Positions 1-57,881 of a stretch of 57,881 nt of DNA are shown here, piece by piece; the first letter of the stretch is position 1, and each line of letters begins with the position of its first letter. The notes beneath the pieces were generated by a model, which saw nothing but the letters and a program-made list of their open reading frames with translations, ran no database searches and was not told where the DNA came from. This stretch comes from Pseudomonadota bacterium. Its GTDB lineage: Bacteria; Pseudomonadota; Gammaproteobacteria; Berkiellales; Berkiellaceae. Where the stretch lies: assembly GCA_018242045.1 (NCBI GenBank), contig JAFECR010000029.1, forward strand, positions 29,371 to 87,251, read 5' to 3'. A program made the position numbers and the translations under genes.

Positions 1-74
1 TCTGGATTGCTTCCCCTTCGCTTCGCTCTGGGTCGCAATGACGGACCTCCTAATTTCAAAGTGGAAGCAGTATA
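1..74. repeat. Family B MITE-like repeat, right half, cut by window start
   Basis: The first 74 bases match the right half of the complete family B element at 38796-38947. They contain the inner arm TCTGGATTGCTTC, a CGCAATGACGG segment and the right terminal arm CCTAATTTCAAAGTGGA (from 49). The left half is missing because the window starts here. The matching left terminus is at the very end of the window. Confidence 0.8.
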
Positions 75-96
75 GCGCCTTTTTTTAGACTTGTGC

Positions 97-669
97 TTAC
101 TTCCCTAAATCTGTTTCTTGCGGCACGACGGTAATTTGAAAACCTTTCATATCAAATTGGAGATTGGATTTTTTTAGCGCTTCATTGTTGATAGTAAGGC
201 CGATGCTTTCTTTAGTAATAATAAAATTCATTCCCCCACCAGCTAGCGCAAAATTATCCATATCACCAAGCAATAGAACTGGTTTACTAGAATAAGAAGA
301 GATTAATTTATTAGCTTTATCTGCCTCAGATTTTGCGATGTATATAATTTGACAATTCTCAGATAGTTTATTAATACTTGGAGATTTACTAACCAATATT
401 TTGTGATTATTTATAGTTTCACCGTTGATAGCATCAATGGCTTTTTTATATTCTAAGTTACCAAGCACACAGATATTAAAAGTTTCACTTTCAACCGCTG
501 TTTTAGGCCAAACCACTTTTCCAACCAAATACTTGATGATTTTGGCTTTTTGTTCATATTCCCATTGCGTGTCTAATTCAGATTCGCCGGCAAAAAGACC
601 ATTTGAAAAACTTAAAGCTGAGGCTAACATCAAAATGAAAATACTTTTTTGTAAGTTTACTATCCTCAA
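97..669 (-). CDS. YfiR family (DUF4154-like) periplasmic protein
   Basis: A 190-residue secreted protein. The most likely start is a TTG at 669, five bases after AGGAGA, which gives a clean signal peptide (NLQKSIFILMLASALSFSNGLFAG). A longer frame reaches 702 but would spoil the signal peptide. The mature part has the YfiR pattern: an N-terminal YLVGKVVWPKTA segment, then FNICVLGN, a Rossmann-like middle with IIYIAKSE and VLLLGDMDNFALAGGGMNFII, and a C-terminal IGLTINNEALKKSNLQF. YfiR proteins are periplasmic and are known for repressing a membrane diguanylate cyclase (YfiN). No yfiN lies next to it; the only GGDEF protein in the window is 24 kb away. It is divergent from the aldehyde dehydrogenase gene. 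Family assignment is fairly sure, the role is inference. Confidence 0.75.
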   Translation of the reverse strand: MRIVNLQKSIFILMLASALSFSNGLFAGESELDTQWEYEQKAKIIKYLVGKVVWPKTAVESETFNICVLGNLEYKKAIDAINGETINNHKILVSKSPSINKLSENCQIIYIAKSEADKANKLISSYSSKPVLLLGDMDNFALAGGGMNFIITKESIGLTINNEALKKSNLQFDMKGFQITVVPQETDLGK

Positions 670-742
670 ATATATCTCCTGTGCATGCAATAAAATTATC
701 ATATAATTAACTTTACTACGTATATAAGGATAATACTATTCT

Positions 743-2233
743 ATGAGCTTACCGAAATATCAACATTTTATAAATAATGAATGGTGCGATCCTACCAATA
801 ATATGTGGTATGAATCTTTTAACCCTTACACAGCCAAACCATGGTGTCTTATTCCAAAGGGTAACAAAGAAGATGTTGAATTGGCTATTGGCAGTGCCCA
901 TCAAGCATTCAAAACAGGAGAGTGGCCAACATTAACGCCCACACAAAGAGGGCAACTTTTATATAAATTAGGCGATCTTATCGCTGAGCATGCTGATAAG
1001 CTTGCTGAAATAGAAGTAATGGATAACGGCAAATTAATTTCTGAAATGTCGGCACAACTCCATTATTTACCCCAGTGGTTTTATTATTTTGGTGGGTTGG
1101 CTGATAAAATTGAAGGATCGGTTATTCCAATTGATAAACCTCAGGTCTTTAACTACACACGCTATGAACCCTTAGGCGTTGTTGTTGCTATCACACCCTG
1201 GAATTCCCCTTTGCTGCTTGCCTCTTGGAAAATAGCGCCTGCTTTAGCAGCAGGTAATACCATTGTGCTCAAACCATCGGAATTTACTTCAGCTTCTGCA
1301 TTTGAATTTGCCAAATTATTTAAGGCGGCAGGTTTTCCGCCTGGCGTCCTTAATGTTATTTCAGGTTTTGGTCGTGATATTGGGGATGATTTGGTACTTC
1401 ACCCGCAGGTTGCTAAAGTTGCATTTACAGGCGGCACAGAAACCGGAAAGCGTGTTTATGAAAATGCCGCTAAAGGGATCAAAAAAGTAAGTTTAGAGCT
1501 CGGCGGTAAATCACCCAATATTGTGTTTGATGATGCCAATATCGACAATGCCGTCAAAGGCGTCATATCAGGTATATTTGCTGCCACAGGACAAACCTGT
1601 ATTGCTGGCTCTCGTTTGCTAGTGCAAGCATCTATTCATGATGAATTTGTTGATAAAATTGTAAAGTTAGCCAAAACCGCAAAAATGGGAGATCCGCTTT
1701 CTTTTGAAACCCAAGTAGGTCCAGTGAGCACTGAACCTCAGTTTGAGAAAATTTTATCTTACTTAAAGCTTGCTAAAGAAGAAGGGGCGCATTGTGTGCT
1801 TGGCGGTGATAGAGCAAAATCATCACAAGCAGGTACGGGTTGGTTTGTGGAGCCCAGTATTTATACCCATGTGCATAATAAAATGCGAATAGCACAAGAA
1901 GAAATTTTTGGCCCTGTTTTAGCAGTGATTCCATTTAAAGATGACGAAGAAGCCATCTCAATTGCCAATGATATTCCTTATGGATTAGCTGCTGGTTTAT
2001 GGACAAATGATATAAAACGGATCCTTGAATTATCTAATAAACTTCAAGCCGGGACAGTTTGGGTCAATACCTATCGTATGTTGAGTTATCTTTCGCCGTT
2101 TGGCGGATATAAAATGTCAGGTATTGGTCGAGAAAGTGGTAAGGAAGCCATTTATAATTATTTACAAGCTAAGAGTGTTTGGATTTCAACACAAACTGAA
2201 ACTCCTAATCCTTTTGTGATGCGATTAAAGTAA
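743..2233 (+). CDS. NAD(P)-dependent aldehyde dehydrogenase
   Basis: A full-length 496-residue aldehyde dehydrogenase that oxidises an aldehyde to a carboxylate in the cytoplasm. All key residues are visible: N154 in TPWNS, K177 in LKPSEF (cofactor binding), general base E252 in LELGGKS and nucleophile C286 in TGQTC. EEIFGPV and the C-terminal SPFGGYKMSGIGRE motif are also intact. The sequence fits the broad ALDH superfamily near betaine/hydroxymuconic-semialdehyde enzymes; the substrate cannot be told. ATG at 743 follows AAGGA by about 12 bases. The next gene starts five bases after the stop, so the two are probably co-transcribed. Confidence 0.93.
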   Translation: MSLPKYQHFINNEWCDPTNNMWYESFNPYTAKPWCLIPKGNKEDVELAIGSAHQAFKTGEWPTLTPTQRGQLLYKLGDLIAEHADKLAEIEVMDNGKLISEMSAQLHYLPQWFYYFGGLADKIEGSVIPIDKPQVFNYTRYEPLGVVVAITPWNSPLLLASWKIAPALAAGNTIVLKPSEFTSASAFEFAKLFKAAGFPPGVLNVISGFGRDIGDDLVLHPQVAKVAFTGGTETGKRVYENAAKGIKKVSLELGGKSPNIVFDDANIDNAVKGVISGIFAATGQTCIAGSRLLVQASIHDEFVDKIVKLAKTAKMGDPLSFETQVGPVSTEPQFEKILSYLKLAKEEGAHCVLGGDRAKSSQAGTGWFVEPSIYTHVHNKMRIAQEEIFGPVLAVIPFKDDEEAISIANDIPYGLAAGLWTNDIKRILELSNKLQAGTVWVNTYRMLSYLSPFGGYKMSGIGRESGKEAIYNYLQAKSVWISTQTETPNPFVMRLK

Positions 2234-2238
2234 TCAGC

Positions 2239-3372
2239 GTGGAAAACGAAAAACGAATGTTAAAAAAATTGATACAGCAGTTACAAACTGAAGTCGATAC
2301 GGCTTTTTTATATAAAGCACTGGCAGATAAACACCAAAATGATCCCTCTGGCCAGATCTTTACTAAAATGGCAGAAATTGAACAACGTCACGCACAAAAA
2401 GTTTTGCAGAAAATCAGGCAAGCTAAAGCAAAAGTATTGTTGCCAAGCCCTAGTTTTAGAGCAAAGCTACAAGTTAAATTAGCACATTACTTTGGCTTTG
2501 ATTTTATTTTATCTCATCTCACAGCACTTGAATATCAAATATCCAAATCGACGATTGAAAAGAAAATTGCCAGTGGCGAAAAAATAACAGGGCTTGAAAA
2601 TGTTCATTTAAATATTATCCGAAATCTGTCTTCACAAGATAGTTTTACTCTAGGTGGCGGATTATTGTCTAAATTTGAAGGAAAACATAAAGCAGTGGGT
2701 GGCAATGAATTACGCGCTGCGGTTTTGGGTTCTATTGATGGCCTGGTTTCTAACTTGTGTTTGGTAATGGGGGTGGTAGGGGCTACCAGTGGCAATAATC
2801 AAGTATTAATTGCGGGCTGTGCAGGACTTTTGGCTGGTGCAATTTCTATGGCTATGGGCGAATGGCTTTCAGTGCAAAGCGCCAGAGAACTTTATCAAAG
2901 GCAAATTGAAATAGAAGCAGAAGAACTTGAAAACTCACCCGAAGAAGAAATGAATGAGTTAATCATTCTATATCAAGCAAAAGGCATGTCCGATGAAGAT
3001 GCTAAGAAGCTTGCCAAACAAGTGCTTTCAAATAAAGAAACTGCCTTAGATGCCCTTGTGAGAGAAGAGCTGGGTATTGATAAAGAATCCTTGGGCGGCT
3101 CTGCTTGGTCTGCCGCCCTTACTTCCTTTTTCTTGTTTTCAATCGGTGCCATCATTCCTGTTATCCCCTTTTTCTTTTTAAATGAAACGAATGCGGTGAT
3201 AGCAAGTATTCTCTTTAGCGTCATCGGGTTATTTTTATTTGGTGCGACTATTACGCTTTTTACGGGTAGAAGCGTATTTTTTTCTGGCTTTAGACAAATT
3301 ATATTTGGTTTAACTGCAGGTGGAATCACCTATTTAATAGGCAAATGGATTGGTAGTACCTTGTTGGTTTAA
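2239..3372 (+). CDS. mbfA: MbfA-like ferritin-domain/VIT1-CCC1 iron exporter
   Basis: A 377-residue fusion. Residues 1-140 form a ferritin-like/rubrerythrin helical domain with iron-ligand candidates E18 (EVDTAFLY) and E48/H51 (EIEQRHA). From about 155 a VIT1/CCC1 transporter domain follows: ELRAAVLGSIDGLVSNL, GLLAGAISMAMGEWLSVQSARE, a charged cytoplasmic stretch around 225-285, and three C-terminal membrane helices. Membrane-bound ferritin A of alphaproteobacteria has this build and exports iron or manganese; that function is carried over by family. The second ferritin half shows no clean ExxH motif. The start is GTG at 2239 without a good ribosome site; ATG at residue 7 is the alternative. 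It lies five bases after the aldehyde dehydrogenase gene. Confidence 0.85.
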   Translation: MENEKRMLKKLIQQLQTEVDTAFLYKALADKHQNDPSGQIFTKMAEIEQRHAQKVLQKIRQAKAKVLLPSPSFRAKLQVKLAHYFGFDFILSHLTALEYQISKSTIEKKIASGEKITGLENVHLNIIRNLSSQDSFTLGGGLLSKFEGKHKAVGGNELRAAVLGSIDGLVSNLCLVMGVVGATSGNNQVLIAGCAGLLAGAISMAMGEWLSVQSARELYQRQIEIEAEELENSPEEEMNELIILYQAKGMSDEDAKKLAKQVLSNKETALDALVREELGIDKESLGGSAWSAALTSFFLFSIGAIIPVIPFFFLNETNAVIASILFSVIGLFLFGATITLFTGRSVFFSGFRQIIFGLTAGGITYLIGKWIGSTLLV

Positions 3373-3444
3373 CACTTACTAATAGCGTGAGATCTATGTA
3401 TGATATATTGTAAATTTAGCATGTTTAGGATTTTTGGCTGAGGA

Positions 3445-3921
3445 ATGAGCGTATTTAAACTAGCAAAGCAGCTTGGCGAAAAACTATTAGCATGTGAATG
3501 GAAATTGGTAACGGCAGAGTCTTGTACTGGGGGTGGGTTAAGTTACTGGATTACATCAGTCGAAGGTAGCTCTCAGTGGTTTGATAGAGGATTCATCACT
3601 TATAGTAATTTCTCTAAAAGTGAAATGTTAGGGATAGATATGAACATAATAGAAAAACAGGGTGCAGTCAGTGAAACAATTGCAGTAGCGATGGCGAAGG
3701 GCGCTCTTGCCAGAAGTGGCGCCCAACTCAGTGTCGCTATCACTGGCATTGCAGGGCCTGCGGGAGGATCTTTAGAAAAACCTGTGGGTACGGTTTGGAT
3801 TTGTGTGGCAGGTCTTACTTTTAAATCTATCAATAAGCAATATCTTTTTAAAGGTTCGCGCAATGAGATCCGTGAACAAGCGATTCATCATGCATTAACT
3901 CAAGCCATCGATGCGCTATGA
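3445..3921 (+). CDS. pncC: Nicotinamide-nucleotide amidohydrolase (CinA C-terminal family)
   Basis: A 158-residue stand-alone CinA C-terminal domain, the size of E. coli PncC. Signature segments are TAESCTGGGLSYWITSVEGSS, FITYSNFSKSEMLGI, GAVSE and SVAITGIAGPAGG, followed by KPVGTVWI. The family deamidates NMN to nicotinic acid mononucleotide in pyridine-nucleotide salvage in the cytoplasm. There is no N-terminal MoaB-like domain. ATG at 3445 follows a GAGGA site (GCTGAGGAATGAG). It overlaps the next gene by four bases (ATGA), which indicates translational coupling. Confidence 0.9.
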   Translation: MSVFKLAKQLGEKLLACEWKLVTAESCTGGGLSYWITSVEGSSQWFDRGFITYSNFSKSEMLGIDMNIIEKQGAVSETIAVAMAKGALARSGAQLSVAITGIAGPAGGSLEKPVGTVWICVAGLTFKSINKQYLFKGSRNEIREQAIHHALTQAIDAL

Positions 3922-4667
3922 ACTACATTCGCCATTTTGCTAAAAATTCAGAACAATATAAACTGTACAGGCCAAATTATCCTGAAGAGCTTTTTACTTA
4001 TTTAGAAAGCCTTGTGGTTGATAAGCATTTAGCTTGGGATTGTGGTACAGGTAATGGTCAAGCAGCAGTGTCGCTTGCAAAACGATTTGACGTCGTTATT
4101 GCAAGTGATATAAATGTAGAGCAGCTTAATGCTGCACCTAAGGTGGATGCAATACATTATCATTGTTGGCCTGCTGAAAAAACAGAACTTGAAGACCAGA
4201 GCGTTGATTTGATTACCATAGCACAGGCGCTGCATTGGTTTAAATTTGATAGTTTCTATCAAGAAGTAAAACGGGTTGCTAAACAAGGTGGCATTGTTGC
4301 TGCTTGGTGTTATTCTTTAGGTAATATTTCCTCAACCATTGATCCTATCATTCGTCGGTTATACGTCAATATACTTGGAGATAAATATTGGCCTCCTGAG
4401 CGCAAATATGTAGAAGAAGAATATTGCACTATCCCTTTTCCATTTCAACGTATTTCCCCGCCTTCGTTTGTGATAAACCAAAATCTTAATTTTAATCAAT
4501 TAATAGGTTACCTTGGCACCTGGTCTGCTGTTAAGGAATATGAGAAACAAAAAGAACAAAATCCGATTAACCGTATTTTGCCTGAGTTACAATCAGTTTG
4601 GGGCGATCCTTTACAACCTCGATTAATGGTATGGCCGCTTCATTTAATTATAGGCAGGGTTATTTAA
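3918..4667 (+). CDS. Class I SAM-dependent methyltransferase
   Basis: A 249-residue methyltransferase. SAM motif I is DCGTGNGQ at 41-48, followed by the acidic residue of VIASDIN. The family-typical LITIAQALHWF motif sits near residue 95, and the C-terminal part has LIGYLGTWSAVKEYEKQ, as in small-molecule methyltransferases related to yeast TMT1 (trans-aconitate type). The substrate is unknown. Its start overlaps pncC by four bases. The stop codon directly abuts an inserted family A repeat (the last A of TAA is the first base of the repeat), so the present C terminus may have been set by the insertion. Confidence 0.85.
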   Translation: MNYIRHFAKNSEQYKLYRPNYPEELFTYLESLVVDKHLAWDCGTGNGQAAVSLAKRFDVVIASDINVEQLNAAPKVDAIHYHCWPAEKTELEDQSVDLITIAQALHWFKFDSFYQEVKRVAKQGGIVAAWCYSLGNISSTIDPIIRRLYVNILGDKYWPPERKYVEEEYCTIPFPFQRISPPSFVINQNLNFNQLIGYLGTWSAVKEYEKQKEQNPINRILPELQSVWGDPLQPRLMVWPLHLIIGRVI

Positions 4668-4793
4668 TACTCTTCCCAGTTTAAATTTATGCTTTGTTGC
4701 TTGCGCTTATTCACCCCAGTCATGCACTAATATGTGCATTCCTGGGGATTCATGCGCTTAGCGCCTCGCCTAAATTCAAACTGGTTCGAGTAT
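4667..4793. repeat. Family A MITE-like element, complete copy
   Basis: A 127-bp element with imperfect 23-bp terminal inverted repeats: left 4667-4689 (ATACTCTTCCCAGTTTAAAT...), right 4771-4793 (...ATTCAAACTGGTTCGAGTAT). The centre holds a second stem, CCCCAG at 4714-4719 with CTGGGG at 4741-4746, around TGCAC/GTGCA. A fragment of the left end recurs at 4798-4818. No coding capacity. Partial relatives are at 5548, 17956, 28321, 37656, 38950 and 51158. Confidence 0.75.
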
Positions 4794-4831
4794 GCTTCAG
4801 TTTAAATTTATGCTTTGCTAAAATGTTACAA

Positions 4832-5482
4832 TTAATTTAGCATAAAGGCTAATCTCATTTTTTTTAGCTTATCGTTTGGTTCAGCAAGGTTGTTCGCATT
4901 AAGTTGCTCGGTATTTTGTTGGCTGCTTATACTTTTTGCTGCATTTGAATTCAGTTGGTACATAGGTAGTATTGGATTTGGTGATTTTTTTTGAACCTCT
5001 GTAAAAGAGGAATCTGATGAATTTGAATTTATTAGTTCAGTCGTATTAGTGGAATGTGTTAAATTTACTGCATTATAGAATTGACTATTTGTAGGTAATT
5101 TTTTTGTTTCTGAAGATAGCTCTAACTGAGTTATACCTGCTTTCGTTATTTTTAGCGTATCAGTAATTTCGAGTATCACAAATCCTTTTGCTATTAATGT
5201 CCCTAGACTATTTTTAAAAGCATTTTGAGTTGTGCTGGTTCCGAGCTTATGGGCCAGGGTAAGTTTATAAATAGCTTTATTTTGAGCTGTAAGCTCATAA
5301 AGACAATTCAAGATAGCATATTGCCTTTTATTTTCTGGAAAGCTTAAAAGAACATCATTGTAAATAACAATTTTCTTTCCCTTTTCCTTGGGAGTTAAAA
5401 ACGCGGGATTATCGTTATAATCTATAAACTTAGGTTGGATGTTAAAAGGAGTTCTTTTGACAAGCTTAAATGAAGACATCAT
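4832..5482 (-). CDS. Hypothetical protein, possible winged-helix fold
   Basis: A 216-residue protein that I do not recognise. Residues about 50-125 look like a winged helix: a leading helix (RQYAILNCLYELT), then KLTLAHKLGTSTTQNAFKNSLGTLIAKGFV as helix-turn-helix plus recognition helix, then a beta wing ending in LKITKAGITQLEL. That is a weak fold guess. The remainder (130-216) is Ser/Asn/Thr/Gln-rich and probably disordered. There is no signal peptide or membrane segment. The start has AAGGA eight bases upstream of tandem ATGs. It lies between repeat remnants and is not in an operon. Confidence 0.6.
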   Translation of the reverse strand: MMSSFKLVKRTPFNIQPKFIDYNDNPAFLTPKEKGKKIVIYNDVLLSFPENKRQYAILNCLYELTAQNKAIYKLTLAHKLGTSTTQNAFKNSLGTLIAKGFVILEITDTLKITKAGITQLELSSETKKLPTNSQFYNAVNLTHSTNTTELINSNSSDSSFTEVQKKSPNPILPMYQLNSNAAKSISSQQNTEQLNANNLAEPNDKLKKMRLAFMLN

Positions 5483-5547
5483 GTTAAAATTCCTTGGTGA
5501 GGTATTTAATTTAGTTAAAACTGAAATTAACTAGGAAAAGATTTATC

Positions 5548-5567
5548 ATTCAAACTGGCGTGAGTAT
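5548..5567. repeat. Family A repeat, solo right end
   Basis: ATTCAAACTGGCGTGAGTAT matches the right terminal arm of the family A elements (compare 4774-4793 and 38987-39006). No left partner is visible nearby, so this is a remnant. Confidence 0.55.
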
Positions 5568-5572
5568 AATCG

Positions 5573-6094
5573 CTAATTTTTTGCTTGTCTAAGTATTTTT
5601 TTTACTTTTCTTTGAATTCGTTCTATTTTAATGGGATGAAGGTGATCTATATATAGCGTGCCATTAAGATGATCCAGTTCATGCTGAATACATTTTGCAA
5701 ATAAGTCATGTGCTTCAATTTCATGCGGATTGCCTAATCTGTCTTGATATTGCACTTTTATCGTTTTGGCTCTTTTTACTTTTTCGTGAATATGATCAGG
5801 ATAAACCGACATACATCCTTCATAATCAATTTGTTCACCTTCCCGATGAATGATTTTACCATTGACAAGACAAAGGGGGGCGTTTTTTTCTTGAGAATAA
5901 TCAATAACGGTGATATGCCAAGGGATCTCTAAATCAAGTTGTGTTGATGCAAGCGCAGCACAGTGTGCTGTGGCATAATGTGTTTCAAACATATCATCAA
6001 TAACTTTTTGAATATTTTGATCAAAATTTTCCACAGGCACCGCAATACGTTTAAGGCGTTTATCGGGGTATTGCAATATTTTAAGAACTGTCAT
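5573..6094 (-). CDS. def: Peptide deformylase, divergent
   Basis: A 173-residue peptide deformylase, which removes the formyl group from nascent N-terminal methionine and uses a metal ion. Motif 2 is EGCMSVY with ligand C94, and motif 3 is QHELDHLNGTLY with ligands H138 and H142 and catalytic E139. Motif 1, normally GxGxAAxQ, reads CAALASTQ at 45-52: both glycines are replaced, while Q52 is kept. That suggests a second, divergent paralog rather than the housekeeping enzyme; no fmt is next to it. It is followed six bases later by the HAD phosphatase gene upstream on the same strand, so the two may form an operon. Confidence 0.88.
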   Translation of the reverse strand: MTVLKILQYPDKRLKRIAVPVENFDQNIQKVIDDMFETHYATAHCAALASTQLDLEIPWHITVIDYSQEKNAPLCLVNGKIIHREGEQIDYEGCMSVYPDHIHEKVKRAKTIKVQYQDRLGNPHEIEAHDLFAKCIQHELDHLNGTLYIDHLHPIKIERIQRKVKKILRQAKN

Positions 6095-6100
6095 AAATTT

Positions 6101-6778
6101 TTAATCCTTTGATAGGATTGCTGGTGGCTGATAAAGCCAATGGCTAATTTCAGTAAAGCTATTAAAATAGGTAATATTCGGTAATAATTGATCGGGAGTT
6201 TGATCTTTTAGTATGCCAATAACAGGAATTTGTGCGTTAAGGGCAGCGGTAATGCCAGAAGGAGAATCTTCAATAACTAAGGCTTGTGCTGCTTTAATTT
6301 GTGCTTTTTCCAAGGCATAAAGATAAGGTAAGGGATCAGGTTTATGTCTTTCGCAATCGTCATGGCCAATAATAAAATCAAAATAAGATGAAATGTTTTG
6401 CGTGTTTAACACAGCTTGAATGACGGTATTACCAGAGGAAGAAACAACAGCGGTAATATATTGTTGAGAAGCTTTTTCAAGAAAGTCATTTCTTCCTTCA
6501 GGACTGCTAAAACCTGTTGGTAATAGTGTTGCAAAAGTAGATCGTTTCATTGACCAAATCGTGGTAGCCGATTCACTGATCCCAAAGCGTTCTTTCAATA
6601 TAACCGATTGAGCAGAATCGGATATACCCATGAGACTCTGAAAATCTAATAAATTGGGATCAACTCCCAGTTCGTGCATGACCATTTGCCAAGCTTTAAA
6701 ATGCATTACTTCACTAAAAACTAATACATTATCAAGATCAAAAAAGATAGCTTTTAATTCTTGAATAGGCTTTAACAT
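6101..6778 (-). CDS. HAD-IA family phosphatase/phosphomutase-like
   Basis: A 225-residue HAD hydrolase. Motif I is FFDLDNVLV with nucleophile D14 and acid D16; the usual Gly after the second Asp is Asn. The alpha-helical cap follows (EVMHFKAWQ...). Motif II is AVVSSSGN, motif III includes the lysine of HKPDPLPYLYALEKA, and motif IV is VIEDSPSGITAALNA. The cap and the KPDP/EDSPSG pattern match the beta-phosphoglucomutase/GPH branch. The substrate is unknown. It starts six bases upstream of the deformylase gene and is probably co-transcribed with it. Confidence 0.87.
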   Translation of the reverse strand: MLKPIQELKAIFFDLDNVLVFSEVMHFKAWQMVMHELGVDPNLLDFQSLMGISDSAQSVILKERFGISESATTIWSMKRSTFATLLPTGFSSPEGRNDFLEKASQQYITAVVSSSGNTVIQAVLNTQNISSYFDFIIGHDDCERHKPDPLPYLYALEKAQIKAAQALVIEDSPSGITAALNAQIPVIGILKDQTPDQLLPNITYFNSFTEISHWLYQPPAILSKD

Positions 6779-6881
6779 TGTTATACTTAATAGTTTATAA
6801 AAATCAAGGAATTATATGATAGAAAAGATATTAAATAAAATCTAAATTTATGTTGCTTAAATTACTTTTGCTAAAACACCA

Positions 6882-6929
6882 TTGTTGACTTTTTTTAAGT
6901 AAGCACTGTATATTTTTTCTGTCAACAAT
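6882..6929 (+). promoter_or_regulatory. Perfect 9-bp inverted repeat framing the promoter of the double-glycine peptide
   Basis: ATTGTTGAC at 6882-6890 and its exact complement GTCAACAAT at 6921-6929 are separated by 30 bases. The left arm overlaps the -35 box; the right arm lies near the expected transcript start. This placement suits an operator bound by a looping or dimeric regulator. A stem in the transcript is unlikely, because the left arm lies upstream of the start. Confidence 0.5.
6885..6914 (+). promoter_or_regulatory. Sigma-70-type promoter for the 73-residue peptide gene
   Basis: TTGACT at 6885-6890 and TATATT at 6909-6914, spacing 18, are close to consensus. The peptide's AGGAG ribosome site and ATG at 6945 follow about 30 bases later. 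Confidence 0.6.
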
Positions 6930-6944
6930 AAAAAGGAGCAAAAT

Positions 6945-7166
6945 ATGTTGAAATTGACCGATAAACAGTTAATCGAAGTTGCTGGTGGGTGCGATCTTAC
7001 TTGCAAGGAATCAACTCTTGAACTTTTGTTTAGCTGTGATTTAGAAACGATGTATTTCGTAAATACCATTTTTAAGACTGTTTTGCATCGTGAAGAATTG
7101 CAAGGTGCTGATGAAGCAACGATTAAAGCTGCATTGATATATGCGGTGCGCAATACGTACTTTTAA
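6945..7166 (+). CDS. Small peptide with double-glycine (bacteriocin-type) leader
   Basis: A 73-residue peptide whose first 15 residues, MLKLTDKQLIEVAGG, match the class II bacteriocin/NHLP-type leader consensus (LTDxELxxVxGG). In that family a C39-peptidase ABC transporter cuts after GG and exports the rest. The predicted 58-residue core carries Cys at 16, 20 and 31 and a mixed amphipathic C-terminal half ending in AALIYAVRNTYF. Expression signals are strong: a near-consensus promoter, AGGAG seven bases from the ATG, and an inverted repeat around the promoter. No processing transporter, immunity gene or modification enzyme is in the window, so activity is unknown. It could be an antibacterial peptide, a signal or a host-directed peptide. 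Confidence 0.75.
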   Translation: MLKLTDKQLIEVAGGCDLTCKESTLELLFSCDLETMYFVNTIFKTVLHREELQGADEATIKAALIYAVRNTYF

Positions 7167-7253
7167 CTGTAACCAATAACAGCTTGACCTCGATTTTTAC
7201 CTAGAATTAAGCTATTAATTACTCAAATATCACTTGTTGAGAGGCTAAGTAAA

Positions 7254-7556
7254 GTGGCAAACGATTTTGAGCAAACACTAACCCAAACCGGATCAAAAGC
7301 TAATTGGATCAAAGGTTTGTATATTCTGGTATTTCTCGTGGCAAGCTATATTGCCATTTTTGTAACATTTTTTGTCGTGTTGTTTCAATTTATAGCGGAG
7401 CTTATTTTTAAAAAGCCTAATCATCACTTGCAGCATTTTGGTGATACTTTAGGTCTTTACGCTTGTGCGGTTATTCGCTATATCACTGGCGCAACAGACG
7501 ACATGCCTTTTCCTTTCAAAGCCTGGCCTAAAGGTTCTCATGAAAAGCACAAGTAA
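7254..7556 (+). CDS. DUF4389 small membrane protein
   Basis: A 100-residue protein with one long hydrophobic stretch at about 20-52 (GLYILVFLVASYIAIFVTFFVVLFQFIAELIF), a soluble middle (HHLQHFGDTLGLYACAVIRYITG) and the family-typical end MPFPFKAWP. These match DUF4389, a small inner-membrane family of unknown function. The start is GTG at 7254, nine bases after AGAGG. The stop codon lies within the stem of a strong terminator, so it is not co-transcribed with the efflux operon downstream. Confidence 0.8.
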   Translation: MANDFEQTLTQTGSKANWIKGLYILVFLVASYIAIFVTFFVVLFQFIAELIFKKPNHHLQHFGDTLGLYACAVIRYITGATDDMPFPFKAWPKGSHEKHK

Positions 7557-7588
7557 GCTGCAAACGCGGCTTACGCTTTTTCTTTTTT
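7553..7588 (+). terminator. Rho-independent terminator
   Basis: Stem GTAAGCTG (7553-7560) pairs with CGGCTTAC (7567-7574), one G-T pair, loop CAAACG, followed by a T-rich tract at 7577-7588. It ends the DUF4389 transcript and separates it from the pump operon. Confidence 0.85.
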
Positions 7589-7698
7589 AGATCTATCCAT
7601 TAATTGTAGTTTTTTAACTAAACCAAGCTGGTTAATGTGATAACTCTTACCTAATATTAAAATGTGTAACTCCATTAAAATAAAATATTGGCCTAACA

Positions 7699-8895
7699 AT
7701 GATGGATTTCTTAAAGGACATTCAAGCTTCGTTTGGTGCAATGCGGCATAATGGAAAAATTACATCTCATAAAAGCACATGGTTAATCCTGGTTGTTACG
7801 ATATTAGCTTTATTTATTCTATTGAGAATTGTTTTTGCGCCTGCGAAAAAAACGAAAACAGAGCAAGAAACAACCGTGGTTGTCGCTTTGGCTCAGAAGA
7901 AGGAAGTCCCAGTATATTTAAATGCCTTGGGCGCGGTCACTGCTACCGACACCATTACCGTAAAAAGCCAAGTAAATGGGATCTTACAAAAAATCTTATT
8001 TAAAGAAGGGCAAATGATAAGAAAAGGCGCAGTACTAGCGCTGATCGATCCACGACCTTATGAAGCACAGTTACAGGAATTTGAAGGACAATTAGCAAGA
8101 GATCGTGCTTTGTTGGATAATGCAAGAGTGGATTTAAAGCGTTATCAAATGTTATGGAAGGAAGATTCAATCGCAAAGCAAACCTTAGATACGCAAGTGT
8201 CATTGGTCCAGCAACTTGAAGGAACTGTTAAAGCTGATCAAGGTTTAGTGATGAATGCCAAAGTTAATCTTGGGTATACAAAGATCACGTCACCCATTAA
8301 TGGTCGTTTGGGATTACGTTTAGTAGATCCTGGAAATTTTGTACAAACAACCGATACCACAGGCTTGTTTGTTATTAATAACGTTCGTCCCATTACGGTG
8401 GTGTTTACCATTCCAGAAGACAATGTCCCGCAAGTAATATCTCAAATTAGAAAAAATAAAAGTTTGTTGGTTCAAGCTTATGACCGAACACAGAATAAAC
8501 TTTTAGCCAAAGGTGCCTTATTTGCATTGGATAATCAAATAGATCCCACAACCGGTACTCTCAAGCTTAAAGCACAATTTCAAAATAAAGACGATAGTTT
8601 ATTTCCAAATCAATTTGTCAATATACGATTATTGATAGAAACATTGCACAATGCCATTGTTATCCCAACACCTGCGGTTTTACATAGCACACAGGGGGAT
8701 TATGTCTATGTTTTAGATTCAAACAAAACAAACGTGCATTCAAAACCAATTAAAACGACTTACAGTTGGGGAGACAATACCGTCGTCAGCGAAGGGATCC
8801 TTGAAACAGAATATGTCATTATTGAAGGAACCGATAAATTAACCGATGGCGCTAAAGTGGTACTTGCCAATAACACGCCCGCGGCGAAAGAATAA
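7699..8895 (+). CDS. mdtA: RND efflux pump periplasmic adaptor (MdtA/MuxA-like)
   Basis: A 398-residue membrane fusion protein that links the inner-membrane RND pumps to the outer-membrane channel. It has an N-terminal membrane anchor (about 28-46). A barrel-sandwich lipoyl half follows (VKSQVNGILQKILFKEGQMIRKGAVLALIDPRPY), then an alpha-hairpin rich in Gln/Ala/Leu, the second lipoyl half (YTKITSPINGRLGLRLVDPGNFV) and the beta-barrel domain. First gene of a tight adaptor-pump-pump-channel operon. Two ATGs (7699, 7702) are possible starts with a weak ribosome site. The order matches mdtABC of E. coli and muxABC-opmB of Pseudomonas; drug or bile-salt substrates are assumed from those systems. 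Confidence 0.9.
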   Translation: MMDFLKDIQASFGAMRHNGKITSHKSTWLILVVTILALFILLRIVFAPAKKTKTEQETTVVVALAQKKEVPVYLNALGAVTATDTITVKSQVNGILQKILFKEGQMIRKGAVLALIDPRPYEAQLQEFEGQLARDRALLDNARVDLKRYQMLWKEDSIAKQTLDTQVSLVQQLEGTVKADQGLVMNAKVNLGYTKITSPINGRLGLRLVDPGNFVQTTDTTGLFVINNVRPITVVFTIPEDNVPQVISQIRKNKSLLVQAYDRTQNKLLAKGALFALDNQIDPTTGTLKLKAQFQNKDDSLFPNQFVNIRLLIETLHNAIVIPTPAVLHSTQGDYVYVLDSNKTNVHSKPIKTTYSWGDNTVVSEGILETEYVIIEGTDKLTDGAKVVLANNTPAAKE

Positions 8896-8901
8896 ATTAA
8901 G

Positions 8902-11900
8902 ATGAATGTTTCACGCCCTTTTATACTTAGGCCAATTGCAACCTCTTTACTTATGTTTGCTTTGTTGTTGTCTGGGATCTTGGCATATAAGCTGTTGCCA
9001 GTTTCAGCCTTGCCTCAAGTTGATTATCCGACCATTCGCGTATCCACCTTTTACCCTGGAGCTAGCCCTGAGGTAAGCGCCTCTCTTATCACGGCGCCAC
9101 TTGAACGTCAATTTGGCCAAATGTCAGGGTTGAATCAAATGACGTCAACAAGCTCTAGTGGCGCGTCTTTAATTACGCTTCAATTTGAACTTCACATGAG
9201 TTTAGATGTAGCTGAACAAGAAGTTCAAGCCGCTATCAATGCCGCATCGAATTTCTTACCAAATGATTTACCTTATCCCCCGATTTACAGCAAAGTAAAT
9301 CCGGCAGATGCGCCCATTATTACTTTAGCATTAACCTCAAAAGTGTTACCAATGACTCAAGTTGAGGATTATGCTGAAACTCGATTTGCGCAAAAGATTT
9401 CACAATTAAGCGGTGTTGGATTAGTGAGTATCAGCGGTGGTCAACGGCCTGCTGTCAGAATTCAAGCTAATCCAACAGCGCTTGCGGCTTTGGGTATTAC
9501 CTTGGAAGAACTGCGCGCAGCAATTGCTGCTGCAAATACAAATCAAGCTAAAGGGAATTTTGATGGCAACCATCTTGCATATACCATTAATGCGAATGAT
9601 CAGCTTTTAACCAGTGCCGTCTACAAGCCCATCATTATTGCTTATAAAAATGGAGCACCGGTTCGTTTAGAAGATATTGCAACTGTTATTGAGGGCGCTG
9701 AGAATGTTAAGCAAGCGGCTTGGATGAACAATACTCCAGCTGTTATTTTAAATATACAAAGGCAACCTGGTGCTAATGTAATAGAGGTTGTCGATAGCGT
9801 AAAAGCATTGTTGCCAAAGCTCAGCGCAACACTCCCTAACTCGATTGATGTGACAATTTTAACTGATAGAACGACGACTATCCGCGCTTCTGTTCATGAT
9901 GCAGAATTTGAAATGTTACTGGCCATTGTTTTAGTAGTTATTGTTATTTTCTTATTTTTACAAAATTTGCCAGCAACATTTATTCCAAGTATTGCTGTCC
10001 CTTTATCCCTAGTAGGTACCTTTGGCGTTATGTATTTATTGGGATTTAGTATTAATAATCTAACTTTAATGGCCTTAACAATAGCTACCGGATTTGTAGT
10101 AGATGATGCGATTGTTATGATTGAAAATATCTCGCGTTATCTTGAAAAGGGTGAAACGCCGCTTAATGCAGCTTTACAAGGTTCAAAGCAAATTGGCTTT
10201 ACCATTATGTCTTTGACAATATCGCTGGTTGCAGTCATGATCCCTTTACTTTTTATGGGAGATGTCATTGGACGTTTGTTTAGAGAATTTGCCATTACAC
10301 TCTCTATTACTATTTTGCTTTCTGCTTTTGTGTCACTTACTTTAACGCCAATGCTTTGTGCCAAAGTCCTAAATAGTAAAACTGAAAGTAAATTTGGATT
10401 TGAGCATAAATCTGCTCAAGTCATTAATGATATTATTCAAAAATATGGTGTGTCCTTGCGATGGGTTCTAAATCATCAAGGGCTGGTGCTCTTTGTCGCG
10501 ATGCTAACCTTAATTTTAACGTTAGTGTTGAGTTATTTTATTCCAAAAGGATTTTTTCCAATCCAAGATACCGGTGTGATACAAGGAATATCACAGGCTT
10601 CTCAAACGATCTCTTTTCCAGCAATGTCTGAAAAACAACAAGCATTAGCCAAAGTTATTTTACAAGATCCCGCTGTTGAAAATTTGTCATCATTTATTGG
10701 CATAGATGGTACCAATGTAACTCTCAATAGCGGTCGTATACAAATCACATTAAAGCCCCTTGGCGCGCGTAAAGAAAATGCAACCCAAATTATTCAACGC
10801 TTGCAAGAAAAGCTAAATGAAGTGGCGGGTATCACGCTTTATATGCAGCCGTTACAGGATATCACGATTGATGATAGGGTGAGTCGTACACAATACCAAT
10901 ACAGCATTGGTGCTCCAGATGCAAAAGAAGTTTCCAAGTGGTCAAATTTATTACTCGAAAGGTTGCAAAAAGAGCCATCATTAAAGGATGTTGCCAGTGA
11001 TCAACTTGATTTAGGATTACAAACAACAATCACTATCGACAGAGATACAGCATCACGTTTAGGGATCTCAACAGATTTGATAGATAACACTTTGTATGAT
11101 GCATTTGGTCAGCGTCAGATTTCAACAATATTTACGCAACTTAATCAATACTATGTCATTTTAGAAATAGTCCCAGAACTACAAAGAATGACCCAAGCCT
11201 TAAAAAATATTTACTTGAATACACTACAAGGTGAAGCAGTACCTTTAAGCACTTTTACAGAAATTTCTCAAGGAACTGGCCCACTGCTTATTAACCGACA
11301 AGGCCAATTTCCTGTTACTACGCTTTCTTTTAATCTTGCGCCTAAGGTGGCTCTAGGAGAAGCGATATCCGCAATTCATAAAGCAAAAGATGAAGTAGGG
11401 ATCCCAAATTATATTCAAACAACTTTTGAAGGCGCTGCAAAAATATTTCAAAATTCATTAGCCAATGAGGGATGGTTAGTCATTGCAGCAATTGTGGTTG
11501 TTTATATTGTCTTAGGGGTACTTTACGAAAGCTATATTCATCCTATCACTATTCTTTCAACCCTGCCTTCTGCCGGAATGGGCGCATTGCTTGCATTATT
11601 GCTGACGGGTAAAGAATTGAGCGTTGTTGCTCTGATTGGCATTATTTTACTTATTGGGATTGTTATGAAAAATGCCATCATGATGATAGATTTTGCACTT
11701 GAATTGCAGCGATCAGGCAAAACACCCAATGATGCTATCTGGGAAGCTTGCATGCTGCGCTTTAGACCTATTCTTATGACAACCTTAGCTGCTATGTTTG
11801 GTGCTTTACCGCTTGCGCTAGGCAGTGGCATGGGCGCAGAGCTTCGACAGCCTTTAGGTGTGGCAATTATTGGTGGCTTAATGCTTAGTCAGTTATTAAC

Positions 11901-11997
11901 GCTTTATACCACACCTGTAATTTACTTAACCTTTGATAAAATGGCTAGAAAAGTCCTACCAAGGCAAGCAAATGAAAACGCTTTGGAGTCGCCATGA
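8902..11997 (+). CDS. mdtB: RND efflux pump permease (MdtB/MuxB-like)
   Basis: A 1031-residue HAE1-type RND transporter, full length. The N terminus [29 protein letters not shown] is transmembrane helix 1, followed by [11 protein letters not shown] and [12 protein letters not shown] of the porter domain. The proton-relay acidic pair is D401-D402 in TM4 ([14 protein letters not shown]). The second half repeats the fold (TM region from about 860, [16 protein letters not shown]). In MdtABC-type systems two different pumps assemble as a mixed trimer. It starts six bases after the adaptor gene and overlaps the next pump by four bases (ATGA). Confidence 0.93.
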
Positions 11998-14900
11998 ATT
12001 TGTCTACTCCATTTATTTTTCGCCCTGTTGCTACAACTTTACTCGCCATAGGATTAGCACTCAGTGGTATCATTGCATTTATGCTCTTGCCAGTATCTGC
12101 CTTGCCACAAATAGAATTTCCAACCATCAGCGTTCAAGCGGCGCTACCAGGCGCAAGCCCTGAAATAATGGGAAGTTCAGTTGCGATGCCGCTCGAGCGA
12201 CAACTTAGCCGAATAGCGGGGGTGACAGAAATGACATCCTCAAGCACCTTAGGCTCAACCAGAATCATTATACAATTTGATTTAACGCGTGATATAGATG
12301 GTGCGGCACGCGATGTTCAGGCAGCAATTGACACAGCAAAAAGCCAATTGCCAAGTGACTTGCCAAGCCAGCCTACCTATCGTAAGGTGAACCCTTCTGA
12401 AGCGCCTATCATGATTTTAGCGCTGACCTCTAAAACCTATTCAACCGGCTTGATGTATGATGTTGCATCAACGATATTGGCACAAAAATTATCTCAAGTT
12501 ACAGGCATAGGTCAAGTGATTGTTGGCGGAAGTTCATTGCCTGGCGTACGAATAGAAATTAATCCTTACGTTATCAATCAATATGGCGTCAGTTTGGAAT
12601 CACTACGTCAAGTGATAGATAGCGCCAATGTCAATCGACCCAAAGGTCAATTGACAGATGGCATTCAAACGGCAGAAATTATAGCTAACGATCAAATTTT
12701 TACTGCAAAAGATTATATGCCAATTATTGTTTCTTATAATAATGGTGCTCCGCTAAGATTATCGGACATAGCCGAAGTTACGGATTCTGTTGAAGATCTT
12801 CGAAATGCAGGTTTAGCTAATGGCGAACCTGCTGTGGTCATGATCTTGTTTAAACAGCCTGGCGCTAATGTTATCGAAACAGTTGAGAATGTTAAAGCAA
12901 CACTGCCATTTCTCGAAGGCGCTATCCCGAGGGCGATTGATTTAACAGTCATGATGGATAGAACAACGACCATAAGAGCCTCTTTGCGAGACGTCGAAGC
13001 GACTTTAATCATAGCGGTTATATTGGTCGTGATGGTGATTTATATTTTTTTACGAGATAAACGAGCTGCTTTCATCCCGAGCATGACGGTGCCCTTATCT
13101 TTACTGGGTACTTTTAGTGTGATGTATTTAATAGGTTTTACACTAGATAATTTATCCTTGATGGCCCTAACCATTGCGACTGGTTTTGTTGTGGATGATG
13201 CGGTTGTTGTTCTTGAAAATGTATCAAGGCATATTGAAGCAGGGATGAAACCCTTTGCAGCAGCCTTACAAGGTGCTAAGGAAGTTGGATTTACCGTGCT
13301 TTCCATGAGCATTTCTCTTATTGCGGTATTTATACCCATTTTGTTGATGGGGGGTATAGTGGGGCGGTTGTTTCGCGAATTTGCCATAACGCTTTCGGTG
13401 GCTATATTGATTTCGCTTGTTATTTCTTTAACTTTAACGCCGATGATGTGCGCACAAATTTTAAAAACACCGACGCATCAAGCACAAGAAGAAAAAAAGA
13501 ATCAATTTTTATATAAACTAAGAGAACATTACAGTTATAGCTTGAAATGGGCACTGAATCATTCTGGTTTCATCTTAATATTAACCCTAGTAACACTTGT
13601 ATTAACAATTTGTTTATACATTGTTGTGCCAAAAGGCTTTTTTCCACAGCAAGATACCGGTAGACTGATTGGTTCAATTCAAGCACAACAAAATATTTCC
13701 TTTCAAGCGTTAGAAAATAAATTATCCTCTTTTGTTAAAATTGTTGGTGAAGATCCTGCCGTTCAAAGCGTGACAGCTTTTGTAGGCGGTGGAGGAAATA
13801 AAGCCAGCAATGCCGGCAATATGTATATCACACTTAAACCACTTAAAGAGCGAGAAATTTCTTCTGAGGAAGTGATAGATCGCCTTAGAAGTAAATTACG
13901 TATAGTACCTGCAGCAAATCTTTATTTAACCTCTGCGCAAGATTTAGTTATTGGCGGCAGACAAACTAGCGCACAGTATATTTATGCCCTGACAGCGTTT
14001 GATCTGGAAACACTTAATTATTGGGCGCCTAGAGTCATGGATAGCTTAGCCAAGTTGCCAGGGATTATTGATTTAAATAGCGATCAACTTGACAAAGGGC
14101 TACAAGCTTATGTCAATATCGATAGAGATACAGCTTCAAGATTTGGTATTAGTGCCCAAGAAATTGATAATACACTATATGATGCCTTTGGGCAGCGTCA
14201 AGTTTCAATCATGTATACTACTATGAACCAATATCATGTGGTGATGGAAGTTGCACCGGCTTTTTGGCAAAATCCTGAAATGCTAAATAGCATTTATGTG
14301 CCCTCAAGTAGTGGTCAGTTAGTGCCTTTTTCAGTATTTGCTAATTTTAAACCTGAAGGAACGTTATTGCAGGTTAGCCATCAAGGTCAATTTCCTGCGG
14401 CTACTTTATCATTTAACCTCCCGTTGGGTATGGCATTAGGCGATGCGGTTGATGTTATTAATCGCGAAGTAGACAAACTACAGATCCCAGAAGGACTCAT
14501 TCAAGGATCATTTCAAGGAACCGCTCAAGCTTTTCAAGCTTCATTAAAAGCAGAGCCCTACTTAATTTTGGCTGCTTTGATAGCTGTTTATATTGTTTTA
14601 GGTATGCTTTATGAAAGTTTAATTCACCCCGTGACCATTTTATCTACTTTGCCATCTGCTGGGCTTGGTGCTTTGCTTGCTTTATTGATAACCAATACGC
14701 AGCTTTCATTGATAGCATTAATTGGCATTATTTTATTAATTGGTATTGTCAAGAAAAATGCAATTATGATGATTGATTTTGCGCTAACACAAGAGCGGGA
14801 ATACAATAAAAGCGCAAAAGATGCAATTTATGAAGCTTGTATCCTTCGATTTCGTCCTATTCTAATGACAACAATGGCAGCGTTATTTAGTGCTGTACCA

Positions 14901-15095
14901 CTTGCATTTGGCACTGGAGTTGGTTCTGAATTGCGCCGTCCTTTGGGAATTACCATTATTGGCGGCCTCGTCGTTAGCCAACTTTTAACACTCTATACAA
15001 CCCCCGTTATCTATCTTGCTTTTGAAATTTCCCGACAAGCGAGTAAAAATAAATGGGATCAATTTCGTTTAAAGCTTTCTAATTCGGGAGGCTAA
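11994..15095 (+). CDS. mdtC: RND efflux pump permease (MdtC/MuxC-like)
   Basis: A 1033-residue second RND pump, clearly paralogous to the upstream one (same SALPQ, PGASPE and PLERQ blocks) but divergent. The proton-relay pair D401-D402 is kept in [14 protein letters not shown], and TM10 has [15 protein letters not shown]. It should form the heteromeric inner-membrane pump with the preceding protein. Translation is coupled through the ATGA overlap with mdtB. The channel gene follows after three bases. Confidence 0.93.
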
Positions 15096-15098
15096 TGG

Positions 15099-16541
15099 AT
15101 GAACAAATTGCTACATTATGTTGCTTTAGTATTAGTGTTAGGTGCTTGTACCGTAGGGCCAGATTATCAGCGGCCTAAAGTCCTGGTGCCGACGAGCTAT
15201 AAAGAAGCACCAGCAGGTTGGAAAATTGCCAGCCCTAATGATAGCTGCGATAGAGGCCCATGGTGGCTGGTATTTGAAGATCCTTTACTGAACGATCTTA
15301 TTAACGAACTTAATATTTCAAATGAAAATATTATTGCCGCAAGTGCGCAATATTGCCAAGCAAAAGCTTTGGTATCACAAGCGCGGGCTGCTTTTTTTCC
15401 TGTTCTCAGTAGCACTGCGACGTTTACGCGCCAACAACTATCTGGTGCCAGCGGCTCTGTTGATGATGTGCGGGTTATTTCCCTAGATAATTCGAATGTT
15501 GTATCGCCAGGGCCGGTGTTCAATGATTACAATCTATCGATGAGTGTATCCTGGGAGCCAGATATTTGGGGTGGGATCAGACGCTCGGTTGAGTCAAGTG
15601 TTGCGGGTGCTCAATCTAGTGCGGCATTGTTAGCGGCAACGCGTTTGTTAGCGCAAGCGCAATTGGCTCAATTTTATTTTGAATTACGTGGCTTAGATGG
15701 CGATCAACGAATTTTAGATAATACCGTTAAGAATTATCAGAGGTTACTGAATATTACGACAAATCAATATAAGCAAGGCACGGTCGGACGTTCAAATATT
15801 TTGGCTGCCAAAAGTCAACTTGAATTAGCGCAAGTAGCTGCAATTGATAATGGGATCCTTCGAGCGCAATATGAGCATGCCATTGCTGTCTTAATTGGCA
15901 AGCCTCCTGCTAATTTTTGTATTAAAGCTGAAAATACACTGACAAAAGTGCCATCCATTCCTATTGAAATTCCTTCAAACCTATTGGAAAGAAGGCCTGA
16001 TATAGCGCAATATGAACGCTTGGTTGCGCAAGCAAATGCTCAGATTGGTGTGGCCATTTCTGCGTATTTTCCAGTGCTTTCTTTAACTGGCACGGGTGGT
16101 TATGAAAGTTCCTTACTTGAAAATCTTTTTAGTCGAGCTGCAAAATTTTGGTCTTTGGGCGCTTCGCTTGCAGAAACCATTTTTGATGGTGGGCTTCGAG
16201 GTGCTCAAGTAGATGCAGCGCGTGCTACTTACGATCAAGTCGTTGCCAATTACAGACAAACCGTATTGGCAGCATTCCAAGATGTTGAGGATAACTTAGT
16301 TGCTCTTAATACATTAGATAAGGAAATATCTAAGCAACAACAAGCTGTAGCAACTGCTCGAGAAGCATTATCGGTTGTGTTAAATGAATATAGTGCAGGA
16401 ACGGTAGCTATTTCTGATGTGCTAAATGCAGAACTTACCTTGTATACAGCTGAAAAAGGAGCGAATGATATTAATTATAGACGTTTAGTCTCAGCTGTTG
16501 GATTGATACGATCATTAGGGGGAGGGTGGATTTCTGACTGA
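15099..16541 (+). CDS. Outer-membrane efflux lipoprotein, NodT/OprM family
   Basis: A 480-residue TolC-like channel. The lipoprotein signal has lipobox LVLGAC with the acylated Cys near residue 17, followed by TVGPDYQRP, the family hallmark. The two internal repeats typical of TolC proteins are visible as ISNENIIAASAQYCQAKALVSQARAAFFPVLS and LVAQANAQIGVAISAYFPVLSLTG. GGGAGG-like ends are absent. ATG at 15099 follows GGGAGG. Last gene of the pump operon; it is needed to take substrates through the outer membrane. Its 3' end overlaps the convergent dsbA-like gene by 27 bases. Confidence 0.9.
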   Translation: MNKLLHYVALVLVLGACTVGPDYQRPKVLVPTSYKEAPAGWKIASPNDSCDRGPWWLVFEDPLLNDLINELNISNENIIAASAQYCQAKALVSQARAAFFPVLSSTATFTRQQLSGASGSVDDVRVISLDNSNVVSPGPVFNDYNLSMSVSWEPDIWGGIRRSVESSVAGAQSSAALLAATRLLAQAQLAQFYFELRGLDGDQRILDNTVKNYQRLLNITTNQYKQGTVGRSNILAAKSQLELAQVAAIDNGILRAQYEHAIAVLIGKPPANFCIKAENTLTKVPSIPIEIPSNLLERRPDIAQYERLVAQANAQIGVAISAYFPVLSLTGTGGYESSLLENLFSRAAKFWSLGASLAETIFDGGLRGAQVDAARATYDQVVANYRQTVLAAFQDVEDNLVALNTLDKEISKQQQAVATAREALSVVLNEYSAGTVAISDVLNAELTLYTAEKGANDINYRRLVSAVGLIRSLGGGWISD

Positions 16542-17279
16542 TTCGATATTTTGGTTAAATGCTTCTTGAGGAACATCGCCAGAGATCACTTCGATGGGCA
16601 TGTCTTGTGTAGCAGGGTACCTGCCAATAATAACTGTCGGTGTGCCTCTTATCCCCAGTTCAACAGCAAGTTTTTGGTTATTGCGAAGCTCTTCCATTAC
16701 TTTAGGTGAGTTCATGTCATTGCTAAGCTTGTTAATGTCTAATCCGAGTTCTTTAGCCGCTTTTGCTACCGCTTCCTCTGAGAGACCACCTTCTAAGGAC
16801 ATGAGTTTTTGATGAAATTCTTGGTATTTATTTTGTTCTTTAGCAGCCAATGCTGCCTTTGCGGCAAATAACGAGGTTTCGCTAAGAACAGGCAGTTCCT
16901 TATAGATTACTTGTATGTCTTTATTTTGGGAGACAGTGGTATCAATGATTTTACTGAATTTTTTGCAATGTGGGCAATTATAATCAAAAAACTCAATAAT
17001 ACTTAATTTGGGGTTTTCAACTGTTAAAGTAGGGCTTTTACTTTTAAAGAGTTCATCAATCCGCGTAACAATAGTTTTTTTGATTTGTGCCATCCATTCT
17101 TGATTTTTTTTCACTTGTAACGCTTGAATTGCTTGCGCTAATATCTCAGGATTTTTAATTAAATATTCCTGAATAATAGATTCAATTTCTTTCTTTTGTG
17201 TCTCATTAAAACTGTTGGCATGTACAGTATTTGCGGTTGCGAATAAGCTAATTGCAAAGATGAATATGTTTCGATTCAT
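16515..17279 (-). CDS. DsbA/Com1-like secreted thiol-disulfide oxidoreductase
   Basis: A 254-residue exported thioredoxin-fold protein. It has a signal peptide (MNRNIFIFAISLFATANTVHA), a helical N-terminal arm (about 24-80, QKKEIESIIQEYLIKNPEILAQAIQAL), the active site CPHC at 102-105 in FFDYNCPHCKKF, a helical insert, and the cis-proline loop GTPTVII. The extended N-terminal arm and overall size resemble Coxiella Com1 and Legionella DsbA2, which oxidise or isomerise disulfides of envelope and secreted proteins. It is convergent with the pump operon, sharing 27 bases at the 3' ends. Confidence 0.88.
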   Translation of the reverse strand: MNRNIFIFAISLFATANTVHANSFNETQKKEIESIIQEYLIKNPEILAQAIQALQVKKNQEWMAQIKKTIVTRIDELFKSKSPTLTVENPKLSIIEFFDYNCPHCKKFSKIIDTTVSQNKDIQVIYKELPVLSETSLFAAKAALAAKEQNKYQEFHQKLMSLEGGLSEEAVAKAAKELGLDINKLSNDMNSPKVMEELRNNQKLAVELGIRGTPTVIIGRYPATQDMPIEVISGDVPQEAFNQNIESVRNPPSP

Positions 17280-17361
17280 TTATCCTCGATGCTTTTTTTT
17301 TGACCCAATCTTCTTTTAGTCGGCAATAAGGCTAGATTGATAACATGAGTTTTATGCAGTA

Positions 17362-17889
17362 CTAAGGTGTGATTACAACCTTAGTACCAATAGTGGCAAG
17401 TTTAAAGAGCTCTTCAATTTCATCATTGGTAATCGCGATGCAACCCAAAGTCCAATCTTTCATTATATGCCATTTACCTTTGGTATTAAGATGAGGCGCA
17501 AGTCCGTGGATCATAATATTACCCCCGGGATTGATACCATTAGACTTTGCAGCAAGCTGATCTTGAGTTGAGGGATAAGATAATTTCAAAGATAAATGAA
17601 ATTTACTGTTTGGATTTTTACTAACTACAAAATAAGTTCCTTCTGGTGTTTTACCATCTCCTTCTTGAGTTTTATGACCATAGGGAGAAAATCCAAGCGC
17701 AATTTTATACGTTTTCACCGGTTTGTTTTTGTGAAAGACAGTCATTAAGTGTTTCTGTTTCTCAACTAATATAGTATCAATTTGTGATGATAATGTGGTG
17801 TTCAGTTGGGAATTTTGATAAGTCATGGCGGGTGTGGTTATAAATAAAAAGCTTAATCCTAAGGTTAAGTTTTTTAACCAACAGTGCAT
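17362..17889 (-). CDS. L,D-transpeptidase (YkuD domain)
   Basis: An exported 175-residue YkuD-domain protein. The start at 17889 (MHCWLKNLTLGLSFLF, signal peptide) follows AGGAAGG; an upstream ATG at 17904 is the alternative. The catalytic region is IMIHGLAPHL followed by DWTLGCIAITNDEIEEL; the nucleophile Cys is residue 150 of this start. The DWTxGCIA form is typical of the ErfK/YafK-like group. L,D-transpeptidases make 3-3 peptidoglycan cross-links or attach proteins to peptidoglycan in the periplasm. KTQEGDGKTPEGTYFV is also conserved in the family. Monocistronic. Confidence 0.88.
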   Translation of the reverse strand: MHCWLKNLTLGLSFLFITTPAMTYQNSQLNTTLSSQIDTILVEKQKHLMTVFHKNKPVKTYKIALGFSPYGHKTQEGDGKTPEGTYFVVSKNPNSKFHLSLKLSYPSTQDQLAAKSNGINPGGNIMIHGLAPHLNTKGKWHIMKDWTLGCIAITNDEIEELFKLATIGTKVVITP

Positions 17890-17955
17890 ATGCCTTCCTA
17901 GCATTAATCCATTTATATGTTAAGAGTATAAGGAAATTTTTGAAATTTTAACAAT

Positions 17956-18035
17956 ATACTCTTTCCAGTTTAAATTTATGCTTTGTTGTCTGCGCTTACT
18001 CACCCCAGTCATGCACAAATATGTGCAGGAATGAG
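17956..18035. repeat. Family A repeat, left part
   Basis: From ATACTCTTTCCAGTTTAAAT at 17956 this copies the left part and central stem (CCCCAGTCATGCAC...) of the element at 4667. It diverges after about 18028, and no right terminus is present. It lies between two minus-strand genes. Confidence 0.65.
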
Positions 18036-18057
18036 TTTGATTAAATGATTATTGAGA

Positions 18058-19512
18058 TTAATAACCAATTAGTTTTGCAAACATTCTAAATAATTTAAAT
18101 TTAGATTCAGAATAAGGAGGCGTAATAGGCAGTAAATCTGCGAATATCCATTTGCTTCTTTCTATTATCGCTTTAGTATGCGAAAAAGCTTTAAACCCAT
18201 ATTCCCCAATGTAACTTCCAAAGCCACTTTGGCCAACTCCGCCAAAAGGAAGATGTTTATTGGTAACTTGCATCATGCAGTCATTAACACAACCACCACC
18301 AAACGAGAGTGATTTATTAATTTTATGGATAGATTCTTTGTTTCTTGAAAAATGATACAAAGCCAGAGGTTTGGGTTGTTTTTTCATGTGAGAAATAAGT
18401 ATGTCTAGATCTTTATAAGTGAGAATGGGCAAAATCGGCCCGAATATTTCTTCTTGCATTATTTGTTCATAATGCGAATCCACTTCTACAAGCGTTGGTT
18501 CAATCTTAAGTTGATTTTCGTCACTATTACCACCCCAAATAACTTTAGTGCTTTGTAGTAAAGAAGTTAATCGTTGAAATTGTTTAAAATTGATGATTTT
18601 TCCATAGTGTGGGTTAGTTAAAGCGTCCTGGCCATATAATTTAGTAATTTGATTTTCAATTGCATTTATGAGTTTTTCTTTTTGCTCAATATGAACATGA
18701 ATATAATCTGGCGCGACACAGGTTTGACCTGCATTGAGAAACTTACTCCAAACGATACGTTTTGCAGCAAGCGTAATATCTGCTGTTTCATCAACAATGA
18801 CCGGAGATTTGCCACCTAATTCTAAAATAAGAGGGGTCAGCGTTTGAGCTGCATTTTGCATAATGATTTTGCCTACAGCGCTGTTACCCGTATATAGAAT
18901 AAAGTCATATCCGAGTTGGCATAATTTTTCAGTTTCTTGGGCACCACAATCAATAGCATATAGATATTCTTGTGGAAAATGTTGGTTTATCATTTCCAGA
19001 ATAACATTGTTGGTATAAGGAGACGATTCTGAACATTTCAAAGTAACACAATTGCCAGCACAAATAGCACTGATAAGCGGCCGCATTGCAAGTAAAAATG
19101 GATAGTTCCATGGGGATATGATTAAGGTCACACCATAGGGTTCATAAGTTATTTTAGAGGAGGCTGGACTTAAGAAAAAACTATTTTCTGCAACTTTGGG
19201 CTTTGCCCAAGTCTTTAATTTTTTGATACTGTAGTTAAGCTCATTAATAACAAACATAATCTCGCAAAGATAGCTTTCCATATAGTCTTTGCCTAAGTCT
19301 TTTTTCAAAGCTTCGAGGAGCGGCTGCTCATATTGGCGAATAAGATTTTTTAATCTTTTTAATTGATTGAGCCTAAAAGGAATATCTTTAGTCACATTCG
19401 TTTTGAAATATTCCTTTTGCGCTAAGATTTTTTCTTCTAATTCAAATTTTTCTATCGTCACAGCACTGTTATTTAATTCATGTTTTGTAGCTAGCACAAT
19501 TTGTGTAGACAT
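18058..19512 (-). CDS. Aldehyde dehydrogenase, ALDH3-like
   Basis: A 484-residue dehydrogenase of the class 3/fatty or coniferyl aldehyde type. ATG at 19512 has GGAG six bases upstream; the frame stays open to 19569, but that region contains a hairpin. Key parts are the N-terminal NQLKRLKNLIRQYE helix typical of ALDH3, SPWNYPFLLAMRPLISAICAGN, LKCSESSP (usually LKPSE; the Pro is replaced by Cys), LILELGGKSPVIVD (general base Glu) and NAGQTCVAPDY (nucleophile Cys). The end has LPFGGVGQSGFGSYIGEYGFKAFSH. It ends without the membrane tail of some fatty-aldehyde enzymes. Probably removes aliphatic aldehydes; the substrate is inferred from the class. Confidence 0.9.
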   Translation of the reverse strand: MSTQIVLATKHELNNSAVTIEKFELEEKILAQKEYFKTNVTKDIPFRLNQLKRLKNLIRQYEQPLLEALKKDLGKDYMESYLCEIMFVINELNYSIKKLKTWAKPKVAENSFFLSPASSKITYEPYGVTLIISPWNYPFLLAMRPLISAICAGNCVTLKCSESSPYTNNVILEMINQHFPQEYLYAIDCGAQETEKLCQLGYDFILYTGNSAVGKIIMQNAAQTLTPLILELGGKSPVIVDETADITLAAKRIVWSKFLNAGQTCVAPDYIHVHIEQKEKLINAIENQITKLYGQDALTNPHYGKIINFKQFQRLTSLLQSTKVIWGGNSDENQLKIEPTLVEVDSHYEQIMQEEIFGPILPILTYKDLDILISHMKKQPKPLALYHFSRNKESIHKINKSLSFGGGCVNDCMMQVTNKHLPFGGVGQSGFGSYIGEYGFKAFSHTKAIIERSKWIFADLLPITPPYSESKFKLFRMFAKLIGY

Positions 19513-19533
19513 GAAATGCTCCATTATGTGATA

Positions 19534-19551
19534 GCCGCGATAAATCGCGGC
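19534..19551. promoter_or_regulatory. Short perfect palindrome in the 5' region of the ALDH3 gene
   Basis: GCCGCGAT and ATCGCGGC arms with a two-base loop, 22 bases upstream of the chosen start. On the plus strand it is followed by ATGTCGTTTTTT, so it could also stop transcription from the left. The role is uncertain. Confidence 0.4.
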
Positions 19552-19584
19552 ATGTCGTTTTTTAATCAAATCTCATAGTATAGT

Positions 19585-20025
19585 TTAGTTCTGTTTTTGT
19601 GCATCAGGTTTTGTAGGATGAGAAGGGCGGCATGCCAATTCTTTTTTGTCATGAGGCGGTGTTAAACAGGTGCCATTGATTGTATTATTATCAGGCGCAT
19701 TGAAAGAGCAGCTGTCTCCTTCTTTCTTATTTTGACAGGCATCGATTGCAATTTTAGGTGGTTTGGGAATGCAAACTAAGCTACCATTTCTAGGTAACGT
19801 ATGACAGGTTCCTTCATGTTCTTTGCCTCTTGGCCCAGTGAAGGCGCAACTATCGCCGTCAGCTTTAGACTTGCAAGCATCAATGATTTGTTGTGGCGGA
19901 CCTGCTTTGTCTTTATCAGCAGGTGCTGCATTGTCTGATATTTCATTTGCGTAAGCACTTATATAAAATACAGTAACAAATAAGGTTAATAAGATCCGCA
20001 TCATTGTTTTCTCACTTATCATCAA
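19585..20025 (-). CDS. Secreted Cys-rich protein with two tandem repeats
   Basis: A 146-residue protein of unknown function. A signal peptide (MMRILLTLFVTVFYISAYA) leads to two copies of a motif of about 40 residues, each with Cys spaced as IDAC-x6-GDSC-x(11-13)-GTC-x(8-9)-C. Copy one is IIDACKSKADGDSCAFTG...GTCHTLPRNGSLVC, copy two AIDACQNKKEGDSCSFNA...GTCLTPPHDKKELAC. The four Cys per repeat suggest two disulfides in the periplasm or outside the cell. The C-terminal tail is Pro/Lys-rich. It is divergent from the DUF885 gene. No enzyme motif is seen. Confidence 0.75.
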   Translation of the reverse strand: MMISEKTMMRILLTLFVTVFYISAYANEISDNAAPADKDKAGPPQQIIDACKSKADGDSCAFTGPRGKEHEGTCHTLPRNGSLVCIPKPPKIAIDACQNKKEGDSCSFNAPDNNTINGTCLTPPHDKKELACRPSHPTKPDAQKQN

Positions 20026-20115
20026 TCTAGGAAAAGTCCTCAGATTTTTATCGGCGAAATTAAGCAGTGCTTTAACAAAAGTCTATTTTCTGACTTTTAA
20101 AAAAATGGATGTGAT

Positions 20116-21882
20116 ATGTTTAAATTATCAGATTATTTTAGCATCATAGGTTATCTCATTTTAATTTTTTTGGCCCAAGGCGTCAGTGCTCATATGAATT
20201 CTGCATCACAAAGCAAAGCGAAATTATCCGAAATTGCATCTCAGTACGAAAAAGCTTTTTTCGAGCGAAACCCAGAGCTTGCGCTTTTTTGGGGTAGGAA
20301 TGATGCTGCCTTGGATAGGTTTATTGATAAAAGCCAAAAAGCAATAGCTGCTTGGCAACGAAAGGAAGACAATTTTCTAAAAGAACTCAATGCAATTGCT
20401 GTTGCAGATCTTTGGGGAACCCCTGAATTTCATACTTATCAATTATTAAAGCAGACATTAGAAAATGAACAAGCTATTCGGATCTGTAGAGATGATCTTT
20501 GGGCCGTGAACCCTTTATGGGGTTGGCATATCATGGCAGGCATTATGGCAGAAAAGCAACCGGTAGGCACGCCAGAAAACCGTCTTTTAGCAATAGCAAG
20601 ATGGCAGACTTTAGGAAAATTGGTAGATGATGAAATTACGAATCTTAAATTGGGAGTAAAAGAGGGTTATTGTGCCCCTAAACCTGTGGTAGAACGTGTT
20701 ATTAAACAACTTGCGCTTATCAAAAATTTACCGATTGAAGATTCTCCTTTTTTTGAATTTGCAAAACGTGATGGTGATATTGAATTTAAAAAACAAATTG
20801 CCCTTATCATTGAACAAACGATTAATCCAGCTTTGGTTCGTTATGCTGCCTATTTACAAAATGAATATTTACCAGTAGCTAGAACTAAAGTAGGTGTTTC
20901 TGCATTGCATAATGGAGAGCAATGCTATAAAGCTAAGATCCTTAAAGAAACCACTTTATCGATTCATCCCGATTCAATTTTTGAATTTGGTAAAGCGCAT
21001 ATGCAGCAACTTGAAAGAGAAGTTGCTATCATAGGCCAGCGGAAGTATGGCATAAAAGCAATGTCTGATGTTTTTAAAGAGGCTAAAAAGCAATCGTTAA
21101 ACTTTTTTAAAAGCGAACAAGATATTATCGATTATAATCAAGCAGCACTTATCAAAGCCAATGCAAAAATAGAAACATGGTTCGATTTCGTTCCTAAAGC
21201 ACAAGGGATTATAAAACCTTACCCGTTGCATCGCGCTCAAACGGGAGCAGCAGGGGAGTATCATCCGCCAAGTGAAGATGGCCAAAGGCCTGGCATTTTC
21301 TACATCAACACCTATCAACCTCAAATGAAAAGTCGCATTGATCAAGAGGCAACTTTATTTCATGAATTAGTTCCAGGGCATCATTATCAAATTGCACGCC
21401 AACTTGAAAATTCACACCATTTAAATATAGATAAATATTTATGGAATGCCGGTTTTGGCGAAGGCTGGGCTTTGTATTCAGAGCGCTTAGCAGATGAAAT
21501 GGGTTTGTATCATGATGATGTTTCTCGTTTAGGGATGCTTTCGAATGAAGCTTTAAGAACGGCACGTTTAGTGGTTGATCCCGGATTGCATATGCAAAAC
21601 TGGAGTAGGCAACAGGCGATAGATTATCTTAAACAACACACGGCAATGGAAGAACACATCATTGAAGCTGAAGTTGATAGGTATATTATGATGCCAGGAC
21701 AAGCAACTTCTTATATGTTAGGTAAACGTGAGATTGATAATTTAAGGACATTAGCCAAATCAAGATTGGCCGATAAATTTGATATTCGACAGTTTCATAA
21801 TCAAGTGTTAAAAAATGGTACAGTGACATTGCCTATGCTTCGCTCTCAGATTGAAGCATGGCTCAAAGTCGCTAGCCCCTAA
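20116..21882 (+). CDS. DUF885 family metallopeptidase-like protein
   Basis: A 588-residue exported protein with a signal peptide of about 25 residues (IIGYLILIFLAQGVSA). DUF885 proteins resemble M32/M2-like zinc peptidases. The zinc motif is HELVPGHH at 416-423, followed about 35 residues later by GFGEGWALYSERLADEMG, which supplies the glutamate ligand, and near the end MPGQATSYMLGKREI. All are intact, so a periplasmic zinc peptidase is likely, with unknown substrates. Start ATG at 20116. Its stop overlaps the stop of the convergent ankyrin gene by four bases. Confidence 0.85.
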   Translation: MFKLSDYFSIIGYLILIFLAQGVSAHMNSASQSKAKLSEIASQYEKAFFERNPELALFWGRNDAALDRFIDKSQKAIAAWQRKEDNFLKELNAIAVADLWGTPEFHTYQLLKQTLENEQAIRICRDDLWAVNPLWGWHIMAGIMAEKQPVGTPENRLLAIARWQTLGKLVDDEITNLKLGVKEGYCAPKPVVERVIKQLALIKNLPIEDSPFFEFAKRDGDIEFKKQIALIIEQTINPALVRYAAYLQNEYLPVARTKVGVSALHNGEQCYKAKILKETTLSIHPDSIFEFGKAHMQQLEREVAIIGQRKYGIKAMSDVFKEAKKQSLNFFKSEQDIIDYNQAALIKANAKIETWFDFVPKAQGIIKPYPLHRAQTGAAGEYHPPSEDGQRPGIFYINTYQPQMKSRIDQEATLFHELVPGHHYQIARQLENSHHLNIDKYLWNAGFGEGWALYSERLADEMGLYHDDVSRLGMLSNEALRTARLVVDPGLHMQNWSRQQAIDYLKQHTAMEEHIIEAEVDRYIMMPGQATSYMLGKREIDNLRTLAKSRLADKFDIRQFHNQVLKNGTVTLPMLRSQIEAWLKVASP

Positions 21883-21909
21883 TTGCTTAGTTTTTTTCTA
21901 GGGGTTAGC
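21871..21909. terminator. Imperfect inverted repeat at the shared 3' ends
   Basis: GCTAGCCCCTA (21871-21881) and TAGGGGTTAGC (21899-21909) pair with one mismatch, across the convergent, four-base-overlapping stop codons. A run of seven T lies in the loop, with a mini-stem CTAA/TTAG just before it on the plus strand. It may serve as a terminator, though the form is not standard. Confidence 0.4.
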
Positions 21910-24203
21910 AACAGAACATCATTCATAATGCTATGATTTTGTTCTTTTGCCGACAATCCTGCGTAGTAATCTCTAAAATAGCAAATGGCATTTCGATTAA
22001 TGCAGCTTTGTTTTTGCGCTTCATAATAATCACAGGCAAGAATCCCTGTTTTAAAAGCGTCAATGCTATTGGGCGCTAAAGCTTTAATTTGCTCCTCATC
22101 TTTGCGCGCGTAGGATTGTAATGCCGTATTTTTAATATGTTCTCTTCCAATAACAGCCATTAGGAACAGGGTGGTTGAAATAAAACTCAAACTGGTTAAA
22201 GGTACCTGCGCGTTTAAGAGCAAGCCTATGGAAATTAAACAGATTGCTACTAAGGCCTTAACCGCTATTTGCTTGGGATTTGTTTGCTTTAGGTGTTTTA
22301 CTTGATAATGGATTGTATCCATAATCGCATTATTTTTAAAATACGTTTGTAAAGGACTTTCTTTTGCAGAGTATGTTGTTAAGGAGGTTGAATTAAATGA
22401 GTTGTTTGCTAGGCCATCGATTTGCAAGTTGGCTATTTTAGCGTCTTCTTGCTGACGGAAGATTTCGGTATTGCCAATCAGCCAGCGATATTTTAAAAAA
22501 TATTTTTTCAAATCGTAACCCGATTTAGCTTCAAATTTATGATTATGATTATCGTAAATATTATAAAGATGTGATTTTAAGGCCATTGAGAAATTATCTA
22601 ATTCAGCGGATTTATGGTGAAATAAGTTTTGTCCCGAAGTATTTTTTTCAAGCTGCATGGCGCAGATCATTTTTGCATGTTGAGCAAGCCCTGCAAAAAC
22701 ACTGGTTTGATTTTTTTCCCACATTTTACACAGTTGATTGATAATTTCCAAAGTATATAATGCACAATTTTGATCAGAATTATATGTTTGCGCATCTATG
22801 CTAACATTAAAAAATGGTGCAGGCTTTACGTAGCTATATCCACGGTTAAATAAACCTAAAGCTGTCCCATATTTAAAATCATTATTGGATGTGTTAATAT
22901 AAAAATGCCCAATAGGTTTTTTCAAAGTGGTGTCAATAATTGTCAGCAAAGGATAAATATGGCCGTCTTTAGTGATTGTGCTTAAAATATAAGCAAAACC
23001 CTGTTGATCAGCTCTTAAACTGAAATCCCTTGAAAACTCAAGTAGCTCTGAGAGGCAATTATGCAAATCTTTCACACAGTGAATATACAGCTTGGTTAAC
23101 CTATTGCAAAAAGTAAAATTACCTGACAATTCCTTTAAAGTACTCAATGTTGTCTCTTGAAATGTCCCATCATCATAAAATTCACTTGCTTTAACTGAAG
23201 CATCACATGGTGAGTAACGATAGGGAATAAATTTTTTAGTGTTGGACAGGGCGCTATATAATGCGATTTCATTTTGACAAAGCATGCTTAGAAGTGTACC
23301 TTCCAATGCAAAATCCGAACGCCTTAAATAATCAGTTGCTTTTAATTCCCAAAAAGCAGGTTGGCTTAATGATATTTTTCCAGCAAGTGAGCTTGGGATT
23401 CGATCTTTAAATGTTGTAAAGGCATTTTCGGTAGGCCAGAATATTGTATCAAATGATAAATTGGCCGCTTTTAGAAATTCAATGCTTGCTAATTCAAAGT
23501 CGGTTGCTGTGGAATTGGGATATTTTTGATTAAGCGTTTTTACTATCTTGGCAAGATGTTTTCTATATTCTAACAATCCTTGCACTGTCTCTTTATCGCG
23601 ATTAGGAATATTGAGATCGGCATGATATTTAAGCAATGTTTGTGCCATTGACCAGTTTGAGGCGTTGATTGCCTCATGCAATGCTGTATTTCCTTGATCG
23701 TTTTGCGCATTGATGGTAGAAGACGTCAAAATAAAATTTTTAATTTTACTAAATGCGTTATTAAAGCGTGGATTAGCTGCAAAATAATGAAGTAAGGTGC
23801 TATTTGAAGATAATGTAGCGACGCACTGGTTTTTAAGAGCACTAAGCAGGGTTATGCTCTCAATTTTTTTGTTGCTTAGGCCCTGAACAAGATAATCACC
23901 ATAAATGCTATCATTTATCAGCATTAAGGTGATGCTACGTTCTCCGATGAAAACTTCAGGCAATTCTAACCATTTTTTTGCTAACTCATGTTCTTGATAC
24001 ATTATTGCTAAATCAAGAATGTTAAATCCGGCTATACCTTGACAGATATCTTGACAAACATTTTGCTGGAAAAATTGAGTGCTTATTTGCTGTTTGAGCA
24101 CATCAGCAAACAATTCTTGAAATAATAAAGGTCTAAAAGGCACAGCCTCATTGACAAATCCTCTTCGTGTATATGCAATAAAATGCTGATGCTTCAACCT
24201 CAT
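21879..24203 (-). CDS. Large ankyrin-repeat protein, candidate host-directed effector
   Basis: A 774-residue protein. Ankyrin-like repeats lie at about 150-215 (NAQNDQGNTALHEAINASNWSMAQTLLKYHADLNIPNRDKETV). The middle (about 350-500) is a separate globular domain. It holds H415 in GHIYPLLTIID and DAQTYNSDQNCALYTLEII with Q472 and C480, an arrangement reminiscent of CE-clan (Ulp1/YopJ-like) cysteine proteases or acetyltransferases. Near the C terminus (about 655-700) are two adjacent hydrophobic segments (VKALVAICLISIGLLL and LTSLSFISTTLFLMAVIG), probably a membrane hairpin. No signal peptide; AAAGG seven bases upstream of the ATG. Ankyrin plus membrane hairpin is common in Legionellales type IV effectors. 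The enzyme idea is only motif-based. Confidence 0.75.
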   Translation of the reverse strand: MRLKHQHFIAYTRRGFVNEAVPFRPLLFQELFADVLKQQISTQFFQQNVCQDICQGIAGFNILDLAIMYQEHELAKKWLELPEVFIGERSITLMLINDSIYGDYLVQGLSNKKIESITLLSALKNQCVATLSSNSTLLHYFAANPRFNNAFSKIKNFILTSSTINAQNDQGNTALHEAINASNWSMAQTLLKYHADLNIPNRDKETVQGLLEYRKHLAKIVKTLNQKYPNSTATDFELASIEFLKAANLSFDTIFWPTENAFTTFKDRIPSSLAGKISLSQPAFWELKATDYLRRSDFALEGTLLSMLCQNEIALYSALSNTKKFIPYRYSPCDASVKASEFYDDGTFQETTLSTLKELSGNFTFCNRLTKLYIHCVKDLHNCLSELLEFSRDFSLRADQQGFAYILSTITKDGHIYPLLTIIDTTLKKPIGHFYINTSNNDFKYGTALGLFNRGYSYVKPAPFFNVSIDAQTYNSDQNCALYTLEIINQLCKMWEKNQTSVFAGLAQHAKMICAMQLEKNTSGQNLFHHKSAELDNFSMALKSHLYNIYDNHNHKFEAKSGYDLKKYFLKYRWLIGNTEIFRQQEDAKIANLQIDGLANNSFNSTSLTTYSAKESPLQTYFKNNAIMDTIHYQVKHLKQTNPKQIAVKALVAICLISIGLLLNAQVPLTSLSFISTTLFLMAVIGREHIKNTALQSYARKDEEQIKALAPNSIDAFKTGILACDYYEAQKQSCINRNAICYFRDYYAGLSAKEQNHSIMNDVLLLTPRKKLSN

Positions 24204-24347
24204 ATATTAACCTTTCAGGAACAAAAACTAAGATTATATAGTTTTCTGCCTTTCATTCAATGATATTCGTCGTTCTGTTGCTCAAGTATATCGTTGGCTT
24301 TTTTTATGTTAAAGTGGCAAATTTAAAGCAAAATAGATGATTTAGAA

Positions 24348-25091
24348 ATGACAAAATTAAGCGTTAATGTTAATAAACTGGCCACTTTAAGAAATGCGCG
24401 TGGTAAAAATAACCCTGACGTTCTAGAACAAACCTTAGCCATTATAAATTATGGCGCTCATGGTATTACGGTTCACCCGCGACCTGATGGACGTCATATA
24501 CGACATGAGGATGTTTATGCTATTGCAAACAGCATTAATGTCGAATTTAATATAGAAGGATATCCTGATAAAGCTTTTTTAACATTGGTTAAAGAAATCC
24601 GACCTGCCCAATGTACATTGGTACCTGATCCGCCAGAGGTGTTAACTTCTAATGCAGGTTGGTCAATTAGAGATAATTACCAATTCTTACGCGATATTGT
24701 TACTGAGTTGCATGACAGCGATATTCGAACTTCTTTATTTATTGATCCCATGAGTATTTCACCTGTTGATCTATCTTTGTTATCCGAAACACAAACGGAT
24801 AGGGTAGAACTTTACACTGAAGCCTATGCAGAAAGCTTTGGTACAAATAATGCCTTACCCATATTGAAGCAGTTTCAGCAAGTTGCTACGGTGGTTAATC
24901 AAATGGGAATAGCCTTAAATGCAGGCCATGATTTAAATTTACAAAATTTAAATCCCTTTCTTAGAGCAATACCTAACATTCAAGAAGTTTCCATTGGACA
25001 TGCGCTTATCTGTGATGCTTTAAATTTTGGCTTAAAGGAAACGATTACCAAATATTTAAATTGTTTGAAACTTTGCCATTCTCCTAGTTAA
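24348..25091 (+). CDS. pdxJ: Pyridoxine 5'-phosphate synthase
   Basis: A 247-residue PdxJ, which condenses 1-deoxyxylulose 5-phosphate with 3-amino-2-oxopropyl phosphate to form pyridoxine 5'-phosphate in de novo vitamin B6 synthesis. Hallmarks are LSVNVNKLATLRNARG, GAHGITVHPRPDGRHI, FNIEGYPD, CTLVPDPPEVLTSNAGW, RVELYTEAYAE and LNAGHDLNLQNL. All are intact and the length is normal. It is monocistronic, and its stop overlaps the convergent diguanylate cyclase gene by four bases. Confidence 0.95.
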   Translation: MTKLSVNVNKLATLRNARGKNNPDVLEQTLAIINYGAHGITVHPRPDGRHIRHEDVYAIANSINVEFNIEGYPDKAFLTLVKEIRPAQCTLVPDPPEVLTSNAGWSIRDNYQFLRDIVTELHDSDIRTSLFIDPMSISPVDLSLLSETQTDRVELYTEAYAESFGTNNALPILKQFQQVATVVNQMGIALNAGHDLNLQNLNPFLRAIPNIQEVSIGHALICDALNFGLKETITKYLNCLKLCHSPS

Positions 25092-26803
25092 GAGGCAGCA
25101 ATGACGCGATCGCGCCCTTCATTTTTTGCAGCATATAAAGCGACATCAGCTAATTTTATGAGTTCTTCTGGGTTGATGCTATGTTTAGGCGCTTCTGCAA
25201 CTCCAACCGAAATCGTAATAGAAGGTAATGAATTTCCTTCATAATATATTTTCTTTTTCTTAAGCGTCGCACTAAATTCATTTAATCTTATTAAAGCGGA
25301 TTCTGTGTCAGCATCCCCTAAAATCACAATAAATTCTTCGCCACCAAAACGACACACAATGTCACTTCCTCTAAAATTCTCTTTGAGTAAATCAGCAACC
25401 AGTTTTAAAACAGCATCTCCAGCTTTATGGCCGCAGGTATCATTAAAATTTTTGAAATGATCCAAATCGAGTATAGCGATGCACAAGGTGCTTGAATTTC
25501 TTAACACTCTTTGTAATTCTCTGGGAAGAATTTCATTTAAATATCTTCGATTAAACAACCCAGTTAGGGGATCGTGGGTTGCTTGTTCTTTTAAAGCTTC
25601 ATGTAATCTAATATTGGATATGCCTAATTTGATTGCGCCACTGAATGCTATCATCATTTTTTCATGATAAGAATCGATGGTACTACCTGCCGGAACATTA
25701 AAATTTAACATCCCAAGCACTTCGCTTTGTACAATTAAGGGAATACAAAGATATTTGCCGGTTGGCGCTGATTTAAAATGATGGCAAATTAAATTTTTCT
25801 TAGGATCTTCTACTACATGAACGTTACCACTTCTTAATGCCCAACAGTCGGTGGGGAAAAATTCTTCGCTTAACAAGTGTTCTTCATTCCAATCCCAATC
25901 CCCAGCAACATGAAGTTTATCTGTGTTTTTATTAAGAATGGCTAAGCCACCATCCACTTGAATAAATAATTTTTGAGCTGCTTGACAAATAATGGTATAA
26001 GCTTCACTTGAATTTTGGCAAAGCTGTAATACTTGATTCATTTCATTGATGGTTAACATTTCTTGTTCGCGAATTTTTAAAGATTTATTGGTCCTAATTA
26101 AATTGATGTGTTTTAAGGATAAATCTTTTAGCAAACTTTTATTTTGATAGAAAAGCTGTTGAGAATGTGTAAATAAGCGGTTACTGCGATAGGATGAGAC
26201 AATCATAAAGATTAAATATAACCCAATGGCAATACTAAGCATTACATATTCACTTCCCGGACGCATGATTAGCCAAACGCAAAGTGGCACAATGATTAAT
26301 ATTAAAAAAAAGAGGCTGGCAGCCAAATGTGCGTTTAAAGTTTGTACACCACCTGCGGAAATCCCGGCTAAGACGACAATGATGACCATTTGCGCCTTTA
26401 AATCATGATGCGGGATTAAGATTGAGCCGGCGACCCCCCAAAGCAATGCTGCTAGGGACGTCCCTAAAATGAAAAGATACAAGTGCATTTTTTTATGCTG
26501 CGGCCTGTGCAAGTATAAGGGCAGTAAAGCAAGCCGAAAAATGCTAACTACGATAACAGCGACATACCATATCCATATCAAAGGAGAAGCGTAAGGTTGA
26601 ATTAAGGAGATAAAGATAATGGTACCGCAAATTAATGATGCGACGATGGTTGGAAAAAAATTATTATGGAGTATTTCGATTTGATTTGAAATCAATTCAT
26701 CCCGAATATCTTTTTCATTGAAGATGGATTCCGTTTTAGGAATTTCAAGTTCGGGATAGATGTCTTCTTCTTCAGGTGTTTTATTTTCAGAGGCGTTTAA
26801 CAT
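25088..26803 (-). CDS. Membrane diguanylate cyclase (6 TM-GAF-GGEEF)
   Basis: A 571-residue sensor. About six membrane helices fill 50-205, forming a MASE-like input domain. A short coiled linker follows, then a GAF domain (about 245-400, including GKYLCIPLIVQSEVLGMLNF), then a GGDEF domain. The catalytic loop is GGEEF at 487-491 in RFGGEEFIVIL, so it is predicted to make cyclic di-GMP. The inhibitory I-site RGSD at 478-481 lies five residues before it, so product feedback is expected. DPLTGLFNRRYL marks the domain start. No EAL domain. The input signal is unknown. Confidence 0.92.
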   Translation of the reverse strand: MLNASENKTPEEEDIYPELEIPKTESIFNEKDIRDELISNQIEILHNNFFPTIVASLICGTIIFISLIQPYASPLIWIWYVAVIVVSIFRLALLPLYLHRPQHKKMHLYLFILGTSLAALLWGVAGSILIPHHDLKAQMVIIVVLAGISAGGVQTLNAHLAASLFFLILIIVPLCVWLIMRPGSEYVMLSIAIGLYLIFMIVSSYRSNRLFTHSQQLFYQNKSLLKDLSLKHINLIRTNKSLKIREQEMLTINEMNQVLQLCQNSSEAYTIICQAAQKLFIQVDGGLAILNKNTDKLHVAGDWDWNEEHLLSEEFFPTDCWALRSGNVHVVEDPKKNLICHHFKSAPTGKYLCIPLIVQSEVLGMLNFNVPAGSTIDSYHEKMMIAFSGAIKLGISNIRLHEALKEQATHDPLTGLFNRRYLNEILPRELQRVLRNSSTLCIAILDLDHFKNFNDTCGHKAGDAVLKLVADLLKENFRGSDIVCRFGGEEFIVILGDADTESALIRLNEFSATLKKKKIYYEGNSLPSITISVGVAEAPKHSINPEELIKLADVALYAAKNEGRDRVIAAS

Positions 26804-26861
26804 TCATAATGCCTCAAACAGCGTATGTTAGTTGGTAACTATGAAGTATAGTCTGTTTAAT

Positions 26862-28037
26862 TCAGAGTTTAAAACGATATATTTTTGAGAAGGCAATAGT
26901 AAAAAAACCATTTCCAGTTACATTTGTTGCTGTGCCAAAGGGGTCAAATATCATATAGATGGCTGTGATTAATCCAATCATTTCGCTTGAGAAATGCAAA
27001 TAGGTTTCTAGTAAAGGCGTTACAACAATAATTGCTCCGCCAGGAACCGCAGCGACTGCAAATTTAGCTAACGCATAAAATAAACCAAATTCTGTAAATT
27101 CTTGCAGATTAGGTAAATCATGACCAAAGGCCAGTAGCGTTGTTAATGATAGGATAGTGATACCAATAGCACTACCAATGGTATGGGTATTGATGGTTGC
27201 AGGGATCACCATTTCTGCTATCTCAGGTTTCTTAAGATTCTTTTCCGTACAGAGAATTAATAAGGGCATAGTTGCAGCACTAGATAAAGTACTAAAACCA
27301 GTGATTGTTGCTGGCAATACATTTCTGATGTATGAGAAAAAGGTTTTTGGCTTAAATTTAGCTGCTAACAAATATAAAAGGGTAAGGTAAGATAATTGAG
27401 TGCCAACCACAATAAAGAATACAGGACCGTAAGTTCTTAAAGCAATTTCCAAGAGCTGATCATGCTCAAGTTTAAACACAAATCCCAAAATAAAGAGTGG
27501 TAATAAAGGAATGAACACTTTCTTCAAAAAGAGATTTGCCCATTTATTTAAGGTTTTGGCAAGACGCTGAGCATGGGTGTTTTTGATAAAAGAAAAAAAG
27601 ATCCCAGCGATAAAGCCCGCAATCAAGGCAAATTGATTATCCATTAATTTAGGTAGTTTTAATTGCCATAAGGGTAGCAGGGTTTGCTCTGTGGTAATGG
27701 AATGAGGCACAACATCCAGTTGGCTGAGGGTGAAAGAGCCTACTGTAAAACCAGTGAAAATAGCTGTGCAATTTGATAAAAAAATCATCAATACTAAGCA
27801 GACAATGAATGAGATAACCCCAGATTTAAGATTGAGTAAAGATGAGAATATAAAACTAAAAATGATGATAGGCAGAATAAATAACAGCCCAGATTTAATT
27901 GATAAGCTAATAGAATATAAAAAGGCTTTAATGCTAGTGGGAATATAAGGCCCTATAAAAAGTGGAATGATAAGAATAAGAAATAAAAGTAATGGGAGGC
28001 CAATCTTTTTTAATGCAGCACTAAACGAATTTGCCAT
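26862..28037 (-). CDS. SDF family dicarboxylate/amino acid:cation symporter
   Basis: A 391-residue inner-membrane transporter with about eight hydrophobic helices. The re-entrant serine-rich loop is FSTLSSAATMPL (SSAATMPL 252-259), and the later substrate region has PATINTHTIGSAIGI and FDPFGTATNVTGNGF. These place it in the glutamate/dicarboxylate:sodium or proton symporter family (GltP/DctA/SstT-like). The loop differs from the usual SSxxTLP. Substrate not predictable. The upstream region holds a hairpin followed by T5 at 28087-28109. Confidence 0.87.
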   Translation of the reverse strand: MANSFSAALKKIGLPLLLFLILIIPLFIGPYIPTSIKAFLYSISLSIKSGLLFILPIIIFSFIFSSLLNLKSGVISFIVCLVLMIFLSNCTAIFTGFTVGSFTLSQLDVVPHSITTEQTLLPLWQLKLPKLMDNQFALIAGFIAGIFFSFIKNTHAQRLAKTLNKWANLFLKKVFIPLLPLFILGFVFKLEHDQLLEIALRTYGPVFFIVVGTQLSYLTLLYLLAAKFKPKTFFSYIRNVLPATITGFSTLSSAATMPLLILCTEKNLKKPEIAEMVIPATINTHTIGSAIGITILSLTTLLAFGHDLPNLQEFTEFGLFYALAKFAVAAVPGGAIIVVTPLLETYLHFSSEMIGLITAIYMIFDPFGTATNVTGNGFFTIAFSKIYRFKL

Positions 28038-28498
28038 CTTTAATCACCATTACGTTTACCCCCACAAATTCGTTAGCTTTGAATGCCAGCTTAAATAAGC
28101 TGCCTTTTTCTCGGCATACATATTAACTTAGAGTTATCTTTTAGTGAACAATAAGTTGTAATCTCATAAACTAAAAATACGTTGATTAACTAAGATAATT
28201 ATAGCTTCAACACCAATATAATTATACCATTATCAATGGTTTGGCAAATACCTGCAAACGATTATTCAACACACACAGAAAGAAACCGACCGCTTCTTCT
28301 ACTGCTGAATCAGAAAAATCTAAATTCAAACTGCTTTAAGTATGTACTCGCGCCAAATTGAATGCACTATCAAGTATGGGACAAGTCCCGTATCAAGTAG
28401 GTGACAGGCTTAGGCTGATGCCAAGCACGCGGATCGCCAAACGTGTAGCTTGTACTGGTATGAGTTGTGGAAAGAGTATACTTATAACAGGAGGATTC
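28038..28498. other. 461-bp intergenic region upstream of thrA
   Basis: No convincing gene. On the plus strand a CAGCTTA/TAAGCTG hairpin at 28087-28102 is followed by TTTTT. At 28321-28363 two family A repeat ends lie back to back. At 28376-28393 there is a hairpin with arms TATGGGAC and GTCCCGTA. The ribosome site AGGAGG of thrA is at 28488-28493. A 41-codon frame from ATG 28236 has a run of five Leu codons but no ribosome site. A classic Thr/Ile-rich thr leader was not found. Confidence 0.6.
28321..28363. repeat. Two family A repeat ends, back to back
   Basis: 28321-28343 (TAAATTCAAACTGCTTTAAG...) matches a right terminus, and 28345-28363 (TACTCGCGCCAAATTGAAT) matches a left terminus. It is followed by the core-like ATCAAGTATGGGAC. 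This looks like the junction of two adjacent, partly decayed copies. Confidence 0.55.
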
Positions 28499-30940
28499 AT
28501 GCACGTACTAAAATTTGGCGGCACATCGCTTGGCAATGCCAAACGACTATCTCAAGTTTGCCAGACGATCTGTAAGCGTTTGCAGCTGCATCCTGTGGCT
28601 GTTGTTGTTTCTGCCATCGCTGGTGTAACCAACATGCTTGAATTAAGCATTCAAAAGGCAAAAGAAGATGTGCCTTATACCATTTGTATTGATGAAATGA
28701 TGAATTTTCATCAAAGATTTATTGATGAACTTGCTCATATACATCCAAATTTACTTAAACAAGAACTTGAAAGTTTTATATTCGAAGTCATGGAGCAATA
28801 TTCAACTCTATTGCAGGGCGTGCAATTAATTAAGGACTGCCCTGAAAAAATACACTGTAAAATTTTAAGTTTCGGTGAAGTAATCAGTACGCAAATGGTA
28901 AGATCAGTTCTAGGATCTCTGGGAATTACAGTAACTTTTTTAGATGCAACTTCTTATATAAAAACGAAAGGCCCCCTAAGCGAAGCTATTCCAATAATGC
29001 CAGAATTGATGCGTCTTTTTGCAAAAGTCAAAAACAATACTTGTTTATTAATGTCAGGGTTTATTGCTTCAGATATGGCTGGTAATTTGAGTTTGTTGGG
29101 TCGAAACGGTTCAGATTATTCTGCCAGCTTAATGGCGGTGGCACTGAATGCTGAATCGTGTGAAATTTGGACCGACGTGGATGGCATTTATACAGCCGAT
29201 CCTAATCAGGTGCCAGATGCCAAGCTTATAAGAGATATGAGTTATGGAGAAGCAATGGAATTAGCTTTTTATGGTGCCAAGATCTTACATCCAAAAACAA
29301 CAGCAGTGCTCGTGTCAGCACAAATTCCTTTATTTATAAAAAACAGTTTTAAGCCTGAGGAAGAAGGCACTAAAATATCAGCTTTTGCAAAACCGGATCA
29401 AAAAGATTTAATTAGAGCTGTTTCCTATATAAAAGATATTGCATTGATCAATATTTATGGTGCAGGTATGAAAGGGAGCCCAGGTATGGCGGCTCGAGTG
29501 TTCGATATTGTCGCCAAATGTGGAGTTTCTGTTATTTTAATAAGCCAAGCAAGTTCTGAATATTCAATTTGTTTTTGTGTTATTGGTAAAGATGCAGAGA
29601 TTACTTATAAAGCATTGCAAGAAGCATTATATTTAGAATTACAAGCTAAAATCGTGGAAAATATTGAAGTTATGCATGATCAAGCCATTATCTGTATTGT
29701 TGGCGATGAAATGCGAACTCGTTATGGTATTGCGGGTAAATTTTTTTCTAGTCTTGCTCATGCTTGTATTAATATTGTTGCAATAGCTCAAGGTTCTTCT
29801 GAACGTTGTATTTCGGCCGTAATTAATGGTCATGACAGCGCAAAAGCGGTTCATGCCGTTCATCGTTCCTTTTTTCACACTTTACAAACAATAGAATTAT
29901 ATATTGTGGGTATTGGTTCAGTCGGTTCTGAATTAATTGAACAAATTAAATTACAACATCATGATCTTTTAAGAAATGGCATAGAAATTAAAGTTTGCGC
30001 AATAGCGAATACCCGTAAATATGTCCATAGAGAGAATGGGATAGATCTTGCCAATTGGTCAAATTTAATGCACAGCAGCAGCAATAATTTAAAAAAGATT
30101 TTAGCGCAAGCCTCATTAGATAAACCGCTTAATGGCATTTTGTTGGATTGTACCGCATCAAAGGAAATCTCTTCAAATTATATTGCTGCCTTTAAAGCTG
30201 GGTTACATGTCATTAGTGCAAATAAGCAAGCAAATAGTAGCACCTATGCGTATTATCAAGAGCTCAGAGCTAAAGCAGATAAATACAAAAGACTATTTCT
30301 TTATGAAACGAATGTTGGTGCAGGGTTACCGATTATTTATAATTTTAAGAACTTGATTAAAAGTGGCGATCAACTATTAGATTTCTCTGGTATTTTGTCT
30401 GGCTCACTTTCATTTATTTTTGGTGCTTTAGAAGATGATATTCCATTTTCTGAAGCGGTTAATCTTGCTCGTGATAAAAAGTTTACAGAGCCAGACCCAC
30501 GCGATGATTTAAGTGGCATCGATGTGGCAAGAAAGTTATTGATTCTCGCGCGTGAGATTGGGTTGCAAATTGAGTTTGAAGATATTCAGGTTGATGCTAT
30601 TTTACCTTTGGATTTTGATATTTCAGGCAGTATCGACACATTTTTATTAAATCTTAAGAAGATTGATAGTTATTTTTCTGAAAAAACAATAAAGCTTCGT
30701 CAGAAAAACAAAGTTTTAAGACTTGTTGGCGAAATAAAAAATCACAAATGTCGTGTTGGGATCTGTGTTGTGGATAAGATGGATCCTTTATATTCCGTTA
30801 AAAACGGTGAAAATGCTTTTGTTTTTTTAACAAAGCGTTATAGCCCTATCCCGTTTGTCATTAGAGGTTATGGTGCCGGAGTAGGTGTTACCGCTTCAGG
30901 CTTATTTGGTGATATTCTTAAAACCGTTAGTCTTAACTAG
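28499..30940 (+). CDS. thrA: Bifunctional aspartokinase / homoserine dehydrogenase
   Basis: An 813-residue fused enzyme catalysing the first and third steps from aspartate to threonine and methionine. ATG at 28499 follows AGGAGG and starts MHVLKFGGTSLGN, the aspartokinase N terminus; the frame is open 47 codons further up, but through repeat DNA. The kinase domain has LLGRNGSDYSASLMA and EIWTDVDGIYTADP. ACT regulatory domains fill about 310-450. The dehydrogenase begins with the NAD motif VGIGSVGS near 470 and has SANKQANS, YETNVGAGLPI and GILSGSLSFIFG. Length is close to E. coli ThrA (820), which is feedback-inhibited by threonine. First gene of thrABC. Confidence 0.95.
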   Translation: MHVLKFGGTSLGNAKRLSQVCQTICKRLQLHPVAVVVSAIAGVTNMLELSIQKAKEDVPYTICIDEMMNFHQRFIDELAHIHPNLLKQELESFIFEVMEQYSTLLQGVQLIKDCPEKIHCKILSFGEVISTQMVRSVLGSLGITVTFLDATSYIKTKGPLSEAIPIMPELMRLFAKVKNNTCLLMSGFIASDMAGNLSLLGRNGSDYSASLMAVALNAESCEIWTDVDGIYTADPNQVPDAKLIRDMSYGEAMELAFYGAKILHPKTTAVLVSAQIPLFIKNSFKPEEEGTKISAFAKPDQKDLIRAVSYIKDIALINIYGAGMKGSPGMAARVFDIVAKCGVSVILISQASSEYSICFCVIGKDAEITYKALQEALYLELQAKIVENIEVMHDQAIICIVGDEMRTRYGIAGKFFSSLAHACINIVAIAQGSSERCISAVINGHDSAKAVHAVHRSFFHTLQTIELYIVGIGSVGSELIEQIKLQHHDLLRNGIEIKVCAIANTRKYVHRENGIDLANWSNLMHSSSNNLKKILAQASLDKPLNGILLDCTASKEISSNYIAAFKAGLHVISANKQANSSTYAYYQELRAKADKYKRLFLYETNVGAGLPIIYNFKNLIKSGDQLLDFSGILSGSLSFIFGALEDDIPFSEAVNLARDKKFTEPDPRDDLSGIDVARKLLILAREIGLQIEFEDIQVDAILPLDFDISGSIDTFLLNLKKIDSYFSEKTIKLRQKNKVLRLVGEIKNHKCRVGICVVDKMDPLYSVKNGENAFVFLTKRYSPIPFVIRGYGAGVGVTASGLFGDILKTVSLN

Positions 30941-30947
30941 AGATTTT

Positions 30948-31880
30948 ATGAAAGTAATTAAAGCATTTGCTCCAGCGACGATTGCTAATTTTGTTGTAGG
31001 ATTTGATTCCTTAGGTGCAAGTTTCGCTGTTGAAGATGATTTATTTGGTGATATTGTCACTATCGAGTCTGCAAGCCAAAGCGCATTTAAAATCATTGGC
31101 AAATATGCAAGTGTATTGCAAGCAGTTGAAGAAAATGTGGTTACTCAAGCAACACAGCTTTTTCATCAAAAACTAATTTCCCGTAATATTAAACCAAGCA
31201 CGCTCGACATTCAGCTTGAAAAACGTTTGCCAATTAGCAGTGGTCTTGGCTCAAGTGCCTCTTCTATTGTTGCTGCCTTAATTGCGCTAAATGCTTTTTA
31301 TGATAATGTATTTTTGAGCCAAGACTTACTGTCAATGGCTGGCGATTTAGAGGGGAGGCTTTGTGGTGCTATTCATTTTGATAATGTGGCGCCAAGCATG
31401 TTTGGTGGTTTGCAATTACTGGTTCCTGATAAATTGAGTGAATCGCTGCCTTGGTTTGATGATTGGGTGATTGTGATAATTTACCCTGGAGTAGCCGTCA
31501 CTACAAAAATGGCACGAGAATTATTACCTACCTCATTAACTTTACCTAAAGCGGTAAATTATTGGCAGAAATTTTCGGTTTTTATTCATGCGCTTTATAA
31601 AAACGATCCTACGCTTGCGTTAGCGATGATGAAAGATAGCCTGATTGAACCATTAAGAGCAACTCTTATCCCACAATTTGAACTTCTGCGAAGTAAAGCA
31701 ATAGGTGCAGGTGCATTGTCATTTGGTATCTCAGGTTCTGGTCCTACTTGTTTTGCGATCGCAGACTCTCTGCTGGTTGCGCAAAACATCTATCACGCTA
31801 TCAATGATGTCAAGCTTTCACCTGAATCATTTTGTAAAATTGGTAAAATTTCAAAACAAGGGGCAAGGATAATAGAATAG
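30948..31880 (+). CDS. thrB: Homoserine kinase
   Basis: A 310-residue GHMP kinase that phosphorylates homoserine. The N-terminal AFAPATIANFVVGFDSLGASF is typical of ThrB, and the ATP-binding loop is LPISSGLGSSASSIVAALIALN. GALSFGISGSGPTCFAIAD is the third GHMP motif. The start at 30948, seven bases after thrA, gives the canonical N terminus; an in-frame ATG at 30885 inside thrA would add 21 unrelated residues. Coupled with thrC, which starts three bases after its stop. Confidence 0.94.
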   Translation: MKVIKAFAPATIANFVVGFDSLGASFAVEDDLFGDIVTIESASQSAFKIIGKYASVLQAVEENVVTQATQLFHQKLISRNIKPSTLDIQLEKRLPISSGLGSSASSIVAALIALNAFYDNVFLSQDLLSMAGDLEGRLCGAIHFDNVAPSMFGGLQLLVPDKLSESLPWFDDWVIVIIYPGVAVTTKMARELLPTSLTLPKAVNYWQKFSVFIHALYKNDPTLALAMMKDSLIEPLRATLIPQFELLRSKAIGAGALSFGISGSGPTCFAIADSLLVAQNIYHAINDVKLSPESFCKIGKISKQGARIIE

Positions 31881-31883
31881 ATC

Positions 31884-33152
31884 ATGAAATTGTATAATCT
31901 TAAACATCCTCGAGAACAGGTTAACTTTAAAGAAGCTGTTTTACGTGGATTGGGAACGGATGGTGGGTTGTATTATCCTGCTTCCTTGCCCTATTTTAAT
32001 GATATTGAAGCAATGTTATCTTTAGATTTTGTGTCAAGATCCTGTCTTGTTATGCAGCATCTTCTTAAAGATGAATTTACTTCGGATAAAATTGATCTGC
32101 TAGTTAAAAATTCTTTTAACTTTCCCATTTTAACAAAAAAGATAGCTCAAAATGTTTTCGCGTTGGAACTATTTTGGGGGCCATCATTGGCGTTTAAAGA
32201 TTTTGGTGCACGTTTCATGGCTAACATCATGAACGAAATCACTAAAGAACCGATGATGATTGTCACAGCAACTTCTGGTGATACTGGCGCAGCAATTGCT
32301 CATGCTTTTAAAGATCTGCCAAACATTCAAGTGGCAATACTTTACCCCTATCAACGTATTTCTCCATTGCAAGAGAAACTTTTTTGCACTTTGGGGGGTA
32401 ATATCCATACTTTTGCTGTGCAAGGAAATTTTGATGATTGCTTGATGCTGGTAAAACAATGTTTTAATGATAAAATGTTAGATTTAAATGTTAATTCTGG
32501 TAATTCAATTAATATCAGCCGAATTTTGGCACAAACGTTATACTATTTTGAAGCATGTGCCACAAGGCAAAATCAAGAAGTTGTGATTTGTGTACCCAGC
32601 GGTAATTTTGGCAACCTCACTGCGGGTTTATTGGCACGTTTGATGGGATTACCTATTGCTTTTTTTGTTGCTGCAACAAATGCGAATGACACAGTCCCTC
32701 GCTATTTAAATAGTGGTATTTGGGCACCTCATGCAACGGTAGCCACCTTATCTAATGCCATGGATGTAAGTAAGCCTAACAATTGGCCTCGAATTTTAGA
32801 GCTGTTTAGTAAAGAAAACTGGAATATTAATCAAGTTATTTGTAGTATTGCTTTTTCTGATGTTGAAACAAGGCAAGCAATGTTGGCATTGCATCGTTTG
32901 GATTATATCGCCGATCCACACAGTGCCATTGCTTATGCAGGTCTCAAATCATATCTTAAACCAAATCAACACGGCGTTTTTTTATGTACAGCGCATCCTG
33001 CTAAATTTTATGAAAGTGTACAAGAGATCTTGGATATCAAAATAAGTCTGCCTAAACCACTGCAGGAGGTATTGAATAAAAAGAATTTATCGCAGACGAT
33101 ACCCAAGGACTACAACTCATTGAAAGAAGAATTATTGAGAATAAGCAAATAG
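31884..33152 (+). CDS. thrC: Threonine synthase
   Basis: A 422-residue PLP enzyme converting O-phosphohomoserine to threonine. The N terminus MKLYNLKHPREQVNFKEAVLRGLGTDGGLYYP is typical. The PLP lysine is in ELFWGPSLAFKDFGARF, the phosphate loop is VPSGNFGNLTAG, and TATSGDTGAAIAHAF is the substrate region. Last gene of the thrABC operon. Confidence 0.94.
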   Translation: MKLYNLKHPREQVNFKEAVLRGLGTDGGLYYPASLPYFNDIEAMLSLDFVSRSCLVMQHLLKDEFTSDKIDLLVKNSFNFPILTKKIAQNVFALELFWGPSLAFKDFGARFMANIMNEITKEPMMIVTATSGDTGAAIAHAFKDLPNIQVAILYPYQRISPLQEKLFCTLGGNIHTFAVQGNFDDCLMLVKQCFNDKMLDLNVNSGNSINISRILAQTLYYFEACATRQNQEVVICVPSGNFGNLTAGLLARLMGLPIAFFVAATNANDTVPRYLNSGIWAPHATVATLSNAMDVSKPNNWPRILELFSKENWNINQVICSIAFSDVETRQAMLALHRLDYIADPHSAIAYAGLKSYLKPNQHGVFLCTAHPAKFYESVQEILDIKISLPKPLQEVLNKKNLSQTIPKDYNSLKEELLRISK

Positions 33153-33197
33153 TTTGTTAACTACCACGCTTGACCGCTCCCGCGATAAGATCTATAT

Positions 33198-33221
33198 TTT
33201 GATTGTTGTTCAATAATCAAA
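33198..33221. promoter_or_regulatory. 24-bp near-perfect palindrome upstream of umuC
   Basis: Arms TTTGATTGTTG and CAATAATCAAA (one mismatch) around TT, ending 25 bases before the umuC start codon. There is no T tract, so it is not a terminator of thrC. It does not match the LexA consensus CTGT-N8-ACAG. Candidate operator for umuC. Confidence 0.5.
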
Positions 33222-33246
33222 TTAACTCATCATTTCAGGTGTATAA

Positions 33247-34509
33247 ATGTTTGCGCTTGTTGATTGTAATAATTTCTACGTGTCTTGTGAACGTGTTTTT
33301 AACCCTTTGCTTGATAATAAGCCAGTTATCGTATTATCAAATAATGATGGCTGTATTATAGCCCGTTCAAATGAGGCAAAAATACTTGGCTTTAAAATGG
33401 GCGATCCTCTTTTTCAAAGAAAAGAGTTAATTCGTCAGCATGGCGTTGTTGTTTACTCTTCAAATTATCATTTATATGGCGACATGTCGCGCAGGGTAAT
33501 TACTTTGTTAAAGGAATTTTCTCCCAGATATGAAATTTATTCTATAGATGAGATGTTCTTAGGATTAAAAGAGTTTGAACAATGGGATTTAATTGAATAC
33601 GGTAGGAAAATTAAAGAAAGAATAGCGATAGGATTAAAAATTCCTGTTTCAGTTGGCATTGGGCCAACAAAAACCTTGGCAAAATTAGCTAATTTTTATG
33701 CCAAAAATGACCCTGCGTATGCTGGAGTTTGCACACTTGAAGAACCACCAAAAACATTGATGCTACTGAAGCAAATTCCTATTGAGAAGGTATGGGGAGT
33801 GGGGCGCCAATGGAGCGACAAATTAAAACAATTGGACATACTAAGTGCTTATGATTTAGCCCAAGCTGATTCAGCAATGATTAAGAGAAAATTCAGTGTC
33901 GTTCTTGCTAGAACTATTTTGGAATTGCAAGGAACCTCATGCATTAAACTTGAATCGGTAATGCCACGAAAAAATATAATGGTTTCTCGTTCCTTTGGGC
34001 AACCTATCATTGATTTTATTCATTTGCGAGAGGCAGTAGCAAATTTTGCGACAAGAGCAGCAGAAAAATTAAGAAATCAAAAATCTTACGCTTGCGCAAT
34101 GATGATCTTTATTAGGACAAACTCGTTTAATAAAACAGATAAGCAATATTCAAATTCTATTTGTTTAAAATTCCCTAAAGAAACAGATAACACGATGTGG
34201 ATCCTTAAAACGGCGACTCAAGGATTAAAGCTGATATTCCGCAAAGGGGTTAAATACAAAAAAGCAGGCACAATGCTAATTGATATTATTTCAAATCAGA
34301 CGGTGCAAGCTGATTTGTTTATTGATGATACAAAAATGAACAATAAGAAACTGATGGATGTCATTGACGCTATTAATGAAAAGTATGGTAAAGATACCAT
34401 CCGATTTGCGATTTGTGGCTGTAAAAAAACTTGGAGTGGGCGTCAACAAAAGGTATCTCCTGCCTATACCACAAGATGGCGCGACATTCTTGTAGTCTTT
34501 GCAAAATAA
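33247..34509 (+). CDS. umuC: UmuC-like Y-family DNA polymerase (Pol V subunit)
   Basis: A 420-residue translesion polymerase. It begins FALVDCNNFYVSCERVF with catalytic D6, and the second acidic pair is D101-E102 in YSIDEMFL. NNDGCIIARSNEAK and SVGIGPTKTLAKLAN are family blocks, as is the UmuC C-terminal domain ending in QQKVSPAYTTRWRDILVV. UmuC needs processed UmuD to form Pol V, but no umuD lies on either side. The partner must be elsewhere, or the protein acts alone. No LexA box is visible; a different palindrome lies just upstream. Confidence 0.92.
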   Translation: MFALVDCNNFYVSCERVFNPLLDNKPVIVLSNNDGCIIARSNEAKILGFKMGDPLFQRKELIRQHGVVVYSSNYHLYGDMSRRVITLLKEFSPRYEIYSIDEMFLGLKEFEQWDLIEYGRKIKERIAIGLKIPVSVGIGPTKTLAKLANFYAKNDPAYAGVCTLEEPPKTLMLLKQIPIEKVWGVGRQWSDKLKQLDILSAYDLAQADSAMIKRKFSVVLARTILELQGTSCIKLESVMPRKNIMVSRSFGQPIIDFIHLREAVANFATRAAEKLRNQKSYACAMMIFIRTNSFNKTDKQYSNSICLKFPKETDNTMWILKTATQGLKLIFRKGVKYKKAGTMLIDIISNQTVQADLFIDDTKMNNKKLMDVIDAINEKYGKDTIRFAICGCKKTWSGRQQKVSPAYTTRWRDILVVFAK

Positions 34510-34639
34510 GACAGATGGATATAATTAGGAGATGAATGAAGAATTTTATACCCTGACACAAGGGAAATCGGCTTGATTTTGTAGGGTCGATAACTTTAAA
34601 ATGCGTAATGGATTTTTAAGTTAAAAGCAAAGTGTCAAC

Positions 34640-37600
34640 ATGAAAGTAATTAAAATCAAGCTTAACGCAAGCGAAACACAGAATGTGGAACTACCTCATT
34701 ATATTAACCCAATTAAGTATTATGATTCAAAAAGTAAGACTGAACAGGCAAGAAAACTAAGTGCATATTTGGTTGACACGATTCCATTCCTTGACGAGAA
34801 ACAAAGAAAAGAGCATCAAGGCTATTTGCAGATGGAGTGTGCAGAATTATTTGAAAAAATAGAAACAAATGATAACTGGTCTGTTTGTTATCAGTTACAA
34901 AACATAGAAACAACGTTAAAAGAAGTAATTTCTATCGCTGAAAAACAATTGATAAAAGACATTGATGACAAAATAGATTTACCACAGGATATTATTGAGT
35001 TAAAAAGACTAATAGAAAAATTAGAACCTTTTATCACAGACGCTGAAAAAAAACGATATATTAGCCAATATGCTGCTATCAAAGTACAACAGTTAATTTG
35101 TACAGCTTCCTATAGCGAAGAGCATCTTAAAAAATTGCCGCCTAGAAATAAAAAAATGACTATAGAAGATATAGCGGTAAAAAGCCAAATTCAACAATAT
35201 GGCTTAGAAGAGAAAAAAGTTTGTTTAATGAGTGAGATGAGTCAAGCTTTGATGACTTCAGCAGAAGCAAAAGAGCAACTTAAAAGAAATATTAAAGCTC
35301 AGTTTTCAATGTTGAACACAATTATTTCAGAACAAGAGAAAATACAAGTAAAATTTACTCAAAGCTTATTAGAAAAAACCTTTGATAATTTTATAGATAG
35401 TAATTTTGATAAATTCATGGAGGTTCTGAAAAACAGTATCGCTGTGAGTAGGCTGGAAAAGTTGCTTGAAATAAAACAACTGAAAAAAGCATTGCCTTCA
35501 ACTTCATCAAAGATGCATGAAAGATTACAAACTGAAATTAAAACATGCGAAGATGAGATTAAAGAAAAAATGCAACAACTTGCCCAAGAAAATCAGGCAA
35601 TTAAATTAAAAATGTTAGATTTGTTTAGAACTATCACAAAATCTTCCCAGCAAGATAAATTTGTAAGAGTCGCACGAAGATTTGGGTTTGATGAAAAAGA
35701 TTATGTTAATGATGGATCGTTAAATGAAGAAAGCAGCATGATTAGCACGTGGTTAGCAACATTGAGCGCTACCATGCAAGCATATTTACCTTCAACCGAA
35801 AAAGTTAAATTAGGTGTGAATGTCGCTCAGGCTGGCGTATTAGGCTATGCTTTTGGTGTTCAAGGAGCTATCATGGGCGTAGGAATGGCACTTGCACAAG
35901 ATAAAGCCAAAAAAGTAATTGCAAAACTGCAGGAACGCAAAGCAGGAAAGCTTAATACTAAATATAAAAGTAAAAGTTTTGATGTAAATGATAATCTTGA
36001 ATTTATGTATAACTCCAATGAAAAAGCTGAAATTATTAATTGTTGGTATGTTAACAGATTGTTTGAAATTGATGTTAAGCTGGAAAATATGTCCAAGATG
36101 GAACAAAAAGAAAATTACGCTTTGGAGTTGCAGCTTCTTTACGATGAATTATTTGAAAACTATAACAAGATTAGAAATGCTGAAGTAAACAAAGAGCAAG
36201 CAAAAGAAATTTTTAGAAGCGATATTAAGAATATGCTCATAAAATACTACAAGGGAGATTTTAATAACACAACGCAGTATTTGCAAGTAATGGGAGAACT
36301 CGCTCAAGTTCAAAGTAAAAACCAATTGTCAATAGCGCAGCCACCATTGGAAATTCAAAAGACATTGCAAACGCAACAAACATCTGCTTTGGTTAAACAA
36401 AAAAATGATCTTTTAAGCAATTCCTCAAGTAAGCAGCTTATGCCAAGGCTGCCAACTCAAACAACGCTTGTTTCCAATACAATAGCAGCGGCGCAAAGCA
36501 TAGCGCATGAATATAAATTAATAGCATTAAAACAAAGAGTATTGAGCTGTACTAGTGCATCAAAACAAGTAGATGAAAATCTTGCTGAATTAGAGCGTCT
36601 GGCTAATTTTCTTAATACTGATAACACGATGTTACAACATTGGCGTAATAATGATGTATTAGCATTACAATTCAAAGAAGCGACAAAGTTGGCATATAAA
36701 GCAACCCTAGAAGAAAGAGTTGAAAAATTGGTTAAAGAAAACGATGTTGATTCTTTGCTCACTTGGTTTAGAGAAAATATCTTTACAGAAATGTATAATG
36801 AAAGTAAAGAAATAAGACTTAAAATGATTGGTGTCAATTTAGAAAAATTTCAAGGAAAAACCTTGTGGCATTTGTTGAGTGATTTGCCTCATGGTGTAAG
36901 CATTTTTAATAAAATTGTGGCTCAGCAAAATAATGCAACGAGCAATGTAGAAAAAAGTATAGGGCTAGGTTGGAAGTTTATTGATTATTTTTCGCCAGAT
37001 GTTAAGTATAACAATATGAATCCTATAGAATATGCTTTTAAGCAAGAAAATAAAATGATTCTAATTGAATATCTAAACCACCTTGTAAGGTGTGAGTATC
37101 AAATTAGTAATTATAAAGAAATATTTTCTTTTGTGACAGCATTAAATAAACATGCAGAAGTATTTTGTATTGTGTTAAATAGCAGGATTATAGCGCAAGA
37201 ACAAAAAAATCAATCTACGTTTGCACGCTTCAAAAACGTAATTAGCAAACCAATTTATCAACCAAGTTATCACTTAGGCATAATGAGCGCTCTTATCATT
37301 TGCTTAGCAAGAGAGCAAAACGTGCCAAAAGAACCACTTGAAATTGCAAAGTTTATCAAAGAGCTTCAACAAGAAAAATCTGTTTATGTATATCTTTCTG
37401 GATTGAGCAAATTACAGAATACAGAAATTGAACAGATTGCAAATAAAGCAAGCAATGATCTTAAAGATTATGCTGAAGCGATAAATACTCAAGAAGTTGT
37501 TTCTTCAGAAAAAATAAAGCAAAACCACTTAATTGAAGCCGCTCCTGCTATATTGTCCCAATATACAAAAGATAATAGAGCATTAATAACTGAGCAGCAA

Positions 37601-37648
37601 AGTAGTACTCAAAAAGCAGAAAGTAAACAAAGCATTAAACTAAATTAG
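34640..37648 (+). CDS. Large coiled-coil protein, candidate effector
   Basis: A 1002-residue protein with no family that I recognise. Residues about 40-360 are highly charged and helical (Glu/Lys/Gln-rich), predicted coiled coil. A Gly/Ala-rich hydrophobic segment at about 385-420 (VNVAQAGVLGYAFGVQGAIMGVGMALA) could be a membrane hairpin or insertion segment. More coiled coil follows, a Gln/Ser/Thr-rich linker near 580-620, and a helical C-terminal half with one ankyrin-like stretch (NNMNPIEYAFKQENKMILIEYLNHL). No signal peptide. Such composition is common in Legionellales type IV substrates, but there is no direct proof. Stand-alone gene ending just before a palindromic repeat. Confidence 0.7.
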   Translation: MKVIKIKLNASETQNVELPHYINPIKYYDSKSKTEQARKLSAYLVDTIPFLDEKQRKEHQGYLQMECAELFEKIETNDNWSVCYQLQNIETTLKEVISIAEKQLIKDIDDKIDLPQDIIELKRLIEKLEPFITDAEKKRYISQYAAIKVQQLICTASYSEEHLKKLPPRNKKMTIEDIAVKSQIQQYGLEEKKVCLMSEMSQALMTSAEAKEQLKRNIKAQFSMLNTIISEQEKIQVKFTQSLLEKTFDNFIDSNFDKFMEVLKNSIAVSRLEKLLEIKQLKKALPSTSSKMHERLQTEIKTCEDEIKEKMQQLAQENQAIKLKMLDLFRTITKSSQQDKFVRVARRFGFDEKDYVNDGSLNEESSMISTWLATLSATMQAYLPSTEKVKLGVNVAQAGVLGYAFGVQGAIMGVGMALAQDKAKKVIAKLQERKAGKLNTKYKSKSFDVNDNLEFMYNSNEKAEIINCWYVNRLFEIDVKLENMSKMEQKENYALELQLLYDELFENYNKIRNAEVNKEQAKEIFRSDIKNMLIKYYKGDFNNTTQYLQVMGELAQVQSKNQLSIAQPPLEIQKTLQTQQTSALVKQKNDLLSNSSSKQLMPRLPTQTTLVSNTIAAAQSIAHEYKLIALKQRVLSCTSASKQVDENLAELERLANFLNTDNTMLQHWRNNDVLALQFKEATKLAYKATLEERVEKLVKENDVDSLLTWFRENIFTEMYNESKEIRLKMIGVNLEKFQGKTLWHLLSDLPHGVSIFNKIVAQQNNATSNVEKSIGLGWKFIDYFSPDVKYNNMNPIEYAFKQENKMILIEYLNHLVRCEYQISNYKEIFSFVTALNKHAEVFCIVLNSRIIAQEQKNQSTFARFKNVISKPIYQPSYHLGIMSALIICLAREQNVPKEPLEIAKFIKELQQEKSVYVYLSGLSKLQNTEIEQIANKASNDLKDYAEAINTQEVVSSEKIKQNHLIEAAPAILSQYTKDNRALITEQQSSTQKAESKQSIKLN

Positions 37649-37655
37649 TTTTGCG

Positions 37656-37712
37656 TCTCGCGCCAGTTTGAATCCCGTGCTTGATACGTGATTCAAACTG
37701 GAATGAATATAA
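37656..37712. repeat. Family A repeat, short palindromic copy
   Basis: Left arm CTCGCGCCAGTTTGAAT (37658-37674), core CCCGTGCTTGATACGTG, right arm ATTCAAACTGGAATGAAT (37692-37709). It resembles the copy at 38950-39006. It begins eight bases after a stop codon and could fold into a transcript-end hairpin. Confidence 0.65.
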
Positions 37713-37802
37713 CTTATTTTGTTTAACTTTCAGAAAATTGTATTTTAAAGAAAGTCTGCGTAGACTATTGAATAATTACACATTAAATAAAAGGGAATGA
37801 AC

Positions 37803-38750
37803 GTGTTAAAGAAAGGTCCACATGCTAACAAATCTGGTCCAGAACTATGTGAAGAAGCAAGAAAAAAGATTAAAAAAGATCCTGAAAGTGGGTTTAAGTT
37901 ATATCAAAAAGCAACGGAAATTGATAGAAATTTTGCACCGGCATGGGTTGGTTTGGGTTTTTGTTATGAGTTTGGCAAGGGTACGACAATAGATTATGAG
38001 AAGGCTCATTTGAACTATACGCGAGCCATCAAGGAAGATTCAAAATGTGCAAAAGCATTGTATAGATTAGGTGTTTTGCATCACGATGGAAAATTTGTGA
38101 AAGAAGATATAAAAGTGGCTCTTGACTACTACAAAAAAGCAACTGCAGCAGATAAATATGTTGCGGCTTGGTATAGAAAGGGCATTTGTTATCATAAATC
38201 GGCCTCAGAAAAGTCTTTAAAGAAAGGATTCGAATGCTTTAGAAAAGCAGCATATTATTTCCCTAATCATATCCCCTACTGGGAAAAGCTAGAAAATTGT
38301 TATAGAAATGGGATAGGCACAGAAGTTAATCCTAAATTTGCTGAATTTTGCCGTAGCAAAATTTCTGATATTTCATCACAAGTACCACTTGAGAAAGAAA
38401 AGGTTATATTAACGAGAGAAAACGAAATGCTTCAGAAATCAATAACACTTAGTGCAGAAATAATTCAATGTAATGCGGCAGATAAAGATAGAATAATAAA
38501 AAACTTAACAGCCCAGTTGAAGAGTGAATTTGAAAAAATATTAAAACAGAAAGATGAAGAGATCAAAAAATTAAAAGAGCTAACGTCCTTCGAACTTGGA
38601 TTTAATATTACTGATTCTTTAGACCAACAGGGTTTTCTATCTGATATGCAAGACCCTTTGACAGTAATGTATGAGCAAACGTCTTCGGATGTTAATCTTA
38701 TAAGCGATGAATCATCAATAGTTTCGCCTAACCCAGCCATTAAAATTTAA
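37803..38750 (+). CDS. Sel1-like repeat protein with C-terminal coiled coil
   Basis: A protein of about 315 residues. Four Sel1/TPR-type repeats fill the first 180 residues. Their signatures are APAWVGLGFCYEFGKGTTIDYEKA, AKALYRLGVLHHDGKFVKEDIKVALDYYKKA, VAAWYRKGICYHKSA...ECFRKA and IPYWEKLENCYRNGIGTEVN. A charged coiled coil follows at about 205-270 (EKVILTRENEMLQ..., LKQKDEEIKKLKELT), then an acidic Ser-rich tail. GTG at 37803 has AGGGA six bases upstream; ATG at 37797 is also in frame but abuts the ribosome site. Sel1 proteins mediate protein contacts, and several Legionella ones affect host trafficking. Cytosolic or translocated; no signal peptide. Confidence 0.78.
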   Translation: MLKKGPHANKSGPELCEEARKKIKKDPESGFKLYQKATEIDRNFAPAWVGLGFCYEFGKGTTIDYEKAHLNYTRAIKEDSKCAKALYRLGVLHHDGKFVKEDIKVALDYYKKATAADKYVAAWYRKGICYHKSASEKSLKKGFECFRKAAYYFPNHIPYWEKLENCYRNGIGTEVNPKFAEFCRSKISDISSQVPLEKEKVILTRENEMLQKSITLSAEIIQCNAADKDRIIKNLTAQLKSEFEKILKQKDEEIKKLKELTSFELGFNITDSLDQQGFLSDMQDPLTVMYEQTSSDVNLISDESSIVSPNPAIKI

Positions 38751-38795
38751 AAAATTAGTTAAAAAATGATGGATCTCGCTAGAAAATAGATTTTT

Positions 38796-38947
38796 ACTCG
38801 ATCCACTTTAAAATTAGGAGTTTCAAGTCCGTCATTGCGAGGAGTCTGCGACGAAGCAATCCAGATTACATCTTGATATTTTCTGGATTGCTTCGCTAAA
38901 AGCTCGCAAAGACGGAACTAAATGCCTAATTTCAAAGTAGATCGAGT
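38796..38947. repeat. Family B MITE-like element, complete copy
   Basis: A 152-bp element. Terminal inverted repeats are ACTCGATCCACTTTAAAATT (from 38796) and the complement of it ending at 38947 (AATTTCAAAGTAGATCGAGT). Inside is a long palindrome, 38829-38915. Its left arm contains CCGTCATTGCGAG and GAAGCAATCCAG, its right arm CTGGATTGCTTCG and CTCGCAAAGACGG. Truncated relatives form both window ends. No coding capacity, so mobilisation in trans is assumed. Confidence 0.8.
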
Positions 38948-38949
38948 TT

Positions 38950-39006
38950 ATACTCGCGCTAATTTGAATTTCGTACTTGATGCGAGATTCAAAATGGCGC
39001 GAGTAT
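38950..39006. repeat. Family A repeat, palindromic copy adjacent to the family B element
   Basis: Left arm ATACTCGCGCTAATTTGAAT (38950-38969) and right arm ATTCAAAATGGCGCGAGTAT (38987-39006) pair nearly completely around a 17-base core TTCGTACTTGATGCGAG. It starts two bases after the family B element ends, so two repeat families sit side by side. Confidence 0.7.
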
Positions 39007-39016
39007 ATTATATTTA

Positions 39017-40996
39017 TTAAATTTGAAATTCACGAGACTTTTCATGATCATTTACTTCAAGCGCATGCTCAGCATTACCCGTGTAGGGTTTTAGCCAGGT
39101 ACTAGAAACAGAACCTAAATTTGTAGCAGATCTGATGGAATAGAAATATCTTTGAGTTGTTTTATCATAAGCCATACCAGTGATTTTTTGATGAGAAGGC
39201 ATCGATATTTTTTCATACCCTTCTGTATTCATATTTTTAAGGAAACAAGGTTGTTGTGAAAAAGGAGCGGTAATAAGGCTCACGTGTTCAACAAGCAAAT
39301 TCGTGATTTTTTTGCTGGAAGTAGGAGATAGTTTGGGAACAGATGACTTAATAAAGCAGGGCTGAAAGCTGGTATGTTGAAGTTCATTGGCTGCCTGATT
39401 ACGTTTGTTTATTTGTTGCGTCGTCATTGAAAGTTCACCTTCACCAAAAACGCTGCTTTCTCCTTTATCGACGGTAATATCCGATCGATTGAAAGCATTT
39501 GCAATAATAGCAACAGTCGCAAGATAGGCACCAAATAGGTGACTTATAAAACTGTTTTTTTCCTCTTCAGTATCGTTGATTTTATTTATTCTGATGTATT
39601 GTTCATACTTTTGTTCAAATTCATCAACAACATGGTAGTAACTATTGTTCAAAATACAATTGATAATGACATCGTCATTTCCAGAGAAGATATTAAGCGC
39701 CAGCTGTTGTGCATAAGATAAATTAATTTCTGCAGTTAATGGTATGTTGGCATCAATATATTTCTTTAGTTGCTTAGCAAAGTAATTCTCGCTAGGAAAT
39801 TTTCCTGCTCTTTTATGTAGCATACGTTTTTGAGCTTTAGGTGCGTAAGGTACTTTCAAGGGCTTAATTAATTCTCTTTCTGTTTCTTCAGATAAGATAG
39901 ATTCTTGTTCACTAGATATTTGGGTTTGTTGGTTAGGTTGGGTTTGTTTGGCTGCCAAAGATGGTGCTTTTAGTATTTCGATATAGTTTTGTTCATCCTT
40001 GCCATCATTTGATAACAATAAATGAGACAAATTACTTTTGACTAATAATTCTGAAATGCTGAAATGTTTATTTTCAAGCTTACAGGCAAATTCTCTGTTT
40101 TTTTGATTAAAATAAAAATAAACTAACCTTGGGTTTTTTAAATAAGTGTGGATGATTTGTTCCAATCTGATTGTATATATAGTTTTAGGGAGTGGCCCAA
40201 GTTGAAGTACGGGTTTTGTTTTATATTCCAATAAATATAGCGCTTGATCCAAATTTCCATTGTCAAAACAATGATGTAAAGGCTGATTTAAATTAGAAGA
40301 GATACTTGAGGATGACAATAGTTTTGGTTTTTCTTTATAACCTCCCTTTGAGTGATTTTCTTCTTTTAGATTTTGATAAGCTTTTGTTATAATCGCATCA
40401 TATAACCGTGTTTTTTCATGAATAGGTTCTTTTAGTAGGTTAAAAATCCAGCCATGTAAAACCCCGGGGTTATCACTTATCCATTTAAGTAATGATATTT
40501 CTCCTGCCGTCAATTTGCCTGCTTGCTTTGAAAATGTGATTAAAAATAAATGTAATTCCTTGGAAAAAGGCTCTGAAAATCCAAATTGTTCTAATATCGC
40601 CTCTGATAGATTGTATATATAATCTAGTAAGTTATCATTCTGTAAGCATAATTTGGCTTTAGTATAAAAAGAAGGCTCTCCAAATAAAGATTTTCTTACA
40701 TGCCTAGGGGTTCGAGGACTTTTTTCAGTGTTAGAAGAGTTAGAATGATTGGAAGAATTAGAAGAATTGGAAGAATTGGAATGTTTATGTGCAGAAAGTG
40801 TGGTTTTGCCAAAGAAATGGGCAAGCTTTGAAATAGGGGAACCGTTGTCTTCTTTAGAAGAATTAGATCTTTTTTGGGGAGATGAATTACATGATGAAAA
40901 AGGAGATACACCATATGAATCATCAAAATGCCATAATTCTTCAGACGTTGTTTGGTCGTTTTCAGATGTATTATTGTGGTTGGAGCCTTTTTTCAT
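39017..40996 (-). CDS. Large protein with Ser/Asn-rich N terminus, candidate effector
   Basis: A 659-residue protein of unknown function. The start at 40996 (MKKGSNHNNTSEN) has TGAGG five bases upstream; the frame continues to 41017. Residues 1-100 are disordered and contain the tandem HSNSSNSSNSSNHSNSSN run, coded by an imperfect short DNA repeat near 40737-40790. The middle is helical and includes an ankyrin-like unit (LNQPLHHCFDNGNLDQALYLLEYKTKPVL). A Gln-rich acidic linker follows near 350-375, then a basic stretch APKAQKRMLHKRAGKF. No signal peptide or membrane helix. Composition fits a translocated effector, but that is inference. Confidence 0.68.
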   Translation of the reverse strand: MKKGSNHNNTSENDQTTSEELWHFDDSYGVSPFSSCNSSPQKRSNSSKEDNGSPISKLAHFFGKTTLSAHKHSNSSNSSNSSNHSNSSNTEKSPRTPRHVRKSLFGEPSFYTKAKLCLQNDNLLDYIYNLSEAILEQFGFSEPFSKELHLFLITFSKQAGKLTAGEISLLKWISDNPGVLHGWIFNLLKEPIHEKTRLYDAIITKAYQNLKEENHSKGGYKEKPKLLSSSSISSNLNQPLHHCFDNGNLDQALYLLEYKTKPVLQLGPLPKTIYTIRLEQIIHTYLKNPRLVYFYFNQKNREFACKLENKHFSISELLVKSNLSHLLLSNDGKDEQNYIEILKAPSLAAKQTQPNQQTQISSEQESILSEETERELIKPLKVPYAPKAQKRMLHKRAGKFPSENYFAKQLKKYIDANIPLTAEINLSYAQQLALNIFSGNDDVIINCILNNSYYHVVDEFEQKYEQYIRINKINDTEEEKNSFISHLFGAYLATVAIIANAFNRSDITVDKGESSVFGEGELSMTTQQINKRNQAANELQHTSFQPCFIKSSVPKLSPTSSKKITNLLVEHVSLITAPFSQQPCFLKNMNTEGYEKISMPSHQKITGMAYDKTTQRYFYSIRSATNLGSVSSTWLKPYTGNAEHALEVNDHEKSREFQI

Positions 40997-41111
40997 AGTA
41001 ACCTCATAAACATACAAATGTTAGTTTGGATGATAAATCACATAAGGTTCGACATTTTAATACAATTTAATAAAAGAAGCTAGTTTAAAATTGCTAGGAA
41101 AGACAGCAAAT

Positions 41112-41639
41112 TTATGTGCAAAAACAGTTAATTAAAATTTCTGCCCGTTTTTTTAACGTTTCAATGGGAGGATTATCTGATTTTAAGCCTGCTAAGGAAA
41201 ACCTGAATACTTCAGCAAGCTCAGTGTTGCCTAGGATGGATGCTGCTAAATGTATAAATATTTTTCTATATTTTTCTTCAATTTCTGGCAAAATTCTAAA
41301 AATTTCACTAAAAAATTCTTCACTCGTGAAAGTGTTTGGAAATAAAGGCGTGTCATTTAGCACTAATATTTCAACAAAATTAAAAAGTTTTTGTTTTTTA
41401 GGAAGTGATGAATTTAAGCTGGCTTTAGCAATGGCATATCGTTTTTCAAGTATATCTTCAATCATGCAAGTAAAAAGATCTTCTTTATCTTTAAATTGCA
41501 GATAGATAAGAGGCCTTGAAATTCCAGCCTTTTGAGCAATTTGATCTAAGCTGGTTTTTGAGTAGCCAAACTTAGAAAAGCACTCAAAGGCGCTTTGCAG
41601 AATTTGCTTTCTTCGCAATTCATTTCGATGATTAGCCAC
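41112..41639 (-). CDS. TetR family transcriptional regulator
   Basis: A 175-residue regulator. The N-terminal HTH is RRKQILQSAFECFSKFGYSKTSLDQIAQKAGISRPLIYLQFKDKEDLF, a textbook TetR domain; the C-terminal ligand-binding half is unremarkable. GTG at 41639 follows AAGG by nine bases; TTG at 41645 is the other option. A TTGACAA/TTGTCAA inverted repeat lies 30 bases upstream in its promoter, suggesting autoregulation. Targets may include the adjacent sensor kinase or patatin genes; that is inference. Confidence 0.88.
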   Translation of the reverse strand: MANHRNELRRKQILQSAFECFSKFGYSKTSLDQIAQKAGISRPLIYLQFKDKEDLFTCMIEDILEKRYAIAKASLNSSLPKKQKLFNFVEILVLNDTPLFPNTFTSEEFFSEIFRILPEIEEKYRKIFIHLAASILGNTELAEVFRFSLAGLKSDNPPIETLKKRAEILINCFCT

Positions 41640-41669
41640 AACCAACTACCTTATTTGATTATGGGCATA

Positions 41670-41695
41670 TTGACAAATCTTGCTATGATTGTCAA
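41670..41695. promoter_or_regulatory. Inverted repeat, candidate TetR-family operator
   Basis: TTGACAA (41670-41676) and TTGTCAA (41689-41695), exact complements separated by 12 bases. Read on the minus strand, TTGACA here can act as the -35 box of the regulator gene. Position and size fit an autoregulatory operator. Confidence 0.5.
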
Positions 41696-41750
41696 ATATA
41701 ATAAAAAAAGAAAATATAAATAGGTTCGAATAGTAGGTGACTCATCTTAT

Positions 41751-44354
41751 TTAAGATGAGGTAAAAGTTGGTAATTTAAAAATAACGGTAGTGCCATGAT
41801 CAATCTGGCTTGTGATTGAAATTAAACCACCATGTAGTTCTACCAACCGCTTACATAAAGCTAGCCCCAATCCAGTGCCTTCAATATCTGGCGAAGCGAT
41901 GTTTGTTTGATAAAACTCCGTAAATAGATTATTTAATTTATCCTCAGGAATACCAATGCCAGAGTCTTTTATTTCAAAAATCACCCATTTATGGTCATCA
42001 GATGTTTTAATTAAGATATCAACATTACCATTAGGATGATTATATTTGATGGCATTGCTGATTAGATTGATTAAAATTTGCTTTAAGCGGATGCGATCAG
42101 CTTCAACATAGTCGATACTTGTTTTAACATTTAAAGTAACTTGTTTTTTATTGGCAAGATTTTTGAGTAAATTTTGAATATCTGCGATAAAAGAAGCAAT
42201 TTCTATTCGTTCCATATTTAATGAGAACTTTCCTGCATCGATTTTGGAATGATCAAGTATGTCATTGATAAGATTTAATAAGTAGTGACCAGCTTCTGAT
42301 ATGTTTTTGAGATAAGTTTGTGTTTTGTCGGGCGATTTAACGATGCCATCTATCATTAATTCACTGTATCCGATAATGGCATTTAAAGGGGTTCTTAATT
42401 CGTGAGATAAATTTGAGATAAATTGGCTCTTAGTAGAAGAAATTTTACGCAGATCCGTTTCAATTAAAAATCGAGCTCGATGACGTTGAAGGCTTCTTTT
42501 CACTCTGACTAATAATTCTCGAACACTAAATGGTTTGGTTAAGTAATCATCAGCTCCCCATTTAAAACCCTCAACTTTGGCATCTTCTCCAGCTCGAGCG
42601 GTAAGTAATATAAAAGGAATAAATTGGAAATCACTATTGCTACGTACAGCAGTTAATAGTTCAAAGCCATTCATTACCGGCATCATCACATCACAAAGAA
42701 CAAGATCAGGCTGTGCTAGCTCAATAGCATCTAGAGCTTCCTTGCCATTGGAGGCTGTGCGTACTTCACAAAATGGAAGTAGCAATTTCTTGATATAATT
42801 CCTCATATCTATGTTATCATCCACAAGCAAAACCACTGCCTTTTTGAATTCACTTGGATTAAGGCCTAACCAAAATTCAGATCCATCATTACTAAATTCT
42901 ACTGTTGGTCCGGTTGCTGATTCTGCATTCTCTTCAGGCAACCAAGATAAAGCTTCCGTAGTAAAAGCATCTTTTATAGTGCTTGAAGATGCATCGCTTG
43001 CCCCAATATTATCTGTAACATCGGGTAAATGGGCTGAGCCTGTTGGAATCAAGACAGTAAATGTGCTGCCATTACCTTCGACACTTTTCACTTTGATAGA
43101 ACCACCATGAATGTTGACAAGTTCTTTAACTAAAGCAAGCCCAATGCCGCTTCCTTCGTGTGTACGACTTTTAACATTGGTCGCACGATAAAATCGATCA
43201 AAAATATGTTTAATATCTTTGTTTGCAATCCCGATACCTGTATCCTGTACTTTTAATACAACACTATCCTTATGCCAATGCAGTGAAACTGCAATTTTAC
43301 CACGAAAGGTATATTTAAAAGCATTAGATATAAGATTCAAAACTATTTTTTCCCATAAATCAGGATCGACATACACTTTTTCAGGCAAAGGAGGGCAATC
43401 AATAACGTACTCAAGCCCAGCTTTTTCCACGGCACTATAAAAATGGCTGGCAAGTTCTTTTGTTATTGTGGCTAAATCACATGCTTGGAATGATACTTGC
43501 ATTCGTCCTGCTTCTATTCTAGAAAAGTCAAGTAAACTATTTACAAGCTTAAGTAATCGTAACGTATTTCTATGAACAATCGTTAAATTATTTCTGATAG
43601 AATTGGGTAGATCGCTATTAAGCAGCTCTTCAACTGGACTTAACATCAGTGTTAATGGTGTTCTAAATTCATGTGAAATATTTGAAAAAAAAGTAGTTTT
43701 TGCTTGATCTAATTCTTTAAGACGTTCATTTAATTTTGCAAGTTCCTTTTCTCTTAAGGCCAGTGCTTCATTGGCTTGTTTAATATTTCGGTTAGCGGTT
43801 TTAACTTTCCTTGTCATAGCAAAAATTTCTGACTCACGTTGATCGTTTTGATCTTGTAAAGTAGTCTGATTTTGCAGTTGAGCGTTAGAAAACTGTTTTA
43901 ACAATACATAATCAGTGACGTCTTCGACACGATGTAATATAAAAGCAACTTTGTGCTTCTTATCAATGATAGGAACGTTAATTGGGCTCCAGTATTTTAT
44001 TTTAAATTCTGCTTTACCATTTATTTCTGTTGGAATGTCATATCTTTGTAATCCTAAGACATCAGTTTTGCCAGTTTTTAATATGCGTTCGAAAGAAAGA
44101 CGCAAGTCTGCTAGACCGGTTGTAGAAACATCTGCTGGATTTTCAGGAAATGCGTCAAAAATACTAATCCCAATCAGATTTGATCTAGTTCTATTTACAA
44201 CGCGAAGATAGCTATCTGTTGCCGCCATAATGGTAAATTTCGGAGGATCTGCGCAAATAACCAGATGTGGCGTTGGAGTAGATTCAAAAATTGTTTTGAA
44301 ATCTATATCCGTTAATAGATTACTCGTCGTATTTGTATCTTCATCTTTTAGCAT
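41751..44354 (-). CDS. Hybrid sensor: PAS-HisKA-HATPase-REC-HisKA-HATPase
   Basis: An 867-residue cytoplasmic signalling protein with two kinase cores around one receiver. An N-terminal PAS-like domain (about 15-150) is followed by a coiled coil (160-220). The first kinase has H228 in SNISHEFRTPLT and an ATPase with NLISNAFKYTF, DTGIGI and GSGIGLALVKELV. A receiver follows from about 505, with acidic pair LLVDDN, phosphoacceptor Asp in LVLCDVMMP and KP in DDYLTKPF. The second kinase has H651 in SNLSHELRTPLNAIIGYSEL and a complete ATPase (NLISNAIKY, DSGIGIPEDK, GTGLGLALCKRLVE). All catalytic residues are present. No membrane segment. The nearby REC-GAF-PAS-GAF protein could be a partner. Confidence 0.9.
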   Translation of the reverse strand: MLKDEDTNTTSNLLTDIDFKTIFESTPTPHLVICADPPKFTIMAATDSYLRVVNRTRSNLIGISIFDAFPENPADVSTTGLADLRLSFERILKTGKTDVLGLQRYDIPTEINGKAEFKIKYWSPINVPIIDKKHKVAFILHRVEDVTDYVLLKQFSNAQLQNQTTLQDQNDQRESEIFAMTRKVKTANRNIKQANEALALREKELAKLNERLKELDQAKTTFFSNISHEFRTPLTLMLSPVEELLNSDLPNSIRNNLTIVHRNTLRLLKLVNSLLDFSRIEAGRMQVSFQACDLATITKELASHFYSAVEKAGLEYVIDCPPLPEKVYVDPDLWEKIVLNLISNAFKYTFRGKIAVSLHWHKDSVVLKVQDTGIGIANKDIKHIFDRFYRATNVKSRTHEGSGIGLALVKELVNIHGGSIKVKSVEGNGSTFTVLIPTGSAHLPDVTDNIGASDASSSTIKDAFTTEALSWLPEENAESATGPTVEFSNDGSEFWLGLNPSEFKKAVVLLVDDNIDMRNYIKKLLLPFCEVRTASNGKEALDAIELAQPDLVLCDVMMPVMNGFELLTAVRSNSDFQFIPFILLTARAGEDAKVEGFKWGADDYLTKPFSVRELLVRVKRSLQRHRARFLIETDLRKISSTKSQFISNLSHELRTPLNAIIGYSELMIDGIVKSPDKTQTYLKNISEAGHYLLNLINDILDHSKIDAGKFSLNMERIEIASFIADIQNLLKNLANKKQVTLNVKTSIDYVEADRIRLKQILINLISNAIKYNHPNGNVDILIKTSDDHKWVIFEIKDSGIGIPEDKLNNLFTEFYQTNIASPDIEGTGLGLALCKRLVELHGGLISITSQIDHGTTVIFKLPTFTSS

Positions 44355-44556
44355 ATTAATAATTATCTAATAAAAAACAGTTAAAAATACTTAAAGTCTA
44401 GATTAATTGCCAAGCAGTGAAAAGTGAATGATTTATCAGTGTCATTTCAAAATGATATGCAGGATAAATGAACAGGTATTAGCGTTATTGACAAATTTGA
44501 CAGATAATGTAAATTTGTAAACTCTCGTATCTAAAAACACACAAAAGGAATTGCAA
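44355..44556 (+). promoter_or_regulatory. Intergenic region with possible patatin-gene promoter and inverted repeat
   Basis: TTGACA at 44488-44493 and TAAATT at 44510-44515 (spacing 16) form a plausible sigma-70 promoter. CAAATTT (44492-44498) and AAATTTG (44511-44517) form an exact inverted repeat with a 12-base gap over it. AAAGGAA, the ribosome site, is at 44544-44550. The gap size equals that of the tetR operator candidate, but the sequences differ in part. Confidence 0.4.
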
Positions 44557-47085
44557 ATGAAAACTGGCACTCATAAAAATCAAGCAAAAACAAATGTTAT
44601 TGAAGTAGAAGATGAAGTTCTTGTCAAAAAAATTGAGAATTTAAATATTCTGGAAAAGAAAAGTAATGATGATTTTGTTAATGTTCAACAATTGCTCGAT
44701 ACCGAAAAGACCATCAAACTGTTTAGAAAAACTTTTGAAAATACTAAAGAGGATTGCGTTCCTTTACCGCCTATAAAATATCTTGCTTTCCAAGGCGGTG
44801 GTGCTAAAGGAACTGCTTATATTGGCGCAATTGAAACCTTAGATGAACAAGGGTATTTAGAAAGTATTGATAAAGTTTGCGGCGCTTCAGCAGGAGCAAT
44901 AACTGCTTTTGTGGTTGGCCTTGGCTTTGATAGTAAGCAATTTAAACATATTCAAGAAAATATGAATTTTCTCGATTTTACAGATTTAAAAAATCATGGT
45001 TGGGGAGAATTCTTTAATGGAAATACTCTAGGAAAAGGATTGGATGTTGTACGATATGGCGCTGCTTTTGATGGAAATGCCTTTCACCATTGGGCAAGTT
45101 TTATGGTGGAACAAATTCTTGGCGACAAAAATGCTACTTTTCGTGAATTACATGAAAAGAAAAAATCTGATCCAACCCTTAAAGATCTTATTTTTAAAGC
45201 AACGCGTTATAACGCAGCCAATCATGCCCAAGCTGAACAAACATTTTCCTTTGAAGAAACGCCAGAGGTTTGTATTGCAGATGCCTTAAGAGCATCGATG
45301 GCTTTTCCTGTTGCCTTTAAACCTTGGAAAGTAAAACAAAAAGAGTTTAATAAGAATGCAAATGATAAAAGTTACAGTTTAGAAACTTTTGGTGTATTTG
45401 CAGATGGCGGAATACTAAATAATTACCCAATTGATGTATTTAACTCGCAAAGCTATTATGATGGACAATATTTACCAGTTGAGCGAAAAGATCATAATGG
45501 TAAACCAATAGAAATTAATCCTTGCGCACTTGGATTTAGTTTAACACCACTTAAACATTTAGATAATAATATAACACCGATGACACAACGCCTCATTCAA
45601 CTTCAAAATAAAGAACGTTCTTCTGAAGAACAAACATTAAAGGATACTAATTCATCTTGGGGTTATCAAGACTTATGGAATGTTTTATGGTGGACAAAAG
45701 TTGGCCAAAATCAAGTATCTAAACCAAGAGATAAACACGAAACATATCATGATCAGACTGTGCAAATCTGGCCAGAAAATGTTGAAACATTAGAATTTGA
45801 TGCCTCTAAAGAGAAATTAAATAGTATTAAAACAAATGGCCGTCTTGCTATGCAGTTATGGATAGATAAATTTAGGGATTCAAAACAAGCTTACCAACAC
45901 TTAATGTATTTTGATGATAGACTCTCAAAACAAGAACTTCGTTTAAGAGTGGTGGATCCTGTTAAATTTTATCTAACAAAACTGGAAGAGCATTTTTTAT
46001 CTTTTATTGGTGAACTACAAAGAGAGAATAAAATAAGTTTAAATGGTATTGATAAATTATCTAATATTAAATTGCAGTATTTAACTTATAAGATAAATGA
46101 TTTAATAAAAGAAGGAAAGTTGGATGAATTAACTGTGAATAATACGTTAATGTCTGCTTTTAATAAGTTTGTTCAACGTCAACAAAAAATAAATTTAGAA
46201 CGAAAAAAGCGTGATAATCTTACATATAATGTAGGGTTGATTGAAGAGCTGCATTCAAAAATTCAGAACTTTCCTGATGAGGTTTGCAGAATGTTGTCTG
46301 GTCAATTATCTAATATATTCCCTCTTATGCAGCAAGTTCATCAAAGTCGAAATTTATTAGGTGTATTAGCACAAAGCAAGGATGTTAATTTAATAGCAAA
46401 TGTTTTTGAACTCATGCTTGAAAGATTAAAGCAGTGTCATTTTCAAGGCAGAGTTGGAAATGTAAAAGAGGAATTTATTAAAATCTTGAATCATGCTAAA
46501 CCATCTATTTGCGTGGCTGCTGTTGATAATGATGAACTTCTACAAATTTTCAACAAACATGGATTAAATCCTTTGCAAGTAAATAAATTGTCTGGTTTAA
46601 ATGCATTACAAGAAACTATTAAAAATGGTGATTTTTCTGCTTATAAAAAACTGATTCAATTTTGCCATCTCAACAAAATTCCCTTTAAAGAAAAAAACCA
46701 TAAAATACTAAGTTTTATGCTTTCACATGCATCAGCACACTTTATACGACAAGTATTTGAAGACAAACAGTTGTTAAAACGAATTACCAATGATCATTTT
46801 GTACAATCTTGTGGTAATGATGTGTTTGAATTTTGTTCAAAGCTATCCTTTTTGGCAGATGAAACGCTAGATGATGATATTGCTGTACAAGACGATATGA
46901 TGACAAAACTTAAAACAATATTGCAAGAGCCTGCACCTTGTGCTCAAGTCGAAATTGTCAATGTTGGCAAAAATCTTCACTTTATGCAGCCAAAAGCAAA
47001 GCAGCAATTGTATAATTCTAAGCAAAATGAAAAAGTACAAACTATTGATTCGTCCATTAAAGAATATAAAGTATGCAGGATGTAA
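44557..47085 (+). CDS. Patatin-like phospholipase with long C-terminal extension
   Basis: An 842-residue protein with ATG at 44557, six bases after AAAGGAA. The patatin domain spans about 70-330: oxyanion loop GGGAKG at 80-85, nucleophile elbow GASAG with S111, and catalytic D283 in DGGILNNYP. All catalytic parts are intact, so phospholipase A activity is likely. The remaining 500 residues are helical and unrecognised, with a short ankyrin-like unit (KHGLNPLQVNKLSGLNALQETIKNGDFSAYKKLIQ). Lack of a signal peptide, large size and patatin core recall VipD-type type IV effectors of Legionella; secretion is not shown by the sequence. It is followed by a strong terminator. Confidence 0.88.
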   Translation: MKTGTHKNQAKTNVIEVEDEVLVKKIENLNILEKKSNDDFVNVQQLLDTEKTIKLFRKTFENTKEDCVPLPPIKYLAFQGGGAKGTAYIGAIETLDEQGYLESIDKVCGASAGAITAFVVGLGFDSKQFKHIQENMNFLDFTDLKNHGWGEFFNGNTLGKGLDVVRYGAAFDGNAFHHWASFMVEQILGDKNATFRELHEKKKSDPTLKDLIFKATRYNAANHAQAEQTFSFEETPEVCIADALRASMAFPVAFKPWKVKQKEFNKNANDKSYSLETFGVFADGGILNNYPIDVFNSQSYYDGQYLPVERKDHNGKPIEINPCALGFSLTPLKHLDNNITPMTQRLIQLQNKERSSEEQTLKDTNSSWGYQDLWNVLWWTKVGQNQVSKPRDKHETYHDQTVQIWPENVETLEFDASKEKLNSIKTNGRLAMQLWIDKFRDSKQAYQHLMYFDDRLSKQELRLRVVDPVKFYLTKLEEHFLSFIGELQRENKISLNGIDKLSNIKLQYLTYKINDLIKEGKLDELTVNNTLMSAFNKFVQRQQKINLERKKRDNLTYNVGLIEELHSKIQNFPDEVCRMLSGQLSNIFPLMQQVHQSRNLLGVLAQSKDVNLIANVFELMLERLKQCHFQGRVGNVKEEFIKILNHAKPSICVAAVDNDELLQIFNKHGLNPLQVNKLSGLNALQETIKNGDFSAYKKLIQFCHLNKIPFKEKNHKILSFMLSHASAHFIRQVFEDKQLLKRITNDHFVQSCGNDVFEFCSKLSFLADETLDDDIAVQDDMMTKLKTILQEPAPCAQVEIVNVGKNLHFMQPKAKQQLYNSKQNEKVQTIDSSIKEYKVCRM

Positions 47086-47202
47086 ACCTCAAAACCCTGG
47101 TTGCGTAGGAAAAAATTGCACAATTGGGGTTCTGCTTGGCAAATTAAAACTGTATAAAAATATGTACCTCTTTTTTTTACTTTAATTAGCTATTCATTTA
47201 AC

Positions 47203-47238
47203 AATAAAGGCCAAAATAAAGTAGGCCTTTATTTTTAT
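47203..47238 (+). terminator. Rho-independent terminator after the patatin gene
   Basis: AATAAAGGCC (47203-47212) and GGCCTTTATT (47224-47233) form a perfect 10-bp stem with an 11-base loop, followed by TTTTT. Located 118 bases after the patatin stop. Confidence 0.85.
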
Positions 47239-47305
47239 ATCTATTATCGATACAATTCTTTCTTTTAAAAACAAGGAAGTACCGTTTAAGATAAAAAGGA
47301 TATGT

Positions 47306-49372
47306 ATGGCAAAAATACTGATAGTTGATGATCGTGCAATTAACAGAGAGTATCTTTGCTCATTATTACAGCATTTTAATCATGAGACTATTGAGGTTAC
47401 TAATGGCGTTGAAGCCCTATCCTCTCTAGAAAAAACCATACCCGATCTTATTATTTCAGATATTTACATGCCAATCATGGATGGGTATGAATTCGTACGG
47501 CAATTAAAACAAAAGGTGCGTTACAAGAACATCCCTGTAATTTTTTATACTGCTATTTACCGAAAAGAGGAAGCAGATGAACAGCAAAAGACGCTTGATG
47601 TTCATTGTATTTTAACAAAACCATGCGATCCACTATTGATCATAGATACAGTTAATCAAGTATTGGCAGCATCTTTTAACGCAAAACAGCGAGAAGAAAA
47701 TCCTCAGGAACAACGTTATTTGAACCCAAGTATATATCGTGCACCTCAAAATCTGGTTGATATTGGTGTTGAACTTGGTGAGCAGATCAGTCAATTAAAC
47801 CAAGCCAAGCAATCTGCTGGTTTATCGCGTGATAAAATCATGACTATAGCTGATGCTTTATCTGAAGGTCTTTTGCTATACCAAAAAGTGAGTACACGAT
47901 TATTCACTTTGATTGAACTTTTTTTAGATATGATAGAGGAGCAAATTCCAGTTAATTTGTTAAAGCTATACTGTCTGGGAGCAAATAAAGTCATCGATAC
48001 AGAATTAGCTATAGCGGGTATTTTTGACAACCAAGGGAATATTAAGTATTTAACTTCGTCTTGCCAAAACAGTACTTTGCTGGAGCTTGATGCTACAAAA
48101 ATTACCAAAGATCATCCTTTCATTGATTATATTTTAAAAACCGGCTCTGCTTTTTTTATGAACAGCATTGATACCAATGTCTTAGAAATACCCTACTATA
48201 TTAGTCCGCCCAAAAATATGCTTGGTATTAGTCTTTTAACAACCAGAAAAACCTATGGATTTGCTTATTTTATCAATAAAAATACGGAGTCTAAATTTTC
48301 ACAAGAAGATTCTCAAGTAATTAGCAGTTTGTCGGCAGCGTTGTCATTACTATATGAGAACAAAATTACCAAGGTGATGCTGCAAAATCAAAGCAGAAAG
48401 CTGCAGATTGAAGGTGCAAAGCTTAAAATAGCAAAAGAACGTTTGCACAAAAGTGAAATAATGTTTCGCCAATTTGCTGAAAGCATAAAAGATGTTTTTT
48501 GGCGAACTTCATCTAATATTAATGATTTAATATATGTGAGCCCAGCTTATGAAGAAATTTTTGGCGTATCTAATCAGTTGATTATCCAAGACCCATATTC
48601 TTGGCAACAATTAATCGTAGATGAAGATAGGGTAGCGGTTAAAAATCATATTCGAAGTGTTGTAAAAAATCAAACAAACGGACAAGTCCAGTATCGGATC
48701 CGGAAAAAAGATGGAACAATTCGACATATATATAATAAAACATTTTGTCTTCGTAATGAAAAAGGAATCGTTGTTAATTATATCGGCATTGCTACTGACA
48801 TTACGGAATATCTTCATAATCAGCAAAATATTATGCTTGAGCAAAATTTACGTAGAATTTTTGATAGAAGTAATACCTTTGCTAAAGCCGCGCCAAAATT
48901 AATCCAATTTGTTTGTAATTTATTCCAATGGGAAGTTGGAGAAATTTGGCTCATTGATGAAAAAGAAAATATGCTACGTAATGTCATGACACGCCACAGT
49001 AAAGGTATCAGGAATTTAAACTCAAGCTTTTCTAGAGAAACTTATTCAAAAGGGGAGGGCTTTCTTGGGAAGCTTTGGCAAAGCCCAACAACGATATATA
49101 TAAAAAATGTGTCACAAAATGCTGATTTTAAAAATTTAGACTTAATCAAACAATTCAATCTTGAAGCGGCGTTAGGCTTCCCACTAACTTACAAAGGTAA
49201 AGTAATGGGTGTTATGATCTTTTTATCTCAAAGTATCACGCATTCTGTGAGAGATTTTTCAGATATCTTGGATATGTTAGGCGCACGAGTTGGCGAGTAT
49301 ATATATCAAAAATACTCACAAGATAAGCTCCTTTTCTTAGCTAAACAGCGAATGGGGCATATTTTGTTCTAA
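47306..49372 (+). CDS. Response regulator/sensor: REC-GAF-PAS-GAF, no output domain
   Basis: A 688-residue protein. The receiver (1-120) has ILIVDDRAINREYL, phosphoacceptor D52 in IISDIYMPIMDG, and KP in LTKPCDP. A GAF-like region follows (about 190-350), then a short coiled coil (365-390), a PAS/PAC domain (about 390-510, DVFWRTSSNINDLIYVSPAYEEIFG ... YIGIATDITEYLHN) and a second GAF (about 525-670). It ends soon after the second GAF in KYSQDKLLFLAKQRMGHILF, with no kinase, GGDEF, EAL or DNA-binding domain. Either it acts by protein contact or it lost its output part. ATG at 47306 follows AAAAGGA. Confidence 0.83.
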   Translation: MAKILIVDDRAINREYLCSLLQHFNHETIEVTNGVEALSSLEKTIPDLIISDIYMPIMDGYEFVRQLKQKVRYKNIPVIFYTAIYRKEEADEQQKTLDVHCILTKPCDPLLIIDTVNQVLAASFNAKQREENPQEQRYLNPSIYRAPQNLVDIGVELGEQISQLNQAKQSAGLSRDKIMTIADALSEGLLLYQKVSTRLFTLIELFLDMIEEQIPVNLLKLYCLGANKVIDTELAIAGIFDNQGNIKYLTSSCQNSTLLELDATKITKDHPFIDYILKTGSAFFMNSIDTNVLEIPYYISPPKNMLGISLLTTRKTYGFAYFINKNTESKFSQEDSQVISSLSAALSLLYENKITKVMLQNQSRKLQIEGAKLKIAKERLHKSEIMFRQFAESIKDVFWRTSSNINDLIYVSPAYEEIFGVSNQLIIQDPYSWQQLIVDEDRVAVKNHIRSVVKNQTNGQVQYRIRKKDGTIRHIYNKTFCLRNEKGIVVNYIGIATDITEYLHNQQNIMLEQNLRRIFDRSNTFAKAAPKLIQFVCNLFQWEVGEIWLIDEKENMLRNVMTRHSKGIRNLNSSFSRETYSKGEGFLGKLWQSPTTIYIKNVSQNADFKNLDLIKQFNLEAALGFPLTYKGKVMGVMIFLSQSITHSVRDFSDILDMLGARVGEYIYQKYSQDKLLFLAKQRMGHILF

Positions 49373-49392
49373 AATGAGTAGTTTGACGTCCA

Positions 49393-49815
49393 CTACCTTC
49401 GTCGATTTCGGTATATCACTTTGGGTAAGTCATGGCCATATTTGACGATCTCCTCATTCGTGCTTTCACCATCACTCATACTTTCTTTATCACTTTTACT
49501 TTCACTATCGCTTTTAATTTCACGTTTAGGTTCACTCTTTCTTTTCTTATTTATACCTGTAACGTGTTCTAGTTTTTCAGGGCTTGAGTTAATAAATGCT
49601 CTATGGAATTTTTTTTCGACATAATTAACATCGTATACCCATTGCTTAAGATTAGGAATCATTTTCAGTACTTCTTCTAGGATATTGTTTTCTTCAGCAA
49701 GTTCATAGAGAGCTCTATAGTGTTTTTGCGATTCTTCAGAATATTTTTTTTCAAAATCATGCGCGGCTTTTTGAGCTTCCTCGGTAGGGTTTGATAGCTT
49801 AAAAAAAGATTTCAT
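49393..49815 (-). CDS. Small charged protein with acidic Ser-rich tail
   Basis: A 140-residue protein that I do not recognise. Residues 1-85 are helical and charged. A basic cluster NKKRKSEPKREIKSD (about 90-104) precedes a repetitive SDSESKSDKESMSDGEST tail and a basic end (YRNRRR). The basic cluster resembles a eukaryotic nuclear localisation signal, and the acidic Ser-rich tail resembles casein-kinase-2 sites; both are suggestive only. AAGG precedes ATG by eight bases, a good start. It is convergent with the REC-GAF-PAS-GAF gene, 20 bases apart. Confidence 0.65.
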   Translation of the reverse strand: MKSFFKLSNPTEEAQKAAHDFEKKYSEESQKHYRALYELAEENNILEEVLKMIPNLKQWVYDVNYVEKKFHRAFINSSPEKLEHVTGINKKRKSEPKREIKSDSESKSDKESMSDGESTNEEIVKYGHDLPKVIYRNRRR

Positions 49816-49859
49816 ATTGACACCTTCTTAGTAATAAAACTTATATCATACGTTAATTT

Positions 49860-51095
49860 TTAATTATTATTAATAGAAACGGGTTTTTTCTTTGCGCTAC
49901 CGTGTCTTTCTCGTAACTCAATATCAATATATTTATCAGTTATCGCACTAGATGCATGGCCAGCATCATCCCTAACATGTTCACGTGGACGATGTTTTAC
50001 GTCATCGGATATACCAGTATGGCGCAGCCAGTGTACGGTTGCCTGTACAAGCGCCTCAGCTTCTTCAAAATGAGAATCAGCTTTAAGCTCTGTGCAGGCT
50101 TGATCAAAACAAAATTGAACAATTGCTCGAATGTGCGAAATATTGGTGATTGGTCCTTTTCCTTTTATTTTAGGTAAAAGAGGCGAAGTGTCAGAAGGAG
50201 AGGGTAGTAAAGGTAGGCCTAAATGTTGTCGGTAACGTTTTAAGGCGTTCAGCATAGCATCGCTGACAGCAATTTGTCGTTCTTTATTTCCTTTTCCGAC
50301 AGTCGTAAACCACCAACACCCTTCATGATCTCGGTGAAAATCATTCATTTTAGGAGACCAGCGTTCACTGGAGGCAAGCTCTGAGATCCGCAGATACATG
50401 GCATAAAGCGCCGTCATAATGAAAAGCGTGCGAGCATGTTTATCTGGTTCTTTTTCAGCCATTTTTTCTGCTGTGGTGATAACATAATCCCATTGCAATT
50501 CTGTCAATCGTCTTATTTTTTGTTTGCCTTGCTTTTTACGCAGAAATTTGCTTCTTTGTCTGATCTGTTGAACTGGATTAACTTCTGTATATTCTTCTTG
50601 GATTAGGAAATTGTAAAAGCTGCTTAATATCGCAAAAATTTCTTTTAAGGCAACTTGGGATAATTCATAACAATGAGGATCTGGTGTCACACCTTTTCGG
50701 CTTGCCGCTTTAGAAACGGTAACAACAAAGGGACGCCATTGTGAATTAGCAATGCGCTTTCCATCGGCTTCAATAAACCGAGGCACTTTCTTGGTTCCAA
50801 TCCAAGAAAGTGGGGGATTTTGGCAAAAGCCAAGATAAGCTTCAATATCAGTCCTTCGTAATTCAATAATAGATTTTTTTGAAATACACCAAGACCAATG
50901 AAGCAATCTTTCTACTTCACGTCTGTAGGCATTGAAAGTCGCTTCACTGCCATCATAGCTTTTTAAGAAATTATGCGTGTGCTTAATATCATCAGGTGAA
51001 AATAATTCACTTGGATACGTTTGACTTGCAAGAAATTGTCTTGAATCAAATAGAGGCAAAGGAGCCTTGTCATTTTTTTTAATATTTTTTTTCAT
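49860..51095 (-). CDS. Tyrosine recombinase / site-specific integrase
   Basis: A 411-residue integrase of the XerC/phage-integrase class. The N-terminal SAM-like DNA-binding domain covers about 25-190. The catalytic residues are R236 (MYLRISELA), H355 and R358 (VHWLRHTGIS), H380 (GHASSAITDKY) and nucleophile Y389. The set is complete, so an active enzyme is likely. No tRNA, attachment repeat, excisionase or other phage gene is seen nearby, so its element cannot be outlined. The surrounding genes are accessory in character. Confidence 0.88.
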   Translation of the reverse strand: MKKNIKKNDKAPLPLFDSRQFLASQTYPSELFSPDDIKHTHNFLKSYDGSEATFNAYRREVERLLHWSWCISKKSIIELRRTDIEAYLGFCQNPPLSWIGTKKVPRFIEADGKRIANSQWRPFVVTVSKAASRKGVTPDPHCYELSQVALKEIFAILSSFYNFLIQEEYTEVNPVQQIRQRSKFLRKKQGKQKIRRLTELQWDYVITTAEKMAEKEPDKHARTLFIMTALYAMYLRISELASSERWSPKMNDFHRDHEGCWWFTTVGKGNKERQIAVSDAMLNALKRYRQHLGLPLLPSPSDTSPLLPKIKGKGPITNISHIRAIVQFCFDQACTELKADSHFEEAEALVQATVHWLRHTGISDDVKHRPREHVRDDAGHASSAITDKYIDIELRERHGSAKKKPVSINNN

Positions 51096-51354
51096 TGATT
51101 TAGCGGTTTAGAAAACAGACAAATATTATAGTAATATATTTTTTAAAATTGCCACAGATATTCTCTTTCCACGTTGAATCCATCAAGTACGGAACAAGCC
51201 TAAGCATTGTTGCATATTACATGTATGTGCAACTATTGCAATGATTGATCAAATTAAAATTGGCTATCTGTTTGACATATTTATCTACGTTAGTTAAGAT
51301 GATAACGCAATTTTGTCAATCAAAATGAAAACTACCTCTTCTTTGGAATGAATC
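51096..51354. other. Intergenic region with family A relative
   Basis: It contains a decayed family A relative at about 51158-51248 (ATATTCTCTTTCCACGTTGAAT, then core CATCAAGTACGGA, then a TTGCATA/TATGTGCAA stem). The rest is AT-rich, presumably holding the promoters of the divergent integrase and membrane-protein genes. Confidence 0.5.
51158..51248. repeat. Family A repeat, degenerate copy
   Basis: The left arm from 51158 resembles ATACTCTTTCCAGTTTAAAT with several changes. The inner ATCAAGTACGGAACAAGCC matches 28371-28390. A stem-loop around ACATGT follows. No clear right arm. Confidence 0.45.
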
Positions 51355-52461
51355 ATGCTCAGTTTTGAACGCTCAATGATATTATGCAAAATTAAATTAT
51401 CAAACGAAAGAGAGTCAACCCTTTGTTTTGTCCCGGAACTTGTAAACATTCAAGTATGTGCAAACGCATTTAGTGAAAACAAAATTAATGCCTCACTACA
51501 AGAGAAAATTCGCAATTTAAAGCTGTTTGAACAACGATACGGCTTAGGAGTTGTTCCTTTAAAAGGGGCACAAACAAAAAAATTTATAGAAGATTTATAT
51601 AATGACATTCTAAATAATCGCTTGCCTTTACCAGCGAACACGTCGCAAAGAGAGTTAAAATTTAGAATTAAAGATTTTAATAATGATTCTAAAAATTTCG
51701 TAATACATGATTTTAAGTTAAAATTTCTTAGAAGTAAATTAACATTTTATGCCAAGTATTTGCCAATTATTGGTAATATCGTTACGTTAACTTTAACGCT
51801 AGGTTTAACCTATACTACGTTCGTAACCATTTTAGGATGGGGATGGTCTATTCCTTTACTTAGTGTATTTGGAATAAGTAGATTTCTCATGAACTATGCT
51901 GATATAGCAGGTGGTCCTGAACGTCGTCTTCAAACCTTAGGTCTTTGGATAGACAGACAAGTAAGCAAAATATATTTAAACTTTGGAAAATTCTCACCAG
52001 CGACATTGTTTTTAAACTTATTGGTTATTGGCATTTTAAGTTGCAGTACCTTATTAACCTGGTATGGCGCTTGGCAAATGATTCGATGCATTGCCGGGAT
52101 GACACACCTTCCAAATTTTATTTCAACCAGTATTGCAAGTCTTTTTGCCTGGTCTAGTGCCGGTTCCACCTTTGGGCGTGTTTATGCAGATTTATACCAA
52201 TTGTTATATAACGTATTATCCCCTTATTTAAGTTTTGATAATGTTAAAGAAAACGAAAAGCTGAATTTAAATACCTTATTCGAAAAATTACAATCGCATA
52301 GACAAGCTGATGAACCTAACATCAATTTTCAATCTGCCTCTTTAATTCAATCTTCTTTAATTTTGAATCAATTTAAACAACAAACAGCTGCTTTAGAAGT
52401 GAAACCAGATTTGATGGCTTCTGAAATTAAACCAGTTACGATGAATAAAGCAAGTTTATAA
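51355..52461 (+). CDS. Hypothetical membrane protein
   Basis: A 368-residue protein of unknown family. Residues 1-125 are soluble and mixed. Three or four hydrophobic segments follow: LPIIGNIVTLTLTLGLTYTTFVTILGWGW, SIPLLSVFGISRFL, ATLFLNLLVIGILSCSTLLTWYGAW and a weaker STSIASLFAWSSAGSTFG. The C-terminal 90 residues are soluble. No signal peptide and no enzyme motif. The start ATG at 51355 has a TGGAA site seven bases upstream. The build (soluble N part, membrane core, soluble tail) also suits a translocated membrane protein, but nothing proves this. Confidence 0.6.
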   Translation: MLSFERSMILCKIKLSNERESTLCFVPELVNIQVCANAFSENKINASLQEKIRNLKLFEQRYGLGVVPLKGAQTKKFIEDLYNDILNNRLPLPANTSQRELKFRIKDFNNDSKNFVIHDFKLKFLRSKLTFYAKYLPIIGNIVTLTLTLGLTYTTFVTILGWGWSIPLLSVFGISRFLMNYADIAGGPERRLQTLGLWIDRQVSKIYLNFGKFSPATLFLNLLVIGILSCSTLLTWYGAWQMIRCIAGMTHLPNFISTSIASLFAWSSAGSTFGRVYADLYQLLYNVLSPYLSFDNVKENEKLNLNTLFEKLQSHRQADEPNINFQSASLIQSSLILNQFKQQTAALEVKPDLMASEIKPVTMNKASL

Positions 52462-52489
52462 AAAAAGACTTCTTATCGCAGTATAAGAA
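52459..52489 (-). terminator. Terminator for the 527-residue protein gene
   Basis: TTCTTAT (52470-52476) and ATAAGAA (52483-52489) form a 7-bp stem. Read on the minus strand it is followed by AGTC and seven T, five bases after the stop of the minus-strand gene. It also covers the stop codon of the convergent gene. Confidence 0.65.
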
Positions 52490-52493
52490 TTAA

Positions 52494-54077
52494 TCATTGT
52501 GATGGAAATTTTTTTCCACCACCCGTTTTGTAAAACCATTCAAGCTCTGCTTGAGGACAATCTGCTAATTCAGGTTGAGATAGTTTTAGAAACGTGGGAA
52601 TAATGCCGCACCAATTTTCTTTTAAAGAATTAAAAGCCGTGTCTTTTTCTATCATCGTTGAAACGTTTGCATGATTTGAATCGTTATAGGAAACTTTAGG
52701 AACGGATCTATTGCCTATTCTTACATCAGCATAACCGTTTTCAAATATATTATTCGGTATCTTTGTTATGTTGATGTGATATACATTTGATTTATTAACA
52801 TCATAAAGTTTATTATTTTCTTTTATCAAGGATATTTCTTTTGGCAAAGTTTGTAAAGACGTTCCTAACACAAGAGGCGTTCTATTAATCATTCCTGGAA
52901 GAAATTTTAAAGCGCTTAAGAGAACCTCATTCTTAATGTCACTAGCGCGAAATTGTTTATCAGTACTACCAAAAACTTGAGCAATAATTGTAGCACGACT
53001 TTCATCATCCGAATGTAGATAATTTGCTAATTCCTTTAATTTTGCATCATAATCTTCTGTGGATAAAGAATGAAGCGAATAAGTCGTGTTACTTGATACA
53101 TGATGAACATCATAAATTAATTTTGGCGTTAATGGTAATTTCGCGTGAAAATTGTATTCAGAATACATCGTCATATTTTGAGATAAACAAATCAATACTT
53201 TTTTCAACTCATCTTCTGGTAAATTTCTCAAATGCTCGTAAATTAAAGAAGTAATATTTTTATCTGCTTTGTCTAGAGCAATAAAGGGCAGCAATAAGCA
53301 AAATCTATTAATCCCAGCTAAGTCACCATAAAAAACAAGTTCGTTTTTACTAAGAGGGATCAGTAATTGATGTTCATTAAATTCAAAAAGGATGCCAAAG
53401 GCAAATGCAAGGTCATGCCCAAAAGAGATGCTTAATGAAGGAGTAACTTGCATTTTTACAAAGTAAGGTTCGCATTCTAAATCTGTTATCTTGAAAAATG
53501 AATTATATTTTCCTGTCTTATTTAATTTGCGAAGATCTATCCTGATCCTCATTTTATCGTAGCCAAGCGTTGCTTTAGAATCTACAAATCCACCAGGACA
53601 AAAACAAATTACATTGCCATCCAAATTCTTAATATCTGCATTATGTAGAACGTTTTTAGTATACGCTATGCCTTTTGTCGTCAGAAGAGCACTACCATAA
53701 AAGGCGCCTGATTCAATAATTTTTTTAAAATTGCTACTCGTTGTCCAATGATCAATAATAGGAGGGATAACAAGTGGGCCATTTTCATCACCACAAATTT
53801 TTAAGATCGTCTCTCGAATTTTTATGTTTTCTGGTTTAGCCAATTCAGTAGGCAGCCGAAGATTTGAGGTTGTTTGTGGGGTCCCAGTTAAACCATTTTC
53901 CATAGCATTATGCTTATGCCTTAAAAACCGCATTAAACTTAACATTGGCATAGACAGGGAATGCTCATCCGATTCTTTAGTTTCTTCGCAATGAGTAGGA
54001 ATTTCGGTATTAGTCTTTCGAAATTTATGCTCTCTTTGATCGTCAATTATATTATCAGGAGTAGTTCCACGTTTCAT
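52494..54077 (-). CDS. Hypothetical protein, possible ADP-ribosyltransferase-like fold
   Basis: A 527-residue cytosolic-type protein. After a polar N terminus (1-85), the region 100-215 has a pattern seen in ART-like enzymes: H110 in IIDHWTTSSNFKKIIESGAFYGS (compare H-x-T...I...G), then NVICFCPGGF and MRIRIDLRKL strands, then ELVFYGDLAG near 265. This is a weak fold guess, not an assignment. The C-terminal third contains VYHINITKIPNNIFENGYADVRIG, which recurs in a decayed copy at 57443-57661. AAGG precedes ATG by eight bases. No signal peptide. Confidence 0.65.
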   Translation of the reverse strand: MKRGTTPDNIIDDQREHKFRKTNTEIPTHCEETKESDEHSLSMPMLSLMRFLRHKHNAMENGLTGTPQTTSNLRLPTELAKPENIKIRETILKICGDENGPLVIPPIIDHWTTSSNFKKIIESGAFYGSALLTTKGIAYTKNVLHNADIKNLDGNVICFCPGGFVDSKATLGYDKMRIRIDLRKLNKTGKYNSFFKITDLECEPYFVKMQVTPSLSISFGHDLAFAFGILFEFNEHQLLIPLSKNELVFYGDLAGINRFCLLLPFIALDKADKNITSLIYEHLRNLPEDELKKVLICLSQNMTMYSEYNFHAKLPLTPKLIYDVHHVSSNTTYSLHSLSTEDYDAKLKELANYLHSDDESRATIIAQVFGSTDKQFRASDIKNEVLLSALKFLPGMINRTPLVLGTSLQTLPKEISLIKENNKLYDVNKSNVYHINITKIPNNIFENGYADVRIGNRSVPKVSYNDSNHANVSTMIEKDTAFNSLKENWCGIIPTFLKLSQPELADCPQAELEWFYKTGGGKKFPSQ

Positions 54078-54378
54078 ACTATTGCCTTGAAATTACTTTT
54101 GGCTTTTAAATAATCATCAATATATATCAGAAATGTTACTAATTCAAATTAATTAGATAAAACAACCATTTATAGTGATATGTTGGCTCCTTTAACCTTT
54201 TAATGGGTGAGAGATGTGGCTATTGATGGTTAACGTTTAATGCTCGTCAGTTAAAATTGTTGTTTTGTCTCTCTACTATGGATGTAGAAAGAGCAACAAA
54301 ATATACTAAAATATTCTTAAATTTCAAATAATTTTATTTTTTAGGACTATTAAGGAAAACACATTTCTTGGTTTATTC
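54078..54378. other. Intergenic region, no gene seen
   Basis: About 300 bases between divergent genes. It contains an imperfect hairpin near 54268-54294 (CTCTCTAC with GTAGAAAGAG around TATGGAT). Promoters for both flanking genes should be here, but I see no convincing -35/-10 pair. Confidence 0.5.
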
Positions 54379-54684
54379 TTGACTAAAACCCTATTTGCTA
54401 TTGCATTTTCTGTCACATATTCGATACTCTTGCTTTATATCAGCCACCAATTCAAATTGGACGATATTTCTTCTATAGGGATATTTGCCGTATTTTTGTC
54501 CTTTGTAGGTGTTATTAAAATTGTAGCAAGATTCATGGGGAATCATTTTATTAGTCATCGAGTAATTTTGTTGGTTGGGATGATATCAATGATCTTAGGG
54601 GGTATTTTAATATCCATTCCAACATTCAATACCTTTAATGTCAAAAGCGAAAATCTCATTCATACAAATATGAATGAGATTTGA
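54379..54684 (+). CDS. Small hypothetical membrane protein
   Basis: A 101-residue protein with three hydrophobic helices (TLFAIAFSVTYSILLLYI, IGIFAVFLSFVGVIKIVARFM, VILLVGMISMILGGILISI). It resembles a piece of a small inner-membrane protein; no family recognised. The start is uncertain: only a TTG at 54379 is available and no ribosome site lies at normal distance (AAGGAA is 21 bases up). The 3' end of the frame lies inside a 13-bp perfect inverted repeat. It might be a remnant. Confidence 0.45.
   Translation: MTKTLFAIAFSVTYSILLLYISHQFKLDDISSIGIFAVFLSFVGVIKIVARFMGNHFISHRVILLVGMISMILGGILISIPTFNTFNVKSENLIHTNMNEI
54651..54682. terminator. Perfect 13-bp hairpin between convergent genes
   Basis: AAATCTCATTCAT (54651-54663) and ATGAATGAGATTT (54670-54682) with a 6-base loop. 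The following tract is only weakly T-rich in either direction. A similar hairpin (AAACCTCAT/ATGAGGTTT) recurs exactly 800 bases away at 55451-55482, within a direct repeat. Confidence 0.55.
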
Positions 54685-54693
54685 AGAATATTT

Positions 54694-55041
54694 CTAATGT
54701 TTTGCCATTTTTTTGCAGGATTCAGCACATTCCCGACAAATTTTTGCACATTTCTTCATTAAATCATCATCTTTTCCAATTTTTTCGCAATCTTGGGCGC
54801 AATTTTCACATGCTTGAGCGCAAATATCGCATGTTTTGGTATGTAAATTTGAAGTTCGCAACATAAAATCTGCACTAGTTTGGCAAATTTGTGCGCAATC
54901 TAGCAAGATATTAATATGGTTTGGATCAGAATGTTCATTACCCATATTTAAACAGTGGTTAATTGTTTCTGTGCATATGGTATGGCACTCAAAGCAGTTA
55001 TCAATACAGTTACGGACGTCGTTACTTATTTGATTAGGCAT
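54694..55041 (-). CDS. Four-helix-bundle copper-storage protein (Csp, DUF326)
   Basis: A 115-residue Cys-rich protein. ATG at 55041 follows GGAG by six bases; the frame also allows a TTG four codons earlier. It has 16 cysteines in repeating CxxxC and CxxC spacing (RNCIDNCFECHTIC, KTCDICAQACENCAQDCE, KKCAKICRECAESCKKMAKH). The first half also contains His in CHTIC and NHC. This is the Csp family, in which Cys residues lining a four-helix bundle bind many Cu(I) ions. There is no Tat or Sec signal, so it is the cytosolic Csp3-like type. A decayed copy of its 3' end lies at 55484-55520. Confidence 0.85.
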   Translation of the reverse strand: MPNQISNDVRNCIDNCFECHTICTETINHCLNMGNEHSDPNHINILLDCAQICQTSADFMLRTSNLHTKTCDICAQACENCAQDCEKIGKDDDLMKKCAKICRECAESCKKMAKH

Positions 55042-55185
55042 ATTTTTCTCCAATTAATTCTACAAAATAATTTAAATATAGTGCATTTTTACGATCAAAT
55101 TTAAGATAACTGAGCATAAAGACAACTTAATTTTAGAATAGGAGATATTTGATCGCGATGGATCATATGGGACGTTATATTTGGA

Positions 55186-55407
55186 TTGACGCAGGCATGC
55201 AAAAGAGCTCATATCTTAGAACAAAGAAACTACCAAAACCTAACAGAAAATGAAATGCAAGCCTTTCAAGTTGAGATAGCGGCAGGTCTTTCTAATAAAG
55301 GATTTTTTAAAGCTTGGTTTAAACAGCAAAGCTACACAGAGTACGCTACTTATGCTGCGAGTAAACACCTCGTAGAAAAAGGGAAAAGATTTACTATCTC
55401 CAAGTAA
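55186..55407 (+). CDS. Small hypothetical protein, possibly frameshifted
   Basis: A 73-residue frame with only a TTG start (55186) and no ribosome site (…TENEMQAFQVEIAAGLSNKGFFKAWFKQQSYTEYATYAASKH...). A better-placed start, ATG 55158 with AGGAGA upstream, opens a different frame that stops at 55253 after 31 codons (MDHMGRYIWIDAG...). One inserted or lost base would join the two. Either the gene is broken or the short frames are chance. Function unknown. Confidence 0.35.
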   Translation: MTQACKRAHILEQRNYQNLTENEMQAFQVEIAAGLSNKGFFKAWFKQQSYTEYATYAASKHLVEKGKRFTISK

Positions 55408-55450
55408 GTTTAAGTTTTAATTTCCTGAATGTGCCCAGAAAAAATTACGA

Positions 55451-55520
55451 AACCTCATTCTCACAAATAGGGATGAGGTTTGTAGAATATTTTTAATGTT
55501 TTGCCATTTTTTTGCAATTC
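55451..55520. repeat. Direct repeat of 54651-54718, with a remnant of the Csp gene 3' end
   Basis: About 68 bases match 54651-54718 at an offset of exactly 800. The match covers the hairpin, TAGAATATTT and ATGTTTTGCCATTTTTTTGCA. Read on the minus strand, 55496-55518 encodes CKKMAKH followed by TAA, the same C terminus as the copper protein at 54694-55041. The rest of that second copy is gone. It marks a tandem duplication followed by decay. Confidence 0.7.
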
Positions 55521-55574
55521 AGTAGCAGAGCAAATAAACCTTCTTCACAATAGCATGGACACTTTATTATAATT

Positions 55575-57263
55575 TTAGTGCCTTGGTCTTATAGTAAAAT
55601 TCTTTTTAATTGACTCAAATACTTCTTCTTTAGCCTTCCTGCGAGCCTCACCTTTAAGCCATGCAATATTCTGACAAGTGTTATGTTTGAATATTTTAAA
55701 TTGAATCAATTGTCCACGAGAAGATATCTTGTTTTCATGAACTTGTAAATCTTGGATAAAAGCTTTACCGGTTGAAGTGGTAAAATTTTTTGTTACCGAA
55801 TAAAATGATTTGTCATAGGATTTTTTATATTGATAAAGTCTGAGTTCACAGTATAGGAGACGAAATATATGGGCAATTTTATTTAAGATTAGCGTTGCGG
55901 CTAAACCTGTTAGTATTGACACCACCATCAAAGCTGTTTTTGTCGTAGACAGAGTAATGCCTACCTTAAATAATAAAGCTGCGATAGAAGAAAAACCGCC
56001 ACATAATGCAACAATTAAAGTTGTAATGGTAAAGCATCCCAACAATGCTAATTTAAACCTCAAGAAGTGGTGCAAAGGCGCTGGGAACGCTTGCATATTA
56101 AGTGTTTCGGTAACCCAAGACACACCAAATTTTCTTTTTAAGCTGTTAGGAATATCGGTAAGAAAATTTGCTTTACATTGTATAGAGCGTAGATTCTGAC
56201 AATTACCAAGAGACTCAGGTAAAGCCTGCAATAAGTTGAAGTCGCAAGTTAGATGCCCTGCAAGAGATTTCGGCAAGGTATATAGGTGGTTATTGCTGCA
56301 ATTTAGCCACAATGACAGACACTTACCAAGTGATTCAGGTAGAGTCAGCAAATGGTTGAAATTGCAATCTAGTTCTCCTAATGCTTCGCAATTACCAATT
56401 GATTCTGGTAATCCTTTTAGCTCATTGAATCCACAGCGTAGTCTGCGTAGTTTTTTACAATTGCCAAGAGTTTCAGGTAAATTACGCAGTTGATTACGAT
56501 CACAACAGAGCTCTTGTAACTCCTGGCAATTACCTAAAGAATTTGGCAATGTTTGAAGCCTGTTGCTAGAACAATATATCTGTTCTAACGCCTTGCAATC
56601 ACCAATAGACTCTGGCAGATTTTTTAAATCTGTATGTGAACAATATAGCAATCGTAATGCTTTGCAAATACCAAGTTGTTTTGGCAGGGTTTTGAGCATA
56701 TAAGCTTCACACCATATCTTTTCTACAGTTTGCCAATAATTTTGATATTTTTCATTGATAAATAGCCTATCTGGAAATCGTGTTATGTATTTGGAACAAT
56801 GTAGCTTTGTGCTGTTAACATTAATGCAACTAACAATCAATGCTTCATTTAAACGCTCAAGGGCATGATGCCTGTTTTCTAATGCTGTAAGGTTAATGTT
56901 GTGTTTGCAAGCATCGTTATTTTGTTCTACTAAATAGGTTATTTCTTTAAGAACGTCTGGGTTAGATGGTAGTTTGTTCGCTTTTTCTAAAAAATGCTTT
57001 ATCTCCTCTTCTTGCTCCTTTGCAATGCGTTTAAATTCACTTTTAAATTGCACAAAGCACCAATCCTCACTTGAATTCTCAGGAGATACTGCACTAACCG
57101 TATTATCAAGTGCTTTAAGGCGTTTTAAGTAGGGTATAACGATTGTATTTGATGTGGACGCTTCATTGAATATCTTACAGGTGGCTCGCAATGCAAAAGC
57201 CTCTTCTTGTGAGAGAAAAGTGAAGATTTTACTAATAGGATCTTTACTTAAATAATTAAGCAT
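55575..57263 (-). CDS. F-box-like, leucine-rich-repeat membrane protein, candidate effector
   Basis: A 562-residue eukaryotic-like protein. Residues 3-36 (LNYLSKDPISKIFTFLSQEEAFALRATCKIFNEA) fit the F-box pattern, which in eukaryotes recruits SCF ubiquitin ligase. A helical region follows (40-150), then seven to nine leucine-rich repeats at about 185-390 with unit LPESIGNCKxLxxLxCxxNxL (for example ALEQIYCSSNRLQTLPNSLGNC). Two hydrophobic segments near 405-460 (LALLGCFTITTLIVALCGGFSSIAALLF, ALMVVSILTGLAATLIL) may anchor it to a membrane. The basic tail is soluble. ATG 57263 and TTG 57269 are both possible; no ribosome site is obvious. F-box plus LRR fits Legionella effectors that capture host ubiquitin ligase; secretion is unproven. 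Confidence 0.8.
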   Translation of the reverse strand: MLNYLSKDPISKIFTFLSQEEAFALRATCKIFNEASTSNTIVIPYLKRLKALDNTVSAVSPENSSEDWCFVQFKSEFKRIAKEQEEEIKHFLEKANKLPSNPDVLKEITYLVEQNNDACKHNINLTALENRHHALERLNEALIVSCINVNSTKLHCSKYITRFPDRLFINEKYQNYWQTVEKIWCEAYMLKTLPKQLGICKALRLLYCSHTDLKNLPESIGDCKALEQIYCSSNRLQTLPNSLGNCQELQELCCDRNQLRNLPETLGNCKKLRRLRCGFNELKGLPESIGNCEALGELDCNFNHLLTLPESLGKCLSLWLNCSNNHLYTLPKSLAGHLTCDFNLLQALPESLGNCQNLRSIQCKANFLTDIPNSLKRKFGVSWVTETLNMQAFPAPLHHFLRFKLALLGCFTITTLIVALCGGFSSIAALLFKVGITLSTTKTALMVVSILTGLAATLILNKIAHIFRLLYCELRLYQYKKSYDKSFYSVTKNFTTSTGKAFIQDLQVHENKISSRGQLIQFKIFKHNTCQNIAWLKGEARRKAKEEVFESIKKNFTIRPRH

Positions 57264-57442
57264 AAGCAATTACGGCACAAATATAGTTAAGAAGATTAAC
57301 ATTATATCAACCATTACATAATGGATCAAATGCATATGCGGTCCAAAAGTTTCGAACTAAAGTCTAGCCTATTGTTAATTCCAGGTTGTATTCCACATTT
57401 GCTGAAATAAACATTATCGCAGCGATAATGTTTTGTTAGCCG

Positions 57443-57661
57443 TCAGACTCTTGCATTAGCATAGCCGTTTTCAAATATATTATTTGGAATCTTTATTATA
57501 TTGATGTGATGTTCATTTGATTTATTAATGGCGATACAGCAAAACAAAAAATCATGAGAGATATTCAATTTTATTGCTGATTGCGTATATAGCAGCCCTT
57601 GTTTTGTGGTTGATAGGCAGAGCTGCTGAAAATAAATTTCTTCATAAAGATTTTCAAGCAA
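57443..57661 (-). pseudogene. Decayed, internally deleted copy of the 527-residue protein gene
   Basis: A 72-codon remnant. Its last 28 residues, INKSNEHHINIIKIPNNIF..., match INKSNVYHINITKIPNNIF... of the protein at 52494-54077. At DNA level, about 80 bases at 57450-57530 align with 52720-52800 with few changes. The preceding residues (IYFQQLCLSTTKQGLLYTQ) are weakly like FYGSALLTTKGIAYTKN near residue 127 of the same protein, which would mean a large internal deletion. No start codon or ribosome site of its own. Points to a former paralog. Confidence 0.7.
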
Positions 57662-57789
57662 ATACTTCCAAAAAAAGAACTTTATCTTACTTAACTTTGG
57701 GGAAGCAAGTATTGAAACATGCTATTGAAAAATAAAGGGAGAGGATATCCGTAATGCTATTGAGGAAGTCGCTTATTTGCAAACAGCCT

Positions 57790-57821
57790 ATTAAAATGAA
57801 AACCGCGCATAAAGCGCGGTT
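57790..57821 (-). terminator. Leftward terminator
   Basis: AACCGCGC (57801-57808) and GCGCGGTT (57814-57821), perfect 8-bp stem, loop of five. Read on the minus strand it is followed by TTCATTTTAATAGG. It would end a transcript entering from beyond the right edge. Confidence 0.55.
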
Positions 57822-57861
57822 CGTAGGGAACGAGACAATTTTGTGGGGATCCCTCAGAATA

Positions 57862-57881
57862 TATACTCGATCCACTTTAAA
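57862..57881. repeat. Family B repeat, left end cut by window end
   Basis: TATACTCGATCCACTTTAAA is the left terminus of the family B element (compare 38796 onward). The rest lies beyond the window. Confidence 0.75.

Follow-up and report, generated by a model that had tools for sequence, protein, structure and literature searches.

Export through C39-containing ABC proteins behind a double-glycine leader usually serves an antibacterial role. In class II microcins, as PMC10233263 outlines them, leaders of 15-18 residues are removed by an exporter whose Cys-His-Asp triad cleaves behind GG or GA, and by the account in PMC9746304 only ten members have been validated experimentally, mostly from Escherichia coli. 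Recognition by C39 domains is described in PMC6363468 as involving hydrophobic residues at positions -4, -7 and -12 before a GG, GA or GS motif. A community role is known from Synechococcus elongatus, in which four GG-motif proteins exported with C39 assistance enable biofilm formation, as PMC4997328 describes. The genome paper on Ca. Berkiella mentions a type I secretion set and, generally, bacteriocins. In the literature on Berkiella, Legionellales and amoeba symbionts and on bacteriocins, microcins and C39 exporters, no repertoire of the kind described below was reported for this group among the matches listed, which were judged mostly by title and with most subscription journals outside the scope.

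We analysed a window of 57,881 nucleotides, the whole stretch of DNA at hand, from a gammaproteobacterium of the order Berkiellales. An initial annotation had singled out a short gene as encoding a peptide with a double-glycine leader and a 58-residue core carrying three Cys. Reading of the ORF bore this out: the frame runs on the forward strand from an ATG at 6945 to a stop at 7164-7166 and encodes 73 residues, 15 of leader and 58 of core. The features of the locus are:

6882..6928, no strand: inverted repeat with 8-bp arms, TTGTTGAC (6882-6889) and GTCAACAA (6921-6928), bracketing the promoter-like site
6885..6914, forward strand: promoter-like TTGACT - 18 - TATATT, not above chance expectation
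6933..6938, forward strand: ribosome-binding site AAGGAG (GGAG), 6 nt 5' of the ATG, read from sequence
6945..7166, forward strand: precursor of the double-glycine-leader type, 73 aa, from the ORF reading and homologs
6945..6989, forward strand: leader MLKLTDKQLIEVAGG, 15 residues, with V at -4, L at -7 and L at -12 (recognition positions as given in PMC6363468; leader-profile match E 0.00185, its own sequence being one row of that profile)
6990..7163, forward strand: core, 58 residues with Cys at positions 1, 5 and 16, predicted to fold into three helices, from sequence and predicted structure
7254..7556, forward strand: DUF4389 membrane protein, neighbour of the precursor gene (Pfam PF14333)

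The gene had been credited with a strong promoter and a strong ribosome site. The ribosome site is indeed present ahead of the ATG, whereas the promoter is not above chance (1 site observed, 2.3 on average in shuffles of the region). The inverted repeat around the promoter-like site is a possible operator. As a regulatory motif shared with other leader genes it was rejected, each arm being found exactly in just two of 120 upstream regions. The flanking genes encode a peptide deformylase and a HAD hydrolase, both on the other strand, and the DUF4389 protein downstream. This agrees with the earlier statement that no maturation genes are adjacent; neither a modification or maturation gene nor an export gene lies next to the precursor gene, and the exporter is unlinked, on another contig. 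The core has a computed mass of 6,684 and a pI of 4.64, with five K/R and nine D/E residues. Its fold was predicted as three helices (pLDDT 85, pTM 0.60), for which a comparison with solved structures gave no meaningful match. The precursor matched no family of Pfam or NCBIfam at E<=10, the Nif11- and nitrile-hydratase-type leader families having been considered as well.

The leader of this precursor alone is not decisive, because random windows reach its score: its leave-one-out matrix score was 16.9, against a maximum of 17.4 among 60 composition-matched Markov windows. The leader is placed above chance by the conservation of a family of 19 members and by a genome-wide set of similar leaders with its controls. 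When the precursor was searched by itself against 5.8 billion proteins, nothing but the query came back. Clear homologs emerged in G002, G004 (twice) and G013 when 36 genomes were scanned (14 of its own order and 22 of other families in the class), and the precursor's own genome yielded a weak paralog (C4:89910, E 0.17). With a profile of these six sequences, query included, we obtained 19 proteins of 73-78 aa, query and paralog counted. In their alignment Cys20 and Cys31 (precursor numbering) are invariant (19/19), and Cys16, the would-be first mature residue, is present in 17 of the 19. The double glycine on which the initial annotation relied is partly conserved: the Gly at -1 is kept in all 19 proteins, whereas the full GG stands in 13 and AG in the other six, so that -2 is Gly or Ala. 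The two entries with a source name are both from metagenome-assembled genomes (Gammaproteobacteria bacterium 39-13 and a Proteobacteria bacterium). In the order, six loci in 4 of the 14 genomes hold members of the family. The peptide diverges more than the exporter does, with 35-43% identity vs 66-84% for the exporter in the same three genome pairs. At one locus in G013 (L050 5558-5972), a family member stands in tandem with a second, different leader ORF, whose leader is nearly that of the family member P0008; this arrangement hints at a shuffling of leaders and cores. Beside the paralog on C4, a small ORF (L052 6263-6517) has a leader-like start with AAS in place of GG; it may be a leader in decay or one with an unusual motif.

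Short ORFs with the same type of leader and unrelated cores recurred in both pattern and profile searches. The first leader pattern gave 30 matches, and these must be partly due to chance because the reversed control gave 15. A leader profile built from 29 such ORF starts and searched at E<=10 matched 26 places in this genome, the precursor included; 25 of them are short ORFs beginning with the leader, so the leader recurs elsewhere in the genome, as the initial annotation had considered. Across the 14 genomes of the order the profile gave 275 matches (48, 41, 36, 31, 30, 26 in the present genome, 17, 17, 11, 9, 5, 2, 2 and 0), where the counts are per-genome sums and the individual places discussed here are among the matches listed. 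The profile rows were drawn from seven of the 14 genomes, and four of the seven that contributed no rows still gave several matches (17 in G001, 11 in G011, 9 in G010 and 5 in G006). The genome with zero matches, G009, is 97% complete and alone among the 14 lacks an intact C39 exporter; in G005 and G012 the exporter is intact, yet each has only two weak leader matches (best E 0.23 and 0.27).

To describe these genes we used 225 loci, gathered because they matched the leader searches and therefore no census. They hold 120 distinct leader ORFs, whose motif is GG in 94, GA in 14, AG in 8 and GC in 4, and an SD-like site precedes 103 of them. A strongly hydrophobic 19-residue stretch is present in 59 and absent in 61; 40 are glycine-rich, and one or more Cys occur in 88. 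The cores form 67 clusters, and 48 of these have a single member. In the present genome the leader ORFs are mostly solitary among other genes, with few pairs (24 rows, 23 distinct ORFs). Tandem arrays occur in G013, with thirteen leader-like ORFs on contig 28 (matrix scores 8-25) and eight on contig 7. In two genomes leader and exporter are directly tied, because leader ORFs trail the exporter gene on the same strand: three in G006, the first 46 nt behind it, and three within 1.5 kb downstream in G010, where a weaker leader ORF ending in SAAG starts 81 nt behind the exporter. The precursor of our window is thus likely to be one of an unusually large and scattered set of secreted small proteins.

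Outside the order the leader was scarce. In the 22 genomes from other families we found 12 matches, spread over 10 of them, with a best E of 0.06; eight of the 12 fall inside frames of more than 150 residues. Among 369 genomes across the class, ten had a leader match at E<=0.1: four belong to the same order, five others show a single match each, and G108 shows six. This scarcity may partly reflect model bias, because the profile was trained within the order. Strong C39 matches were found in the leader-positive outside genomes G108, G215 and G300, and only a weak one in G243; G025 likewise has a strong C39 match. A large repertoire is not a simple consequence of having an exporter, because three genomes outside the order (G022, G025 and G030) with C39 matches above 100 bits have one or two leader matches only. 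With a scoring matrix, the 205 loci outside the control set gave 193 leader ORFs (locus overlaps and the profile's own rows included) vs 0 on reversed sequence, and the 25 control loci searched with the same matrix gave no leader ORF. G108, a genome of another family (locus L227 1501-1764), combines its six leader matches with a strong C39 exporter and so represents a second, smaller repertoire outside the order.

An exporter for these leaders was sought in the same genome, and one with an intact Cys/His/Asp triad was found on contig C45, in agreement with the initial annotation, which had proposed a search for C39 transporters. The genome has four C39 matches, the best of which (136.7 bits) is a 704-aa ABC protein encoded at L006:4314-6428. 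Gln21, Cys27, His100 and Asp116 are present, so that the catalytic triad is intact, and residues 19-699 can be aligned with PCAT1 (4ry2). The protein matched NCBIfam exporter models, but with scores that do not reach their curated cut-offs. Its gene is abutted by an HlyD-type (membrane-fusion) gene at L006:3058-4314, and a TolC-type gene for an outer membrane efflux protein is also located on C45; we infer that the three products work together. The named matches of the exporter scan were from metagenome-assembled genomes, for instance that of Gammaproteobacteria bacterium 39-13 at 83% identity; no Berkiella record was among them. The other three C39 copies (on C1, C7 and at C45:52740) were set aside as exporters for want of the catalytic Cys. 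The C45 copy among these three, at a distance of about 11.6 kb from the active exporter, does pass the LssB model. A TolC-type gene and a C93 peptidase accompany it, an association reminiscent of the Lap arrangement. Over the 14 genomes of the order we counted 28 C39 matches, of which 14, spread over 13 genomes, have the full residue set. The catalytic Cys is absent in 13 of the 28, including the sole copy in G009, and a further copy, in G013, carries Ser and Tyr where Cys and His would stand.

Building on the leader, its family, the exporter pair with its triad, the TolC-type gene and the repertoire with its controls, all of which were observed directly, we propose a mechanism of export for the precursor. 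The C39 exporter of the genome would recognise the leader and cut after Gly15, and the 58-residue, three-Cys core would pass by way of the HlyD-type partner and a TolC-type channel to the outside of the cell. The roughly 26 scattered leader-bearing small genes would share this single exporter with an intact triad. The precursor has the V, L and L at -4, -7 and -12 followed by GG that characterise C39 substrates, its leader of 15 residues ending in GG has the form of a class II microcin leader, and C45 bears the export set of class II microcins, namely a C39 ABC protein, an HlyD-type protein and an outer membrane efflux protein. Against the mechanism stands the AG of six of the 19 homologs, which lies outside the GG, GA and GS motifs named in the account of PMC6363468. 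Further points against it are the two weak leader matches each of G005 and G012 despite intact exporters, the small leader counts of G022, G025 and G030, the lack of linkage between exporter and precursor gene, the training of the profile within the order, and a leader score that random windows attain. We give this mechanism, as distinct from the biological role of the core, a probability of about 80%.

The role of the core is the least certain part of our interpretation. We tentatively favour, at somewhat less than even odds, a class-II-microcin-like weapon directed at bacteria living in the same host cell or biofilm. Such a role fits the hydrophobic or glycine-rich share of the cores and their patchy turnover; against it stand the acidic core of the precursor and the lack of a recognised cognate immunity gene. 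The only small hydrophobic neighbour is the DUF4389 gene, which was not accepted as the cognate immunity gene: it is present in all five genomes of the genus, and four of these have no copy of the precursor within 1.5 kb of it. Inspection by eye of the genes immediately flanking the 23 leader ORFs showed, for three of them, a small hydrophobic gene without a leader directly downstream on the same strand, and most leader ORFs have no recognisable adjacent immunity gene. This is not fatal to an antibacterial role, because one Bacteroides group of double-glycine bacteriocins is described, in the account of PMC10233263, as being without immunity genes. At another locus (L223 653-1359, in G001) two other leader ORFs lie beside the DUF4389 gene on the opposite strand, and the place beside it is possibly a preferred slot for leader genes.

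Close behind comes a host-directed secretome, in which the export is the same and the cores act in the vacuole or nucleus of a protist. The bacterium is probably intracellular or amoeba-dwelling, judging by its eukaryote-like repeat genes and its relatives, and Ca. Berkiella is obligately intracellular according to PMC9803151. Several genes of the window touch on this way of life. The product of 55575-57269 (reverse strand) carries leucine-rich repeats (PF12799, 45.5 bits) and a sub-threshold N-terminal F-box match (17.5 bits, cut-off 20.5), and by these domains it looks like a host-interaction protein. An 844-residue protein with a patatin-like phospholipase domain (92.8 bits) is encoded at 44551-47085 (forward strand). 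An ankyrin-repeat protein (21879-24203, reverse strand) and a Sel1-repeat protein (37797-38750, forward strand) are in line with a host-associated life. These four genes count in favour of a host role, together with the 61 of 120 leader ORFs that lack a strongly hydrophobic stretch, the low pI of the precursor's core (4.64), the absence of a general pattern of immunity genes, and the large, patchy and fast-changing repertoire. The core itself, however, contains no eukaryote-like domain in Pfam or NCBIfam, the 40 glycine-rich cores are more bacteriocin-like, and the Gram-negative precedents seen for this route are microcins and the biofilm proteins EbfG1-4. We regard a host-directed role as possible but doubtful.

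Alternatively, the cores could be signalling or community proteins whose targets are cells of the same bacterium, with functions such as aggregation or the timing of its cycle, by analogy with EbfG1-4. The Synechococcus system offers a precedent for this, and immunity genes would be unnecessary. Dozens of unrelated cores per genome seem excessive for such a purpose, and their fast evolution (35-43% identity vs 66-84% for the exporter) is a further argument against it, which makes a signalling role improbable. That the precursor is an ordinary small cytoplasmic protein resembling a leader by chance is hardly credible: the random window scoring 17.4 against 16.9, the AG of six homologs and the unremarkable promoter allow it, but the -1 Gly and two Cys are kept in 19 of 19 family proteins, alike leaders precede 67 different clusters of cores, 275 matches in 14 genomes of the order contrast with 12 in 22 others, and the count falls to zero in the sole genome without an intact exporter.

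Returning to the proposed C39-dependent export, we consider it well supported that a microcin-type route has been expanded here into a scattered secretome of putatively exported small proteins. A bolder version would have the microcin route turned, in an order of protist-dwelling bacteria, into a general secretion system for small proteins, with one conserved exporter serving dozens of quickly changing single-gene cassettes in each genome, many directed at the host cell more than at rival bacteria, and thus a previously undescribed, leader-coded effector pathway; this we think rather unlikely. One small order offers 275 leader matches in 14 genomes and dozens of core clusters, with a single exporter to test them against. 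The leader provides a handle for predicting the repertoire of secreted small proteins in bacteria in which about half of the genes are hypothetical (46.5% and 51.3% in two Ca. Berkiella genomes, as given in PMC9803151). If antibacterial, the cores would be a large untried source; if host-directed, they would reveal a new route of effector secretion for an intracellular bacterium.

Among the known systems, the microcin V type (CvaB, CvaA and TolC) is similar in its 15-residue leader ending in a double glycine, its C39 exporter with Cys/His/Asp, its membrane-fusion partner and its Cys-containing core of 58 residues. The present system differs from class II microcins in having about 26 precursors per exporter, mostly not beside it, no recognised cognate immunity gene, and AG in part of the family. 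We therefore describe the precursor as microcin-like in export and do not assign it to the class II microcins, a class defined also by antibacterial activity and a cognate immunity protein. EbfG1-4 and PteB of S. elongatus, as described in the source, share the small unmodified GG-motif proteins, the C39-assisted export and the Gram-negative-type cell. However, EbfG1-4 are four proteins in one cluster, whereas here dozens are scattered over the genome, and the likeness drawn here is one of description. Prochlorosins are comparable in their many double-Gly-leader precursors per genome, up to 30 per Prochlorococcus strain in the account of PMC6363468. They are lanthipeptides modified by ProcM, in contrast to the present precursor, which has no adjacent modification gene and a leader of just 15 residues. 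LssB- and LapB-type type I ABC proteins with a C39-like domain have a related ABC architecture, and one lies about 11.6 kb from the exporter, but all 13 of the low-scoring copies in the order lack the catalytic Cys and would therefore not cut leaders.
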